Source of the DNA: an uncultured SAR86 cluster bacterium
Lineage (GTDB): Bacteria; Pseudomonadota; Gammaproteobacteria; Magnimaribacterales; D2472
Assembly: GCA_902528875.1 (NCBI GenBank)
Contig: CABZTX010000004.1
Location: 1 to 64,000 of the forward strand
DNA: 64,000 bases
Reading direction: 5' to 3'
Below are positions 1-64,000 of the stretch, piece by piece. The notes beneath the pieces were generated by a model. That model was not told the origin of the DNA. It ran no database searches and worked only from the letters and a program-made list of their open reading frames with translations. The number at the start of each line of letters is the position of its first letter. The stretch's first letter is position 1. A program made the translations under genes and the position numbers.

Positions 1-1455
1 ACCCCTGTGAGAGGTTCAATTTTTGATAGAAATAATTTCCCATTAGCGGTTTCCGTAGTCAACTATGATTTATATGCATTAAAGGGATTTAATAAATCTC
101 AATTATTAAAATTATCAGAGATTACTGAAATAGATCCAGATTTCATTAATCAAGAATTTGAAAGAAAAACACTTTTAAAGAAAAGTATTTCAAATAAATT
201 ATTCCTAAGTATTAAAAAATTGAAGTTAAAAAATACAGAGATTGAAATAAGGCACAGCAGGCATTATCCATTGGGAGACCAAATCGCACCATTAATTGGT
301 TTTTATGGAAAAGATATGGCTCAAGAAGGCCTTGAAAAAAGTTATGACAATGTTTTATCAGGAGTAGTTGGAAAACAAAAGTATTTTAAGAATGCAAAAC
401 AAGAAATTATTTCTAAACCGATCGAAGTTTCTAAAACGATTCAAGGAACTGATGTTCATCTTACAATAGATGCAACAATTCAATTTTTTGCTTACAAGTA
501 TTTAGTTGAGGCAATTAAAAATAATAGGGCAAAATCAGGCACGGCAATAATTCTTGATAATAAGAATGGTGAAATTCTTGCAATGGCTAGTTATCCTTCT
601 TATAACCCCAATCATCCACAAAGAAAAATTCAGAAAAATAGAGTACTAGTTGATGCATATGAGTTAGGATCAGTTTTAAAGCCAATAGTGTTATCAAGAG
701 CGTTTGAAAATGAAATTATTGCACCTAATCAACTAATCGATATTCCAAGAAGACTAAGTTTAAATGATAAAGTTATTGTTGATTCAAAAGATCATCAACA
801 GTTAACACCAAAAGAAATAATAGCAGTTTCAAGCCAGATTGGAGCTTCAAAAATAGCTCTTGAACTTGGGTACGAAGAACTAAAAAAGAATTATTATAAA
901 TTTGGATTTACAAAACCAATATCTTTAAATTTTCCTTCTTCAGCGTTTGGTTATATGAATATTAAAGAGAATGTTATGGATAAGGAACTTGCAAGTTTGG
1001 GTTATGGTTATGGCTTAACCATAAGTCCTTTTCAAATTGCATCTGCGTATTCTGTTTTTGCAAATGGTGGAATTTTTAAAGATTTTAAAATTCTAAAAGA
1101 TCAAGAAGTTACCACAAGAAAAGTCATTTCACCTGAAACAGCACTTCATATATTAGACTCTCTTAGCATGGTGACTAAGGTTGGCACTGGAAGGTCTGCA
1201 GACATAAATGGTTTTTCTGAAGGAGGTAAAACAGGCACTGTTCATAGAGTTAGAGGAAGCTCAGGTTACGCAGAAGATTCTTATATGGCTTCATTTGTTG
1301 GGATAACTCCACTTAGTGATAAATCTTTAACAATCTTTGTATCTATTGATGAACCCTCTTTAAACTCCTACTCTGGTGGATCTGTTGCAGCACCAGTATT
1401 TTCAAAAATTGCAGAAAGCACACTTAATTATTTAGGATACTTTAAGGATGAATGA
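1..1455 (+). CDS. ftsI: Peptidoglycan D,D-transpeptidase FtsI (PBP3), 5' end cut off by window
   Basis: Septal class B penicillin-binding protein that crosslinks peptidoglycan at the division site with FtsW. The reading frame is open from base 1, so the GTG at 7 is only an internal valine codon; the RGSIFDR motif near it lies about 70 residues into FtsI proteins, so the membrane anchor is missing from view. The transpeptidase domain has the SVLK tetrad (nucleophile Ser codon at 670) and KTGT (1228-1239). The usual second motif SSN reads SSQ here (Gln codon 835-837). The gene heads the mur cluster and overlaps murE by 8 bp. The family call is secure. Confidence 0.95.
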   Translation, partial: TPVRGSIFDRNNFPLAVSVVNYDLYALKGFNKSQLLKLSEITEIDPDFINQEFERKTLLKKSISNKLFLSIKKLKLKNTEIEIRHSRHYPLGDQIAPLIGFYGKDMAQEGLEKSYDNVLSGVVGKQKYFKNAKQEIISKPIEVSKTIQGTDVHLTIDATIQFFAYKYLVEAIKNNRAKSGTAIILDNKNGEILAMASYPSYNPNHPQRKIQKNRVLVDAYELGSVLKPIVLSRAFENEIIAPNQLIDIPRRLSLNDKVIVDSKDHQQLTPKEIIAVSSQIGASKIALELGYEELKKNYYKFGFTKPISLNFPSSAFGYMNIKENVMDKELASLGYGYGLTISPFQIASAYSVFANGGIFKDFKILKDQEVTTRKVISPETALHILDSLSMVTKVGTGRSADINGFSEGGKTGTVHRVRGSSGYAEDSYMASFVGITPLSDKSLTIFVSIDEPSLNSYSGGSVAAPVFSKIAESTLNYLGYFKDE

Positions 1456-2914
1456 ATTAGAGGAAGCTTTAGGCATTAAATTACCTAAAAAAACTAAAAT
1501 TTCTTATGCTACAAACTCAACAAAAAAAATAAAAAAAGATACAATTTTTTTTGGTCTTGAAGGCTCAAATTGTCACGGAAGTGCCTATGCAGAAGAAGCA
1601 ATTAACTTAGGTGCATGCATTGTTGTTCACGATGATATAAATTTAAATGCGAAAAATAAGAAAATTTTTTATGTTAATAATTTAGAAAATAAAATTATTA
1701 ATTTTCTAAATTCCTTTTACGAAATTGATATAAATAAAAATTATTTTTTTACATTCACTGGTACAAATGGAAAAACATCTGTAGCTTACTTGTGTCATCA
1801 GCTGCTTGAAAACAAGAATTTTGAATCAATTTACGTTGGAACTCTTGGAATAAAAAGAAAAAAAAGTAAATTTGATAACTCATTTTCATCAAAAACAACA
1901 CCAGATATCTTTGAGTTATTTGAAATTATTAGCTCACTTAACTTAAATGGTCCAATAAATATATGTATTGAAATTTCTTCTCATGCACTCGACCAAAATA
2001 GACTCAGAGGTATCTCCTATTTGAATTCAGCTTCTATTTTAAATATAACAGGCGATCATTTAGATTATCATAAAAGTATATCTAGTTACATTGATGCAAA
2101 ATTTAAAATTTTTAAGATTAACTCTGCTACAAAACTCATCGATGCTAAGTTTTATAATTTAAAAAAAAATTATGTATATATTAAAGATAACGATTATAAG
2201 ATTACATCTGTCAGTAATAAGAATAATTCTTCAGATATTTTCTTTAATATAAACGAAATATCTCTACTTGAATGTAAATTCAATATTTTGATTAATAATC
2301 CTCCCAATGGCCAAGAGCATTTTAAAGGCAAAATTTTTAAATTTTCATGTTGTCTGTTTCCTGAATTCAATGTCAGTAATCTCGTTTTTGCAATTTGCTC
2401 GCTGGGGTTCGACCATTTTTCAGAAAATGATATTAATGATTTATCTTTTCTAAAACTACCTAAAGGCAGAGTAGAGTTAATAAAGAATATTCCTGCAAAA
2501 ATAATTATAGATTATGCTCATAATAGTAATGCTTTCAAAGTGCTTTTAAATTCAGTTGAACAATATTTTGATAATTTGATTGTTGTTTTTGGATGTGGGG
2601 GTAATAGGGATAAAACAAAGCGACCGAAAATGCTCAGTCAAGCTATAAAAAGTTCTTCCAAAGTAATCTTTACTTCTGATAATTCAAGAAATGAAAGTTT
2701 TAGCGATATTTTTGCAGATTCTAAAGTGGGAAATAAATTAGACAACGTAATTGCTATTGAGGACAGAAAAGAAGCTATTATTTATGGCAGTAAATTATTA
2801 GGCAAAAATGACTGTATGATTATTTTAGGTAAGGGTCACGAAGAAACTCAAGAAATAGCTGGAAAATTTCTTCATTATAGTGATCATGAGGTAGTTAATG
2901 AAATTTATAGCTAA
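1448..2914 (+). CDS. murE: UDP-MurNAc-L-Ala-D-Glu:meso-diaminopimelate ligase MurE
   Basis: Cytoplasmic Mur ligase adding meso-diaminopimelate to UDP-MurNAc-dipeptide. The length (488 aa) is normal. The ATP-binding loop GTNGKT is at residues 105-110. The amino-acid-selecting motif, DNPR in diaminopimelate enzymes, reads DNSR at 411-414, keeping the Arg that contacts the diaminopimelate carboxylate. A KGHE motif is at 462-465, also typical of diaminopimelate enzymes. The ATG lies inside the end of ftsI and the gene overlaps murF by 17 bp, so translation is probably coupled. Diaminopimelate specificity fits the dapA gene further along the window. Confidence 0.95.
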   Translation: MNELEEALGIKLPKKTKISYATNSTKKIKKDTIFFGLEGSNCHGSAYAEEAINLGACIVVHDDINLNAKNKKIFYVNNLENKIINFLNSFYEIDINKNYFFTFTGTNGKTSVAYLCHQLLENKNFESIYVGTLGIKRKKSKFDNSFSSKTTPDIFELFEIISSLNLNGPINICIEISSHALDQNRLRGISYLNSASILNITGDHLDYHKSISSYIDAKFKIFKINSATKLIDAKFYNLKKNYVYIKDNDYKITSVSNKNNSSDIFFNINEISLLECKFNILINNPPNGQEHFKGKIFKFSCCLFPEFNVSNLVFAICSLGFDHFSENDINDLSFLKLPKGRVELIKNIPAKIIIDYAHNSNAFKVLLNSVEQYFDNLIVVFGCGGNRDKTKRPKMLSQAIKSSSKVIFTSDNSRNESFSDIFADSKVGNKLDNVIAIEDRKEAIIYGSKLLGKNDCMIILGKGHEETQEIAGKFLHYSDHEVVNEIYS

Positions 2915-4238
2915 TACTAAAGATTTAGAAAAATATATTGGTAAAAAGATTCAAAAATATTTTTCCATTAAAGGCATTTCTATTGACTCCAGATCTTTAA
3001 AAAAGGGTTATATTTTTGTAGCTATAAAGGGAAAAAACTTTAACGGTAATGATTATGTTGAGGAGGCTCTAAAAAAAGGTGCAGTCATAGCAATAGTTGA
3101 TGATAAAAAATTTACCAGCTCAAAGAATAACAGGATTATTTATGTGAAAAATTCTATTTTGGCTTTGGGTAAGATAACCAAAAACATTATCAAAGAATAC
3201 AATGGAAAAGTAGTCGCTATAACAGGAAGCAATGGAAAAACATCTACTACAAGCATTATTTCTCAAACTATAAAAGGATCATCAAGCACTATTAAAAACT
3301 ATAATAATGAAATCGGGATGCCTTTAAGCGTTATAAATGCTTCTCCAAAATCAAATTCTTTGATTTTGGAAATTGGTGCCTCTAAATTTAATGATATTAA
3401 TTATTTAAGTAAGATATTAAGTCCAAATATTGGCATTATTACAAATATAGGAAACTCACATCTCGAAGCTTTAAAAAACACTAAAGGTGTTTTCAGAGCG
3501 AAGTCCGAAATTATTCAAAATATTAAAAGCAATGGCTATTTGATAGTTCCTTCTGAAAACAAACAACATATTGATTATTGGAAAAATGTTCGATCTGACA
3601 TAAAAGTATTAACTTTTGGAATGTGTAAGGCAGCAGATTTCTTCCCTACAAAAATAAATATAAATGAAAAAAGGATTAGTTTTTATATAAATTCAACACA
3701 CCTTAAAGCAAAAATATACATCAACACTATTATGGTAGGAGAACATAACATAAAAAATATTTTAGCCAGCTGCATTGCCCACTATTGTTTAAATTTAAAT
3801 CTAGAGAATTTTGCAATGATTATCAATTCAAAAAATTTAAAAAATATCAGATTGACTAAAACGAAATGGATAAGAGGATCAACTTTAATTGATGACTCTT
3901 ACAATGCAAATCCTGATTCAACAAAAAGATCTATTGATTTGCTAAGCCGTTATAAAAAAAGAACATTTTTAATTTTAGGAGATATGCTTGAATTAGGCAG
4001 GTACAGAAAAAAACTTCATAAAAATATTGGTGAATATGCAAATGCAAAAGGAATAGATGTAATGATTGGTTTTGGGAAGCTTACAAAGCATGCAATTGAT
4101 AGTTTTGGAAAAAATGGAATGTATTTTATAAAGGAAGAAGAATTAAAGGTCTATTTAAAAGAAAATATTACTTCAAAAGATGTTATCTTAATAAAAGGAT
4201 CTAGAGGAATGAAAATGGAGAGATTTATAAATGTTTGA
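2898..4238 (+). CDS. murF: UDP-MurNAc-tripeptide:D-Ala-D-Ala ligase MurF
   Basis: Adds the D-Ala-D-Ala dipeptide (made by Alr and Ddl, both encoded in this window) to the UDP-MurNAc-tripeptide, completing the cytoplasmic precursor. The protein has 446 aa, with a GSNGKT nucleotide-binding loop around residues 110-115 and the MurF-typical DDSYNANP motif around 332-339. It overlaps murE by 17 bp and mraY by 8 bp. The P-loop glycine is intact, unlike in murD nearby. Nothing else is unusual. Confidence 0.95.
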   Translation: MKFIANTKDLEKYIGKKIQKYFSIKGISIDSRSLKKGYIFVAIKGKNFNGNDYVEEALKKGAVIAIVDDKKFTSSKNNRIIYVKNSILALGKITKNIIKEYNGKVVAITGSNGKTSTTSIISQTIKGSSSTIKNYNNEIGMPLSVINASPKSNSLILEIGASKFNDINYLSKILSPNIGIITNIGNSHLEALKNTKGVFRAKSEIIQNIKSNGYLIVPSENKQHIDYWKNVRSDIKVLTFGMCKAADFFPTKININEKRISFYINSTHLKAKIYINTIMVGEHNIKNILASCIAHYCLNLNLENFAMIINSKNLKNIRLTKTKWIRGSTLIDDSYNANPDSTKRSIDLLSRYKKRTFLILGDMLELGRYRKKLHKNIGEYANAKGIDVMIGFGKLTKHAIDSFGKNGMYFIKEEELKVYLKENITSKDVILIKGSRGMKMERFINV

Positions 4239-5316
4239 GTATTTAGGAACAGTTCTTGTATCCTTTGATCCAGGTTTTGATGTATTAAGATACCTTACAG
4301 TTAGAACTATAGGTGGAACTTTGACTGCATTATTGATTTCAATTTTATTGGGACCATTAATAATTAATATCCTTAAATCTATTCAGTTTGAGCAGTTTGT
4401 AAGAAAAGACGGCCCAGAATCTCATTTAAAAAAATCTGGAACACCTACAATGGGTGGGTTATTAATTTTATTTTCTTTAACAATTTCTACTCTCCTTTGG
4501 GCAGACCTTGGAAATAGATATATTTGGGTAGTATTAGGAGTAACTATAGGGTTTTCAATAATTGGTTTCCTTGATGATTTCTTAAAAATTAAAAATAAGA
4601 ACTCAGATGGATTGACTTCAAAACAAAAAATTATATCGCAATCTATGATCGCGTTCATAAGTATGTTTTATTTATATTATTCTGCAGAAATTACTCCAGA
4701 GATTTCTTTCATTGTTCCATTTTTTAAAGATTTTATTATCCCAATGTCTCCATTTATTTTTATTTCTTTTGGAATGTTTGTTCTTATAGGCTCCTCAAAC
4801 GCTGTGAATCTGACTGATGGTTTAGATGGACTTGCTATTCTTCCTTCAGTCTTAATTGGAGGAGCACTAGGCTTGATAGCATATGCAATGGGTAATCAGT
4901 TAATAGCAGATTATTTATATCTTCCTCATCTTCCTTTATCTGGCGAATTGATAGTTTTTTGTGGTGCTTTAATAGGATCTGGAATAGGATTTTTATGGTA
5001 CAACACTTATCCCGCTCAACTTTTCATGGGTGATATTGGTTCGTTAACCCTTGGTGCAGTTTTAGGGATTATGGCAATAATTTTAAGACATGAACTTGTT
5101 TTTGCAATAATGGCAGGTGTTTTTGTAATTGAAACACTCAGCGTTGCAATCCAAGTTATATCGTTTAAAACGAGGGGAAAGAGAGTATTCTTAATGGCAC
5201 CAATTCATCATCATTATGAACTCAAAGGATATGCGGAACCTAAAATAATTGTACGCTTTTGGATAATAACCCTTGTTTTGATTCTTGTTGCTCTTGCTAC
5301 GCTTAAATTACGATAA
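4231..5316 (+). CDS. mraY: Phospho-N-acetylmuramoyl-pentapeptide transferase MraY
   Basis: Integral membrane enzyme that moves phospho-MurNAc-pentapeptide onto undecaprenyl phosphate, giving lipid I. The length (361 aa) matches the family. The catalytic aspartate pair in FLDDFLKI is at residues 115-116, NLTDGLDGLA follows in the middle, FMGDIGS has its Asp near 268, and the MAPIHHHYE motif is near the C-terminus. Many hydrophobic segments are visible. It sits between murF and murD in the usual dcw order, overlapping murF by 8 bp. Confidence 0.96.
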   Translation: MFEYLGTVLVSFDPGFDVLRYLTVRTIGGTLTALLISILLGPLIINILKSIQFEQFVRKDGPESHLKKSGTPTMGGLLILFSLTISTLLWADLGNRYIWVVLGVTIGFSIIGFLDDFLKIKNKNSDGLTSKQKIISQSMIAFISMFYLYYSAEITPEISFIVPFFKDFIIPMSPFIFISFGMFVLIGSSNAVNLTDGLDGLAILPSVLIGGALGLIAYAMGNQLIADYLYLPHLPLSGELIVFCGALIGSGIGFLWYNTYPAQLFMGDIGSLTLGAVLGIMAIILRHELVFAIMAGVFVIETLSVAIQVISFKTRGKRVFLMAPIHHHYELKGYAEPKIIVRFWIITLVLILVALATLKLR

Positions 5317-5322
5317 ATACTT

Positions 5323-6351
5323 ATGAAATCACTTATTTATGGTTATGGCGAGACCGGAAAATCTTTTGAAAGATATTTAATTAAAAAAAAATTAAAATAT
5401 GATATTTTTGATATAAATATTCCTGAACTTAATAAAAATTATAAACTCAAAAGTTATAATCAAATCTTATGTAGTCCTGGTATTCCAAAAGAAATATTTG
5501 AAAATTTAAAAAAAGCTAATAAGAATGTTTTAACTGACATAGATATTTTTTTTAAAGAAGACAATTCTATTAAAATTGGTATAACTGGCACTAATCGAAA
5601 AAGTACTACAGCATATCATTTGCATCAGTTGTTTAATATCTATAGTTCATCAAACCTTATTGGAAATATTGGAAACACAATGTTGGATAACATTAATAAT
5701 AATAGAGACTACTCTGTGATTGAGTTATCAAGCTTTCAACTAGATAAAATGAAAAAAAATAATTTAGATTATGGGATTTTATTAAATATTGATATTGATC
5801 ATCTGGATTATCACGGGGACTTTGAGTTATACAAACTTGCTAAAGAAAAAATCTTACAAGCAAAAAAAAGTATTTCATTTGAAATGGATCCATATATATT
5901 ATTTAATTGGATAACAAAATCAAAAGCTAAAGAAATTAAACTTAAGAATCTCCCTTATAGATTTGAGTCTATTTCTAATAGAATCATTAATGACTCAAAA
6001 TCTACTAATTCACACGCATTATTTTATGCCTTGAGGAAAGCAAACAAAATATTTGACTCAGACTACATCCTAATAGTTTGTGGAGATCCAAAAAAAGAGA
6101 AGTTCAGAGAGATATTTATTGATGGTCCAAACGAAGTTTTAATTTTTGGCAAACATTTAAATGAACTAAACAAATGTATACAGAATAGTAATAAGCATTC
6201 ATTTGAAACTCTTCAAGAATTACTTATTTTCATTAAAAATAAAAACAAACTACAAAATATTTTATTTTCCCCAGGATATCCCAGCGGAAAAGATTATAAA
6301 AATTTTATTGAGCGGGGTGAGGCCTTTGATTCCTTTGCAAAAAATATATAA
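5323..6351 (+). CDS. murD: Reduced UDP-MurNAc-L-Ala:D-Glu ligase MurD
   Basis: Position between mraY and ftsW and its motifs identify MurD: ELSSFQLD, DHLDYH, a candidate carbamylated Lys (K174), PYRFE (R213), NDSKSTN, and a C-terminal SPGYPSGKDYKNF. At 342 aa it is about 95 residues shorter than typical MurD. K174 to R213 spans about 39 residues, versus about 104 between the equivalent residues in E. coli, so the HN-containing part of the central domain is gone. The P-loop reads GTNRKST: the normally invariant Gly before Lys is Arg (codon CGA at 5596-5598). It is either an adapted minimal ligase or a gene with an impaired active site. Confidence 0.85.
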   Translation: MKSLIYGYGETGKSFERYLIKKKLKYDIFDINIPELNKNYKLKSYNQILCSPGIPKEIFENLKKANKNVLTDIDIFFKEDNSIKIGITGTNRKSTTAYHLHQLFNIYSSSNLIGNIGNTMLDNINNNRDYSVIELSSFQLDKMKKNNLDYGILLNIDIDHLDYHGDFELYKLAKEKILQAKKSISFEMDPYILFNWITKSKAKEIKLKNLPYRFESISNRIINDSKSTNSHALFYALRKANKIFDSDYILIVCGDPKKEKFREIFIDGPNEVLIFGKHLNELNKCIQNSNKHSFETLQELLIFIKNKNKLQNILFSPGYPSGKDYKNFIERGEAFDSFAKNI

Positions 6352-7461
6352 ATGAAAATATCTAAAAACGATATTCTAATTATTTTTCCATTATGTTCTT
6401 TAATTATTTTTGGATTGATTATGGTTACTTCCTCTAGTATTTATATAGCGGAAGATATGACATCTAATCCTTTTTATTTCGCACAAAGACAATCATTTTT
6501 TTTGGCCATAGGAATAATTGTTTTGTTAGCATTTTTACTGATCCCATCTGAATATTTATTTAAAACTGATTGGATATTTATGCTACTTAGTATTCTATTA
6601 TTGATAGCCCTGTTTTTACCAGATATCGGTACAAGTGTTAATGGAAGTATTAGATGGATAAGAATTGGACCAATCAACGTACAACCATCTGAAATTTGTA
6701 AACTCAGTTTAATTTTATATATCTCAGGATATTCTGTGAGAAGAATGTCAGAAATTAATTCTTTAAGAAGTTTTTTAAAACCATTAATTCTTTTATTTAT
6801 TATTTCAGTATTAATTATGGGACAACCAGATCTTGGCTCTACTGCGATTATATGTATATTAGTTGTTGGAATTCTTTTTTATGCAGGAATCTCATTTTTT
6901 CAATTAATTTTACTCAGTTTGTTAATAGCACTATTAGGATATCTTGCAATATCAACATCACCAATGAGACTTGCGAGAGTTCTAGCTTTTACTGATCCAT
7001 TTGCTACTGATGTTGTTCAAAACGCTGGATGGCAACTTTCTAATTCTTTAATAAGCATTGGTCAAGGTGGCTGGCTGGGAGTTGGACTTGGAAATAGTTT
7101 TCAGAAGAGTTTTTTCTTGCCAGAAGCTCACACAGATTTCATCTTTGCGATTCTTATTGAAGAGCTTGGCATATTAGGAGGCTTAATTTTGATATCTTTA
7201 TATGTAACTCTTTTTATTGGATTATTATCAATAGCATTCGATTCTTTTAAAAAGAGTAGGCCTTTTCAAGGCTACACGATTTTTGGTATTTTTCTTCTGT
7301 TAGTAATACAAGTTTTTTTTAATATTGCAGTAAATATAGGTTTATTACCCACTAAAGGTTTAACACTTCCGTTTATAAGTTATGGAGGCACAAGTATTAT
7401 TATAATGTTATCTTTAATGGGCATTGTTCTAAGAATTAATAATGAAAATAAGTTACTTTAA
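6352..7461 (+). CDS. ftsW: Septal peptidoglycan polymerase FtsW (SEDS family)
   Basis: Polytopic SEDS-family glycosyltransferase that polymerises lipid II at the septum in partnership with FtsI, encoded at the start of this cluster. It has 369 aa with about ten hydrophobic segments. The QPDLGST motif around residues 158-164, the GWQLSNSLISIGQGGW stretch and the C-terminal LPTKGLTLPFISYGGTS signature are all present. The ATG directly follows the murD stop codon and the gene ends 3 bp before murG. Some ftsW genes are confused with rodA, but position in the dcw cluster supports FtsW. Confidence 0.94.
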   Translation: MKISKNDILIIFPLCSLIIFGLIMVTSSSIYIAEDMTSNPFYFAQRQSFFLAIGIIVLLAFLLIPSEYLFKTDWIFMLLSILLLIALFLPDIGTSVNGSIRWIRIGPINVQPSEICKLSLILYISGYSVRRMSEINSLRSFLKPLILLFIISVLIMGQPDLGSTAIICILVVGILFYAGISFFQLILLSLLIALLGYLAISTSPMRLARVLAFTDPFATDVVQNAGWQLSNSLISIGQGGWLGVGLGNSFQKSFFLPEAHTDFIFAILIEELGILGGLILISLYVTLFIGLLSIAFDSFKKSRPFQGYTIFGIFLLLVIQVFFNIAVNIGLLPTKGLTLPFISYGGTSIIIMLSLMGIVLRINNENKLL

Positions 7462-7464
7462 AAA

Positions 7465-8505
7465 ATGAAATTATTAATAGTAGCAGCTAAAACAGGTGGC
7501 CACATATATCCTGCAGTATCAGTAGCGAAAGAGCTAATTAAAAATAATCATAAATTAATTCTTCTTGGTACAGGTAATTTTATTGAAAAGAATGCTTACA
7601 ATGAATTAAATTCTAAGCTTTACTCTATACCGATGGAAGGTTTTAGAGGTTCTAGCTTTTTTAAAAAGCTGAAAGTTACTTTTCAGATATTTAAAAATAT
7701 CTTTTATGTAATAAAAATAATTAATAAAGAAAAAATTGATGCAATGATTGGATTTGGAGGATTTATTACTGTTCCTGCTGGCTTTGCTTGCTTTTTTAAA
7801 AGAGTACCTATCTATATTCATGAACAAAACGCAGTTATGGGATCTGCTAATAAATTACTTGCTAAAATTTCTAGAATAAACTTTCTTGGGTTTGATGGAA
7901 TAAATCTTAAAAATTCAATTGCTTCTGGTAATCCTATAAGAGAAGAATATTCAAATAATAAAGATTATCAAGAAAATTCTAAGGAGATTAAAATCTATGT
8001 GACTGGCGGAAGTCAAGGAGCAAAATTTATTAATGAAGATATTCCAAAAGCATTAACGGAACTACCATTTAATTTAAAAATTAAACACCAGTGTGGGATG
8101 AATAATATTGAAATTGTTAATAAATTTTATAGCTCGCATAGACCAAACATTGAAATAGTTGAATTTTATAATAATCCAGCTGAGCAAATATTATGGTCTG
8201 ATTTTGTAATATCTAGAGGAGGAGCTCTTAGTTTGTCTGAAATTTCATCTATGAGGAGAGGCGCCCTAATTGTCCCTTTACCAACATCAATAGATAATCA
8301 TCAATTTAAAAATGCAAAAAGCATCGAAAAAATTGGCATGTGCGTTATACATGAACAAAAAGATGGACAAGGGGAATTAATAAATAAATTAAAAAGTATT
8401 TTAGACAATAAAATTTATGCTGAATGGAAAAAAATAGAAAATAAAAATCACCATCAAGCATCTAAAATAATAGTCACAAATATAGAGAAAGATTTACAAA
8501 TATGA
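7465..8505 (+). CDS. murG: UDP-GlcNAc transferase MurG
   Basis: Peripheral membrane glycosyltransferase converting lipid I to lipid II. It has 346 aa. The N-terminal glycine loop reads KTGGHIYPA, with Lys-Thr where many homologues have two glycines and Thr. GGSQGAKFIN opens the C-terminal Rossmann domain, and RGGALSLSEI forms the UDP-GlcNAc site. The Gly-rich GFGGF and HEQNA motifs, typical of MurG, lie in the first domain. It overlaps murC by 4 bp in normal dcw order. Confidence 0.95.
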   Translation: MKLLIVAAKTGGHIYPAVSVAKELIKNNHKLILLGTGNFIEKNAYNELNSKLYSIPMEGFRGSSFFKKLKVTFQIFKNIFYVIKIINKEKIDAMIGFGGFITVPAGFACFFKRVPIYIHEQNAVMGSANKLLAKISRINFLGFDGINLKNSIASGNPIREEYSNNKDYQENSKEIKIYVTGGSQGAKFINEDIPKALTELPFNLKIKHQCGMNNIEIVNKFYSSHRPNIEIVEFYNNPAEQILWSDFVISRGGALSLSEISSMRRGALIVPLPTSIDNHQFKNAKSIEKIGMCVIHEQKDGQGELINKLKSILDNKIYAEWKKIENKNHHQASKIIVTNIEKDLQI

Positions 8506-9896
8506 AACCTTTCAAGAAAGTAAAGAAGATTCATTTTATAGGAATTGGTGGGGCTGGAATGATTGGAATAGCAAAAGTTTTATTGCAAAAAGGCTACAAA
8601 ATTTCAGGCTCAGATATCTTGGACTCAGTCGACCTTAAAAAGCTAAGAAAAGATGGAGCAAAAGTTTTTATTGGTCATTCAAAGAAAAATATTAAAGGCA
8701 CAAATCTAGTTGTAATTTCTTCAGCAATAGATAAAAAAAATCCGGAACTTATTCAGGCCAAGAATGAATCAATAACAATAATACCAAGAGCGGAAATGCT
8801 CGGAAGTATTATGATTGGTTATGAAAGTATTGCTGTTGCAGGCAGTCACGGTAAAACTTCAACAACTAGTATGATTGCAAAAATTATAAGCATGGCAAAT
8901 TTAAGCCCAACATATGTTGTTGGTGGTAAGGTATTAAGTTCTGACAAAAACTCTCATCTTGGAGATGGTAAATATATTGTTGTTGAGGCTGATGAAAGTG
9001 ATGGAACATTCACGCATCTTCAGCCCGACGTTGCTGTTATTACAAATATCAATGACGATCATTTGGTTCATTATGATAATAGTTTTGAAAAACTTTTAGA
9101 TTCATTTGTGATGTTTGCTGAAAATGTTCCCTTTTACGGTTATATGGTTATTAATGGAGATGATAAAAATGTAAAAAAAATCTCAAAAAGAATTTCAAGA
9201 ACTCAAATTACTTTTGGGGAATCTAAAAATAATAACTATAGGATTAATAACATTAATTCAAAAAAAGGAAAACAACATTTTGAAATTTTTGATAAAAGAA
9301 ATAAAAAGTCTCATAAGTTTATTATTAACTTACCAGGTAAACATAATGTCTTTAATGCTGCAGCATCAATTAGTGTTGGACTGGAAGAAGGAATACCAAT
9401 TAATGCTATTAAAAAAGGGATAAGAGAATACTCAGGTGTTGGAAGAAGGTATGAAAAACACTTAATTAAAATTGAATCTAAACAAATAATTCTAATTGAT
9501 GATTATGGTCATCATCCTCTTGAAATTCAGTCAAATATAAATGCGTACAGGGAGGAGTTTCCAAACAAAAAAGTATGTATGATTTTTCAGCCTCACAGAT
9601 TTTCAAGAACTGCACAATTTTTTGAAGACTTTATAAATACTCTTAAAAGAACAGACTTGTTAATATTATTAGACATTTACCCTGCTAGTGAAAAACCCAT
9701 CAAAGGAATTAACTCTAAGATTATTGAAGAAACACTCAAACAAAATGGACACAAAGATATAACTTATGTAAAAAATCATAATGATATTCATAATATAATT
9801 CTCAAGAAAAAAGATGCATTTGATATATTAGTTACGCAAGGTGCGGGAAGTATTTCAAATGTATGCGAATCTTTAAAGAATAAATGGATAAGCTGA
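8502..9896 (+). CDS. murC: UDP-N-acetylmuramate:L-alanine ligase MurC
   Basis: First Mur ligase, adding L-Ala to UDP-MurNAc in the cytoplasm. It has 464 aa. The N-terminal dinucleotide-type motif GIGGAGMIG binds the UDP substrate. The P-loop is GSHGKTST, with the His that is characteristic of MurC, and an EADESDGTF motif follows. HNVFNAAAS and DDYGHHP are also family-typical. It overlaps murG by 4 bp and ddl by 13 bp. All expected catalytic motifs are present, in contrast to MurD. Confidence 0.96.
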   Translation: MKPFKKVKKIHFIGIGGAGMIGIAKVLLQKGYKISGSDILDSVDLKKLRKDGAKVFIGHSKKNIKGTNLVVISSAIDKKNPELIQAKNESITIIPRAEMLGSIMIGYESIAVAGSHGKTSTTSMIAKIISMANLSPTYVVGGKVLSSDKNSHLGDGKYIVVEADESDGTFTHLQPDVAVITNINDDHLVHYDNSFEKLLDSFVMFAENVPFYGYMVINGDDKNVKKISKRISRTQITFGESKNNNYRINNINSKKGKQHFEIFDKRNKKSHKFIINLPGKHNVFNAAASISVGLEEGIPINAIKKGIREYSGVGRRYEKHLIKIESKQIILIDDYGHHPLEIQSNINAYREEFPNKKVCMIFQPHRFSRTAQFFEDFINTLKRTDLLILLDIYPASEKPIKGINSKIIEETLKQNGHKDITYVKNHNDIHNIILKKKDAFDILVTQGAGSISNVCESLKNKWIS

Positions 9897-10852
9897 ATAA
9901 AATTGCTGTGTTGTATGGCGGAACTTCATTAGAAAGAGATATATCTATCAAAAGTGGAGAAGCAGTATATCGATCTATATTGGATTTAGGTTATAAATCA
10001 AATTTGATTGACTTCAAAGAACTCAGTTCTGTACATATTCTAAAAAAATATGATTTCATTTTTATAGCTCTTCATGGCTTTGAAGGTGAAGGAGGAGAAT
10101 TACAAAGAAAATTAGATGATCTAAATATTCCATATTCGGGTTCTTCCTGTGAGGCTTGTTTTAATACATGGAACAAAGCACTAACAAAAGAAATTTTAAG
10201 AGAAAAAAATTTAAAAACCCCTAACTGGAAACTGATCGAAGATAATCATAAATTAGAAAGCCTTGATGAAGACTCTAATTTGCTGCCATTTAAAGAAAAT
10301 AAAGACAAAGAATTTTCAAGCACTCTCATTAATACATTTGGAAAAAATGGGTCATTATTTTTGAAACCAATTACTGATGGGTCTAGTTTTGATATCTATA
10401 AAGTTTCTAATAACAAACAATTTTTAGAGTCTATAAAAGGCTCAAGCGATCCCAATAGAACATTTATGATTGAGGAAGCTATTGAGGGAAGAGAATTTAC
10501 TATGACCATAGTTGATGAAAAATGCTACCCTCCAATTGAAATAATCACAAAAAATCAATTTTATGATTATGATGCAAAGTATTTGTCCAATGAGACGCGT
10601 CTCGAAAAAGCACTATTAAGTAATGAAGAAATGAAAAAAATAATGAAAATATCTCTTTCTGCCTTCAAAGCCTTAAATTGCAAAGCATGGGGAAGAGTAG
10701 ATCTTATGCAAAATACAAATGGTGAATTTTACATCATAGAAATCAATACGGTCCCAGGCATGACAAATCATAGTTGTGTTCCTAGATCGGGTCAATTTTT
10801 AGGTCTGTCATTTAATGATGTAGTCAAAAAGATTATAAATGCATCTCTATAA
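9884..10852 (+). CDS. ddlB: D-alanine:D-alanine ligase
   Basis: ATP-grasp ligase joining two D-Ala molecules for MurF. It has 322 aa, starting with the VLYGGTSLERDIS motif typical of Ddl. KPITDGSS and EEAIEGREFT form the ATP-binding core, and the C-terminal EINTVPGMT loop carries the metal-binding Glu and Asn. It follows murC as in other gammaproteobacterial dcw clusters, so ddlB is the natural name. It overlaps both neighbours by 13-14 bp. The Alr gene at 15.3 kb supplies its substrate. Confidence 0.94.
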   Translation: MDKLNKIAVLYGGTSLERDISIKSGEAVYRSILDLGYKSNLIDFKELSSVHILKKYDFIFIALHGFEGEGGELQRKLDDLNIPYSGSSCEACFNTWNKALTKEILREKNLKTPNWKLIEDNHKLESLDEDSNLLPFKENKDKEFSSTLINTFGKNGSLFLKPITDGSSFDIYKVSNNKQFLESIKGSSDPNRTFMIEEAIEGREFTMTIVDEKCYPPIEIITKNQFYDYDAKYLSNETRLEKALLSNEEMKKIMKISLSAFKALNCKAWGRVDLMQNTNGEFYIIEINTVPGMTNHSCVPRSGQFLGLSFNDVVKKIINASL

Positions 10853-11453
10853 AATATTATTATTAATTATTTGTACCACGAATCTTTTTGCTAAATATAC
10901 AATAAATATTAATTTTGAATCTGGATTTAAATACAAATCTCAGGACAATTTTATTTTAAAACTTGAAAATATAAATTCTAAACATGACATAGAGCAGATA
11001 ATTAAAGATCAAGATTGGATTAAGGATTACATAATAACGCACAAACCTTTTTCAAAAGTAATTTTTTTAACAATCAAAAATAGAGAACCTATTTTTGTTC
11101 TTAATAATGACTTTTTCTATGATGAGGACTTAAGAAAATTTAAATTTTATAAGACTTACCAAAAATTAATTACAGCAAATGGACCAATTCAAAATATTGA
11201 AGACATTCAAAAGATAATTAATGAGGTGAAATTTAGTAAATTTAATTTTGATACTTTTACAATAAACTATAATTATGTAAATGGATGGGATGTTAAAACA
11301 GACATATTTTTAATTAGGTTTGGAAAAGACCTTTCAAAGAATAAATTTAAAAAGTTTCAAGATACTTCAAATTATTTGTACGAGAATACTAAAATACCTA
11401 GTATTATAGATATGAGGTATAAAGATGGAGTCGCTATAAATTATGGCAAGTAA
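10839..11453 (+). CDS. ftsQ: Divergent, shortened cell division protein FtsQ
   Basis: Identified mainly by position between ddl and ftsA, and by a C-terminal region resembling FtsQ: an NREPIFVL strand, then a final IDMRYKDGVAINY strand like the FtsB-binding edge of FtsQ. It has 204 aa versus about 276 in E. coli. The protein starts directly with a hydrophobic segment (about residues 4-17) ending in LFAK, with no cytoplasmic tail. An in-frame TAA lies immediately upstream (10836-10838), so no earlier start is possible. The segment could be a short anchor or a cleavable signal peptide. Sequence similarity is weak; context carries the call. Confidence 0.75.
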   Translation: MHLYKILLLIICTTNLFAKYTININFESGFKYKSQDNFILKLENINSKHDIEQIIKDQDWIKDYIITHKPFSKVIFLTIKNREPIFVLNNDFFYDEDLRKFKFYKTYQKLITANGPIQNIEDIQKIINEVKFSKFNFDTFTINYNYVNGWDVKTDIFLIRFGKDLSKNKFKKFQDTSNYLYENTKIPSIIDMRYKDGVAINYGK

Positions 11454-12666
11454 AACTAAAAGTTCTAATATTGTTGTTGGCTTAGATATTGGTACTTCTA
11501 AAGTCGTATGTATTGTAGGTAGGTTTGTTGAAGATAAGTTAGAAATAATCGCACTGGGAGCATATCCATCAAGTGGTTTAAAAAAAGGTGTTGTAGTTAA
11601 TATAGATGCTACGACTGATGCAATAAGCAAAGCAGTAGAACAAGCTCAGTCTATGATTGAAGAAAAAATAAAATCTGTATTTGTTGGTATTGCAGGGAAT
11701 CATATTAAAAGTTTAAATTCACAAGGTGCAGTTGGCATAAAAGATAAAGAAGTAACATCTTTTGATATCGACAGAGTAGTAGATTCTGCGCAAGCAGTAT
11801 CTATTCCATCGGATCAAAGAGTTCTTCACGTATTGCCTCAAGAGTTTGTAATTGATGGACAAGAAGTTAGTTTAGATCCTTTAGGTATGTCTGGGGTTAG
11901 GCTTGAAGCAAAAGTTCACTTAGTTACTTGTTCTAACAGTGCAATAAAAAATATAGAAAAATGTATCAAAAATTGTGGACTAGGAGTTCAAGGTTTTGTA
12001 TTAGAACAATTAGCAAGCTCCCATTCGATTTTATCTGATGATGAAAAAGATTTAGGTATTTGTTTGGTTGATATTGGTGGAGGTACTACTGATATTGCAA
12101 TCTTTAATTCTGGTTCAATTGTATTTACTGGCGTTATTCCAATTGCTGGTGATCAAGTAACGAGTGATATTGCTCAAGCCTTGAGGACTCCAACACCTCA
12201 GGCAGAAGATATAAAACAAAAAAATGGTTGCGCTGTAACTGAATTTACAAAAGATGATGAAACAGTAGAAGTTCTTGCTGTTGGTGGAAGACCACCTAGA
12301 GAATTATCTAGAAGTTCTTTAGCAGATATTATACAACCGAGATATTCTGAGCTGTTCGAGCTTATTAAAGCTGAAATAGTAAGAAATGGATTTGAAGATA
12401 ATATTTCTGCAGGCCTTGTATTTACTGGAGGTACATCCAAAATGGAGGGTGTTGTTGAATTAGCTGAATCAATTTTTCAAACTTCTGTAAGACTAGGAAT
12501 TCCAACAAAATTTAAAGGCATGGAAACAATTCTTCAGAATCCGATATATTCAACATCAATAGGTCTTATTGAACATGGTTTTAAACAAATTAATAATCAA
12601 ATGTTAGCTGAAGAAAAACAAGGGTTCTTTTCAAAGATTTTGAGGGTTGTCAAAAACGAGTATTGA
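11443..12666 (+). CDS. ftsA: Cell division protein FtsA
   Basis: Actin-like ATPase that tethers FtsZ filaments to the inner membrane. It has 407 aa with the actin-fold phosphate loops GLDIGTSKV near the N-terminus and VDIGGGTTDIA in the middle, and FTGGTSKMEG near the end. The last 14 residues (GFFSKILRVVKNEY) form the amphipathic membrane-targeting helix. It overlaps ftsQ by 11 bp. In most bacteria ftsZ follows; here the next gene is rpsF, so FtsZ must be encoded elsewhere. Confidence 0.96.
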   Translation: MASKTKSSNIVVGLDIGTSKVVCIVGRFVEDKLEIIALGAYPSSGLKKGVVVNIDATTDAISKAVEQAQSMIEEKIKSVFVGIAGNHIKSLNSQGAVGIKDKEVTSFDIDRVVDSAQAVSIPSDQRVLHVLPQEFVIDGQEVSLDPLGMSGVRLEAKVHLVTCSNSAIKNIEKCIKNCGLGVQGFVLEQLASSHSILSDDEKDLGICLVDIGGGTTDIAIFNSGSIVFTGVIPIAGDQVTSDIAQALRTPTPQAEDIKQKNGCAVTEFTKDDETVEVLAVGGRPPRELSRSSLADIIQPRYSELFELIKAEIVRNGFEDNISAGLVFTGGTSKMEGVVELAESIFQTSVRLGIPTKFKGMETILQNPIYSTSIGLIEHGFKQINNQMLAEEKQGFFSKILRVVKNEY

Positions 12667-12696
12667 TTATCAAAATGTAATCAATTAGAATGCATC

Positions 12697-12740
12697 TTCC
12701 TTGGTTTTTATATTAAGTAAAAATCTTTAACCATAGGGAA
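12697..12740 (+). promoter_or_regulatory. Probable S6:S18-type autoregulatory leader of rpsF
   Basis: The 77-base gap before rpsF folds by eye into one long helix. Bases 697-702 (TTCCTT) pair with 735-740 (AGGGAA), and 703-710 (GGTTTTTA) pair with 718-725 (TAAAAATC) around a 7-base loop (all within 12,xxx). A 9-base bulge on the 3' side (12726-12734) contains ACCAT. The known S6:S18 mRNA motif uses a CC-containing bulge beside a stem, and here the lower stem hides the AGGG ribosome-binding site. This is a by-eye fold, not computed. Confidence 0.45.
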
Positions 12741-12743
12741 ATA

Positions 12744-13238
12744 ATGAGAAAATACGAAGCGATTATAATATTAAATCCTAACCTTTCTTCAAGGGTTAAT
12801 GACTTCCATAAAGACTTCGAAAAACTACTAAAGGACAACTCTTTTAATATATTAAAAACAGAAGATATTGGAAGAAGGCAGTTAGCATATTCTATTAACA
12901 ATCACAATAAAGGCCATTATCTGATTTTTAATCTTGAAGGTGACTCTTTAAAGCTTAGTGAGGTTGAAAATAAAATTAAATATAACGAGACTATAATCAG
13001 ATATTTATTTATTTCCGTTAAAGAGCATTCAGGTCAAGATTCTCAATTATTAATAGATTTAAAAAATAAAAATAACGATTCTGAGTCACAGGAAAATTTA
13101 GATAAAAAAGTTCAAGAAAAAGTTAATATTAAATCTGATGAATCTTCAGTTAAAGAAAATGAGGCTTCACAAGCTAAGGAGAATTCTGAAGAAAACTCTT
13201 CAGATCATAATAATGAAACTGAGCAGGATGATGAATAA
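12744..13238 (+). CDS. rpsF: 30S ribosomal protein S6 with acidic C-terminal tail
   Basis: Small-subunit protein that pairs with S18 on the platform. The first roughly 95 residues form the normal S6 fold, beginning [12 protein letters not shown] with a conserved RRQLAY stretch. The remaining roughly 65 residues are a low-complexity Glu/Asp/Ser/Asn/Lys tail. The 164 aa total exceeds the E. coli protein (about 131-135 aa). Some S6 proteins receive C-terminal glutamates from RimK; here acidity is genetically encoded. AGGG lies 6 bases before the ATG. First gene of rpsF-rpsR-rplI-dnaB. Confidence 0.95.
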
Positions 13239-13425
13239 ATATAAGATTCCTAAAAAATTTAGCTACAAGGATATTGATTTTTTAAAACAATTTATTACTG
13301 AAACAGGCAAAATTATTCCTGCCAGGGTAACAGGTATCTCAGCCTCAAACCAGAGAAAAATAACTAAAAGTATTAAAATCGCTAGATTTTTAGCATTAAT
13401 CCCATACACAGATATGCATAAGTAA
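13228..13425 (+). CDS. rpsR: 30S ribosomal protein S18, short N-terminus
   Basis: RNA-binding partner of S6. The conserved core [20 protein letters not shown] continues to the usual LIPYTDMH end. Longer upstream ATGs in this frame would read through out-of-frame rpsF coding sequence, so the start is taken at ATG 13228 (or 13231), giving 64-65 aa against 75 in E. coli. The missing part is the basic arm with the RRRKFCRF-like stretch, of which only a few residues remain. It overlaps the end of rpsF and shares TAATG with rplI. Confidence 0.93.
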
Positions 13426-13871
13426 TGAAAATAATTTTATTAGACAAAATTCAAAGATTAGGCAATATAGGTGATATTGTTGATGTAAATTCAGGATATG
13501 CAAGAAATTTTTTGATTCCACAAAAGAAGGCTGCTTTTGCCAGTGAAAAAAATATTGCTGAAGTTGAGGCCAAAAAAGACGAACTTGCAGCATTGTCTGA
13601 AGATGCTTTAGTCAAAGCTCAAGAAAGATCTAAAGATCTTGAAGGCGCATCCTGTGAAATAATCGTTCCTGTAACGGAAGAGGGAGCTTTATATGGATCT
13701 GTAGGTACAAGAGAAATTTCTGAAGCTTTTCTTGATAAACAAATCCACATTGATAAAAGTGAAGTTCAATTACCAGATGGTCCAATTAAGGAAACTGGTG
13801 ATCATAATATAATTTTAAATATACACCCTGAGGTCAATGTAGAAATTATTGTAAAAGTATTGCCCGAGTAG
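13425..13871 (+). CDS. rplI: 50S ribosomal protein L9
   Basis: Large-subunit protein bridging toward neighbouring ribosomes and the L1 stalk. It has 148 aa. The N-terminal domain has the classic signature GNIGDIVDVNSGYARNFLIP, followed by the long connecting helix (rich in Glu, Lys and Ala, about residues 40-75) and the C-terminal domain with LYGSVGTREI. The ATG overlaps the rpsR stop codon by one base, so translation is likely coupled within the rpsF-rpsR-rplI operon. Confidence 0.97.
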   Translation: MKIILLDKIQRLGNIGDIVDVNSGYARNFLIPQKKAAFASEKNIAEVEAKKDELAALSEDALVKAQERSKDLEGASCEIIVPVTEEGALYGSVGTREISEAFLDKQIHIDKSEVQLPDGPIKETGDHNIILNIHPEVNVEIIVKVLPE

Positions 13872-13909
13872 TTGTATATTTTGACATATGATGCAAAAAT
13901 CATAATCCA

Positions 13910-15276
13910 ATGTCAGATTTAAATATTAATCAAAACGAACAAGCTAGGGAAGCTGAAAAAGCTGTTCTCGGTGGCTTGATGCTTGAAACTCAAAGATTTG
14001 ATACTGTAATACAAGTTATCAAAGAAAATGATTTTGATGGTAAAGATCATCAAATAATCTTTCAATCAATGTCTGAGCTTATTGAGGAAAATAAACCTTT
14101 AGATCCGTTAACTGTTTCAGAAAAGCTTACGAACAAAAATTCGTTAAATAAAGTAGGTGGCAAAGAATATTTAATTGAGTTAGCGACTTCGACTCCCACT
14201 GCAGCGAACTTAGAGGCATATGCTGAAATTATTAGGCAAAGATCTATAACTAGGAAGCTTATGAGAGCAAATGCAGATATATCAGAATTGATATCAAATC
14301 CTCAAGGACAAGATGGAGCTTCCTTGCTTGATAAGGCAGAAAGTATGATTTTTGCTCTAAACGATGAAACCAATCAGAACGATCAAAGTATTCAATCCAT
14401 GAAAGATCTAATACCATCTACAATGGATAGACTTCATGAATTATCAAACAAATCTGGTGGACTTATAGGCTCTTCAACTGGTTTTAAAGATTTGGATAAA
14501 AAATTGCAAGGAATCCAAGATGGCGATCTTATTATAGTTGCTGGAAGACCAAGTATGGGGAAAACATCACTTGCTATGAATATTGCTGAAAATGTATTGT
14601 TTGATGATGATACTAAAGGGTCAGTTTTAATATTCAGTCTAGAGATGCCAGCTGAATCACTAACAACTAGGTTGCTCTCTGGAATGAGTAGATTAGATCA
14701 GCAAAATGTTAGATCAGGTATGTTGAAAGATGACGAGTTGAGACTATTATTAAAACAAAGTGACAATCTAAAAAATAAACCTTTATGGATTGACGATAGT
14801 TCAATTATTTCTCCAATGGAATTAAGAGCTAAAGCCAGAAGGCTAGCAAGAACTGAAGAAAATGGATTGTCTTTAATAGTTGTTGACTATTTGCAGTTGA
14901 TGCAACTTCCATTGTCTACAGAAAATAGAGTTAATCAAATATCTGAAATTTCCAGATCATTAAAGTCTCTTGCAAAAGAGTTAAGTGTGCCCGTCGTTGC
15001 ACTTTCACAATTAAATAGGGCTGTTGAGCAAAGACCAAACAAAAGGCCAATAATGGCAGATTTAAGAGATTCTGGTGCAATTGAGCAGGATGCTGACGTA
15101 ATATTATTTATATATCGAGATGAGGTCTACAATGAAGACTCCGAACAAGGAAATAAAGCAGAGATTATAATTGGTAAACAAAGAAATGGACCAATAGGAA
15201 CTGTTAATCTAACTTTCTTAAAAGAACTTACAAGATTTGAAAATTTCTCAAGTGACAGTTTCTACGATACTTTCGA

Positions 15277-15280
<4 letters not shown>
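13910..15280 (+). CDS. dnaB: Replicative DNA helicase DnaB
   Basis: Hexameric 5'-3' helicase of the replication fork. It has 456 aa. An N-terminal helical domain begins EKAVLGGLMLE, and the RecA-like motor carries Walker A GRPSMGKTS (Lys 218), Walker B VVDYLQLM and the DRDSGAIEQDAD-type region (written DLRDSGAIEQD here). No intein is present. The 38-base gap after rplI holds TTGACA (13881-13886) and a TATGAT/ATCATA inverted repeat (13887-13904), but no convincing complete promoter. It overlaps alr by 4 bp, an order also found in E. coli (dnaB-alr). Confidence 0.96.
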
Positions 15281-17996
<2,716 letters not shown>

Positions 17997-18004
17997 TAAG
18001 TAAG

Positions 18005-18835
18005 ATGAAGTTAAGAGGTTTTAAAATTGATAATTCGGCTCCAATGACCCTTATGGGCGGTATGAATGTTCTTGAATCAAGAGATTTAGCTATGATGGTT
18101 GCTGAGAAGTTTAGAGAAGTTTCTCAAAAATTAAATATTAGTTACATATTTAAAGGTTCATTCGATAAAGCAAATAGAAGCTCAATAAATTCTTTTAGGG
18201 GTCCAGGAATAGAAGAGGGTCTTAAAATTCTTCAAGAAGTTTCAACAACTTTTGAAGTCCCAGTTATTACTGATATCCATGAACCAGATCAAGCAAAAGC
18301 AGTCAGTGAGGTTTGTGAAGTAATACAAATTCCTGCTTTTTTAGCAAGACAAACTGATCTTGTAAGTTCAGCTGCAAAAACCGACTCAATTATACAATTT
18401 AAGAAACCTCAGTTTTTATCAGCTCCAGAAATGTCTAACATTATTGAAAAATGTTCAGCAGCAGGTAATGATAAAATAATACTATGCGAACGAGGAAACT
18501 CATTTGGGTACAACAATCTAGTTGTTGATACTTTAAATTTTCAAATTCTTAAGGAATTATCTAAGCCGGTTATGTTTGATGTTACTCATTCACTTCAATT
18601 ACCCGGTGGTCTTGGGAGCGCAACTGGTGGAAGAAGAGAATATGTTTTAAGTTTAGCAAAGGCTGGAATATCTCAATCAATTGCAGGGTTGTTTCTTGAA
18701 GCGCACCCTAATCCAGATGAAGCAAAATGTGATGGGCCATGCGCTTTACCTTTGTCAGTTTTAGAAGAATTTTTGAAACAAATTGCAGAGCTCGATGAAT
18801 TTGTTAAAAATCAAGACGATATCGATATAAAATAA
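18005..18835 (+). CDS. kdsA: 3-deoxy-D-manno-octulosonate 8-phosphate synthase
   Basis: Condenses phosphoenolpyruvate with arabinose 5-phosphate to give KDO-8-phosphate for lipopolysaccharide, so the organism makes an LPS inner core. It has 276 aa with typical motifs [12 protein letters not shown], the GPGIEEGL region, ITDIHE, and [11 protein letters not shown]. Close spacing to pyrG (8 bp) and eno (3 bp) suggests one transcript. Eno supplies its phosphoenolpyruvate. Confidence 0.96.
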
Positions 18836-18838
18836 TAG

Positions 18839-20113
18839 ATGCAAAAAATATCTTCAATTAACGCTATTCAAGTATTTGATTCAAGGGGTGTTCCTACAAT
18901 ATCTTGTAAGGTGAGCCTAGAAGATGGAACTTCAGCTTCTGCTATGGTTCCTAGTGGAGCCTCTACTGGCTCAAAAGAGGCACTTGAGTTGAGAGATAAC
19001 GATATTTCATATCATGGAAAAAGTGTGACAAAGGCAGTCAACAATATAAATAATATACTGTCCTCTCTCGTTATTGGTAAGAATCCAAATAACCAAAAAG
19101 AAATTGACGAATTACTCATATCATTTGACGATACAGAGGATAAATCAAAAGTTGGAGCTAATGCAATTTTAGCTATTTCCCTCGCAACTGCCCATGTAGC
19201 TGCAAAAGCCAACAAAGTTTCACTTTATAAACACTTTGCAAAAATATATAAAGATATTACTGGTGAAAATGTAGTTCATTGTATGCCTTTACCTATGTTT
19301 AATATTCTTAATGGCGGCGAACATGCCGATAATAATATTGATATTCAAGAATTTATGATTATTCCTAGCGGTGCAAAAAACTTTGTTCAGGTTATGCAAT
19401 GGGCTACAGAAATTTATCATAATTTAAAGAAAATACTTTTAAAAAACAATTATTCTACAGCGGTCGGTGATGAGGGTGGTTTTGCTCCAAGCCTTGAGTC
19501 TAATAAAGAAGCATTAAGATTAATTGTTGATGCAATAAAAGAGACAGGATTATTACCAGGTAAAGATGTAAATATTGCTCTTGATTGTGCTGCAAGCGAG
19601 TTTTTTGATGACAACAAATATATTTTAAAAGGAGAAAGTAAGAAACTCTCATCTATGCAATTTGTAGATTACTTAGATGATTTAATTCAAAATTATCCTA
19701 TAGTTTCCATAGAAGACGGCATGGACGAGAATGATAAAGATGGCTGGAAGTTACTTACAGAGAGACTTGGATCAAAATGTCAGCTTGTCGGAGATGATTT
19801 GTTTGTTACTAATAAAAAAATTCTTAAAGATGGTATTAATGAAGCAATGGCCAATTCAATACTTATAAAATTTAACCAAGTTGGATCTATAACTGAAACA
19901 ATAGAAACTATTCATTTCGCAAATCAAAATAATTTTGACTCAATTATTTCTCATCGATCTGGTGAGACTGAAGATACTACAATAGCTGACCTTGCTGTAG
20001 GTTTGGGTATTGGGCAAATCAAAACGGGAGCTCCATGCAGATCAGATAGAGTAGCAAAATACAATAGATTGCTTTGGATCGAAGAAGAAAGTAGTAATAT
20101 TTTGCTTAAATGA
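18839..20113 (+). CDS. eno: Enolase
   Basis: Glycolytic 2-phosphoglycerate dehydratase; also an RNA degradosome partner in some Gammaproteobacteria. It has 424 aa. FDSRGVPT and the SGASTG loop are near the N-terminus, GDEGGFAP carries the catalytic Glu, SIEDGMDE and GDDLFVTN provide metal ligands, and ILIKFNQVGS and SHRSGETEDT hold the catalytic Lys and His region. It overlaps ftsB by 4 bp (ATGA), the conserved gammaproteobacterial eno-ftsB junction. Confidence 0.97.
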   Translation: MQKISSINAIQVFDSRGVPTISCKVSLEDGTSASAMVPSGASTGSKEALELRDNDISYHGKSVTKAVNNINNILSSLVIGKNPNNQKEIDELLISFDDTEDKSKVGANAILAISLATAHVAAKANKVSLYKHFAKIYKDITGENVVHCMPLPMFNILNGGEHADNNIDIQEFMIIPSGAKNFVQVMQWATEIYHNLKKILLKNNYSTAVGDEGGFAPSLESNKEALRLIVDAIKETGLLPGKDVNIALDCAASEFFDDNKYILKGESKKLSSMQFVDYLDDLIQNYPIVSIEDGMDENDKDGWKLLTERLGSKCQLVGDDLFVTNKKILKDGINEAMANSILIKFNQVGSITETIETIHFANQNNFDSIISHRSGETEDTTIADLAVGLGIGQIKTGAPCRSDRVAKYNRLLWIEEESSNILLK

Positions 20114-20418
20114 TCAGACTCTATTATTTACTTTTGGGTGTTTTAAGTTTAATTATTATTTTTTTATCAAAGGGTATCTTTTTTGGTGAGAATAGTTACA
20201 ACAAGAGAGCAGAATTAATTGAGGATAACAAAATACAACAAATTAAAAATGAAGAATTGAAGAAACAAAATGAAATTCTTGAATTTGAAATTAAAAATGC
20301 TCAAAACTCAAATGATCATATTGAAAATTTCGCAAGGGAAAAATTAAATCTTACCTACAAAGATGAGGAATTTATTTCTTTTCAAAGAGAAAATGCAAAA
20401 GATGAAAAAAATGAATAA
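20110..20418 (+). CDS. ftsB: Divisome protein FtsB
   Basis: Single-pass inner-membrane division protein that forms the FtsQLB complex. It has 102 aa: a hydrophobic segment at about residues 4-22, then a coiled coil (about 30-70) rich in Lys, Glu, Asn and Gln, and a short conserved tail with the ENFAREKLNL motif typical of FtsB/DivIC. It lies between eno and ispD as in E. coli. FtsB binds the C-terminal edge of FtsQ, which is retained in the shortened FtsQ of this window. Confidence 0.88.
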   Translation: MIRLYYLLLGVLSLIIIFLSKGIFFGENSYNKRAELIEDNKIQQIKNEELKKQNEILEFEIKNAQNSNDHIENFAREKLNLTYKDEEFISFQRENAKDEKNE

Positions 20419-21538
20419 TTTATTGGTTATTATTGCAGCAGCTGGAACAGGGAAAAGATTTGGTATTAACGTCCCTAAACAATATAGCAAATTAAATGGA
20501 AAATCAGTTATTGAAAGATCTGTAAGACCATTTATTGACTCAGATAATGTTTCAAAAATAATTATAGCAATTTCCAAACATGACTTAGAAATTAAAAATC
20601 AAGATTTTTATAATTCAAAAAAAATTGAACTTGTTTTTGGGGGAAATACCAGACAGAAATCAATATTCAATGCCCTTATGCATGCTAAAGACAGTTATGA
20701 TTATGTCATAACACATGATGCAGCCCGTCCAAATGTAATTGAGGATGATATCTTAAATTTATTGCATGATATTGAAGAAACTGGAGCAAGTTGTTCCTAT
20801 CTCTTCACTCCGGTATACGATTCAATCAAAGAAATGTACACTAAAGACAAAAATAAATACCATCTAGTTCAAACTCCACAGATATCAAAATTCAAGGATC
20901 TTAAGCTATCTTTAAAGAAATGTATTGACGAAAATATAGAATGTCCAGATGAGTCTTTTGCCATTGAATATTCAAATTTAAAGACTTCTAAGATTAAAGG
21001 CAGAAGATCAAATATTAAGATAACTGAATCCGATGATTTAGATATGTTAAATAAATTTTTAACTAGATCTGGAATTGGTTTCGATTTACATAAATATAAA
21101 GATGGCTCTGGAATAATATTAGGAGGATGTAATATTGATTGTGATTACAAAATAATAGCACATTCAGATGGTGATGTATTGCTTCACTCTATAGCTGATT
21201 CTATTTTAGGTGCATCAGGAATAGGTGATATTGGTAAGTATTTTTCAGATCAAGATGAAAAAAATAAAAATTTAGATAGCACAAAGATTATTAGATTTTG
21301 TCTTGATAAACTAAATGAATTAAATCTTGAGATTTATAATGTAGATAGCATCATTATTTGTGAAGAACCTAAAATTAATCCCCACAGAGATAATATTTTA
21401 AAGAGCCTGTCATTAATTTTAGAAATACCGATAGATAAAATAGGCTTAAAAGCAACAACCTCAGAACAAATAGGTATTATTGGAAAAAATAAAGCAATCG
21501 CTGTTCAAAGTTATGTAAATTTAAGAGAGAAGCAATGA
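20411..21538 (+). CDS. ispDF: Bifunctional MEP-pathway enzyme IspD-IspF fusion
   Basis: One 375-aa protein carries both MEP cytidylyltransferase (IspD) and MECDP synthase (IspF). IspD covers about residues 1-215, with the nucleotide loop AAAGTGKRFG and the end motif KITESDD. IspF begins about residue 219 with GIGFDLH (metal Asp and His) and HSDGDVLLHS (metal His). The start at ATG 20411 overlaps the ftsB stop; longer starts at 20402, 20393 or TTG 20363 are less family-like. In relatives ispD and ispF are separate neighbours, so this is an in-place fusion. IspG of the same pathway is at 52.3 kb. Confidence 0.94.
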   Translation: MNNLLVIIAAAGTGKRFGINVPKQYSKLNGKSVIERSVRPFIDSDNVSKIIIAISKHDLEIKNQDFYNSKKIELVFGGNTRQKSIFNALMHAKDSYDYVITHDAARPNVIEDDILNLLHDIEETGASCSYLFTPVYDSIKEMYTKDKNKYHLVQTPQISKFKDLKLSLKKCIDENIECPDESFAIEYSNLKTSKIKGRRSNIKITESDDLDMLNKFLTRSGIGFDLHKYKDGSGIILGGCNIDCDYKIIAHSDGDVLLHSIADSILGASGIGDIGKYFSDQDEKNKNLDSTKIIRFCLDKLNELNLEIYNVDSIIICEEPKINPHRDNILKSLSLILEIPIDKIGLKATTSEQIGIIGKNKAIAVQSYVNLREKQ

Positions 21539-22290
21539 AAATATTACTTACAAATGATGATGGGTATGATGCTGTTAATATAAAAAGTTTATACAAACAG
21601 CTTTCTAAAAATCATGAAGTATGGATGATTGCACCTAAAAATAACTGTAGTGGAATGAGCGCAGCTATTTCATATTTAAGTGAAATAGAGGTCACAAAGA
21701 TTGAAGACAGAATTTATGCAGTCGATGGTACTCCAGCAGATTGTACATATTTGGGTTTGTTAAGTATTGTAGACTTTGAGTTTGATATTGTTATTTCTGG
21801 TATAAATCATGGTGCAAATATTGGAAATGATGTTTTATATTCTGGAACTGTAGGTGCTGCAATTGGAGGCAGAAATCTAAAATTTCCACCAGTAGCAATA
21901 TCAGTAGCTTCTTATGATGCAAAAGATTTAAATTTCCTAACAAATAAATCAGTTGAGTTGATTGAAAAAATTTTAAGATATGGTGAAAACCTCAAGGGAA
22001 AAGTTATTAATATTAACTTTCCTGATATTTCAGAGGAAGAATACAAAGGATATGTTGCATCGGGCCTATCTAAAAGAGGTATACCTGCAAAACCTATTCT
22101 TATTGAAGAAAATAAATCACCAAATGATGTATATAAATATAGATATAATGCATCGGGTGAGCCTTTACTAGACAGCTTTATGACAGATGCAGAAGCGGTT
22201 AAAAATGGATTTGTCTCGTTTTCAATTCTTGATTACAGTTTAAACTCTCAGTCTTTTCTTGAAGAAATATCAAAATTTTTAGATGAATAG
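21535..22290 (+). CDS. surE: 5'/3'-nucleotidase SurE
   Basis: Metal-dependent nucleoside monophosphate phosphatase. It has 251 aa, with the N-terminal metal pair in LLTNDDGYDA, APKNNCSGMS, the GTPADCTYLG stretch, and SGINHGANIGNDVLYSGTVGAA, which together are diagnostic. It overlaps ispDF by 4 bp (ATGA) and pcm by 8 bp. surE-pcm is the usual stationary-phase repair pair in Gammaproteobacteria, normally followed by nlpD and rpoS, which are not here. Confidence 0.95.
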   Translation: MKILLTNDDGYDAVNIKSLYKQLSKNHEVWMIAPKNNCSGMSAAISYLSEIEVTKIEDRIYAVDGTPADCTYLGLLSIVDFEFDIVISGINHGANIGNDVLYSGTVGAAIGGRNLKFPPVAISVASYDAKDLNFLTNKSVELIEKILRYGENLKGKVININFPDISEEEYKGYVASGLSKRGIPAKPILIEENKSPNDVYKYRYNASGEPLLDSFMTDAEAVKNGFVSFSILDYSLNSQSFLEEISKFLDE

Positions 22291-22963
22291 CTCTGGTTTT
22301 ACATTCAGGAGAGTCAGAGAAGAAATGATTGAAACCCTTTTAGAGTTGGGTATTAAAGATTTCAGAGTTTTAGATGCAATTTCCCAAGTTCCAAGACACA
22401 TATTCGTTGATGAAGCGCTATGGTCAAGAGCATATGAAAATAGATCCTTAACTATAGGTTATAAGCAAACCATTTCACAACCATATATAGTTGCAAGAAT
22501 GACAGAGTTATTAATTTCTCACACTCAAGGAAGGGGTAAAGTCTTTGAAGACCTTTTAGAGATTGGTTCTGGTTGTGGATATCAATCTGCAGTTCTATCT
22601 TTCTTTAGCGAAAGAGTTGACTCAATAGAAAGAATCAAACCTCTAGTTCAAAAGTCTAGAGAAAATTTAGCAAATCTTAAAATCAGCAATATTTTATTTA
22701 AATACGGAGATGGTTATCAGGATTGGGATAAGGAAAAAAAGTACGATGGTATTTTATGTGCTGCTGCGCCAAGAGAATATCCACAAGATCTTATTAATCT
22801 TCTCAAAAACGATGCAAAATTAGTAATTCCTGTAGGAGGCTCTGAACAAAAATTAAATGTTATCCTAAAAGCAAAAGGAGATGAAATAAAAGAACATGAA
22901 TATGAAGATGTATCTTTTGTGCCAATGCTGGCAGGAAAATCAGATGATGGAAATGATGTATGA
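22283..22963 (+). CDS. pcm: Protein-L-isoaspartate O-methyltransferase
   Basis: SAM-dependent enzyme methylating isoaspartyl residues so that damaged proteins can be repaired. It has 226 aa with the family motif TISQPYIVARM and the SAM-binding loop LEIGSGCGYQSAV, then PVGGSEQ near the end. It overlaps surE by 8 bp and the DUF368 gene by 4 bp. A separate exported isoaspartyl peptidase is encoded at 42.9 kb, so two isoaspartate-handling functions occur in the window. Confidence 0.94.
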   Translation: MNSSGFTFRRVREEMIETLLELGIKDFRVLDAISQVPRHIFVDEALWSRAYENRSLTIGYKQTISQPYIVARMTELLISHTQGRGKVFEDLLEIGSGCGYQSAVLSFFSERVDSIERIKPLVQKSRENLANLKISNILFKYGDGYQDWDKEKKYDGILCAAAPREYPQDLINLLKNDAKLVIPVGGSEQKLNVILKAKGDEIKEHEYEDVSFVPMLAGKSDDGNDV

Positions 22964-23700
22964 AAGAGAAAGCTAGATTCTTTATAGCAGGAATTTTTAT
23001 TGGTTTGTCAGAATTACTTCCAGGTATATCTGGAGCCACAGTTGCATTAATGTTTGGTGTTTACGAAAAATTACTAGATTTTTTAAGAAAATTTAAAAAT
23101 TCAAATCTCATACTTCCTCTTTTATTTGGCATGATTTTGAGTGTATTTTTATTTTCTTCTTTAATTGATTTTTTATATCAGAGCTTTACTAATACATTTA
23201 ATATTTTAATTGCCATCCTAATGGTGGGATATGGAATTTTTTTAGTTATAAATACATTCATCAATAGAGACATAAATAAGGGTAAATCATTTTATGTATG
23301 CATTATATTTTCCATATTGATTGGATTTTCATTGAGTGGATTTTATATTTCAGGTGCATATCCTCCTGAAGGTCCTTTTATGCCATCTTCAGTTGCCTTA
23401 ATTTTATTTGGTTTTTTTGCATGTTCATTCCTACTTTTTCCTGGAATTTCAGGGAGCGCTTTTTTATTAGCTGTTGGCATCTACCCACTAATAATTGGAA
23501 GTATTTCAGGTTTAAACATTGAGATTTTATTCCCTTTTTTAATTGGAATGATTATTTCATTAATTCTTATGCCAAGATTAATCAATAAAGCTTACATAAG
23601 ATTTGGAAATATGATGCTAGTATTCTTTGGAGGATTAATCTTTGCTGCAGGCATTGACAGCCTAATATCAATAATAGTGCCTAACTCGGAAGTATATTAG
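22960..23700 (+). CDS. DUF368 family membrane protein, likely undecaprenyl-phosphate translocase (PopT-like)
   Basis: Polytopic membrane protein of 246 aa with about seven hydrophobic segments. The N-terminal SELLPGISGATVALMFGVY signature defines DUF368, and a second FPGISGSAFLLAVGIYP copy about 140 residues later shows the internal pseudo-repeat of the family. DUF368 proteins have been linked to recycling of undecaprenyl phosphate across the inner membrane, which would serve MraY in this window; that role is inferred here. It occupies the spot after surE-pcm where nlpD-rpoS is usually found, and overlaps pcm by 4 bp. Confidence 0.82.
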   Translation: MKEKARFFIAGIFIGLSELLPGISGATVALMFGVYEKLLDFLRKFKNSNLILPLLFGMILSVFLFSSLIDFLYQSFTNTFNILIAILMVGYGIFLVINTFINRDINKGKSFYVCIIFSILIGFSLSGFYISGAYPPEGPFMPSSVALILFGFFACSFLLFPGISGSAFLLAVGIYPLIIGSISGLNIEILFPFLIGMIISLILMPRLINKAYIRFGNMMLVFFGGLIFAAGIDSLISIIVPNSEVY

Positions 23701-23712
23701 ATTGTTTTTTTA

Positions 23713-24318
23713 TTATTTTAAAGTTTTGATTTGAACATCCAAGAATTTATTCTTTTGAAGAAATTCCATAATTTTCATTGCCCATTCGTGATATGCCTTT
23801 CCCTCTACGTTAAGATTGACAATATTATCTTTATTAAGATTATCCAAAAGTGTATTTTCAAAAATTATGTTATCCATATTAGAAAGTTCATCAATTTTGA
23901 ATTTTGAATTATTAATAATCATTTCTCCATTATCATAGAGCAATATCGTATTTGAATTTTCACTAGGTGATGTTGTTTCACTTTGATTGTTAATACCAAT
24001 ATTTAAAAATTCTCTTTTGTTCTCTAAATCTTTAAAGTGATCAGCATCAGGAAGTGGTTCTTTAGCCTCGGTTATATTTTCATAAACATCAGCAAGTCTT
24101 GCATTTATTTCAACAAATTCGATTTGGTTTGCTGGTAATTCATCATCCGCAAATATTGCTTCAATAGGACACTCTGGTTCACAAAGACCACAGTCAATGC
24201 ATTCATCTGGATGTATTACCAAAAACTCAGGACCTTCATAAAAACAATCCACAGGACAAACCTCTACACAGTCTGTGTATTTACATTTTATACATGATTC
24301 TGTTACTACGTATGTCAT
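23713..24318 (-). CDS. fdxA: 7Fe ferredoxin FdxA with novel C-terminal TolR/ExbD-like extension
   Basis: Residues 1-107 are a standard Fdx[10 protein letters not shown], with Cys 9, 17, 21, 40, 43, 46 and 50 placed for one [3Fe-4S] and one [4Fe-4S] cluster. The start is the ATG at 24318 that matches the family N-terminus, not the one 18 bases earlier. Typical FdxA ends near residue 107; this one continues to 201. Residues 110-122 look like a Ser/Asn-rich linker, and 123-200 have the strand-helix pattern of a TolR/ExbD periplasmic domain ([11 protein letters not shown], then [13 protein letters not shown]). That similarity is by eye. The electron partner is unknown. Confidence 0.85.
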
Positions 24319-24397
24319 AATTTCTAAAGAATGCAAGATTTTAACCTACTGATGTTTAAATTTACACAAAACTATTTAAAAAAATGAAAAATTACTA

Positions 24398-24419
24398 TAT
24401 ACTGTATAAATATACAGTA
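24398..24419 (+). promoter_or_regulatory. LexA (SOS) operator overlapping recA -10 element
   Basis: TACTGTATAAATATACAGTA at 24400-24419 is a perfect palindromic gammaproteobacterial SOS box of the form CTGT-N8-ACAG. It overlaps a candidate -10 hexamer TATACT (24398-24403) and lies 16 bases before the recA ATG. LexA bound here would block RNA polymerase, so recA should be DNA-damage inducible. It also lies 81 bases upstream of the divergent fdxA start and might influence it. Confidence 0.93.
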
Positions 24420-24435
24420 AATTAAGGAGTCAATT

Positions 24436-25443
24436 ATGCCTAAATCAAAAGACACTACCTCAAAATCACTTAAGGATACTCTTGCGGATATAGACAACCA
24501 TTTCGGAAAGGGAACCGTTATGAGGATGGGTGATCGAGAAAATTTAGATATACCCTCAATTTCAACAGGATCCTTAGGTCTCGATATTGCCTTAGGGATT
24601 GGTGGTATTCCAAAAGGCAGAGTTACAGAGATATATGGACCTGAATCTTCTGGTAAAACAACATTAACTCTTCAAATAATTGCTCAATGTCAAAAAGAAG
24701 GAGGTACATGTGCTTTCATAGATGCTGAGCATGCTTTAGACCCTCAGTATGCTGAAAAGCTAGGTGTGAACGTAGATGAGTTACTTTTATCTCAACCCGA
24801 TACTGGTGAGCAAGCTTTAGAAGTTGCTGATATGCTTGTAAAGTCTAAAAGTGTAGATTTGGTAATAATTGATTCTGTGGCTGCACTTGTACCGAGAGCT
24901 GAAATAGAGGGCGAAATGGGTGATCATCATGTTGGTCTCCAAGCTAGACTTATGTCACAAGCACTCAGAAAAATAACTGGAAATATTCAACGATCTGGTG
25001 CGACTGTTGTTTTTATAAATCAAATAAGAATGAAAATAGGAGTGATGTTTGGAAGCCCAGAAACAACAACAGGTGGTAATGCTCTTAAATTTTATTCATC
25101 AGTTAGGCTTGATATAAGAAGAATTGGTGCCGTAAAAGAAGGTGATGAGGTGATGGGAAATGAAACACGAGTAAAGGTTGTTAAAAATAAAGTTTCACCA
25201 CCTTTTAAACAAGCAGAATTTCAAATAATTTATGGTCAGGGAATTAATCAAGAAGGTGAAATTCTTGATTATGGAAACAAAATAGGTTTAGTTGATAAGT
25301 CTGGCGCATTTTATAAGTTAGACGGTGAAAGTATTGGACAAGGCAAGGTCAAAGCAAGTTTATTTCTTAAAGAGAACAGCAAAGTTAGAGACAAGTTAGT
25401 TAAAGAAATTCGTTCATCATATATTTCCCCTAAAACTAAGTAA
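24436..25443 (+). CDS. recA: Recombinase RecA
   Basis: Strand-exchange protein and SOS co-protease. It has 335 aa, with Walker [10 protein letters not shown], the [21 protein letters not shown] region, loop L2 around [21 protein letters not shown], and the [14 protein letters not shown] stretch, all diagnostic. A strong Shine-Dalgarno AAGGAG (24424-24429) precedes the ATG. It is under the LexA box above. recX, which often follows recA, is absent; a terminator lies directly downstream. The C-terminus is shorter and less acidic than in E. coli RecA. Confidence 0.98.
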
Positions 25444-25458
25444 TTAGTTTTTTGATAT

Positions 25459-25494
25459 AATTCCTATTGATATTATATTAATAGGAATTTTTTT
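25459..25494 (+). terminator. Intrinsic terminator after recA
   Basis: AATTCCTATT (25459-25468) and AATAGGAATT (25480-25489) form a perfect 10-bp stem with an 11-base loop, followed by an uninterrupted T run ending at 25494. This is the clearest Rho-independent terminator in the window. The T run touches the thiolase ATG at 25495. Confidence 0.8.
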
Positions 25495-26673
25495 ATGGCA
25501 GATAAAGCATATATTGTAGAGGCAGTCAGAACTGCAGGTGGAAAAAAAGATGGCTTGCTGAGCAAATGGCATCCTTCAGACTTGGGTGCAAAAGTTCTTG
25601 ATGAAATAGTAAATCGTCTTGAAATGGATCCAGCGCTTGTAGATGACGTTATATTTGGATGTGTTGATCAAGTTGGTGCTCAATCTGGTAATGTTGCTAG
25701 GAATGCTGTTTTGTCGTCATCTTTTCCAGAATCAGTTCCTGGGACTTCTGTTGATAGGCAATGTGGTTCATCTCAACAAGCAATACATTTTGCTATACAG
25801 GCTGTAATGTCTGGAACCCAAGATATAGTTATAGGTGGTGGTGTTGAAGTAATGTCTTTAGTTCCTATTGGAGCATCGGTAATCGATGGTATGGATGCTG
25901 GTCATGGTTTTCCCTTTGATTCAAATGGAATAAAGGAGAGATATCCTGGAGTATTTTTTTCACAATTTACAGGTGCTGAACTAGTTGCAAAAAAATGGAA
26001 TTTATCAAGAGAAGATTTAGATCAATTCGCGTTGGAAAGTCATCAAAAGGCTGTAATTGCAACTGAATCAAATTTTTTTGATAAAGAAATACTACCCATC
26101 AAAGCAAAAAATGATAAAGGTATTGAAGACTTGGTAATAGTTGATGAGGGTATAAGATTTGATGCGAGTTTAGACAAATTGGCTGGACTTAAACCAGTTT
26201 CAGATGGCGGAGTAATAACAGCTGGTAATGCCAGTCAAATTACAGATGGAGCTGCAGCTGTTTTAATTTGCAATGAAGAAGGCCTTAAAAAAATTAGTGC
26301 TACACCAAGGGCTGAATTAGTATCAATTTCTGTAGTTGGAGATGATCCAGTTTACATGCTTACAGGACCAATACCCGCATCATTTAAAGCACTAGATACA
26401 GCTGGCTTAAGCATAGATGATATGGATATATATGAAGTTAATGAGGCTTTTGCTCCAGTTCCACTAGCTTGGGCGAATGAATTAAAAGCTGATAGAGCAA
26501 AATTAAATGTTAATGGTGGTGCTATGGCTTTAGGACATCCTTTGGGAGCTACTGGAGCAAAGTTGATGACCACAATGTTGCATGAACTTGAAAGAAGAAA
26601 TGGTAAGTATGCGCTTCAAGCTATATGCGAGGGCGGGGGCACAGCTAATGCAACGATTATAAAAAGAGTTTAA
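25495..26673 (+). CDS. Thiolase (acetyl-CoA acyltransferase family)
   Basis: Thiolase of 392 aa, condensing or cleaving acyl-CoA thioesters. Catalytic residues sit at family positions: Cys 90 in DRQCGSS, His 348 in ALGHPLG, and Cys 378 in CEGGGTAN. NASQITDGAAA and NEAFAP are also present. It cannot be assigned from sequence to a biosynthetic (acetoacetyl-CoA) or fatty-acid beta-oxidation thiolase; no partner genes are adjacent. The ATG directly follows the T run of the recA terminator with no Shine-Dalgarno, so the mRNA is leaderless or comes from read-through. It ends 2 bp before the convergent anbu gene. Confidence 0.92.
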   Translation: MADKAYIVEAVRTAGGKKDGLLSKWHPSDLGAKVLDEIVNRLEMDPALVDDVIFGCVDQVGAQSGNVARNAVLSSSFPESVPGTSVDRQCGSSQQAIHFAIQAVMSGTQDIVIGGGVEVMSLVPIGASVIDGMDAGHGFPFDSNGIKERYPGVFFSQFTGAELVAKKWNLSREDLDQFALESHQKAVIATESNFFDKEILPIKAKNDKGIEDLVIVDEGIRFDASLDKLAGLKPVSDGGVITAGNASQITDGAAAVLICNEEGLKKISATPRAELVSISVVGDDPVYMLTGPIPASFKALDTAGLSIDDMDIYEVNEAFAPVPLAWANELKADRAKLNVNGGAMALGHPLGATGAKLMTTMLHELERRNGKYALQAICEGGGTANATIIKRV

Positions 26674-26675
26674 TA

Positions 26676-27398
26676 TTATTTTTCCCAATCAAACTTAGGC
26701 AATTCTTTGAATAAATTTCTTAATCCCTCAGACCACTTACTGGAAAGATCTGAGAAAAAAGGTGTCTTGAATTGAAGATGTTCTTCTTGAGAAATTTGAA
26801 TGGTGTCTTTTTTATAGACAATTAGATCTATTGGTGGACCCACAGTTAAGTCACTTTTCATAGTAGAATCAAATGAAACAAGCGCACATCTTGCTGCATC
26901 ACCTAAGGAAGTATCGTTTCTGATTAATCTATCTAAAATTGGCTTGCCGTATTTAGTTTCACCTAGTTGAAAAAAAGGCTTTATTTCTGATGCTCTAATA
27001 TAATTGCCAACAGGATATACCATCATCAAGTCAGGATCTTGTCCTTGAATTTGACCACCAATTATAAAATTAGAACCCAAATGAGTATTAAATGATATGC
27101 CATCAGTTTTTGAATGATTCCATGATATTTGTCCAACATAATCAGCAATATCGTCAAAATTTTTACATATATTTAAACTATTTAAGGGATTATTTGTATT
27201 CAGATCATTTTGTAAAGTTTTATATACATGTTGTGACGTTGATAAGTTTCCTGAGGTAACAATAACTATACATCTATCACCAACCGAATATGAGAACATT
27301 TTTTTATAGGTAGAAACATTATCTAATCCTGCATTAGTTCTTGAATCTGATACCATTACAATACCATCATCCACTTTCATTCCAACACAATATGTCAT
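26676..27398 (-). CDS. Proteasome-like peptidase Anbu (bacterial proteasome homologue)
   Basis: Ntn-hydrolase of 240 aa. It begins MTYCVGMKVDDGIV, so removal of Met would expose Thr as nucleophile; the following SDSRTNAG and YKK supply the Asp and Lys expected of a proteasome-type active site. QLGETKYGKPILDR is typical of Anbu. Family members assemble into open rings, and their substrates are not settled. It is transcribed away from the ATP-grasp and alpha-E genes; these three families co-occur widely. The transglutaminase-like protein often found with them is absent here. It shares the 183-bp intergenic region with the riboswitch-like RNA on the other strand. Confidence 0.9.
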   Translation of the reverse strand: MTYCVGMKVDDGIVMVSDSRTNAGLDNVSTYKKMFSYSVGDRCIVIVTSGNLSTSQHVYKTLQNDLNTNNPLNSLNICKNFDDIADYVGQISWNHSKTDGISFNTHLGSNFIIGGQIQGQDPDLMMVYPVGNYIRASEIKPFFQLGETKYGKPILDRLIRNDTSLGDAARCALVSFDSTMKSDLTVGPPIDLIVYKKDTIQISQEEHLQFKTPFFSDLSSKWSEGLRNLFKELPKFDWEK

Positions 27399-27496
27399 AT
27401 TTTTACTTAATTTATGAAATGACTATTCTATATTTATATAACAAAAAAATACATAATAATCATTATGTTTCCTGAGTGTCTTTGATAAAGTATATG

Positions 27497-27550
27497 AACG
27501 TTCATCTTTTAATAGAAGACGGAAGTAGGTGAGAGCCGAAGGAACGCGAT
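27497..27550 (+). promoter_or_regulatory. Glutamine riboswitch (glnA / Downstream-peptide RNA class)
   Basis: The conserved blocks of the glutamine aptamer appear in order: CGTTCATC (27499-27506), GACGGAAGTAGG (27518-27529) and CCGAAGGAACGCG (27536-27548). P1 pairs CGTTC (27499-27503) with GAACG (27542-27546). P2 is a small hairpin in 27505-27519, and GG (27528-27529) faces CC (27536-27537) for the third helix. The match is to nearly all invariant bases of a class known from cyanobacteria and marine metagenomes. It lies 35 bases upstream of the ATP-grasp start. Candidate expression platform: 27508-27519 can also pair with 27571-27582. Confidence 0.88.
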
Positions 27551-27581
27551 TCTTAATCTTATCTTATTCATTTTCTATTAA

Positions 27582-29027
27582 GTGTATAAATTTGAAATGA
27601 ATAATAAAACTAAAGAAAATAAATTATTTGACGAATATTTAAACAATAAGCGATTACCTCGGCAAGGTTTTGTCAATGCTTATAATTACTTTTCAAAACT
27701 AACACCATCAAAAAAAAGATTTTTAACAAAAACTCGCGATTCAATTATTAGGTCTATGGGAGTTACTTTCAGAGTTTATGACAATAATAAGCTTATTGAT
27801 AGAGACTGGCCGCTTGATTTAATACCCAGAATAATAAAGGAAAAAGAATGGATACAAGTTAAAGAGGGCCTTATACAGAGAATAAAAGCAGTAAATTTAT
27901 TTATTCATGATGTCTATCATAAGCAAGAGTTCCTTAATAAAAATCCTATTTTAAAATCGTTAATCTTAGAATCACCAAATTATTTAAAAGAATGTTCTGG
28001 GATAATTCCAAAAAATAAAATATGGGCAAATATTTCTGGTACTGACTTAATTAAAGATCACCAAGGTAATTTTTTTGTATTAGAAGATAATTTGAGAGTA
28101 CCATCTGGTGTTGCTTATATGCTTGAAAATAGAAATGTAATGAAAAAGGTGGTAACAGATCTTTTTAACAAATACCAAGTTTCACCAGTAGATGACTATA
28201 CTTCTCAACTTTATACATGTTTATCAAATGCAAGTTATAGCAAGGAAAAAAATAAGACTATAGTAATCCTAAGCCCTGGAGTTTTTAATTCAGCTTACTT
28301 TGAACATGCTTATTTAGCTCAACAAATGGGTGTTGATCTTGTTGAATCATCCGATTTATTTTTATCAAAAGATAATTATGTATGTTTAAAAACTATAAAT
28401 GGTCAAAAAAAAGTAGATGTGATTTACAGAAGAGTAAATGATAACTTTTTAGATCCTGAGGTATGGGAAAAAGATTCTGTTTTAGGAGTTCCAGGTATAA
28501 TTAAATCTTGGAAAGAAAGAAAGATCGCTATAGTTAATGCTCCGGGCTCTGGAGTTGCAGATGATAAAGCTGTATATGCCTTTGTTCCAAAAATGATTGA
28601 ATTTTTCCTTGGAGAGAAATCAAAACTCAAACAAGTAAAAACATATTTATGTGCTTTTGAAAAAGATAAGCAATATGTTTTAGAAAATATCAGTAAATTA
28701 GTTTTAAAGCCCGTAAATGAATCAGGTGGATATGGAATTTTAATAGGGCCTGGCGCTACAAAAAAAGAATTAAGTCAATACAAATTAAAAATACAATCCA
28801 ACCCGAGGAACTTTGTTGCACAACCTCTTATAAAACTCTCTACAACACCAACTCTTATAAAAACAAGTATTCAACCAAGGCATATTGATCTGCGTCCTTT
28901 TATTTTGTCGGGCAATAAAACTTTTGTGACTAATGGAGGACTAACAAGAGTTGCTCTAAAAAAAGGATCAACTATAGTAAATTCATCTCAAGGCGGTGGA
29001 AGTAAAGATACATGGATAGTTAATTAA
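27582..29027 (+). CDS. Circularly permuted ATP-grasp ligase (DUF404/DUF407 type)
   Basis: Protein of 481 aa of the circularly permuted ATP-grasp family, predicted to form a peptide-like amide bond using ATP; the substrate is unknown. Family marks include FDEYL near the start, FRVYDN, WPLDLIPRII, EDNLRVPSGVAYMLENR, DVIYRRVNDNFLDP, NAPGSGVADDKAVYAFVP, LKPVNESGGYGI, and RHIDLRPFIL. The start is GTG 27582, or ATG 27597 (five codons later), with no clear Shine-Dalgarno for either. One base separates it from the alpha-E gene, so they form an operon behind the glutamine riboswitch. A glutamine-dependent or glutamine-sensing role is inferred from that control. Confidence 0.9.
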   Translation: MYKFEMNNKTKENKLFDEYLNNKRLPRQGFVNAYNYFSKLTPSKKRFLTKTRDSIIRSMGVTFRVYDNNKLIDRDWPLDLIPRIIKEKEWIQVKEGLIQRIKAVNLFIHDVYHKQEFLNKNPILKSLILESPNYLKECSGIIPKNKIWANISGTDLIKDHQGNFFVLEDNLRVPSGVAYMLENRNVMKKVVTDLFNKYQVSPVDDYTSQLYTCLSNASYSKEKNKTIVILSPGVFNSAYFEHAYLAQQMGVDLVESSDLFLSKDNYVCLKTINGQKKVDVIYRRVNDNFLDPEVWEKDSVLGVPGIIKSWKERKIAIVNAPGSGVADDKAVYAFVPKMIEFFLGEKSKLKQVKTYLCAFEKDKQYVLENISKLVLKPVNESGGYGILIGPGATKKELSQYKLKIQSNPRNFVAQPLIKLSTTPTLIKTSIQPRHIDLRPFILSGNKTFVTNGGLTRVALKKGSTIVNSSQGGGSKDTWIVN

Positions 29028-29028
29028 A

Positions 29029-29919
29029 ATGTTATCAAGCATCGCAGAAAAAACATATTGGCTTTCTAGATATATTGAACGTATTGAAAATACCTCAAGA
29101 TTGATAAATGTAAATTCTGACCTTCTTCTCGATATACCTCATGATGAATCAAACGATTTAAAACATCTAATTAAGATTACAGGACATTTTGATGACTTTA
29201 AAAAAAGCAACTCAAAGGAAAATGTTTTTTTCTTTCTTATAGAAGACGAAAAAAATCCGTCTTCAATTAAATATTCAATTGAGATGGCAAAAATGAATTC
29301 AAGATATCTTTTAACAATGCTTCCTAAATCAGCTTGGGAACAATTCAACAATCTCTACTCTGATTTTAATAATGGCGCAGTAAAGAGAAATAGCGAAGAT
29401 TTGTATCAAATAATTAGAAATTCACAAAGATTTTTTGCAATTATTTCTGATGGAATGCAAAGAAATGATGTCTTTAATTTTATAAAGTTGGGAAGATTTA
29501 TTGAAAGAGCCGACATGCTTTCTAGAATTATTGAAGATCAAATTCTTAGAAAAGAAACTCATGTGAATAAATATTATCAAAATTTACAATGGAGTAGTGT
29601 TCTCAGGTCTATCAATGGATATGAATCTTTTAAAACTATAAATAAAGAGAATCTAAATCAAGAAGTAGTACTTGGTTTTATGATAATGGAAAAATTGTTT
29701 CCAAGATCTTTAAAATATTGTGTTGATAAGCTTGTTGAAGTTCAGAAATTTTTACCGCAGTCTACAAATATTAAAAAAATCACAAAATCTTTATTAAGAA
29801 ACCTTGAGAAAAATAATGTATATAAATACGATAAAAAAATATTAAAACATTTAGATAATTTTCAGTTTGGTTTAATTAAGTTAGATAAAGAAATTAATGA
29901 GAGGTTCTTTTCGTATTAA
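29029..29919 (+). CDS. Alpha-E domain protein (DUF403)
   Basis: All-helical protein of 296 aa starting MLSSIAEKTYWLSRYIERIENTSRL, which in shorter form (YWLSRYIERIENTSR) is the hallmark of alpha-E proteins. A second FIKLGRFIERADMLSRI segment repeats the pattern mid-protein. The family occurs almost always beside circularly permuted ATP-grasp ligases and is thought to act with them in making or modifying a peptide; no activity is established. It is directly downstream of the ATP-grasp gene. Its stop codon overlaps the convergent proS stop in the shared TTAA. Confidence 0.9.
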   Translation: MLSSIAEKTYWLSRYIERIENTSRLINVNSDLLLDIPHDESNDLKHLIKITGHFDDFKKSNSKENVFFFLIEDEKNPSSIKYSIEMAKMNSRYLLTMLPKSAWEQFNNLYSDFNNGAVKRNSEDLYQIIRNSQRFFAIISDGMQRNDVFNFIKLGRFIERADMLSRIIEDQILRKETHVNKYYQNLQWSSVLRSINGYESFKTINKENLNQEVVLGFMIMEKLFPRSLKYCVDKLVEVQKFLPQSTNIKKITKSLLRNLEKNNVYKYDKKILKHLDNFQFGLIKLDKEINERFFSY

Positions 29920-31193
29920 TTTTTAAAAAAGTTTAAGATGGTTTTAATATCATCAACTGGATTCATTGATTTATCCCCATTTCTTGCGATTAGCTCTATC
30001 TCTTTATTGTCAATATAATTTTTTCCAATAATTATATTTAACGGAATTCCTATAAGTTCTGAATCTTTGATTTTTGAACCATAACCAACATTTCTGTCAT
30101 CAAGAAGAACTGAGTAATTCATTTTTGTGAGCTGATCATACAAACTGATTGCTGCTTCAGTTATTTCTTTTTCTTTGTTATGGCCGATAGAAATAATATT
30201 TATATCAAAAGGAGATATATTATGAGGCCAAATTATTCCTTTTTCATCATAGTTTTGTTCTATAGCAGCAGCAACTAATCTTGAGACACCGATACCATAA
30301 CAGCCCATGTATAATGTTGAAGCTTTGCCATCAGCATTCAAAACGTTCGTTTTCATTGACTCAGCATATAGTTTGCCCAGTTTGAATATATGACCAACTT
30401 CAATGCCTTTTTTTATCTGAATTATACCTTTACCATCTGGTGATGGTTTTCCTTCTAGTGAGTCTATATCTTCTCCCTCGGAAAGCAAAAGCTCTGTATT
30501 TATTGCAAATTCAGAACCATCACTTATAGCAATTGTATCTTCTCCATTCTCAGCCAATACATGGAACTCTTCTGAGCTATCTCCACCAATTGCACCTGAG
30601 TCTGCTTTTGAAATCTTAAAATCAAGTCCAATTCTGTTAAAAATTTTTTTATATGTCTCCCGCATTAAAATATATGTTTCCTGAAGAGATGATTCATCAA
30701 TATTAAAACTATAAGAGTCTTTCATAAGAAATTCTCTTCCTCTCATGATTCCATATCTTGGCCTCACCTCATCCCTGAATTTAGTTTGTATTTGATAAAT
30801 ATTTAAAGGGAGTTGTTTATAGCTTTTTACATTATTTCTAATAATATCTGTAATAACTTCTTCATGTGTTGGACCTAAACAAAAGTCTCTTTCATGCCTA
30901 TCTTTAATTCTCAGTAATTCAAGACCCATTTTGTCCCATCTTTTAGTTTCATCCCATAATTCTTTTGGTTGAACCATAGGCATGAACACCTCTTGAGCAC
31001 CAGATCCATCCATTTCTTCTCTAATAATATTTTCAATTTTTTTTAAGACTTTTAGTCCCAATGGCAACCAAGTATATATACCTGAAGCAGCTTTTCTAAT
31101 CATGCCAGCACGAAGCATTAATTTATGACTAACTATTTCGGCTTCTTGAGGAGCATCCTTAAGTGTTGGTATTAGTAGATTTGAAAATAACAT
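29916..31193 (-). CDS. proS: Prolyl-tRNA synthetase lacking the INS editing domain
   Basis: Class II synthetase charging tRNA-Pro. Apart from one deletion, the 425 aa follow the bacterial-type enzyme closely: the TWLPLGLKVL region, GPTHEE, KFRDEVRPRYGIMRGREFLMKD-type motif 2 (written here as FRDEVRPRYGIMRGREF), then GHIFKLG, MGCYGIGVSR (motif 3) and an anticodon domain. The roughly 180-residue INS insertion between motifs 2 and 3 is replaced by a short linker (about residues 232-250), so cis-editing of Ala-tRNA-Pro is lost. Similar INS-less forms occur in Alphaproteobacteria. It is divergent from fmdB with only 31 bp between the start codons. Confidence 0.95.
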   Translation of the reverse strand: MLFSNLLIPTLKDAPQEAEIVSHKLMLRAGMIRKAASGIYTWLPLGLKVLKKIENIIREEMDGSGAQEVFMPMVQPKELWDETKRWDKMGLELLRIKDRHERDFCLGPTHEEVITDIIRNNVKSYKQLPLNIYQIQTKFRDEVRPRYGIMRGREFLMKDSYSFNIDESSLQETYILMRETYKKIFNRIGLDFKISKADSGAIGGDSSEEFHVLAENGEDTIAISDGSEFAINTELLLSEGEDIDSLEGKPSPDGKGIIQIKKGIEVGHIFKLGKLYAESMKTNVLNADGKASTLYMGCYGIGVSRLVAAAIEQNYDEKGIIWPHNISPFDINIISIGHNKEKEITEAAISLYDQLTKMNYSVLLDDRNVGYGSKIKDSELIGIPLNIIIGKNYIDNKEIELIARNGDKSMNPVDDIKTILNFFKN

Positions 31194-31224
31194 AGTTTAT
31201 AATTTTATCTTTTTTTGAGAACTT

Positions 31225-31515
31225 ATGCCGATTTATGACTACAAATGTTCAATATGCGAATACCAATTAGAATTAATTCATAAAATAAATGATAAACCAA
31301 GTGAAATTTGTCCAAAATGTAATAAGAAATCTCTAAAAAAGTTAGTTTCTGCACCATCTTTTAGATTAAAAGGTGGAGGTTGGTATGAAACCGACTTTAA
31401 AACAGGTAAAAAGAGAAATATTTTGACGAGCGAGCCCTCCAAAGAGCATAAATCAGAAGAAACTTCTAAAACAAACTCCAAGAAAGCCTCTAAACAAGAT
31501 AAAATTAATAAATAG
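31225..31515 (+). CDS. FmdB/zinc-ribbon regulatory family protein
   Basis: Small protein of 96 aa opening MPIYDYKC, with CxxC pairs at Cys 8/11 and Cys 29/32 that form a zinc ribbon, followed by SAPSFRLKGGGWYETDF, the standard FmdB end of domain. The last roughly 35 residues are Lys/Ser/Glu-rich and probably disordered. The family's function is not established. It is the first gene of a run fmdB-aspS-yebC; such a zinc ribbon commonly precedes aspS in Proteobacteria. Confidence 0.85.
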   Translation: MPIYDYKCSICEYQLELIHKINDKPSEICPKCNKKSLKKLVSAPSFRLKGGGWYETDFKTGKKRNILTSEPSKEHKSEETSKTNSKKASKQDKINK

Positions 31516-31527
31516 ACAGGGAAAAAA

Positions 31528-33294
31528 ATGAAATCTAATTATTGTGGTGAAATTACATCATCAAATTTAAATGAAGAGGTTACTATTTGTGGCTGGATCC
31601 ACAGAAGAAGGGATCATGGTGGAGTAATATTTCTTGATGTAAGAGACATAAAAGGTATATGCCAAGCAGTTGTCAATCCTGATAATCAAAAATCTTTTCA
31701 ATTAGCTGAAACCATAAGAAATGAATTTGTTGTTCAGATCAGTGGAATTGTTCGAAGCAGGCTTGAAGGAACAGTTAACAAAAATATGCATACAGGTGAA
31801 ATTGAAATCGAAGTAAAAAATATAAATATCTTAAGCAAAGCAAATACTCCTGTATTTCCAATAGATGAGTATCAAGAAGTTAATGAAGATGTGAGATTAA
31901 AAAACAGAGTTCTGGATCTCCGAAGGCCTGAAATGAACGAAAGAATTATCACAAGATCTAAAATTACTTCTTTAGTAAGAAATTATTTAGACAAAAATGG
32001 CTTTCATGAGATTGAGACACCAATCTTAACAAAAGCTACACCAGAAGGTGCAAGAGACTACATTCTCCCCAGCAGAGTTCAACCTGGAAGCTTTTATGCT
32101 TTGCCTCAATCTCCTCAACTTTTTAAGCAATTACTCATGATAGGTGGACTTGATAAATATTATCAGATTGCAAGATGTTTTCGAGACGAAGATCTAAGAG
32201 CTGATAGACAGCCTGAATTTACACAAATTGACATTGAGGCATCTTTCATAGATCAAGATGAAATAATTGATATAAGTGAAAAAATGATTAAAAAAATCTT
32301 TAAAGAATTTTGCAATGAAAAACTAGATAAATTTGAGGTAATAGATTGGCATAAGGCAATGCACGAATATGGTTGTGATAAGCCTGACCTTAGAATACCT
32401 TTAAAACTGATAGAGGTTTCTGATCTTGTAAAAGAAGAGGAATTTAAAGTTTTTTCTGAACCAGCAAAAAAATTAAATTCAAGGGTAGTTGCTCTAAAAG
32501 TCCCAAATGGAAATTCTCTATCAAGAGGACAAATAGATGATTACACCAAATTTGTCTCTAAACTCGGAGCGAAGGGTTTGGCATATATAAAAATTAATGA
32601 CATTGATGACTTCGAAAATGGCATCCAGTCTCCAATTTTAAAGTTTTTAAATAATGAAACAGTTAAAAACATTCTTGAAAATTTAGAAGCAGAAACTGGA
32701 GACTTAATATTCTTTGGAGCTGGCTCGTCGACTATTGTAAATTTATCAATGAGCAGCCTTATTAAAAAACTAGGGGAAGATTTAAATTTATATGTAACCA
32801 AGTGGGCACCTTGTTGGATTATAAATTTTCCTATATTTGAATTAAACAATGAAGGTAACCTGACTCCACTTCATCATCCTTTCACATTACCGAAATGCTC
32901 GCAAAAAGAGATTTTGGAAAAACCAGAAGATGCAATTGCTCATGCTTATGATGTTGTATTAAATGGTTACGAAATCGGTGGAGGGTCACTAAGAATATAT
33001 GACAAGAGTATGCAACAGACAATTTTTGATACTTTGAATATTACTAAAGAAGATGCAGAGAATAAATTTGGATTTCTTTTAAGAGCTCTTTCATCCGGTT
33101 GTCCACCACATGGAGGAATTGCTTTTGGGTTAGATAGAATTATTATGTTGGTATCTGACACTACTAATATTAGAGATGTTATAGCATTTCCAAAAACTCA
33201 AAGTGCGACATGTTTGCTAACAGATGCGCCAAGTAAAGTTGAAAAAAAACAACTTGAAGAACTTAAAATAAAAAGCATATTAAAGGAAGAATAA
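31528..33294 (+). CDS. aspS: Aspartyl-tRNA synthetase
   Basis: Bacterial-type class II AspRS of 588 aa. The N-terminal OB fold has CGWIHRRRDHGGVIFLD-like anticodon-binding sequence, motif 1 follows, then FETPIL-type sequence (written HEIETPILTKATPEGARDY in pieces), YQIARCFRDEDLRADRQPEF motif 2, the bacterial insertion domain, and the C-terminal GGIAFGLDRI motif 3. Whether it is discriminating or also charges tRNA-Asn cannot be told here. Spacing of 3 bp to yebC suggests cotranscription. Confidence 0.96.
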   Translation: MKSNYCGEITSSNLNEEVTICGWIHRRRDHGGVIFLDVRDIKGICQAVVNPDNQKSFQLAETIRNEFVVQISGIVRSRLEGTVNKNMHTGEIEIEVKNINILSKANTPVFPIDEYQEVNEDVRLKNRVLDLRRPEMNERIITRSKITSLVRNYLDKNGFHEIETPILTKATPEGARDYILPSRVQPGSFYALPQSPQLFKQLLMIGGLDKYYQIARCFRDEDLRADRQPEFTQIDIEASFIDQDEIIDISEKMIKKIFKEFCNEKLDKFEVIDWHKAMHEYGCDKPDLRIPLKLIEVSDLVKEEEFKVFSEPAKKLNSRVVALKVPNGNSLSRGQIDDYTKFVSKLGAKGLAYIKINDIDDFENGIQSPILKFLNNETVKNILENLEAETGDLIFFGAGSSTIVNLSMSSLIKKLGEDLNLYVTKWAPCWIINFPIFELNNEGNLTPLHHPFTLPKCSQKEILEKPEDAIAHAYDVVLNGYEIGGGSLRIYDKSMQQTIFDTLNITKEDAENKFGFLLRALSSGCPPHGGIAFGLDRIIMLVSDTTNIRDVIAFPKTQSATCLLTDAPSKVEKKQLEELKIKSILKEE

Positions 33295-33297
33295 TCT

Positions 33298-34035
33298 ATG
33301 GCTGGTCATTCAAAATGGGCAAATATAAAGCATAGAAAAGCAAGGCAAGATGCCTCCAGAGGGAAAGTTTGGACAAAAGTTATCAGAGAAATCACAGTTG
33401 CAGCCAAAGACGGTCCTGATCCAAACGACAACCCAAGATTAAGATTGGCACTAGAAAAAGCAAATACTGCAAACATGCCTAAAGATAATATTAAAAGAGC
33501 GATTGAAAAAGGTTCAGGTACTGGCGAATCAGGAGCTCTAGAAGAAATTATATTTGAGGGTTATGGTCCTGGTGGGGTTGCAATCTTAGTTGAAACTATG
33601 TCGGACAATAGAAATAGAACAGTTTCAGATGTAAGACATGCCTTCTCAAAGTTTGGTGGTAATCTTGGTACGGATGGATCAGTTTCGTATCTATTTAAAA
33701 AACTTGGAATAATACATATAAGCAAAGACTTTTCTGAAGAGAAACTAATGGAAATAGTCATTGAGTCAGGTGCTGATGATTTTACTGAAGAAGAAGATTT
33801 TTATGAAGTAACTACTGAGTCATCTAACTTCAATAAAGTTTTAGATGTCTTTAAACATTATGAGGTTAATTATATAAATGCTGAGCTAACCCTGAGAGCA
33901 GAAACCTCTATAAATCTTGATGAAGAAATGTCTGAAAAAGTTTTCAATATTATGGAGTTTATGGATAATCTTGATGATGTACAAGAGGTTCATACAAATG
34001 GCGAATTTCCAGAAGACTTTGAGGTTAAAGGTTAA
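33298..34035 (+). CDS. yebC: YebC/PmpR family protein
   Basis: Protein of 245 aa with the invariant start AGHSKWANIKHRKARQDA, then GYGPGGVAILVET and DNRNRT. The family comprises proposed transcriptional regulators, and some members help ribosomes pass proline-rich stretches. In most Gammaproteobacteria yebC is followed by ruvC-ruvA-ruvB. Here the next gene, 2 bp away, is an unrelated PD-(D/E)XK nuclease, and ybgC follows. Confidence 0.95.
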   Translation: MAGHSKWANIKHRKARQDASRGKVWTKVIREITVAAKDGPDPNDNPRLRLALEKANTANMPKDNIKRAIEKGSGTGESGALEEIIFEGYGPGGVAILVETMSDNRNRTVSDVRHAFSKFGGNLGTDGSVSYLFKKLGIIHISKDFSEEKLMEIVIESGADDFTEEEDFYEVTTESSNFNKVLDVFKHYEVNYINAELTLRAETSINLDEEMSEKVFNIMEFMDNLDDVQEVHTNGEFPEDFEVKG

Positions 34036-34037
34036 TT

Positions 34038-34463
34038 TTGTCAATAAACTCAAGAAATAAAGGTGCTGTATTTGAGAGACAGATAGCTAATGCGTTGATA
34101 GAAGATTTAAATTTAAAAAATCCTGTTAAAAGGATATTAGAGCAAACAAGAACAAAGGAACTGCCAGACCTGATGCTAGGTAGTTGGTGTATTGAATGCA
34201 AGGCTTATGGCACTGGTGCAGAACCTAGACCAGACTGGTGGGAACAGGTTATAGCATCATCCAAGACTAATGGATTAAAACCTGCACTTGTATATAAATT
34301 TAATAATAGACCAATAAAAGTTCGTATTTTAGCTTGCTCAATTAATAGCAGAATAAAGAATGATTTAGTTACAGTTGATCTTTTGTGGCCAGATTTTATT
34401 CAAATTATATTAGAGTTATTTCAAGAGGATATTGAATTACATGAACGAACATATCAAGTGTGA
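34038..34463 (+). CDS. PD-(D/E)XK nuclease in the ruvC position, possible Holliday-junction resolvase
   Basis: Protein of 141 aa from a TTG start; a stop codon at 34026 leaves no upstream ATG. It opens SRNKGAVFERQIANAL and has Glu 13, Asp 44 (LPDLM), and Glu 53-x-Lys 55 (CIECKAY), the catalytic layout of PD-(D/E)XK enzymes, followed by DWWEQVIASS. Such proteins are common in phages, where some are annotated as resolvases. It is not related to RuvC (RNase H fold). It replaces ruvCAB between yebC and ybgC and overlaps ybgC by 23 bp. The nuclease call is firm; the resolvase role is inferred from position. Confidence 0.78.
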   Translation: MSINSRNKGAVFERQIANALIEDLNLKNPVKRILEQTRTKELPDLMLGSWCIECKAYGTGAEPRPDWWEQVIASSKTNGLKPALVYKFNNRPIKVRILACSINSRIKNDLVTVDLLWPDFIQIILELFQEDIELHERTYQV

Positions 34464-34851
34464 TGACCTTAAACAAAAAATTTTTATAGAGGATACAGAC
34501 TTTCAAGGAGTTGTATATCACGCAAATTATTTAAAATATTTTGAAAGAGCTAGATCTAATTTTTTATCAAAAGTGGGAGTTTCACAGAAGGAGCTAAGAA
34601 ATCAGGATAAAGCATTCGTAGTAAAAAGCATTGAACTTGATTACCTTAACTCAGCTGGGCTCGGAACTGAAATAATTGTCGAATCTTATGTAGAAAAAAA
34701 ATCAAAAGCAAGAATTGTTTTCTATCAAAAAGTTTTAAATAAAAATGATAATAAAATTCTCGTATCTGGAAGAGTTGAGGTATGTTTTATAAATTTGTCT
34801 ACAAAAAAACCAATAAAATTTCCTGATGAATTATTATCAAATCTCACATAG
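34441..34851 (+). CDS. ybgC: Acyl-CoA thioesterase YbgC (hot-dog fold)
   Basis: Hot-dog thioesterase of 136 aa that begins the Tol-Pal operon in Proteobacteria. The active-site segment EDTDFQGVVYHANYLKYFER has the conserved Asp before a hydrophobic GVVYH stretch. ATG 34441 is chosen over an in-frame TTG at 34432. It overlaps the upstream nuclease and lies 8 bp before tolQ. The family hydrolyses short- or long-chain acyl-CoA; the relevance to Tol-Pal is unclear. Confidence 0.93.
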   Translation: MNEHIKCDDLKQKIFIEDTDFQGVVYHANYLKYFERARSNFLSKVGVSQKELRNQDKAFVVKSIELDYLNSAGLGTEIIVESYVEKKSKARIVFYQKVLNKNDNKILVSGRVEVCFINLSTKKPIKFPDELLSNLT

Positions 34852-34859
34852 AATAAATC

Positions 34860-35528
34860 ATGGATGAAATATCAGTTTTAAATCTTTTCTTAGAGGCTGG
34901 CTTAGTTGTAAAAATTGTTATGACATTACTTTTTGTTGCGTCAATTCTATCTTGGATAGTTATTATTGAAAGATACAATTTTTTTACAAAAATAAAAAAT
35001 CTTAATAACGAATTTCTTAAAAATTTTTGGAACAATAAAGACCTTACTTTGCTTTATAATGACTTGTCAGACAATAATTTTCTGTATGGCTCTATGAATT
35101 TATTCAAGAATTCTTATGATGAATTCCAAGATATAAATACAAACAAAACAATTTCAGAACTTGATCTTGAAGGTATTAATAGAATAATGAGAGTTTCAAT
35201 TGCATCTGATGAGGAAGAAATGAATAAGCATTTATCATTCCTTGCTAATGTTGGTTCTGTTAGTCCCTATGTTGGTTTGCTTGGAACAGTTTGGGGAATT
35301 ATGACTTCATTTCAAGGATTATCTGATGCAACACAAGCTACTATTAATGCTGTTGCTCCAGGTATTTCTGAAGCCTTAATTGCCACTGGTATGGGTTTAT
35401 TTGCAGCAATTCCTGCAGTCGTGGCATTTAATAAATTTACTTCAGAATCAGAGTCTATTAGTCAAAGTACAATGATTTTTGCAGAAGAACTAGCCAGTAT
35501 TTTTTATAAGCAATCAATTAAAAAATAA
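34860..35528 (+). CDS. tolQ: Tol-Pal energy-transducing subunit TolQ
   Basis: Inner-membrane proton-channel component of 222 aa, homologous to ExbB and MotA. A first membrane segment lies at about residues 15-37, and the second and third in the conserved C-terminal half, with SPYVGLLGTVWGIMTSF and EALIATGMGLFAAIPAV. With TolR it energises TolA for outer-membrane constriction at division. It overlaps tolR by one base. Confidence 0.95.
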   Translation: MDEISVLNLFLEAGLVVKIVMTLLFVASILSWIVIIERYNFFTKIKNLNNEFLKNFWNNKDLTLLYNDLSDNNFLYGSMNLFKNSYDEFQDINTNKTISELDLEGINRIMRVSIASDEEEMNKHLSFLANVGSVSPYVGLLGTVWGIMTSFQGLSDATQATINAVAPGISEALIATGMGLFAAIPAVVAFNKFTSESESISQSTMIFAEELASIFYKQSIKK

Positions 35529-35950
35529 TGATTTATAGGCTTGCAAAAAAGAAAAATCTTAAAGCTGAAATAAATGTAGTTCCATACATAGATGTGATGC
35601 TTGTTCTTTTGATTATATTTATGGTTTTATCACCTCTTTTAATTCAAGGAATTGAAGTTAATTTACCTCAAACAGACACAACAAAAATGTCAGTACAAAA
35701 TGAACCGTTAGTAATATCGATTGATAAAAATGGAAATTATTTTATTAATGTTGGGGATGAATCGCTTTCAATAGACTTAGAAGAGCTAAAAAGAAAATCA
35801 AAAGTAATCTATGATGCAAATCCAGAAGTAGAAGTAGTTTTTCAAAATGATAAAAATGTAGCATTTGAGTCTGTAGCAAAAGCAATGGCATCAATTCAGA
35901 GTATTGGAATTTCTAATATAGGAATCGTAACTTCTGGTTATGAGAATTAA
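35528..35950 (+). CDS. tolR: Tol-Pal energy-transducing subunit TolR
   Basis: Single-pass protein of 140 aa, homologous to ExbD. The membrane segment NVVPYIDVMLVLLIIFM carries the proton-path Asp (residue 22). The periplasmic domain (about residues 60-140) has the pattern ISIDKNGNYFIN, then VAKAMASIQSIGISNIGIVT. This domain pattern is what the C-terminal extension of FdxA at 23.7 kb resembles. It overlaps tolA by 11 bp. Confidence 0.95.
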   Translation: MIYRLAKKKNLKAEINVVPYIDVMLVLLIIFMVLSPLLIQGIEVNLPQTDTTKMSVQNEPLVISIDKNGNYFINVGDESLSIDLEELKRKSKVIYDANPEVEVVFQNDKNVAFESVAKAMASIQSIGISNIGIVTSGYEN

Positions 35951-36566
35951 TAAAACTTATTTTGAAGCCTCTTTTGTCTCATTTTTAATACATGCCTTAA
36001 TTCTTTTATATCTTCTTGGTTTCTTTTATTCTGAGTCTAAACAGACATCAATATTAACCAAGCCGATAAACGTAAGTTTGATTTATAAAGATCAATCCGG
36101 AGTAAAAAAAAATAAATCTATCAACAAGATTATCGAACCACAAAAAATTGAGTTATCAGAGGCAATTAACAAAAATGAGACTTCTACAGAATCTATCTCA
36201 TTCGATTCGCTTTTAACCTCAATTGATTTTGATGAGCTTTTAAAAGAAGACAACCTAATCTCTGAGAGAATAGAACAAAATGAAATTGATTTATACTCTT
36301 CCTTGATAGTAAAAAATATCGAAGAAGCTTGGCGAAAACCAATTAATATTCAAGAGGGATTAATCTGTAATTTAAGACTTACAATTAACAAAAGTGGCAG
36401 AGTTCTTAACGTTAACCTTATAAAAAGTAGTGGGAACATAAGGTTTGATAATTCTGCGATTAAAGCAGTTCAAAGAGTTGAGACTTTTAGTTTCTATAAT
36501 CAAATTTCAGCTAGTCTTTTTGCATCTAACTTTAGAACAGTAATTCTAAAATTCAATCCATCATGA
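35940..36566 (+). CDS. tolA: Short TolA
   Basis: Inner-membrane protein that reaches across the periplasm to Pal. It has 208 aa, about half of E. coli TolA (421 aa). One membrane helix is at about residues 13-30. A modest linker (about 40-115) replaces the long Ala/Lys-rich helix of domain II. The C-terminal TonB/TolA-like domain (about 118-208) has EEAWRKP and the LRLTINKSGRVLNVNLIKSSG strand pair. Identity rests on this layout and on position between tolR and tolB. Confidence 0.85.
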   Translation: MRINKTYFEASFVSFLIHALILLYLLGFFYSESKQTSILTKPINVSLIYKDQSGVKKNKSINKIIEPQKIELSEAINKNETSTESISFDSLLTSIDFDELLKEDNLISERIEQNEIDLYSSLIVKNIEEAWRKPINIQEGLICNLRLTINKSGRVLNVNLIKSSGNIRFDNSAIKAVQRVETFSFYNQISASLFASNFRTVILKFNPS

Positions 36567-37819
36567 ATAGAATAATTTTTTTACTAATATTTTCTAATAT
36601 CTTAATTTCTGAACTTATCTTAGAGGTTACTCAGGGTACAGATGATCCTTATAGGGTCGCATTAGTAACGTTTAATGGAGACGCCAAAATAGTTAATGAG
36701 ATAAATTCAGTTATTAGAAATAACCTTATGAGATCTGGCGAGTTTAATATTTTTGAAGATGATGATTTGTTATCAGTACCTAAAAATGAAAATGAAATAA
36801 TTTATAACGATTTTAAGATTCTTAATATTGATTATCTTGTTTTTGGAGAGGTTTTTATTGATGGAAATAGCAATTCAGTAGAATATAAAGTTTTTGATAT
36901 TAAAAGGGGTACTCAGATAAGAAACTCAACTGTTTTTGGAATTCCAAATAGAAACAGACAATTAGCACATTATGTTGCCGATGGTATTTATGAAGAAATA
37001 ACTGGTATAAAGGGAATATCAGCTACAAAAATTTTATACGTTACTGAGAAAGATAATTTCAATCTAGTTATTTCAGATGCTGATGGAAAGAATGAACAAC
37101 TATTGCTTTCAAGCTCTGAGCCAATAATTTCACCAACATGGTCTCCTGATTCGAAAAAGGTAGCATATGTATCATTCGAAACTGGTATGGCTAAAGTGTA
37201 TATTCAAGATATAGCTTCTGGTGAAAGGGAGGTCGTGATAGAAAACTCAAAGCAAATAAGTTCACCAGCATGGTCTCCAGATGGAAAATTTTTATCTTTA
37301 ACAATGTATCAGGATGGAAATGCTGAAATTTATATATTGAACTTAAAAAATAAAAACCTTACTAGATTAACAAATCATTATAGTATTGATACTGAATCAG
37401 TATGGTCACCAAGAGGAACCAAAATTATGTTTACTTCAGGTCGATCAGGATCTCCTCAATTATATGAAATAAATTTAAGAAAATTTAATTCAAAACCAAA
37501 GAGGATTACTTTTGATGGAAATTACAATGCTAAAGGATCTTATTTACCTAATAATGAAGGGATAGTTTTTGTGCATAGAAGCAAAGATCAGTTTCAGATT
37601 GCACTTAAATACTTTAATGAAAATTTTGTTAGAACTTTAACAAACTCAATGATGGATGAATCACCTAGTATTTCTCCTAACGGAAATGTTATAGTTTATG
37701 CAGTAAAAATTAATGGTACTGGGATGCTCGCTGGTGTTACTTTAAGTGGAGCAAAATTTATTTTACCTGCTTCTGAAGGTGCTGTTCGTGAACCATCTTG
37801 GTCAAGTTTTTTGAGATAA
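36563..37819 (+). CDS. tolB: Periplasmic Tol-Pal protein TolB
   Basis: Periplasmic protein of 418 aa: a signal peptide (about residues 1-16), an alpha/beta N-terminal domain, then a six-bladed beta-propeller with repeated SPTWSPDSKKVAYVS, SPAWSPDGKFLSL and ESVWSPRGTKIMF motifs. TolB binds Pal and signals the state of the complex. It overlaps tolA by 4 bp. The N-terminus retains ILEVTQGTDDPYRVAL, typical of the TolA-binding region. Confidence 0.95.
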   Translation: MNRIIFLLIFSNILISELILEVTQGTDDPYRVALVTFNGDAKIVNEINSVIRNNLMRSGEFNIFEDDDLLSVPKNENEIIYNDFKILNIDYLVFGEVFIDGNSNSVEYKVFDIKRGTQIRNSTVFGIPNRNRQLAHYVADGIYEEITGIKGISATKILYVTEKDNFNLVISDADGKNEQLLLSSSEPIISPTWSPDSKKVAYVSFETGMAKVYIQDIASGEREVVIENSKQISSPAWSPDGKFLSLTMYQDGNAEIYILNLKNKNLTRLTNHYSIDTESVWSPRGTKIMFTSGRSGSPQLYEINLRKFNSKPKRITFDGNYNAKGSYLPNNEGIVFVHRSKDQFQIALKYFNENFVRTLTNSMMDESPSISPNGNVIVYAVKINGTGMLAGVTLSGAKFILPASEGAVREPSWSSFLR

Positions 37820-37834
37820 TTTAAGGAGGAATTT

Positions 37835-38320
37835 ATGCAGTATACGAGAATTAATTTTCATTTTTTATTTTTTTTAATTTTTTTAAGCTCATGTTCAAGT
37901 ATGAATGTTTCTCAGGAAAAAGTTTATCCTGATGATGTGAGAACTGTTAAAGCATCATTGAGCAGTTCTGAGGTTAGTTATGATAGTGAGGCAATTTTTG
38001 CTAATGCAATAATTTATTTTGAGTTTGATAAATCAAACCTTACAACTAAATCTCTTCAAACATTGAAAAGCATTGTTAATGCATTAGAAGAAAATTCTGC
38101 AATTGGATTAACTTTATCTGGTCATGCTGATGAAAGAGGCACTCGTGAATATAATTTAGCTTTAGGTCAAAGGCGTGCAGAAACCGTAGCTGAATACTTA
38201 ATACTAAATGGTATTAATAAGAGCAGAATCACTGTAAAAAGCTATGGTGAAGAAATGCCTGCAATGTTGGGTCAAAATGAGAAAAGTTATGCAAAGAATA
38301 GAAGAGTTGAGATAAATTAA
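37835..38320 (+). CDS. pal: Peptidoglycan-associated lipoprotein Pal
   Basis: Outer-membrane lipoprotein of 161 aa: a signal peptide with lipobox FLSSC (Cys 20), then an OmpA-like peptidoglycan-binding domain with YFEFDKSNLT, LSGHADERGTREYN and NRRVEI, holding the Asp and Arg that bind diaminopimelate. This agrees with the diaminopimelate-type MurE. An unusually strong Shine-Dalgarno AAGGAGG (37823-37829) precedes it, consistent with high expression compared with its neighbours. Confidence 0.96.
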   Translation: MQYTRINFHFLFFLIFLSSCSSMNVSQEKVYPDDVRTVKASLSSSEVSYDSEAIFANAIIYFEFDKSNLTTKSLQTLKSIVNALEENSAIGLTLSGHADERGTREYNLALGQRRAETVAEYLILNGINKSRITVKSYGEEMPAMLGQNEKSYAKNRRVEIN

Positions 38321-38323
38321 TTA

Positions 38324-38977
38324 ATGAATATTAAATTTTCTTTGTTATTTCTATTACCTATTATTTTTTTTCACATTGCTGTTCAAGCTGATGATAATGA
38401 AGATATAAAAACTGATATTTTATTTTTAAAAATACAGGAGCTTGAGACAGAAATCGCAGAATTAAGGGATAGAGTTGAGTCTCAGAATTATTTAATTGAA
38501 AAATTAATCAATGAATCTTTAGAAGTCGCTGAAAATAACTCTTCAAACATTGATGACCTTAATTTAGGGTCAGATATTAAATTTAAAGGTATTGAAGATC
38601 CTAAAAGCGAAGACCAAATTTATAATGGAGCAATTACATCATTAGAAAATCAAGAATATGATAGAGCTTATAATCTTTTTAACTTTTTTATAAGTAATTT
38701 TGATAATCAAGAAAAAAAGCCATTAGCATATTTTTGGTTAGGTGAAATTTCTTTTATTAATGATGATCTAGAAAATGCAAATAAGTTTTATTTGGAGCTA
38801 ATAAATTCATTTCCAAATCATTATAGAGTTCCACTGTCACACAAGAAGATAGGCGACATCTACATGAAAAAAGGTGAAACTAATATGGCTTCAAATAAAT
38901 ATAATTTTGTTATTCGACAATATCCTAATAATACTGCATCTTCTTTAGCCTTGCAGATATTGAAAAATATGGAATAA
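38324..38977 (+). CDS. cpoB: Cell division coordinator CpoB (YbgF)
   Basis: Periplasmic protein of 217 aa: a signal peptide ending about residue 22, a short trimerising coiled coil (about 30-65), then TPR repeats (about 95-215) with the YNGAITSLENQEYDRAY and FWLGEISF patterns. CpoB links Tol-Pal function to peptidoglycan synthesis by PBP1B. It ends the tol-pal operon; queE and queC, which follow it in Pseudomonas, are absent and tRNA-Lys comes next. Confidence 0.9.
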   Translation: MNIKFSLLFLLPIIFFHIAVQADDNEDIKTDILFLKIQELETEIAELRDRVESQNYLIEKLINESLEVAENNSSNIDDLNLGSDIKFKGIEDPKSEDQIYNGAITSLENQEYDRAYNLFNFFISNFDNQEKKPLAYFWLGEISFINDDLENANKFYLELINSFPNHYRVPLSHKKIGDIYMKKGETNMASNKYNFVIRQYPNNTASSLALQILKNME

Positions 38978-39004
38978 TCACCATCTTTATTTATGTATTA
39001 CCCT

Positions 39005-39080
39005 GGGTCGCTAGCTCAGCTGGTAGAGCAGTTGGCTTTTAACCAATTGGTCACAGGTTCGAATCCTGTGCGACCCACCA
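39005..39080 (+). tRNA. tRNA-Lys (anticodon TTT)
   Basis: A 76-base cloverleaf with the acceptor GGGTCGC pairing with GCGACCC, a D-arm CTCAGCTGGTAGAG, the anticodon loop CTTTTAA with TTT at 39038-39040, a T-arm with GGTTCGAATCC, and an encoded CCA at 39078-39080. A tRNA-Lys after the tol-pal region is also seen in Pseudomonas. AT-rich DNA on both sides; no second tRNA follows. Confidence 0.98.
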
Positions 39081-39101
39081 TTTTTGGGGCATAATACTTT
39101 A

Positions 39102-40358
39102 ATGTTTTTCTTAAGAAATCTCTTTCTTAATTTAAGAACTTCCTTCACTGTTGATGCATTTAAAGGAGGTTTTTTGTTCTTTTTAGTTCTATCTTCTTGG
39201 TACATCTTGCGGCCTGTTAGAAATGAAATGGCTGTTTCAAATGTTAATGAACTTCCATATCTCTTAGGTGCTGGAGCGCTAACAATGTTGTTACTAAATC
39301 CATTGTATTCATGGATTGCAAGCAGAGCTAATCTAAAAAAAATTGTATTTTATTGCTACTCATTTTTTATAACTAATTTAATTTTCTTTATGTTGTCTTG
39401 GAGAGTTCTTGATCTAGGAAATTCAGTTTGGTTAGAGAGAGTTTTTTATGTTTGGAGTAACGTATTCGCATTCTTTATAGTATCAATTTTTTGGGTTGTA
39501 ATTATTAATTTATTCAGAGACTTTAAAACAAGAAATTTCTATGGAGTAATTATGGCTGGCGGATCTTTAGGAGCATTCTTCGGATCCTCAATAACCAAGG
39601 AAATGTCAGGATCTTTTAATGAGTTTGGTCTTGAGCTTTTTAGTATTTTTTCAGCTACATTTTTATTTTTAGCAATGATATTTGCAATTCAAATGATAAA
39701 CAAATCAAAGTCTCTTAATAAATTAGAGCTTAAAAATGTTGGTGGAGGAAGTCTTGATGCCATAGCTAACTCTATTAAGAAGAGCGAAATAAGAAACATC
39801 TCTTTATATGTTTGGATTTGGACTGGGCTTATGACTGTTCAATGGATTACTGCTGCTCATATAGTTGAATCGTGGTCACAAGATCCTCAAGAAAGAATAG
39901 AGTTTTTTTCTCTCATTGAGCAAATTATTTCTCCACTGACCTTTATATTTCAGATTTTTTTAACAAATATAATTATTAAGCATATTGGGATAAAAAATAT
40001 TTTGATGATGTATGGATTTATATTTATCTTAGCTTTCATGTCCTATGGATTTATTCCATCTATAACTGTTGTTGCAATTATTCAAATAATTCTTAGAGTA
40101 TTTGAGTATGCAATTAACAAACCAACAAGAGAGATAATTTTTAGTTCATTTAAAAAAGATGATAGATATAAATCATCAGTTTTCATTGACACTTTTATTT
40201 CTAGATTTGGTGACTTGACTGGAAGCAGCATAATTGAAATTGGGAAATTAACAACAGTTGCATTAAACATGCTCCCTCTATTTACTATTCCTATAGCTGC
40301 ATGTGTGTCTTTTTTAGGTATTAAAATTTCTAAACAGACTAAACTTAAAGGCCCCTAG
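39102..40358 (+). CDS. MFS-type transporter related to NTP/NDP exchange carriers
   Basis: Membrane protein of 418 aa with about 12 hydrophobic segments. SWYILRPVRNEMAVS in the first helix region is typical of bacterial proteins annotated as NTP/NDP-exchange (ATP:ADP antiporter-like) transporters, and AGGSLGAFFGSS lies in the middle. ATG 39102 is preferred over TTG 39084, which lies against the tRNA end. The substrate is not established; free-living bacteria also encode such proteins. It converges on bepA, overlapping by 14 bp. Confidence 0.7.
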   Translation: MFFLRNLFLNLRTSFTVDAFKGGFLFFLVLSSWYILRPVRNEMAVSNVNELPYLLGAGALTMLLLNPLYSWIASRANLKKIVFYCYSFFITNLIFFMLSWRVLDLGNSVWLERVFYVWSNVFAFFIVSIFWVVIINLFRDFKTRNFYGVIMAGGSLGAFFGSSITKEMSGSFNEFGLELFSIFSATFLFLAMIFAIQMINKSKSLNKLELKNVGGGSLDAIANSIKKSEIRNISLYVWIWTGLMTVQWITAAHIVESWSQDPQERIEFFSLIEQIISPLTFIFQIFLTNIIIKHIGIKNILMMYGFIFILAFMSYGFIPSITVVAIIQIILRVFEYAINKPTREIIFSSFKKDDRYKSSVFIDTFISRFGDLTGSSIIEIGKLTTVALNMLPLFTIPIAACVSFLGIKISKQTKLKGP

Positions 40359-41781
40359 ACGCATTTAGAATTTCTTTAATATCTACAATTTTCGTCATAA
40401 TCCTCTCAGATACTTGAAAGTTATTTTGTGTAAGTTGAAGCGCAAATTCTAATTGGTTTAGAGCTTTTTCATTTTGTCCTAAAAGTAGGAAATATTCAGC
40501 TCTACTTTGATGATACCCAACTATATTTTGTCCAGTTCTTTGAATTTCAGATAATAGTAACCATAGCTCAGGGTCTCTATTTTTTCTTATTAGCTGATCT
40601 CTAATTATTTCTTCCGCCTCAAATTTCTTATTAATTTGTAAAAGAATCTTTGATTTTGAAATAGATAATGGATAATTCCTAGGAGAAATTTCTAAAAATT
40701 TATTTACTAATTTTAGAGCATCATCATATCTGCTAGCAGCATTTAAAACATCAACTTTAGTATTATTTAAAACAAGATTTTTTGGATATTTAGCTATAAG
40801 CCTATCAAGAAGTTTGATGCTTTCTGTGTAGTTATTATTATTACTATGCGCAAGGGCTAATCCATAAAAATTAGAATCTGAAGGATTATTCTCTACTCTT
40901 GCTTTAAAGATTCTTATTGAGTTTGAGGGAATAGTTTCATAATAGACTTCAAGTCTTGACTTCATGAACGAAAATTCAAGACTATCTTTTTTAGTATTTT
41001 CACTTGAAATATTTTCCGCTGCATTAAATGCATCACTGATTCTTGATGATGACAAAGGATGAGTTAATAAGAATTCCGGGGGAAGATCTCCAGAAAGTCT
41101 TCTTAGATTATTCATATTTTCAAACATTTCGCCCATTGACTTTGGATCATATCCTGCATTTACAAGATTCATAAAACCAACTCTATCAGCTTCTTTTTCA
41201 AATAATCTGCTGTACCGTAAATTTTGTGATTGAAGGATAGCAGGACCAACTGCCATGGCATTTGGATTATTGCTTATTAGTGCAATCGCAATTGATGAGA
41301 CCATGACAAGGGTTGATGCAAGATTAGTATCCTTTGATTTAAGAACATTTCTTGCAAAGTGTCTTTGGCTTAGATGTGCAAGTTCGTGAGCTAAAACTGA
41401 AGAAAATTGTCCTTCATTATCTGAATTAAGGAACAATCCTCCATTGATACCTATAATTCCTCCAGGTGCAGCAAATGCATTTAGAGAATCATCATCAATA
41501 AGCAATATTGAAAAATATCTATCTTCAACTTGGCTGTATTCAGATAATCTATATATGAGATGCTCAGTATAATCAAAGATAATTGGATCTGATATCAAAG
41601 GCGCTTGAGAGTAGACTTGCTTAAGAAACATTTCACCAATTGCTTTTTCTTGAGCTGCTGAAACTGCTCCTGAAACTCTATCTCCCAGAATTGGTAATTT
41701 TGTGTTGTTTGCACCAGTCTCGTCTGATGAAGCAAGACCAGAAATAAAAATTATTAATATTATAAATATTTTTACTAACAT
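40345..41781 (-). CDS. bepA: M48 metalloprotease with TPR repeats, BepA-like
   Basis: Periplasmic zinc protease and chaperone for outer-membrane proteins such as LptD and BamA. It has 478 aa: a signal peptide (about residues 1-18), an M48 domain with LAHELAHLSQRH (HExxH) and a downstream EKEADRVGF (third zinc ligand), then TPR-like helices over the last roughly 200 residues. Both BamB and BamC occur in this window. It is followed on the other strand by perM after a 122-bp gap, an arrangement resembling Pseudomonas. Confidence 0.92.
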   Translation of the reverse strand: MLVKIFIILIIFISGLASSDETGANNTKLPILGDRVSGAVSAAQEKAIGEMFLKQVYSQAPLISDPIIFDYTEHLIYRLSEYSQVEDRYFSILLIDDDSLNAFAAPGGIIGINGGLFLNSDNEGQFSSVLAHELAHLSQRHFARNVLKSKDTNLASTLVMVSSIAIALISNNPNAMAVGPAILQSQNLRYSRLFEKEADRVGFMNLVNAGYDPKSMGEMFENMNNLRRLSGDLPPEFLLTHPLSSSRISDAFNAAENISSENTKKDSLEFSFMKSRLEVYYETIPSNSIRIFKARVENNPSDSNFYGLALAHSNNNNYTESIKLLDRLIAKYPKNLVLNNTKVDVLNAASRYDDALKLVNKFLEISPRNYPLSISKSKILLQINKKFEAEEIIRDQLIRKNRDPELWLLLSEIQRTGQNIVGYHQSRAEYFLLLGQNEKALNQLEFALQLTQNNFQVSERIMTKIVDIKEILNASRGL

Positions 41782-41903
41782 ATTAATCCAATTATAAGCT
41801 TAAATATTAGAACAAATTAATCAGAATAAGTTTAATCTTCTTTTTACAAAAATTGTCTAAAAATTCTTTTTTTTAACAAATCTTATATAATGTTGATCTT
41901 TAT

Positions 41904-42968
41904 ATGATAGAACATTTAAGCAATTTCTTTAAACGCATTTTTAGTAATGAGGAAACAGTCATTTTTGCTTTAATAATAATTTTTACGTTAATCATATTTA
42001 GTTTCTTTGCAGCTGTTCTTACTCCATTCATAGTAAGTATTATTGTTGCTTATTTATTGGTTGGTCTTCAGAAAAACATAGTTGCATTTGATCTCTCAGA
42101 ATCTACTGCAAATATAATATCTTTTTCAATTTTTATAGTTGTTGGCGCAGCAATGTTTACTTGGTTAATTCCTCTTCTTTACGTGCAACTCCAATCTTTT
42201 GTTCTAGACATACCAAGACTTTTTAATGATTTTCTAAACTTTGTGTCAACAATGCCCGCAGCGTTCCCCGAACTTGTTAATTCTGACCAAATTTCATTAT
42301 TTTTCCAAGCAGTTTCTTCTGAATTATCTTCTATCACTCAAAATATTGTAAAGTCTTCAATTGCTGGAATTCAAAGCACGATTACAGTTCTCTTATATGT
42401 TATTTTGTTTCCTATTCTCGTCTATTTTTTTCTTTTTGATCGAAAAAATATTATTGAAGGGTGTTTAAAAATAATACCTGGGAATAGAGAAATGTTATCT
42501 AAAGTATGGGTGGAGATGGATATTCAATTAAGTAACTATGTTCGAGGAAAAGTTCTTGAAATAATTATTGTTGCAATTGCTGCAGCAATATTATTTTTTT
42601 TATTTGATTTAAATTATGGTGCTCTACTCGCAGTATTAGTCGGTTTATCTGTTTTAATACCTTTTGTTGGAGCATTTTTGGTCACAATTCCAATTGTGAT
42701 AATTGGATTGTTGCAGTTCGGTTTGGGAACTCAGTTTTATTTATTGATAGGTTTATACATGCTTCTTCAATTCATAGACGGTAACTTGCTCGTACCTTTA
42801 ATTTTTTCTGAAGCAGTGAAGTTACATCCTATAATAATAATTCTTGCTGTATTTATATTTGGTAGTATGTTTGGATTCTGGGGAGTATTCTTTTCAATAC
42901 CACTTGCAACATTTATTAAAGCAGTTTGGAATGCGTGGCCAGGACTATCTTTTAAAAATGAAAAATAA
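41904..42968 (+). CDS. perM: AI-2E family permease PerM
   Basis: Polytopic inner-membrane protein of 354 aa from the AI-2E transporter/PerM family, with hydrophobic segments at both ends and the conserved C-terminal stretch FIDGNLLVPLIFSEAVKLHP, then FWGVFFSIPLATFIKAV. Substrates of the PerM branch are not established. A TATAAT (41886-41891) precedes the gene by 12 bases. It overlaps the isoaspartyl peptidase gene by 11 bp. Confidence 0.85.
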   Translation: MIEHLSNFFKRIFSNEETVIFALIIIFTLIIFSFFAAVLTPFIVSIIVAYLLVGLQKNIVAFDLSESTANIISFSIFIVVGAAMFTWLIPLLYVQLQSFVLDIPRLFNDFLNFVSTMPAAFPELVNSDQISLFFQAVSSELSSITQNIVKSSIAGIQSTITVLLYVILFPILVYFFLFDRKNIIEGCLKIIPGNREMLSKVWVEMDIQLSNYVRGKVLEIIIVAIAAAILFFLFDLNYGALLAVLVGLSVLIPFVGAFLVTIPIVIIGLLQFGLGTQFYLLIGLYMLLQFIDGNLLVPLIFSEAVKLHPIIIILAVFIFGSMFGFWGVFFSIPLATFIKAVWNAWPGLSFKNEK

Positions 42969-43914
42969 GCTATGCCTTTTAGTATTAGTTTCATTTAATA
43001 TAATGGCCAACGAAAATTTTGGAATAGCAGTCCATGGTGGTGCAGGTGTTTTATCAGGATTAAGTTCAGAACAACAAAAAATTATTGAACAACAAGTTTC
43101 TAAGACGCTTTTGTCAGCATATAAAATTCTTGAACAAGGCGGATCAAGCATTGATGCGGTTGAATTTGCTGTATCAGAATTTGAAGACTCTCCTTTGTTT
43201 AATGCTGGCAAGGGATCTGTATACAATGCTGACGAAGTCCAAGAAATGGATGCGTCAATAATGCATGGTAAGGATAGATCCGCTGGAGCAGTAGCTTCTG
43301 TTAAAAGAATTAAAAACCCTATAAAGCTCGCTAGAAAAATTTCAGAAAACACTGAACATGTTTTTTTAGTTGGAGATGGTGCAGAATCTTTTGCCGAGTT
43401 AATTGGCGAAACTATTGTAGATCCCAGTTACTTTTATTCTGAAAAAAACTTAATTCGGTTAAGAAAACAAAAAAATCTTGTTGCTAGTGAAACCAACATA
43501 AAAAATAAAATTGGGACAGTAGGTGCAGTTGCGCTTGATAGGATGGGAAATATTTCAGCTGGAACTTCTACAGGAGGTATGACTAATAAGATGCCTGGAA
43601 GAGTTGGTGATTCACCTATTATAGGTTCTGGTACCTGGGCACAAAACAATTTTTGTGGAGTTTCATCAACAGGCCATGGCGAATTTTTTATTAAATATCA
43701 AGTTGCTAAAGAAGTTTGCACAAGAATTGAATATTTAGGACAATCATTAGAGGATGCCTCCTCTAAAATAATCAGAGAACTCGATGATATTGGTGCTTCA
43801 GGAGGGTTAATTGCAATTGATAAGTTTGCAAATGTTGCTATGCCTTTTAATACGAAAGGGATGATAAGAGGCAGTTTAACCAACAAATCAGATATAAATG
43901 TAAAAATTTATTAA
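42958..43914 (+). CDS. Exported isoaspartyl peptidase / L-asparaginase (Ntn hydrolase)
   Basis: Plant-type asparaginase family protein of 318 aa. Starting at ATG 42958 gives a clear signal peptide (MKNK, hydrophobic core, IMA before NENFG), so it is probably periplasmic. IAVHGGAG opens the mature protein. Autocleavage is expected before Thr 187 in IGTVGAVALD, and GTSTGGMTNK follows. It would degrade isoaspartyl dipeptides or asparagine. E. coli IaaA is cytoplasmic or periplasmic depending on the report. It is inserted between perM and bcp; its stop codon shares TTAA with the convergent bcp stop. Confidence 0.9.
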   Translation: MKNKLCLLVLVSFNIMANENFGIAVHGGAGVLSGLSSEQQKIIEQQVSKTLLSAYKILEQGGSSIDAVEFAVSEFEDSPLFNAGKGSVYNADEVQEMDASIMHGKDRSAGAVASVKRIKNPIKLARKISENTEHVFLVGDGAESFAELIGETIVDPSYFYSEKNLIRLRKQKNLVASETNIKNKIGTVGAVALDRMGNISAGTSTGGMTNKMPGRVGDSPIIGSGTWAQNNFCGVSSTGHGEFFIKYQVAKEVCTRIEYLGQSLEDASSKIIRELDDIGASGGLIAIDKFANVAMPFNTKGMIRGSLTNKSDINVKIY

Positions 43915-44378
43915 AGTTCTTCTACAGAGCTAAGGACTTCGTCTACATGTCCTTTCACTTTCACAGACCTCCATTCTTTTACAACCATTCCTTTGTCATT
44001 AATTAGAAAAGTTGACCTATCCACGCCGATGTATTGTTTTCCATACATTGACTTCATTTTCATTACATCAAAAGCTTTGCACATCTTTTCATCTGGATCC
44101 GACAATAATTCAAAAGGAAAAGATTGTTTTTCTTTGAAATTATTATGTGATTTTACGCTATCTCTTGAAACACCAAGAATAGCAGTATTAAGTTTTTTAA
44201 ACTTTTTAAAATTATCTCTAAAATCTTGACCCTCTAAAGTGCAACCAGGAGTACTATCTTTTGGATAAAAATATACTACTAAATTTTTTCCAATAAAATC
44301 TGTATTTGATAACTTAATATCACCAGTGCAGTCGCCTGAAAATTTTGGACATTTTTTGCCAACAAGTTTTTTTTCCAT
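43911..44378 (-). CDS. bcp: Thioredoxin-dependent peroxiredoxin Bcp
   Basis: Peroxiredoxin of the Bcp/PrxQ class, 155 aa, reducing peroxides in the cytoplasm. The peroxidatic Cys is residue 46 in STPGCTLEG. The position five residues later, a resolving Cys in E. coli Bcp, is Gln here, so this is a 1-Cys form or uses another partner. The C-terminal GVDRSTFLI stretch is family-typical. It is divergent from dapA across a 62-bp gap with overlapping promoter-like elements. Confidence 0.93.
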   Translation of the reverse strand: MEKKLVGKKCPKFSGDCTGDIKLSNTDFIGKNLVVYFYPKDSTPGCTLEGQDFRDNFKKFKKLNTAILGVSRDSVKSHNNFKEKQSFPFELLSDPDEKMCKAFDVMKMKSMYGKQYIGVDRSTFLINDKGMVVKEWRSVKVKGHVDEVLSSVEEL

Positions 44379-44400
44379 TATTTTTCCTTACTTATAAATT

Positions 44401-44418
44401 TATACTATAGTGTATAGT
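44401..44418. promoter_or_regulatory. Palindrome with overlapping divergent -10 elements between bcp and dapA
   Basis: ACTATA-GTG-TATAGT (44404-44418) is a perfect 6-bp inverted repeat. TATACT (44401-44406) reads as a -10 toward dapA, and the complement of 44411-44416 reads TATACA as a -10 toward bcp. It could be a shared promoter with an operator, or simply two back-to-back -10 boxes. No regulator is identified. Confidence 0.4.
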
Positions 44419-44440
44419 CTTATTTTTACTTATTTATAGA

Positions 44441-45331
44441 ATGATGCAAGTCTTAAATGGAAGTTTAGTAGCTCTTATTACACCCATGTTAAAAAATGGA
44501 GAAGTAGACTTTATATCATTAGGAAAACTAATAGATTGGCATATTGATGAAGGTACAAATGGAATAGTGTCTGTTGGAACAACTGGCGAATCGGCAACAG
44601 TAAATGTAAACGAACATATTAAGATTATCGAGCATACAGTCAAACATGTGAATAAAAGAATACCTGTTATTGCCGGTACTGGGGCCAACTCTACTAGTGA
44701 AGCGATAGATCTTACTAAAGAAGCATCTGATCTTGGGGCAGACTTTTCTCTAATAGTTACTCCATATTATAATAAGCCAACTCAAAAAGGCTTAATTGAA
44801 CATTATTTTAAGCTAGCTGATTCAGCTGCTATACCTCAAATACTTTACAATGTGCCATCAAGAACTGCATGTGACTTATTGCCTTCAACTGTGAAAGTTC
44901 TGTCCGATCATGAAAATATCGTTGGAATCAAAGAAGCTGTAAATGAAAATGAAAGAATTAAAGAATTAATAGATATTGGTAAATCAAAACAGAATTTTAA
45001 AATTTTTTCTGGTGATGACCCTACATTTTTTGATTTTCTTAAAATGGGAGGTGATGGCGTTATTTCAGTTGCAGCAAATGTAATTCCAAGATCAATTTCT
45101 AGTATTTGCAGACATGTAAGTGAAAATAACATTAGCCAAGCAAAAAAGTTAAATGAAGATAACAATAATCTATATGAATTGCTATTTGTAGAATCAAATC
45201 CAATACCGGTTAAGTGGATCGCCTACAAAATGGGCTTAGTTGAAAACTCTATTAGGTTACCATTGACTATACTAGACGAACAATATCAAGAAAACATCAT
45301 TTCAGAAATGTTAAAATTAGAGATGATATGA
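44441..45331 (+). CDS. dapA: 4-hydroxy-tetrahydrodipicolinate synthase
   Basis: First committed enzyme of diaminopimelate and lysine synthesis, condensing pyruvate with aspartate semialdehyde. It has 296 aa. The Schiff-base Lys is residue 164 in VGIKEA, Tyr 136 is in LYNVPSRT, and the GTTGESAT loop is near the N-terminus. Two ATGs in tandem (44441 and 44444) are possible starts. It supplies diaminopimelate for MurE. dapA-bamC-purC is a gammaproteobacterial signature order; it overlaps bamC by 4 bp. Confidence 0.96.
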   Translation: MMQVLNGSLVALITPMLKNGEVDFISLGKLIDWHIDEGTNGIVSVGTTGESATVNVNEHIKIIEHTVKHVNKRIPVIAGTGANSTSEAIDLTKEASDLGADFSLIVTPYYNKPTQKGLIEHYFKLADSAAIPQILYNVPSRTACDLLPSTVKVLSDHENIVGIKEAVNENERIKELIDIGKSKQNFKIFSGDDPTFFDFLKMGGDGVISVAANVIPRSISSICRHVSENNISQAKKLNEDNNNLYELLFVESNPIPVKWIAYKMGLVENSIRLPLTILDEQYQENIISEMLKLEMI

Positions 45332-46311
45332 AAATATTTTTAGTATTTTTGTTTTTTTTACCCTCATGCTCATTTATAAATGGACCAGAAGGTTATTTCC
45401 CGGACAAAAAGAATGAATTTTTGAAAGATAAAATTGAAGAGGACATAGCTTTACCAAGCTCTTTATCAGAACCAAGCACTGAAAACCATTACCCAGTAAC
45501 TGATCTCGAGCCGATTGAGGAGAGTTTAGAAGTTCCTAAACCTAGACAAATTTTTGCTTCATCTGGAAATAGTTCTGTCCAACTCCGAAGACTTGGTGAA
45601 TTGATGTGGATTTATATTGAAACTTTGCCTTCTACCTCATGGCCAATTTCAAAAAACTACTGGGAAACCTCTGTTTATGATGTAACAAAAGCTGATCCTA
45701 ATTTAGGTGAAATTATTATTGATTTTGATCAAAATAATAATTTGCTAATGAAAGTTGAACATGGAATAAAGGAAGCATCTACAGAATTATTTCTATATCA
45801 AGTAAATAAAAAAAATCAGACTATTGAGAGTAATCCAGAATTCATTCAAGCTGAAATGGAAAAAATTGTAGAATATTTTGCTGAGTCTGTAAGTACATTC
45901 TCTGGAACGTCTTTAGCTGCACAAAATCTAAACGAAATGAAAAAAGCTAGTATTTTTACTGAGGATGGAAAGACGGTTATTGCATTAGATCTTACCTATG
46001 ATAGAGCATGGTCATCAGTTAATAAGGCATTAAATGAAGCAAACATTGTCACTAATGACAAAGACAGAAGCAGAGGTATTTTTTATGTAAGTTACGCCAA
46101 AGAAGAGGAGAGTCGTTTTTTTGGTTTATTTGGAAGAAACAATAAAGATAACGCTCTATCAAACGAACAAATTGCATTTGGTGAAGAATCACAGTTTGAA
46201 ATTTCAATATCTGAAGAAAATAATAAAACTTTTGTGAGAGCAGTTTCAAAAAGTGGTAATATTGAAGAGTCTGAACAGCTTTTATCAAAAATCAACGAGT
46301 CTTTAAGTTAA
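45328..46311 (+). CDS. bamC: Outer-membrane assembly lipoprotein BamC
   Basis: Lipoprotein of 327 aa in the BAM complex. It has a signal peptide with lipobox FLPSC (Cys 14), an extended N-terminal region including GPEGYFPDKKNEFL that resembles the BamD-binding segment, and two helix-grip domains (about residues 85-200 and 215-325). Its position between dapA and purC matches E. coli. BamC is largely confined to Gammaproteobacteria and related Betaproteobacteria, supporting the taxonomy. It overlaps dapA by 4 bp and purC by 1 bp. Confidence 0.9.
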   Translation: MKIFLVFLFFLPSCSFINGPEGYFPDKKNEFLKDKIEEDIALPSSLSEPSTENHYPVTDLEPIEESLEVPKPRQIFASSGNSSVQLRRLGELMWIYIETLPSTSWPISKNYWETSVYDVTKADPNLGEIIIDFDQNNNLLMKVEHGIKEASTELFLYQVNKKNQTIESNPEFIQAEMEKIVEYFAESVSTFSGTSLAAQNLNEMKKASIFTEDGKTVIALDLTYDRAWSSVNKALNEANIVTNDKDRSRGIFYVSYAKEEESRFFGLFGRNNKDNALSNEQIAFGEESQFEISISEENNKTFVRAVSKSGNIEESEQLLSKINESLS

Positions 46312-47027
46312 TGAATAAATTAAAAGAAATTACAAAAGGAAAAGCTAAATCAATGTTTACTACTGATAATAGTGAACACTTGGTAATGCATTTTAGTGAT
46401 GATACTTCTGCTTTTGATGGAAAGAAAAAAGAGGCACTTTTAGGAAAGGGAGCCGTCAATAATCAGTTCAATGCTTTCATTATGGAACATTTAGAAAATA
46501 ATGGAATTGAGACTCATATGGTTGAAATTATCGATAGCACTGATTCATTAGTTTATAAACTTGATATGTTTCCAATAGAATGCGTAATAAGAAATAGAGC
46601 AACTGGATCAATATGCAAGCGTTTAGGCACAGAAGATGGCTTAGTTCTCGAAAAACCATTATTTGAATTTTTTTTGAAGAATGACGAGCTTGGAGATCCA
46701 TTAATTAATGATGAACATATAATTTCATTTGGATGGGCAAAAAATGATCACATTACAAAAATGAAAGAAATTACATATAAGGTAAATGAAATTTTATCCA
46801 AATTGTTTATAGAATCTGGACTAATTTTAGTAGATTTTAAAGTTGAATTTGGTCTATATAAAAACAAAATACTACTTGCTGATGAGTTTACTCCAGATGG
46901 ATGTAGGCTTTGGGATTCCAAAACATTAAAAAAAATGGATAAGGATAGATTCAGACAAGGTCTTGGTGGAGTAGTGGAGTCTTATCATCAAGTAGCAGAA
47001 AGATTAGGTATGAAAATAGAAACTTGA
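46311..47027 (+). CDS. purC: SAICAR synthase
   Basis: Purine biosynthesis enzyme joining CAIR and aspartate. It has 238 aa with GKAKSMF near the start (family GKAK), FSDDTSAFDGKK, ECVIRNRATGSICKRLG, LVDFKVEFG and DEFTPDGCRLWD. It is the last gene of dapA-bamC-purC. Its stop codon (47025-47027) lies inside the IscR operator of the next operon, so the iscR promoter is embedded in the purC end. Confidence 0.96.
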   Translation: MNKLKEITKGKAKSMFTTDNSEHLVMHFSDDTSAFDGKKKEALLGKGAVNNQFNAFIMEHLENNGIETHMVEIIDSTDSLVYKLDMFPIECVIRNRATGSICKRLGTEDGLVLEKPLFEFFLKNDELGDPLINDEHIISFGWAKNDHITKMKEITYKVNEILSKLFIESGLILVDFKVEFGLYKNKILLADEFTPDGCRLWDSKTLKKMDKDRFRQGLGGVVESYHQVAERLGMKIET

Positions 47028-47044
47028 CTAAAATAGTCAGGTAT
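47020..47044 (+). promoter_or_regulatory. IscR type-1 binding site upstream of iscR
   Basis: The 25-base site fits the E. coli type-1 IscR consensus at 24 positions by eye: CTTGACT (47023-47029), AAAAT spacer (47030-47034), AGTCAGGTAT (47035-47044); only one base of the first ATA triplet differs. It ends 13 bases before the iscR GTG and overlaps the purC stop. This suggests that holo-IscR with its [2Fe-2S] cluster represses its own operon. Confidence 0.88.
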
Positions 47045-47057
47045 TTATAATTCATTC

Positions 47058-47492
47058 GTGAAATTAACTACAAAAAGCAGATATGCAGTTAGTGCACTTG
47101 CTGAATTAAACTTTTTGCAGTCTTCTGGACCCGTATCTTTAAGTGATATTTCTTTAAGTCAAAATATAGATATCTCTTATTTGGAACAGATCTTCAGAAA
47201 ACTAAGAATAGCTGGAATCGTTAAGAGCATTAGAGGTAGAAATGGTGGATACTTGTATGCCAAGGATCCGTCTAGTGTTTCAATAAAAGAAATAATGCAT
47301 GCAGTTGATGAGATACTTGACGCTACTAAATGCAACGGTTCGTCTTCATGCCATAACGGCAAGAAGTGTAACTCTCATGATTTATGGGATCAACTTAATA
47401 ACATAGTAGAAGATTACCTTGAAAAAATAACGATTAACAGTCTTGTAGAATCAAATAAATGCCCATATATTAAGGTTAAAGAGATAAATTAG
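47058..47492 (+). CDS. iscR: Iron-sulfur cluster regulator IscR
   Basis: Rrf2-family repressor of 144 aa from a GTG start. A winged helix-turn-helix starts [11 protein letters not shown], with the recognition part [10 protein letters not shown]. The cluster ligands Cys 92, Cys 98, Cys 104 and His 107 fall at exactly the E. coli IscR numbers. It heads iscRSUA-fdx-iscX and is preceded by its own type-1 operator. The stop codon abuts the iscS ATG. Confidence 0.96.
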
Positions 47493-48713
47493 ATGAGCAC
47501 ACAATCAACAATTTACCTAGATTACGCATCAACTACTCCTGTTGACCCAAGAGTTGCGTCAAAAATGATGGAATTTTTAACTCCTGATGGTGAGTTTGGT
47601 AATCCTGCTTCAAGATCACATAGATTTGGATGGAAGGCTGATGAAGCTGTTGAAGAAGCAAGGTCTCATGTTTCAGGTCTTGTAAACTGTGATCCACGAG
47701 AAATTGTTTGGACATCTGGTGCTACTGAAGCTGATAATCTTGCAATCAAAGGTGTTGCAAGGTTTTATAAATCAAAAGGCAATCATATTATTACATCTAA
47801 GATTGAGCATAAAGCTGTCTTAGATCCTTGCAGACAATTGGAAAGAGAAGGGTTTGAAGTTACTTATCTTGATCCAAATGAAAAAGGTGTTATAACTCCT
47901 GAAGTTATAAAATCTGCAATTCAAGAAAATACAATACTTGTGTCTATTATGCACATCAATAATGAGCTTGGCACAGTGAATGACATTGAAAAAATTGGAA
48001 ACATCACCAGAGATAACGGAATTCTTTTTCATGTTGATGCTGCACAAAGCACAGGAAAAATAAATATAGACTTAAAGAATTTGAATGTTGATTTAATGTC
48101 TTTTTCTGCTCACAAAACATATGGTCCAAAAGGTATTGGAGCTTTATATGTTAGAAGAAAACCTAGAGTCAGGTTAGAGGCACTTATTCATGGTGGTGGT
48201 CACGAGAGAGGAATGAGATCTGGCACTCTTGCAACTCATCAAATTGTAGGTATGGGTGAAGCATTCAGGATTGCTAACATTGAAATGGAAAGTGATTGTG
48301 AAAAGGTTTCTGAATATCATGAACAATTCCTTAAAAAAGTTCAAGAGATTGACCATGTATATATAAATGGTGATCTTAAAAATAAAGTTCCTAACATTTT
48401 AAATGTGAGCTTTAATTTTGTTGAAGGAGAGTCGTTAATCATGGGCCTAAAAGATATTGCGGTTTCTTCTGGCTCGGCGTGTACATCAGCTAGTCTTGAG
48501 CCGTCTTATGTTTTAAGAGCTTTAGGAAGAAAAGATGAGCTTGCTCATAGCTCTATAAGGTTTTCATTTGGAAGATTTACAAATGATGATGATGTGAATA
48601 ATACTTTAGAAATTTTAAGTAATGTAGTTCACAGACTAAGAGAATTATCTCCATTATGGGAAATGCATTTAGATGGAATTGACCTTGATACAGTAGAGTG
48701 GAAACTTCATTAG
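47493..48713 (+). CDS. iscS: Cysteine desulfurase IscS
   Basis: PLP enzyme of 406 aa that takes sulfur from cysteine and passes it to Isc[13 protein letters not shown] opens the protein, the PLP Lys is 208 in [10 protein letters not shown], and the mobile persulfide Cys is 330 in [11 protein letters not shown]. It ends with the conserved [12 protein letters not shown] region. An AGGAG before iscU follows. IscS may also supply sulfur for tRNA thiolation. Confidence 0.97.
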
Positions 48714-48722
48714 GAGAATAAT

Positions 48723-49127
48723 ATGGCATATAGCAAAAAAGTTGTAGAAAAATTTGAAAATACTATCAACAATCCTGAAGCTTTTAAGGTTGGCAGATTT
48801 GATCCAAAGGAATTAAATGTTGGTACTGGTATGGTCGGTGCACCAGCATGTGGCGATGTAATGAAACTTCAAATCAAATGCGAACCAAAAGGAAATACGC
48901 ATATTATTAAAGATGTTAAATTTAAAACATATGGTTGTGGTTCAGCAATTGCATCTTCAAGTGAGTTAGTTGAAATGCTAATTGGGAAAACTCTTGAGGA
49001 AGCAAAAGCAATTAAAAATATTGAAATTGTTGAGGCTTTAGAACTACCTCCAATTAAAATTCATTGTTCTGTTCTTGCAGAAGACTCTATAAAACAAGCG
49101 ATAGAAGATTACGAGTCAAAACAATAG
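48723..49127 (+). CDS. iscU: Fe-S cluster scaffold IscU
   Basis: Scaffold protein of 134 aa. Cluster ligands are in GAPACGD, YGCGSAIASS and IHCSVLAED. The HscA recognition motif, LPPVK in E. coli, is LPPIK here (49044-49058), although hscB and hscA are missing from the operon. It lies between iscS and iscA in normal order, with a good Shine-Dalgarno (AGGAG) upstream. Confidence 0.97.
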   Translation: MAYSKKVVEKFENTINNPEAFKVGRFDPKELNVGTGMVGAPACGDVMKLQIKCEPKGNTHIIKDVKFKTYGCGSAIASSSELVEMLIGKTLEEAKAIKNIEIVEALELPPIKIHCSVLAEDSIKQAIEDYESKQ

Positions 49128-49131
49128 TTTT

Positions 49132-49476
49132 ATGGATAGTATTAACGCTAATGCACTAAACTTTTCTGAGAGTGCTATAAATCACTTCAATGATGCTTTA
49201 ATGCAAAGAGGTAAAGGCAATGGTGTCAAACTTGGCATCAAAAAAGCGGGCTGTTCTGGCTATGAATACACTTTTGAATATGTTGATAATATTGATGAAA
49301 CTCTTATTAATGTAAATGCAAATAGTGATCTTAATATATATGTTGATTCAAATAGTATGCCATTCCTCAAAGGAAGTTTGATTGACTACGTCGACGATGG
49401 CCTCAATAAAGGTATAAAATTCATAAACCCAAATGCTAAGGCGGTTTGTGGATGTGGCGAAAGTTTTACTTTATAA
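49132..49476 (+). CDS. iscA: A-type Fe-S carrier IscA
   Basis: A-type carrier of 114 aa receiving clusters from IscU and delivering them to target enzymes. The three conserved cysteines are Cys 41 in KAGCSGY and Cys 106 and 108 in the C-terminal CGCGESFTL. It is directly followed (3 bp) by fdx; in E. coli and Pseudomonas hscB and hscA lie between these two genes. Confidence 0.95.
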   Translation: MDSINANALNFSESAINHFNDALMQRGKGNGVKLGIKKAGCSGYEYTFEYVDNIDETLINVNANSDLNIYVDSNSMPFLKGSLIDYVDDGLNKGIKFINPNAKAVCGCGESFTL

Positions 49477-49479
49477 ATT

Positions 49480-49821
49480 ATGGCAAAAATAAAAATCTGG
49501 CCTCATGAGGAAATCTGCCCCAATGGAGTAGAAATAGAATCACGTCCGGATGAAACTATTTGTGAAGCTGCTCTTAGAAATAACATAAAAATTGAGCATG
49601 CTTGCGAAATGTCATGCGCATGCACAACATGTCATTGTATTATAAGAAAGGGTTTTGAGAGTTTAGACGAGGCAAGTGATACGGAAGAAGATTTGCTTGA
49701 TAAAGCATGGGGCCTCGAACAAACCTCCAGATTAAGCTGTCAAGCCATTCCTCCAGTAGATGAGGATATTGAAATCGAGCTTCCAAAATATAACATTAAT
49801 ATGGTTTCTGAAGATCATTAA
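49480..49821 (+). CDS. fdx: [2Fe-2S] ferredoxin of the isc system
   Basis: Adrenodoxin-type ferredoxin of 113 aa that supplies electrons for cluster assembly. The ligands Cys 42, 48, 51 and 87 match E. coli Fdx positions (HACEMSCACTTCHC and RLSCQA). Its C-terminus overlaps the iscX ATG by one base. Confidence 0.95.
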   Translation: MAKIKIWPHEEICPNGVEIESRPDETICEAALRNNIKIEHACEMSCACTTCHCIIRKGFESLDEASDTEEDLLDKAWGLEQTSRLSCQAIPPVDEDIEIELPKYNINMVSEDH

Positions 49822-50030
49822 TGAACAAAATTGACTGGGTAGATGTAATCGATATTTCAATTGAACTATTTGAAAAATTTCCTGATATTGATCCACAGTG
49901 GATTAGTTTTCCAGATTTACATAGTAAAGTGTGTGCATTGGATAATTTTATTGGCGATCCAAAGAAATCAAATGAAAAAATACTTGAAGCTATTCAGATG
50001 CATTGGATAGAAGAATATCAAGAAGTCTAA
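49821..50030 (+). CDS. iscX: IscX (YfhJ) iron/IscS-binding protein
   Basis: Small acidic protein of 69 aa: WVDVIDISIELFEKFPDIDP, then ISFPDLHSKV and a C-terminal helix. It binds IscS and ferrous iron and tunes desulfurase activity in E. coli. It ends the isc operon. TATAAT follows directly (50031-50036) and may be the -10 of the ndk promoter. Confidence 0.92.
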   Translation: MNKIDWVDVIDISIELFEKFPDIDPQWISFPDLHSKVCALDNFIGDPKKSNEKILEAIQMHWIEEYQEV

Positions 50031-50060
50031 TATAATACTGCATATTTTTTATATTAAGCT

Positions 50061-50486
50061 ATGAGCATTGAAAAAACATTGTCAATAATTAAACCTGACG
50101 CAGTTAGCAAGAATATTATTGGAAAAATTATAACTAGGTTTGAAGATAACGGATTATATCTTGTAGCTGGTAAGCTCTTACATCTTTCCGATGATGATGC
50201 AGGTGGTTTTTATCAAGAGCATAAAGGTAAACCCTTTTATGAAAATCTTATTAAATTTATGACATCAGGACCGGTTTTTATCCAAGTTTTAAAGGGAGAG
50301 GATGCAATTACAAAAAATAGAGAATTAATGGGTGATACCGATCCTACAAAGGCAAAAAAAGGAACAATTAGAGCTGATTTTGCCAATAGCATAGATGCAA
50401 ATGCAGTCCATGGGTCTGATTCTCAAACAAGTGCTATCAGGGAGATTGAGTACTTCTTTAAAGCTGAAGAAGTATTGAATAAATAA
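50061..50486 (+). CDS. ndk: Nucleoside diphosphate kinase
   Basis: Equalises nucleoside triphosphate pools. It has 141 aa, opening with the [13 protein letters not shown] motif, and the phosphorylated His is residue 117 in [15 protein letters not shown] at 50031-50036 lies 24 bases before the ATG. ndk-rlmN is the conserved gammaproteobacterial pair, one base apart here. Confidence 0.97.
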
Positions 50487-50487
50487 A

Positions 50488-51567
50488 TTGTCTCAAAAAA
50501 AGAATCTTTTAGGCCTGTCTCAAGATTCGCTAGAAAAATTTTTTCAAAAAATAAATGAACCAAAATTTAGAGCTAAACAGCTCACAAAATGGGTTCATCA
50601 AAAAGGAATTTTAGATTTTGATCAAATGACTGACTTTAATATTGGCCTTAGAGAAAAGTTAAAAGAAATTTCATCACTTCAAATTCCAAAGGTATACAAA
50701 TCTTTTGAGTCTAATGATGGCACTATTAAGTATCTAATCCTACTTGAATCAGGATCAATGATTGAAATGGTAGAAATTCCAGATAAAAAAAGAAGAACAC
50801 TTTGTATTTCATCACAAGCAGGTTGCGCATTACAGTGTACTTTTTGTGCAACTGGCGCTCAGGGGTTTGATCAAAATTTATCTAGTCATGAAATTGTTGG
50901 TCAATTATGGATATCCAATTTCTACAAAAATAATAAAAAAACTATTACTAATGTAGTTTTCATGGGTATGGGTGAACCACTTTTAAATTTTGAACCAGTT
51001 ATTGAAGCTGCAAAAATAATGAAAGACCAATTTGCATATGGTTTATCTAGAAAAAGAATTACGATAAGCACTTCTGGCATTGTTCCAAATATTGATCAAC
51101 TTTCAAAAAATATTGATGTGTCTCTTGCAATATCTCTACATGCTGCTGATGATAAGTTAAGGGATGAGATTGTTCCAATTAATAAAAAATATCCAATCAA
51201 ATTACTTATTGAATCATGCAGAAATTACTTGAAAAGCTATGAAAATAAGAGAAGTATAACTATTGAATATATTCTAATTAAAGATATCAATGACTCATTA
51301 AAAGACGCAGCAAAGGTTTCAAAACTGCTATCAAATATTTCTTGTAAGATTAATTTGATACCATTTAATAGCTTTAACGGGTCTTCATATGAAAAACCCT
51401 CAAATAACAAAATCCATGTTTTCAAAGAGTTCTTAATGAATAAAGGATTTATCACTACTCTAAGAACTACGAGAGGAGATGAGGTATCTGCAGCCTGCGG
51501 TCAGCTTGTTGGCAATTTAGCAAGACCAATAAAAGGCAAGAAATTAATATCACATAAATCATTATGA
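50488..51567 (+). CDS. rlmN: Dual-specificity 23S rRNA/tRNA methyltransferase RlmN
   Basis: Radical SAM enzyme of 359 aa that methylates C2 of adenosine in 23S rRNA (A2503) and some tRNAs. The cluster Cys 113, 117 and 120 are in AGCALQCTFCATG; the second catalytic Cys is in SAACGQL near the C-terminus. The start is TTG. It overlaps rodZ by 4 bp. pilF/pilW, often between rlmN and rodZ, is missing. Confidence 0.95.
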   Translation: MSQKKNLLGLSQDSLEKFFQKINEPKFRAKQLTKWVHQKGILDFDQMTDFNIGLREKLKEISSLQIPKVYKSFESNDGTIKYLILLESGSMIEMVEIPDKKRRTLCISSQAGCALQCTFCATGAQGFDQNLSSHEIVGQLWISNFYKNNKKTITNVVFMGMGEPLLNFEPVIEAAKIMKDQFAYGLSRKRITISTSGIVPNIDQLSKNIDVSLAISLHAADDKLRDEIVPINKKYPIKLLIESCRNYLKSYENKRSITIEYILIKDINDSLKDAAKVSKLLSNISCKINLIPFNSFNGSSYEKPSNNKIHVFKEFLMNKGFITTLRTTRGDEVSAACGQLVGNLARPIKGKKLISHKSL

Positions 51568-52310
51568 GTAGTAATATCCTCAAATCAGCAGCTTCTGCAA
51601 AGACTGGTAAAGTTTTTTTAAACAAGAGAAATGAAATTGGGCTCTCGCATGAGGAAATTAAGGAAACACTGGGAATCAATAAAGATTATATTCTTGCAAT
51701 TGAGTCTGGTAATTATCAAATTTTTCCCAGCGAATTTTTTGCAAGAGCTTATTTCAAAAAATATAAAGAATTTTTAGGCGTTGACGCTTCATTTCCCGTC
51801 CTCTACAAGGACATTGATAAGAAAAGAATTGTTAAGAGAAGAAGTTTTAGCTATATAAAAATTATTGATAAAAGAACCATATCTCTCATTACATTAGTAA
51901 GCATATTTTCACTTTCATTTTTATTCATAATTAACTTTTTTTCATTTTCAAATAATTCAAATCAAATAAATAATACTGAATTTGAAGTAAGTAGTGAAAG
52001 TTATAATAGTATCGAAATGCAAATAAAACAAAATAACGAAATAAAAGAGTCTAAAATTTTGTTATCTAACAAATTAATATTGGATTTTAGTGACGAATGT
52101 TGGATTGAAATATATGAGAATAATGAAATTCTTGAAACAAAATTATTTTTTCCTGGTGACATATATGAAAGAGTTATTGAGCAACCATTTAAAATAGTAG
52201 TTGGAGATTATGAAGCTTTAAAAGGTTCTTATAATAAGAAGGAGATTGATTTTCTTGTTAATGCTAATAGACTAACAAAGGTTAATACTATTTATTTTAA
52301 TAATGAGTAA
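51564..52310 (+). CDS. rodZ: Cytoskeletal protein RodZ
   Basis: Bitopic protein of 248 aa: an N-terminal Cro/Xre-like helix-turn-helix (about residues 18-75, [17 protein letters not shown]), a basic juxtamembrane stretch, one membrane helix (about 112-130) and a periplasmic beta-rich domain (about 165-248, [12 protein letters not shown]). It links MreB to the wall elongation machinery, implying a rod or ovoid shape. Position between rlmN and ispG matches other Gammaproteobacteria. Confidence 0.9.
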
Positions 52311-53406
52311 TTGGATTAAGAGAAAGAAAACTAAAACACTTAATGTCGGTGGAGTTATGGTTGGAGGAAGCAATCCAATTTCTGTTCAGTCAATGACAAA
52401 TACGAATACTTGTGATGTTGTTTCTACAGTCAAACAAATAAATGATCTTGTATCTGCTGGTGCCGATATTGTTAGAGTTTCGGTGCCTGGATTTGATGAG
52501 GCAAAAGCATTTAAAGAAATCAAAAAAGCAACCTCTGTCCCATTGGTAGCAGATATTCATTTTGATTATAAAATTGCCTTAGAGGTTGCAGATACTGCAG
52601 ATTGTCTTCGAATTAATCCAGGAAACATTGGTAAGGAAGATAGAGTACGACAAGTAATTAGTGCAGCAAAAGATAATAATGTTCCTATTAGAGTTGGAGT
52701 AAATGCTGGATCTCTTGAAAAGGATTTACAAAAAAAATATGGTGAACCTAATGCAGATGCATTAGTAGAGTCTGCAATGAGACATGTTGAAATTTTAGAT
52801 AAGCATAATTTTGACAATTATAAAATGAGTTTGAAAGCCTCAAATATAGAGATGACAGTAGAATCATATAGAAAAATATCAAAGTTAATAACTCAACCTC
52901 TTCATTTAGGAATTACAGAAGCTGGCAGCTACAGAGCAGGTGCTGTGAAATCCTCTATTGGTGTAGGGATGCTTTTATCAGAAGGAATTGGCGATACAAT
53001 TCGTATTTCACTTGCATCTGATCCTGTTGATGAAATTAAGATAGGTTGGGACATACTTAAGAGTTTAAATCTAAGAAGTCGAGGATTAAAAATAATTGCA
53101 TGTCCTAGCTGCTCAAGACAAAATTTTGATGTTATTAAAGTTGTAAATGAGCTTGAAGAAAGATTAGAGGACATAGTTGATGATATTGAGGTCGCGATTA
53201 TTGGATGTTATGTAAACGGTCCCGGTGAAAGCAAGGCAGCAAATATTGGATTGACAGGAGCAAGCCCAATGAATCTTATGTATATTAATGGATCACCAAA
53301 TAAAAAAATAAAAAATGAAAATATAGTTGATGAGCTAGAAGATCAAGTTCGTACAAAAATTATAAATATGAAAAATAATTCTGAAAAAATTATTTTGAGG
53401 AGCTAA
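52303..53406 (+). CDS. ispG: 4-hydroxy-3-methylbut-2-enyl diphosphate synthase IspG
   Basis: Fe-S enzyme of 367 aa in the MEP isoprenoid pathway; together with IspDF it shows that this pathway is used. The N-terminal barrel has [19 protein letters not shown] and INPGNIG. Cluster ligands are in CPSCSRQ and CYVNGPGE. It overlaps rodZ by 8 bp and is followed by hisS. It depends on the isc system encoded upstream. Confidence 0.96.
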
Positions 53407-53407
53407 G

Positions 53408-54676
53408 TTGGAAAAAATTAATTCCCTTTCTGGAATGCTAGATTTGATTTCTAATAAAGCCAAGAAATCTGAGTTCGCAGATAAAATATTTTTAACTGAA
53501 AAGTACTTAAAAAAAATCTTTCAAAACTATGGGATGTCTGAAATAAGAACTCCAGCATTAGAGGACACAAGCCTATTTAAAAGATCAGTTGGTGATGCAT
53601 CTGACATAGTAAATAAGGAGCTTTACTCTTTTAATGATAAAAATGACAAGAATATTGTCTTAAGACCTGAGGGAACTGCAGGAGTAATAAGGGCAATTAT
53701 TCAAAAAAAAATTGACTTAGAAGCTCATAAATTCTGGTACATGGGTCCAATGTGGAGGTACGAAAGACCACAGAAAGGAAGATACAGGCAATTTTATCAA
53801 GCAGGTGTTGAAATTCTTGGTCATCATGAGGGTTTGCCTGAATTTGAAATGATTTCTTTGATATGCTCAATTAATCAGTATTTACTAATAGATAAACCTT
53901 TAATCAAAATTAATCATCTTGGCGATAATAAAATTAAAGAATTGTACTGTGAGGATTTAGTAAAATATTTAAGTCCATTAAAATCAAAATTAGATGAGAA
54001 AGATAAAAATAGATTGAAAAATAATCCACTTAGGATTTTGGATTCCAAAAGTGAAATAACTCAGAATATATTAAAAGATGCTCCAAAAATAAATAACTAT
54101 ATTTCAAATAGCTCTAAAGTGTTGCTTGATGAAATTATGAAAACTTTTTCTTCTGAATGCAACATTCAAATTGATTCAAGTCTTGTTAGAGGGCTTGATT
54201 ATTATACTGGTTTTGTTTTTGAAGCTATTTCAGATGACCTAGGCGCCCAAAATGCGTATTTAGGAGGAGGTAGATACGATAATCTTTGTAGCCAGCTTGG
54301 AGGAAAAAATCTTCCAGCTATTGGCATGGCCATTGGCTTAGAGCGATTATCAATTCTGATCAATGCTGAAGAAGCATCTGTCAAACTCATTTCTTTTATA
54401 ATATTATCAGAGAAAATTAATCCAAAAGCATATAAAATAGCTCACGATATTAGGTTACTTAATGAAAATGTAAAGATTGACATCCAGTTATCAGAAGGTA
54501 GCTTAAAGTCTAAGCTTAGAAGAGCAAGCAAAGATAATGCAGATTACGCTATTATATTGGGAGATCAAGAGTTGGAATCAGAGACTGTTATAGTTAAATC
54601 TTTAAAAGAAAGTAATTCTGAACAAAAATCTATGAGTATCGATGAATTAAATGAGTTTATCTCAGCAATAAGTTAA
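53408..54676 (+). CDS. hisS: Histidyl-tRNA synthetase
   Basis: Class II synthetase of 422 aa from TTG 53408, one base after the ispG stop. The SGMLDL start (family form RGxxDxxP is degenerate), LRPEGTAGVIRA, FWYMGPMWRYERPQKGRYRQF in motif 2, LVRGLDYYTGFVFE and GGRYDNL identify HisRS, with an anticodon domain at the C-terminus. ispG-hisS-yfgM-bamB-der is standard gammaproteobacterial order. Confidence 0.95.
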   Translation: MEKINSLSGMLDLISNKAKKSEFADKIFLTEKYLKKIFQNYGMSEIRTPALEDTSLFKRSVGDASDIVNKELYSFNDKNDKNIVLRPEGTAGVIRAIIQKKIDLEAHKFWYMGPMWRYERPQKGRYRQFYQAGVEILGHHEGLPEFEMISLICSINQYLLIDKPLIKINHLGDNKIKELYCEDLVKYLSPLKSKLDEKDKNRLKNNPLRILDSKSEITQNILKDAPKINNYISNSSKVLLDEIMKTFSSECNIQIDSSLVRGLDYYTGFVFEAISDDLGAQNAYLGGGRYDNLCSQLGGKNLPAIGMAIGLERLSILINAEEASVKLISFIILSEKINPKAYKIAHDIRLLNENVKIDIQLSEGSLKSKLRRASKDNADYAIILGDQELESETVIVKSLKESNSEQKSMSIDELNEFISAIS

Positions 54677-54687
54677 AGGCATTTTTT

Positions 54688-55332
54688 ATGAATAATATCT
54701 ATGAAAATAATATAAGATTTTTGCCTTTATTTAAGTTTATAGATAAGTATAAAAAATTGTTGATAATTATGATTACTTTAATTGTGCTGTCTGCAATATC
54801 ATTATTTATATTTTTCCAAATTAAGAATACTAATAATATTAAAGCTGCAGAGTTTTACAGTCAATGGGAGGCAGAATCATCAAAAAGTGAACCAAATATG
54901 AAAATACTTGATGAAATTTTTACCAATATTGAGACCAAATATTCAGGAACTGGATATTATAAAACTGTTTTGCTTAATAAAGCCAATTTGGAACTGAATC
55001 AAGAAAAGCTTGAAAATGCCTTAGAAAGTTTCAATAAATTAATCAAAATCACTGATGGTTTCAATGGAAACAAGATCTATAATAAAATTTCACGTATCAG
55101 CGCCGCAAGAATTTTATTAACCAATGAAAGATATGATGATGCTCTAAAAATGATTAGTTCTTACTCATCATCTGATACTAATGCATTTATTCATGAGCTG
55201 ACAGGGGATATTCTTTTAAAGCAAAATAAAATTCAATTAGCAATTGATCAATATCAAATTGCATCACAAAAGTATTCAGATGAGTCCTCAAGATCTATTG
55301 TTGAAATTAAAATTGCAAATATTGGCGAATAG
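54688..55332 (+). CDS. yfgM: YfgM family TPR membrane protein
   Basis: Inner-membrane protein of 214 aa: a short cytoplasmic N-terminus, one membrane helix (about residues 22-45), and a periplasmic TPR domain (about 52-210). YfgM works beside PpiD at the SecYEG translocon in E. coli. It lies between hisS and bamB. The sequence is divergent, and the call relies on architecture and position. Confidence 0.82.
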   Translation: MNNIYENNIRFLPLFKFIDKYKKLLIIMITLIVLSAISLFIFFQIKNTNNIKAAEFYSQWEAESSKSEPNMKILDEIFTNIETKYSGTGYYKTVLLNKANLELNQEKLENALESFNKLIKITDGFNGNKIYNKISRISAARILLTNERYDDALKMISSYSSSDTNAFIHELTGDILLKQNKIQLAIDQYQIASQKYSDESSRSIVEIKIANIGE

Positions 55333-55333
55333 C

Positions 55334-56494
55334 ATGAAATCTAACAATATATTCTTTTCAGCAATAATTTTAATGCTCTTAACTTTAAGCGCTTGCTCTT
55401 CTATGGATAGATTAAAATTTTGGGAATCTGATGAGATTGATCTTGATGAACCTGCGAAGCTTGTAAGTATTTCTGAAGATAAAACCATTGAATTATTATG
55501 GAGTAAATCTTTTGATGGCATAAATGATCTAGGAAACTTTCAGCCAGCTTTCAATTCCCAGGATATATTTTTTGCTAGTTCTGATGGAACAGTAATATCT
55601 ATGGATATTACTAATGGTAATGAAAATTGGAAAACTGAACTCAATTTTTTAGCTTCGGGAGTTGCTTCAGGTTTTGGTATTGTTGTTATTTCTGATATCG
55701 ATGGAAATGTCATTGCACTAGATCAAGAGAATGGATTTGAGTTATGGAAGACAAATGTTAAGGGTGAAGTTCTGAGCAGTGTTGCAATTGATCCAAGAGC
55801 TGTTGTTGTTAAAACTGGCTCCGGTGAACTTTTTGGACTTGATAAAGACGATGGTTTAACTAAATGGTCTTATAGGTCAAAACTACCATCTCTTACAATA
55901 AGAGGAAGTAGCAGCCCAATCATTGTTGATGATAAAGTTTATGTAACTTTTGACAGTGGTAGACTGGGAGTCTTTCAAATTGAGTCAGGATTCCCTCTTT
56001 GGGATGGAGCAATTTCATATGTTACAGGTTCTTCAGAATTAGAGAATTTGATTGATTCAGACGCCAATCCTGTAATCGAGGGAGGGTTAGTTTTTACGAC
56101 TAATTATCAAGGAAATTTAAACATATTTGACTTAGCACAAAAAAGATCAATTTGGTCATCTCCAATATCTTCTTTCTTTTCTCCGTTAATTACCAGAGGT
56201 ATAATTATTGTAATTGCATCTAGCTCTGAAATAAAAACATTTTCTTCAAAGACCCTTATTGAGTCATGGAGTTCTTCTGATTACCTTAATAGAAGCTTAT
56301 CTAATCCAGTAAGCTTTAAGGGCAATGTTGTGGTTGGAGATTTTGAAGGGTTTGTTCATGTAATCAATCCAATAAATGGTATTACCATAGGCAGAAAAAA
56401 AATATCTAGAAAGCCAATAAAAACTATTATTGGGAGAAGTAATAATTTATTTGTTATTGATGAGGCATTTAATTTATATTCACTTAAAATATAA
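55334..56494 (+). CDS. bamB: Outer-membrane assembly lipoprotein BamB
   Basis: BAM-complex lipoprotein of 386 aa. ATG 55334 places the signal peptide with lipobox LSAC (Cys 21) at the N-terminus; a longer frame from 55244 overlaps yfgM and is unlikely. An eight-bladed beta-propeller follows, with repeated PQQ-like blades such as VISMDITNGNENWKTEL, VIALDQENGFELWK and LFGLDKDDGLTKW. It starts just after the yfgM stop and precedes der. Confidence 0.93.
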   Translation: MKSNNIFFSAIILMLLTLSACSSMDRLKFWESDEIDLDEPAKLVSISEDKTIELLWSKSFDGINDLGNFQPAFNSQDIFFASSDGTVISMDITNGNENWKTELNFLASGVASGFGIVVISDIDGNVIALDQENGFELWKTNVKGEVLSSVAIDPRAVVVKTGSGELFGLDKDDGLTKWSYRSKLPSLTIRGSSSPIIVDDKVYVTFDSGRLGVFQIESGFPLWDGAISYVTGSSELENLIDSDANPVIEGGLVFTTNYQGNLNIFDLAQKRSIWSSPISSFFSPLITRGIIIVIASSSEIKTFSSKTLIESWSSSDYLNRSLSNPVSFKGNVVVGDFEGFVHVINPINGITIGRKKISRKPIKTIIGRSNNLFVIDEAFNLYSLKI

Positions 56495-56507
56495 ATGATA
56501 AAAAATA

Positions 56508-57890
56508 ATGTTTACTTCTTTAGCAATAATAGGGCGTCCAAATGTTGGAAAATCAACCCTTTTTAATAAATTAACAAAATCAAGAAATGCAATTGTATCT
56601 GACATTCCTGGCTTAACAAAAGACAGGAACTATGGTTTCATAAATTTTAGAAATAAAAAATCATTAATTATTGATACAGGTGGAATCCTAGAAAATCAAA
56701 AAAATGAGAAATTAAAAGACTCAATAACTAAACAAGCATGGATAGCTGTTGAGGATTCAACAATTATAATTCATGTTTTCGATGGCTCAGAAGAACTTAG
56801 TAATGAGGATATAAATATTATTTCTAAACTAAGAAAATATAATAAAGATGTTATTACTGTTTTAAATAAATCTGATAAAAAATCCTTAACATCTATTAAA
56901 GACGATTTGAGTAGATATGGAATAAGTGATTTTATAGAAATTAGTTCTGAGCATTCATTAAACTTAGATGCATTAAGAGCAATTTTAAAAAGTAGGATTC
57001 CAGATAATAATTCTATTGATCACTCTGGAAAAAGGGTAGCCATTCTGGGAAGACCGAATGCTGGCAAATCAACTTTTATTAATAGCATCATTGATGAAGA
57101 TAGATTAATTGTAAGTGAGCAAGCTGGAACGACAGTAGACGCCATAGATATACCTTTTAAATTTAATAATGAGGAATATATTTTCATTGACACAGCTGGA
57201 ATTAGAAAAGGATTCAAGAGAAATCATAAAACTGAATATTTTTCTTATGTAAAAGCTATTCATGCAATTGAAGAAAGTAATCTTGTCATATTTATGTGTG
57301 ACGCAAATCAGGGTTTGGTTGACCAAGATTTAAAAATATTAAATATAATAATAACATCAGGCAAACCTCTACTTATTGCACTAAATAAGATAGATTTAAT
57401 ATCTAAATCTAATCTAGAAAAATTATATAAATCTAGAAACATGCAACTAAGTTTTATAAAGAATATGTTTACAGTCGAAATCTCAGCAACAAAAAAGAAG
57501 GGCTTTAGAGCTTTATTCAAACATTCAGAATATTTAATTAAACAGTCTCAAAAAAAGTTCAGCACATCACAATTAAATAGAATGATGAAAAAGTTTGTTG
57601 ATTCAAGTTCCCCTCCATCAATTAATGGAAGAAGTATAAAATTCAAACATGTTCACTTTGGTGGTATTTATCCAACTACTTTAATAGTTAATGCAAATCA
57701 AGATAAAAAAATTCCAAACAATTACAAAAAATATTTAGAAAATTCTTTTAAATCAAGCATGAACCTTCAAAGTATTCAGCTAAATCTAATATTTAGAAGA
57801 TCTTCTAATCCTTATGAAGGTAAAAAAAATAAACTTTCTGAACGACAGATCAAAAAAAGGAAGAGACTTATCAAGCACGTAAAAAAATAA
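56508..57890 (+). CDS. der: Ribosome assembly GTPase Der (EngA)
   Basis: Double-GTPase protein of 460 aa needed for 50S maturation. The first G domain has IGRPNVGKST, DTGG and NKSD; the second has LGRPNAGKST, DTAGIRKG and NKID. The C-terminal KH-like domain ends with a Lys/Arg-rich tail. It closes the ndk-der block. The 77-base gap to sdhC carries a likely promoter. Confidence 0.96.
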   Translation: MFTSLAIIGRPNVGKSTLFNKLTKSRNAIVSDIPGLTKDRNYGFINFRNKKSLIIDTGGILENQKNEKLKDSITKQAWIAVEDSTIIIHVFDGSEELSNEDINIISKLRKYNKDVITVLNKSDKKSLTSIKDDLSRYGISDFIEISSEHSLNLDALRAILKSRIPDNNSIDHSGKRVAILGRPNAGKSTFINSIIDEDRLIVSEQAGTTVDAIDIPFKFNNEEYIFIDTAGIRKGFKRNHKTEYFSYVKAIHAIEESNLVIFMCDANQGLVDQDLKILNIIITSGKPLLIALNKIDLISKSNLEKLYKSRNMQLSFIKNMFTVEISATKKKGFRALFKHSEYLIKQSQKKFSTSQLNRMMKKFVDSSSPPSINGRSIKFKHVHFGGIYPTTLIVNANQDKKIPNNYKKYLENSFKSSMNLQSIQLNLIFRRSSNPYEGKKNKLSERQIKKRKRLIKHVKK

Positions 57891-57929
57891 TCATAATCCA
57901 ATATTTTAAAAAGGTTTAAATTTCTGCTG

Positions 57930-57935
57930 TATAAT
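57930..57935 (+). promoter_or_regulatory. Candidate -10 element of the sdhCDAB-sucA promoter
   Basis: A consensus TATAAT preceded by TG lies 32 bases upstream of the sdhC ATG in the AT-rich gap after der. No clear -35 hexamer at standard spacing was found. Confidence 0.4.
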
Positions 57936-57967
57936 CTTCAATAAATCTTTTTTAAAACTAGCACACA

Positions 57968-58354
57968 ATGCAAGAAAGACCGGTATATCTTGATCTAACA
58001 AAAATTAGACTACCATTAACTGCTTTAATGTCGATTACCCATCGATTATCAGGTATGTATATTTTTTTCGTTACACTTCCTATCAGTCTTGTCTTAATCA
58101 ATAAATCCGTCTCATCTAAATCAAGTTTTGAAAATCTTTTAACAGCAATGTCATCAATTTCATTTTTTTCTCTTACAGTTTTTATAAGTTTTTTAATTCT
58201 TTGGTATCATGTTTTGACAGGTGTAAGGCATTTAATAATGGATTTTTTTCATTTTGGTGAGTCACTAAATGGATCTTACTATTCTGCAGTTTTTACAATA
58301 GCTATTTGGTTTTGTTCTTTAGTAATATTTTTTGGATATATGTTTGTCTTATGA
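57968..58354 (+). CDS. sdhC: Succinate dehydrogenase cytochrome b556 subunit SdhC
   Basis: Membrane anchor of complex II, 128 aa, with three hydrophobic helices. RPVYLDLTKIRLP and ITHRLSGMYIF hold the quinone-site Ser and Arg of SdhC. The heme-ligand His is in WYHVLTGVRHL. The ATG follows AGCACACA without a strong Shine-Dalgarno. It overlaps sdhD by 4 bp (ATGA). Confidence 0.93.
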   Translation: MQERPVYLDLTKIRLPLTALMSITHRLSGMYIFFVTLPISLVLINKSVSSKSSFENLLTAMSSISFFSLTVFISFLILWYHVLTGVRHLIMDFFHFGESLNGSYYSAVFTIAIWFCSLVIFFGYMFVL

Positions 58355-58710
58355 AAGGATCAATTATATGGAACCTACAAAGATATAGCTCATTAATTAT
58401 ATTATGTTATTTAATATATGTTGCGTATTTTATCTTATTTACTGAAGATATTAATTTTTTCTCTTGGTCGAATTTCTTTTTATCATTTCAAGCAAGATTT
58501 ATAACATCAATTGTTTTTTTAATGATAATTACTCATGCATTTATAGGCCTATGGACCGTTGGAACAGATTATCTTACAAAGAGAACTTTAGGTTTTTTGA
58601 GTAAATCAATTGCAAAAAGGGCTAGTATTTTAAGGAATTTGTATTTTTTAATATTTGGTCTTACAGGAATCCTTTATTTAATCAGTATTTTATATATAAT
58701 ATGGTTATAA
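58351..58710 (+). CDS. sdhD: Succinate dehydrogenase membrane anchor SdhD
   Basis: Second membrane anchor, 119 aa from ATG 58351 (a longer frame from 58306 would run inside sdhC). Three hydrophobic helices are visible; the second holds FLMIITHAFIGLWTVGTDYL, with the His proposed as heme ligand and the DY pair near the quinone site. The sequence is weakly conserved; position in sdhCDAB is decisive. Confidence 0.9.
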   Translation: MKGSIIWNLQRYSSLIILCYLIYVAYFILFTEDINFFSWSNFFLSFQARFITSIVFLMIITHAFIGLWTVGTDYLTKRTLGFLSKSIAKRASILRNLYFLIFGLTGILYLISILYIIWL

Positions 58711-58738
58711 CAATTAATGATATATAATTATAAATATT

Positions 58739-60523
58739 ATGAATAATATTTTTACTAGAAATATTAAGACTATTAGGTTTGATGCTCTAATAGTTGGTGG
58801 CGGTGGTTCAGGCATGCGAGCATCTTTAGAGCTTGCTAAGTCTGGACTAAAAACTGCTGTTGTTTCAAAAGTTTTTCCAACAAGATCTCATACTGTATCC
58901 GCTCAAGGGGGTATTACATGCGCAATCGCAAGTGCAGATCCAAATGATGATTGGAGATGGCACATGTATGATACTGTCAAAGGCGCTGATTTTATTGGTG
59001 ATCAAGATGCAATTGAGTACTTATGTTCTGAGGGCCCTCAAGCTGTATTTGAGCTTGAACACATGGGGCTACCTTTTTCAAGATTTGATAATGGACGTAT
59101 CTATCAAAGACCATTTGGAGGACAATCAAAGGACTTTGGAAAGGGCGGCCAAGCTGCAAGAACATGTGCTGCAGCTGATAGAACAGGCCACGCCCTTCTC
59201 CATACTCTATATCAAAATAATGTTAAAGAGGGTACCAATTTTCTAAATGAATGGTTCGCTGTAGATTTAGTTAAAAATTCGAAAGATGAAGTTACTGGAG
59301 TCATAGCATTTTCAATTGAAAATGGTGAAGTGGCATACCTTAAAGCTCAATCTACGGTTCTTGCAACAGGTGGAGCTGGTCGCATATACGCATCCACAAC
59401 TAATGCACTTATAAATACGGGCGATGGTCTGGGAATGGCGCTAAGAGCAGGATATCCTGCACAAGATATGGAAATGTGGCAATTTCATCCAACAGGAATA
59501 TATGGAGCAGGCTCACTTGTAACTGAAGGATGCAGAGGTGAAGGAGGTTATTTGGTAAACAAGGATGGCGAGAGATTCATGGAAAGATATGCTCCAAATG
59601 TTAAGGATTTAGCTGGTAGGGATGTTGTAGCAAGATCTATGGTTTTAGAGATTCTAGAAGGAAGAGGTTGTGGAGATAAAAACGACCATATTTATCTAAA
59701 ATTAGATCACTTGGGAGCGGATGTCTTAAATTCAAAATTACCTGGAATTTGTGAACTATCTAGAACCTTTGCACATGTTGATCCAATTTATGAACCTATA
59801 CCAGTTGTACCGACCTGTCATTACATGATGGGTGGAACACCAACAAATATTAATGGCCAAGCTTATAAAAGGATTAATAATGGAGACAAGTTAATATCTG
59901 GTCTATACTCTGCGGGTGAGGCAGCATGTGTTTCAGTTCATGGTGCAAATAGACTTGGCGGAAATTCTTTACTTGATTTGGTTGTTTTTGGAAGAGCAAC
60001 CGGTAAATTTATACAACAAGAAATTAAATCAGGTGGAGGAGTAACTCCTTCAACTTCTAGCGATATTGATAATGCTCTCGAAAGGCTTAATAAATTAAAT
60101 GAGTCATCCTCTGGGTTTGATACAGCAGAAGTTAAAAAAGAACTTCAAGAATGTATGCAGAATTATTTTGGCGTATTTAGAAGAGGTGAGTTTATGAAGA
60201 AAGGCTTAGATGATCTTGCTGAAATTAAGCATAAAGTTGATAACCTCCATTTAAAAGACAAAAGTGATGCATTCAACACAAGTCGTGTAGAGGCTATTGA
60301 ATTACAGAACCTTTTTGAGGTAGCTGAGGCAACAGCAATTTCAGCTTTTGAAAGGAACGAAAGCAGAGGCGCTCATGCAAGAGATGATTTCCCGGACAGA
60401 GACGATGAAAATTGGCTGTGTCATAGTTTATTTGATCCTGAAACAAAAAAAGTTTCAAAAAGAGAAGTTAACTTTCAACCGACACAAATGGAAGCATTTC
60501 CTCCTAAAATAAGGACTTATTAA
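58739..60523 (+). CDS. sdhA: Succinate dehydrogenase flavoprotein SdhA
   Basis: Catalytic flavoprotein of 594 aa oxidising succinate to fumarate. The FAD dinucleotide loop [10 protein letters not shown] is at about residues 19-28, and the His that covalently binds FAD is 51 in [11 protein letters not shown]. Substrate-site motifs [18 protein letters not shown] and the [14 protein letters not shown]-terminal FAD motif are present. It overlaps sdhB by one base. Confidence 0.97.
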
Positions 60524-61263
60524 TGTTTGATAATAAACTACATATCAGCATGTATAGATATAATCCTGAGGAGGATAAGTTTCCCTATATGAAAGAGTAT
60601 AAAATTGATAAGCCAAAAAAAGACATAATGGTTTTAGATTTACTGAATTTACTCAAAGAAGAAGATCAATCAATATCATACAGACGATCATGCAGAGAAG
60701 GAGTATGTGGTTCTGATGGCATGAATATAAATGGTAAAAATGGATTAGCATGTATTACACCTATATCGACAGTGATTAAAAGAAATAAACTAGAATTAAG
60801 ACCTCTACCTGGACTCCCTGTAATAAGAGATCTAGTTGTAGACATGACAGAATTTTATGCACAATATGAAAAAATAAAACCTTTCTTACAAAATGAAACA
60901 ACTGCACCAGAGCAAGAAAGACTTCAATCACCTGAAGAAAGGGAAAAACTTGATGGATTATATGAATGTATTTTGTGCGCATGCTGTTCTACAAGTTGTC
61001 CATCATTTTGGTGGAATCCAGATAAGTTTGTTGGTCCAGCTGCTCTTCTTCAAGCCTATAGGTTTTTAGCAGATTCTCGTGATTTAAAAACTAACGAAAG
61101 ATTAGAAGATCTCTCAGATCCCTTTAGTGTTTACAGGTGTCATGGAATAATGAATTGCGTTAATGTCTGCCCAAAAGGTTTAAATCCAAATAAGGCTATT
61201 GGTGAAATAAAATCGATGTTACATAAAAATAAAAAGGATATAATTGCTACTGATGGAGTATAA
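60523..61263 (+). CDS. sdhB: Succinate dehydrogenase iron-sulfur subunit SdhB
   Basis: Electron-transfer subunit of 246 aa carrying [2Fe-2S], [4Fe-4S] and [3Fe-4S] clusters. [22 protein letters not shown] supplies the first in its first half, [16 protein letters not shown] the second, and [17 protein letters not shown] completes the third. It ends 16 bp before sucA, the usual sdh-suc cluster. Confidence 0.96.
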
Positions 61264-61279
61264 AATATAGTATAAAAAA

Positions 61280-64000
61280 ATGAATTCATCGATGAAAGAG
61301 CTATGGGGTAGCTCGCATATATCATCTGGGCACGCAGCATATCTTGAAAGCCTTTACGAAGTATTTCTCAATAATCCTACAGAATTAACTGAAGATTGGA
61401 GAGAGTTTTTTTCTAACCTTTCTGAAGGAGATTTATCAAAAGACATTTCTCACAAAGAAATTATTGATCGATTTAAAAACTTACCACGTGTTACTCAATC
61501 TTTATCAAAGAATTCATTTTCTATTGATGAAAGACAAGGAAAAGTAATAAGATTAATTCAAGCCTACAGAAATAGAGGGCATCAAAAAGCTAAATTAGAT
61601 CCACTTGGAATGATGGAAAGAAATATTGTTGAGGATCTAAATTTAGAATTTCATGGTCTCTCAACAACAGACCTCGACGAAGAGTTTTATACAGATACGC
61701 TTGCTACTAAAAAAGAAAAACTAACTTTAAGAGAAATAGTTCAGCATTTAGAGGATATTTATTGTGGATATATCGGCATAGAATGCAATCATATTATTGA
61801 ATCTTCGGAAAGAAGATGGTTTCAAAGAAAATTTGAGACTAAGTTACAAGATTACAAAATTGATAATGAACAAAAAACTCATATTTTTGAACGTCTTTGC
61901 TCTGCTGAGGGTCTAGCAAAATATTTGTCTGCTAAATATCCTGGTATGAAAAGATTTGGAATTGATGGTGCAGAAGCAATGGTACCTTTGATTGATAGCG
62001 TTATCCAATATTGTGGTGAAATGGGTGCCAATCAGATATGTTTTGGAATGGCTCATCGGGGAAGACTTAACTTGCTCGTTAATGTTTTAGGTAAACTTCC
62101 ATCTGAGCTATTTACATCTTTTGATGAAGATTTTGAACTTGAGGGAGCTAGCACAGGAGATGTTAAATACCATTTAGGTTTCTCGTCTAACTTTAAAACT
62201 CCTGGAGGAGAAGTTCATGTTTCTTTAGCTAACAACCCTTCACATTTAGAGATAGTTGATCCAGTTGTAATTGGATCCGTAAGGGCTAGGCAGGATAGAT
62301 TAAATGATAATGAAAGGACTAAAGTTATTCCAGTGTTAGTTCATGGTGATGCATCTTTCTCTGGACAAGGTGTTGTAATGGAGTCACTGCAGATGTCGCA
62401 AACAAGAGGTTTTGGTGTCGGTGGAACTATTCATATAATTGTAAATAATCAGATTGGTTTTACAACAAGCAATAAACTCGATGCTAGATCGACAGACTAT
62501 TCAACTGATGTAGCTAAAATGATTCAAGCTCCAATAATACATGTAAATGGAGACGACCCTGAAATGGTTGTCAATGCTACAAGGATAGCTTGTAAGTATA
62601 GAAATAAATTTAAAAAAGATATTGTTATTGATTTATTTTGCTATAGAAGAAGAGGTCATAATGAAGCCGATGATCCTTCAGCAACGCAACCTTTGATGTA
62701 TGAAAAAATTAAAGGTCATGAATCTGTGCTAAAACAGTATGAAGAAAAACTTGTTTCAAATAATGTTATATCTTCAGATCAAGCTAAAAAAATTAAATCT
62801 GAATACAGAAAATCTCTTGAATCAGGCAAAAGTGTTGCAAAGAATCTTGCTTCAAAATCAAGCAATGATTTATGGTTTGATTGGGATCCATATATGAACA
62901 TTAAATGGTGGCCAAAAGTTAGTACAAAATTCAATAGAAAAATATTCAATAAATTAGGTAAACAAATTTGTCATGTTCCAGACTCTTTTAGTTTGGGCAC
63001 CCAAGCAAAAAAGATATTTGCGGATAGACTTAAAATGAATAAAGGAGAGCTAAAAATCAATTGGGGTTTTGCAGAAACAATGGCCTATGCAACTCTTCTT
63101 CAAGAAAAATATCCAATAAGAATAAGTGGTCAAGATGTGAGAAGAGGGACCTTTTCACACAGACATGCATGTGTTTTTGATTCGAAAAACGGTCTAGGAT
63201 TTATCCCTTTGTCAGATATTGCAAACGAATATAACTCAAGATTTGACATATATGACTCGCTTTTGTCTGAAGAGGCTGTTTTAGGTTTTGAATATGGATA
63301 TTCAGCAACTTGGCCAGAAGGCTTAACAATTTGGGAAGCCCAATTTGGTGATTTTGCGAATGGTGCGCAAGTTGTAATTGATCAATTCATTGTCTCTGCT
63401 CAACACAAATGGGATAGACTTTCTGGTTTGGTTATGTTGCTTCCTCATGGATATGAAGGTCAAGGACCTGAGCATAGTAGTGCAAGAATTGAAAGATTTT
63501 TACAATTATGTGCATCAGAGAATATTCAGGTTTGTGTTCCAAGTACACCCTCTCAAATTTTTCACCTTTTAAGAAGACAAGCAATAAGAAAAATGCGAAC
63601 ACCATTAGTTGTCATTTCACCAAAAAGCCTATTAAGAAATCCTGATGCAGTTTCATCTATTGACCAATTAACTGATGGAGAATTCTCATGTGTTATTGAT
63701 GATAATATTGCTAAAAAAAATCAAGTAAAAAAAGTGATAATGTGTTCAGGTAAAGTTTTTTACGATTTAGTTAATAGACGAGATGAAAAGGATGTAAAAG
63801 ATACTGCTATTATTAGAATTGAGCAGTTATATCCATTTCCATATGATGATCTTGAAGAAGTGTTATTAAAGTATCAAAATGCTCAAGAATATATTTGGTG
63901 TCAAGAAGAGCCTTTAAATCAAGGAGCATGGTTTAGCCACAGACATAGAATTCAAAGAGTTTTAGACAGACTTAGTAATGGACTTGATGTAAAATTAGTC
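61280..64000 (+). CDS. sucA: 2-oxoglutarate dehydrogenase E1 component SucA, 3' end cut off by window
   Basis: Thiamine-dependent E1 of the 2-oxoglutarate dehydrogenase complex. The frame from ATG 61280 stays open for 907 codons to the window edge; the family is about 930-940 aa, so only the last few dozen residues are missing. The N-terminus (MNSSMKELWGSSHISSGHAA) contains the short E2-interaction region, then AHRGRLNLLVN, the thiamine diphosphate motif HGDASFSGQG to NNQIGFTT, and LPHGYEGQGPEHSSAR. sucB is expected next. Confidence 0.96.
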   Translation, partial: MNSSMKELWGSSHISSGHAAYLESLYEVFLNNPTELTEDWREFFSNLSEGDLSKDISHKEIIDRFKNLPRVTQSLSKNSFSIDERQGKVIRLIQAYRNRGHQKAKLDPLGMMERNIVEDLNLEFHGLSTTDLDEEFYTDTLATKKEKLTLREIVQHLEDIYCGYIGIECNHIIESSERRWFQRKFETKLQDYKIDNEQKTHIFERLCSAEGLAKYLSAKYPGMKRFGIDGAEAMVPLIDSVIQYCGEMGANQICFGMAHRGRLNLLVNVLGKLPSELFTSFDEDFELEGASTGDVKYHLGFSSNFKTPGGEVHVSLANNPSHLEIVDPVVIGSVRARQDRLNDNERTKVIPVLVHGDASFSGQGVVMESLQMSQTRGFGVGGTIHIIVNNQIGFTTSNKLDARSTDYSTDVAKMIQAPIIHVNGDDPEMVVNATRIACKYRNKFKKDIVIDLFCYRRRGHNEADDPSATQPLMYEKIKGHESVLKQYEEKLVSNNVISSDQAKKIKSEYRKSLESGKSVAKNLASKSSNDLWFDWDPYMNIKWWPKVSTKFNRKIFNKLGKQICHVPDSFSLGTQAKKIFADRLKMNKGELKINWGFAETMAYATLLQEKYPIRISGQDVRRGTFSHRHACVFDSKNGLGFIPLSDIANEYNSRFDIYDSLLSEEAVLGFEYGYSATWPEGLTIWEAQFGDFANGAQVVIDQFIVSAQHKWDRLSGLVMLLPHGYEGQGPEHSSARIERFLQLCASENIQVCVPSTPSQIFHLLRRQAIRKMRTPLVVISPKSLLRNPDAVSSIDQLTDGEFSCVIDDNIAKKNQVKKVIMCSGKVFYDLVNRRDEKDVKDTAIIRIEQLYPFPYDDLEEVLLKYQNAQEYIWCQEEPLNQGAWFSHRHRIQRVLDRLSNGLDVKLV

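Follow-up and report, generated by a model that had tools for sequence, protein, structure and literature searches.

What is a glutamine-sensing RNA doing at the head of an ATP-grasp/alpha-E operon in a SAR86 bacterium, and in which direction would it turn these genes? SAR86 bacteria are abundant heterotrophs in surface ocean waters. We study this locus in a 64,000-nucleotide stretch of SAR86 DNA (the window), together with its relatives in other genomes. The motif was originally listed as 'Cyanobacteria, marine' (Weinberg et al., PMC2864571), and a 2018 review describes glutamine riboswitches as restricted to cyanobacteria, leaving associations with glnA, PII and ammonium-transporter genes to unnamed environmental sequences (PMC6316151). 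We searched the open literature and found no description there of a glutamine riboswitch in SAR86. While the aptamer class is known, its host, its target and the predicted sign of its control are new. We consider it probable that a type-1 glutamine riboswitch heads the ATP-grasp/alpha-E mRNA in SAR86, ties the operon to nitrogen status and lets glutamine repress translation.

The sequence-only reading had placed a glutamine aptamer with paired P1, P2 and P3 helices at 27497-27552 and proposed a covariance-model check. An Rfam scan of the whole window bears this out: positions 27497-27550 of the forward strand match RF01739 (Glutamine) significantly and along the full length of the model (1-53 of 53), with a score of 61.5 bits where the cutoff is 35 (E 3.6e-11), and all three helices pair. 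The window holds two matches above Rfam gathering thresholds, one tRNA and this element. Sequence blocks related to the Glutamine-II (Downstream-peptide, RF01704) riboswitch are present in the aptamer, but membership of that family is rejected, since the score of 19.7 bits falls short of the cutoff, 33, and the aptamer is therefore type 1. It is the single RF01739 copy in the window genome (a 1.03 Mb assembly, 74% complete). Its parts are:

27497-27550, + strand: type-1 glutamine riboswitch aptamer RF01739 (cmscan; covariation on 37 aptamers)
27499-27503, + strand: P1 5' strand, CGUUC (cmscan alignment)
27505-27509, + strand: P2 5' strand (cmscan alignment; compensatory changes)
27515-27519, + strand: P2 3' strand (cmscan alignment; compensatory changes)
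27528-27530, + strand: P3 5' strand (cmscan alignment; compensatory changes)
27535-27537, + strand: P3 3' strand (cmscan alignment; compensatory changes)
27542-27546, + strand: P1 3' strand, GAACG (cmscan alignment)

The covariation set comprises 37 distinct aptamers, 35 from the SAR86 order and 2 from one other gammaproteobacterial family. Standard pairs fill 98.1% of its pair cells, both sides change in 7 of the 13 pairs, and the covariation score is 0.447 compared with 0.208 +/- 0.017 in shuffles (0 of 500 reach it); sliding the pairing abolishes the signal. This signal comes from P2 and P3, since P1 is invariant across the set and thus yields no covariation evidence. With the type-1 riboswitch (the glnA motif, RF01739, and the gifB leader of Synechocystis) the window aptamer shares the core GACGGAAGUAGG...CCGAAGGAACG and the P1-P3 layout, while its host is SAR86 and its target ATP-grasp/alpha-E. 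We regard the element as confirmed to be a genuine type-1 glutamine riboswitch aptamer. The host had been read as a gammaproteobacterium; it is SAR86, and almost every close relative that carries a name is a SAR86 cluster genome.

Which genes can such an element reach? The surroundings of the aptamer contain the following features:

26676-27398, - strand: Anbu (ancestral beta-subunit), divergent (solved Anbu structures 5loy/5nyj at E 6e-69/4e-59; PF00227 1.6e-10)
27424-27457, strand unassigned: near-invariant 34-bp AT-rich block TATTCTATATTTATATAACAAAAAAATACATAAT between Anbu and ATP-grasp (alignment of 12 orthologues)
27486-27491, + strand: -10-like hexamer TAAAGT (TAAAGT, TACAGT, TAGAGT or TATAAT at the aligned position in orthologues)
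27597-29027, + strand: circularly permuted ATP-grasp ligase, 476 aa, conserved ATG start (PF14403 2e-147, PF04174 1.7e-122)
29029-29919, + strand: Alpha-E protein, second gene of the operon (PF04168 1.2e-63)

The earlier proposal that the aptamer controls an Anbu-linked ATP-grasp/alpha-E operon is supported, with the correction that Anbu is divergent on the minus strand and beyond the reach of the switch, which can act only on ATP-grasp and alpha-E. The conserved ATP-grasp start is the ATG at 27597, 46 nt from the aptamer, and replaces the GTG at 27582 given by a mechanical ORF call. The closest solved structure for the ATP-grasp protein is 3n6x (E 2.7e-141), and the Anbu sequence has Thr1, Asp17 and Lys32 once Met is removed. 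Because the -10-like hexamer lies just before the aptamer, the transcript start would fall at or just before the aptamer; a generic promoter scan leaves this hexamer unreported and finds nothing above shuffles. The 34-bp block is possibly an upstream element or a site for a shared regulator.

The known Anbu operon consists of Anbu, ATP-grasp, alpha-E and transglutaminase, of which Anbu, CP_ATPgrasp and Alpha-E are present and linked in SAR86. The transglutaminase domain PF01841 is absent from 12 of 12 SAR86 genomes searched (8 of them at least 90% complete; the window's, 74% complete, is included), which makes this a three-gene version of the four-gene set (PMC6376114). SAR86 thus differs in having no transglutaminase, a divergent Anbu, and a sensor RNA instead of NtrC/sigma-54. 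The nitrogen link itself is already known in other bacteria, and what is new is the sensor. Burkholderia cenocepacia without NtrC shows 6- to 9-fold lower expression of the DUF404/407 and DUF403 (ATP-grasp/alpha-E) genes, and of the transglutaminase genes next to them (PMC5491218), a Pseudomonas putida cluster including a transglutaminase-like gene goes up on nitrogen limitation (PMC3325844), and Anbu expression is reported to be high under nitrogen starvation (PMC6376114). The SAR86 version appears likewise nitrogen-linked: the link to nitrogen or glutamine suggested from the sequence gains support both from NtrC control in this literature and from sigma-54 promoters on SAR86 homologues, described below. 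Since the operon is NtrC-dependent in Burkholderia, nitrogen control would be conserved while the sensor changes, the riboswitch taking the role that NtrC and sigma-54 have for this gene set elsewhere among bacteria. An Anbu-linked putative peptide ligase is a new riboswitch target, and gives an independent reason to study this system under nitrogen limitation.

We now consider the sign of control. The leader between aptamer and start codon contains these elements:

27548-27596, + strand: 5' UTR and predicted expression platform, close to a reverse complement of the aptamer (aptamer-UTR duplex at -25.4 kcal/mol; p = 0.002 relative to UTRs shuffled by dinucleotide)
27564-27574, + strand: sequestor arm UUAUUCAUUUU, predicted to pair with the start-codon region once the aptamer has formed (constrained fold)
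27571-27582, + strand: anti-aptamer strand UUUUCUAUUAAG, predicted to pair with 27508-27519 in the P2 region (minimum-energy fold; co-varies in orthologues)
27594-27604, + strand: start-codon arm GAAAUGAAUAA of the predicted sequestering hairpin (folding)

Orthologous leaders are 46-52 nt long, U/C-rich and G-poor. Their complementarity to the aptamer exceeds that of shuffles in G000, G063, G056, G098, G077, G053 and G062 (p 0.001-0.024) and is weaker in G069, G080, G079, G057 and G067 (p 0.055-0.2). We score the aptamer-leader helix by duplex energies and a cognate matrix, the MAFFT leader alignment being misaligned and unusable for formal pair counts. In this matrix some leaders prefer their own aptamer (G000/G063 and G062/G069), and the same two pairs carry compensatory aptamer-leader changes, A-U to G-C in each case, at different sites.

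Enforcing the aptamer in the window fold lowers the accessibility of positions -6 to +6 around the AUG from 0.54 to 0.11. The direction is the same in 7 of 7 intact orthologues, with an average change of about zero for shuffled leaders; as energy-model estimates, the drops are individually significant in 4 of the 7 at 37 C and in 2 of the 7 at 20 C. In the G056 lineage the folded AUG is occluded with and without the aptamer formed. The start-codon hairpin is kept in several lineages despite changing sequence. An intrinsic terminator was considered as expression platform, and none was found in the region; sequestration of a Shine-Dalgarno sequence, as in the tandem-aptamer peptide leaders described below, was set aside since no Shine-Dalgarno is seen before the ATG at 27597. 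We picture the switch as follows: at low glutamine the U-rich leader would pair with the aptamer core, leaving the start codon more open so that the ligase operon is made; at high glutamine the aptamer would fold (P1-P3) and free the leader, which would then pair with the AUG region and block initiation, making the element a translational OFF switch. We infer that it binds glutamine in SAR86, that its sign is OFF and that it works on translation, not on transcription. In the folding model glutamine would repress translation, whereas the cyanobacterial switches that have been tested activate expression; an OFF sign fits what is known of the operon's biology.

Is the arrangement maintained? RF01739 occurs in 50 of 107 genomes of the family, and the ATP-grasp gene in 16 of 106. 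Looking for the aptamer before orthologous operons, a check that the sequence-only reading had also proposed, we find it upstream of 13 of them in three SAR86 genera (12 aligned plus SP147, L112): ten copies are intact in their core, beside ATP-grasp proteins 81-97% identical to the window's, and three (G080, G062, G069) are eroded, with altered core or P1. The operon has a patchy distribution in the window's genus, and the aptamer accompanies it, with an above-cutoff RF01739 match in 8 of 10 operon-bearing genomes; the exceptions are G069, with a sub-cutoff match (26.4 bits), and G062, with a recognisable eroded copy that gives no significant match. In operon-less genomes of this genus thiolase and proS directly adjoin, which points to gain or loss of a cassette of about 3.2 kb. 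Comparison of these sequences indicates that Anbu, riboswitch, ATP-grasp and alpha-E come and go together, as one cassette. Between G098, from another genus, and G056, identity is about 81% in the flank but 99-100% over the cassette, with the break inside thiolase (L043 compared with L032), a sign of recent cassette transfer between SAR86 genera. In the eroded aptamers (L080, L081 and L077, of G069, G062 and G080) GACGG has become GACAG and P1 is broken, with leader complementarity kept. These three lineages suggest that control there is dispensable or altered; a changed ligand or a locked state is possible.

How else might these data be read? Glutamine binding could instead raise expression of the ligase operon, with the system running at nitrogen excess (for example in storage-peptide synthesis). 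Such an ON switch would suit ligases of the ATP-grasp type, which could use up glutamine or produce peptides rich in nitrogen. The studied type 1 and type 2 glutamine riboswitches, which are cyanobacterial, do activate expression (PMC6316151), but the leader folds the opposite way in all seven intact orthologues, NtrC activates the gene set in Burkholderia, and Anbu is expressed under nitrogen starvation, so that we think an ON switch unlikely. The U/C-rich, G-poor composition of the leaders also leaves room for an aptamer that acts on transcription, through Rho-dependent or pausing-based termination in the leader and not at the start codon; given the missing intrinsic terminator and a start-codon hairpin that outlasts changes in its sequence across several lineages, we rate this as quite improbable. 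Much the least credible to us is that the aptamer is a passive relic on a mobile cassette, no longer regulating in SAR86. The eroded cores in three lineages and the recent move of the cassette between genera are what such a relic would leave, yet ten copies linked to the operon retain the core without change, leader and aptamer have co-varied, and intact aptamers stand on glnA and amtB elsewhere in the family. We carry forward the reading in which glutamine represses translation.

The same family offers a comparison with a second mode of nitrogen control. Sigma-54 is the classical nitrogen-control promoter. In SAR86 genus g5 a sigma-54 -24/-12 element, TGGCAT-N5-TTGCA, lies about 43 bp upstream in 3 of 3 homologous operons, and exact matches to it number only 5-8 per g5 genome; no aptamer is found upstream of the four ATP-grasp operon homologues in g5/g7. 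The window genome has exact sigma-54 sites before a TonB receptor and before torF-glnK-amtB. Homologues of these genes in genus g3 (TonB receptor 68-70% and torF-amtB 64% identical) instead have glutamine aptamers in tandem arrays of two to three, and the g3 torF-amtB operon is without glnK (arrays before torF-amtB or the TonB receptor: L047, L067, L068, L069, L071, L048). Genus g3 also carries an aptamer on glnA. RpoN and a strong NtrC match are absent in 10 of 10 g3 genomes, and PII is absent in 9 of 10. Loss of NtrC fails as the cause of the riboswitch in the window's genus, which keeps RpoN, an NtrC-like protein and PII, as the window genome itself does; that explanation holds only for g3. 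The ATP-grasp operon is thus under sigma-54 in g5 and under the riboswitch in g1/g8, and the g3 genes show the reverse direction relative to the window genome. As read from promoter and aptamer sequences, the same nitrogen genes occur under either controller across SAR86.

We lean towards the view that SAR86 glutamine riboswitches and PII/NtrC/sigma-54 can stand in for each other as controllers of the same nitrogen genes, with the riboswitch repressing in this lineage. A substantial though lesser chance goes to separate acquisition, in which the riboswitch- and sigma-54-controlled ATP-grasp operons came from different sources and control was never exchanged. The g5/g7 homologues do sit at a different chromosomal location, and their alpha-E is only 52-55% identical compared with 63-70% for ATP-grasp; against this, the divergent Anbu/ATP-grasp/alpha-E layout is shared, Anbu is 75% identical, and the TonB receptor and torF-amtB show the sigma-54/riboswitch exchange too. 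Separate acquisition, if true, would alter the history and not the function. Exchange of controllers on shared genes is the most interesting lead here and, if true, would be a natural and rare case of an RNA sensor replacing a protein regulatory cascade, visible within one bacterial family.

The aptamer is rare beyond SAR86: in a sample of 369 gammaproteobacteria RF01739 occurs in 4, the window genome included, and in a phylum sample the single carrier among 399 is the window genome itself. Within the family, intact aptamers on glnA and amtB make SAR86 genomes a named host for at least some of the environmental associations. In G392, of another gammaproteobacterial family (1.1 Mb), aptamers L099 and L102 precede gltB-like and gltD-like ORFs, read as the large and small subunits of glutamate synthase; each is followed by a perfect hairpin CACCAAACU...AGUUUGGUG. 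The marine phage Melnitz carries a glutamine riboswitch of the same aptamer class, also in a marine gammaproteobacterial setting, but that one sits in a phage at ssrA, and its OM43 host is without the aptamer (PMC9004378).

Further SAR86 aptamers precede small proteins. At L051, L064 and L066 an aptamer lies before a small DUF4177-like protein (MTKWEYKIVDHS...; PF13783 E 4e-5, just below the curated cutoff). Tandem type-1 aptamers at L026 (about 1501-1850) and L058 (about 5356-5690) stand before a 54-56 aa DUF4278-like peptide (PF14105 E 1.1e-6 and 1e-4), a domain that occurs in the cyanobacterial glutamine-synthetase inactivating factor IF17. Tandem aptamers at L020, L022, L031, L050 and L017 precede a 52-54 aa basic peptide ending in FFPYYL, for which two tested examples gave no Pfam family, and in these leaders a CAUCU...AGGAGAUG hairpin lies over the Shine-Dalgarno sequence.
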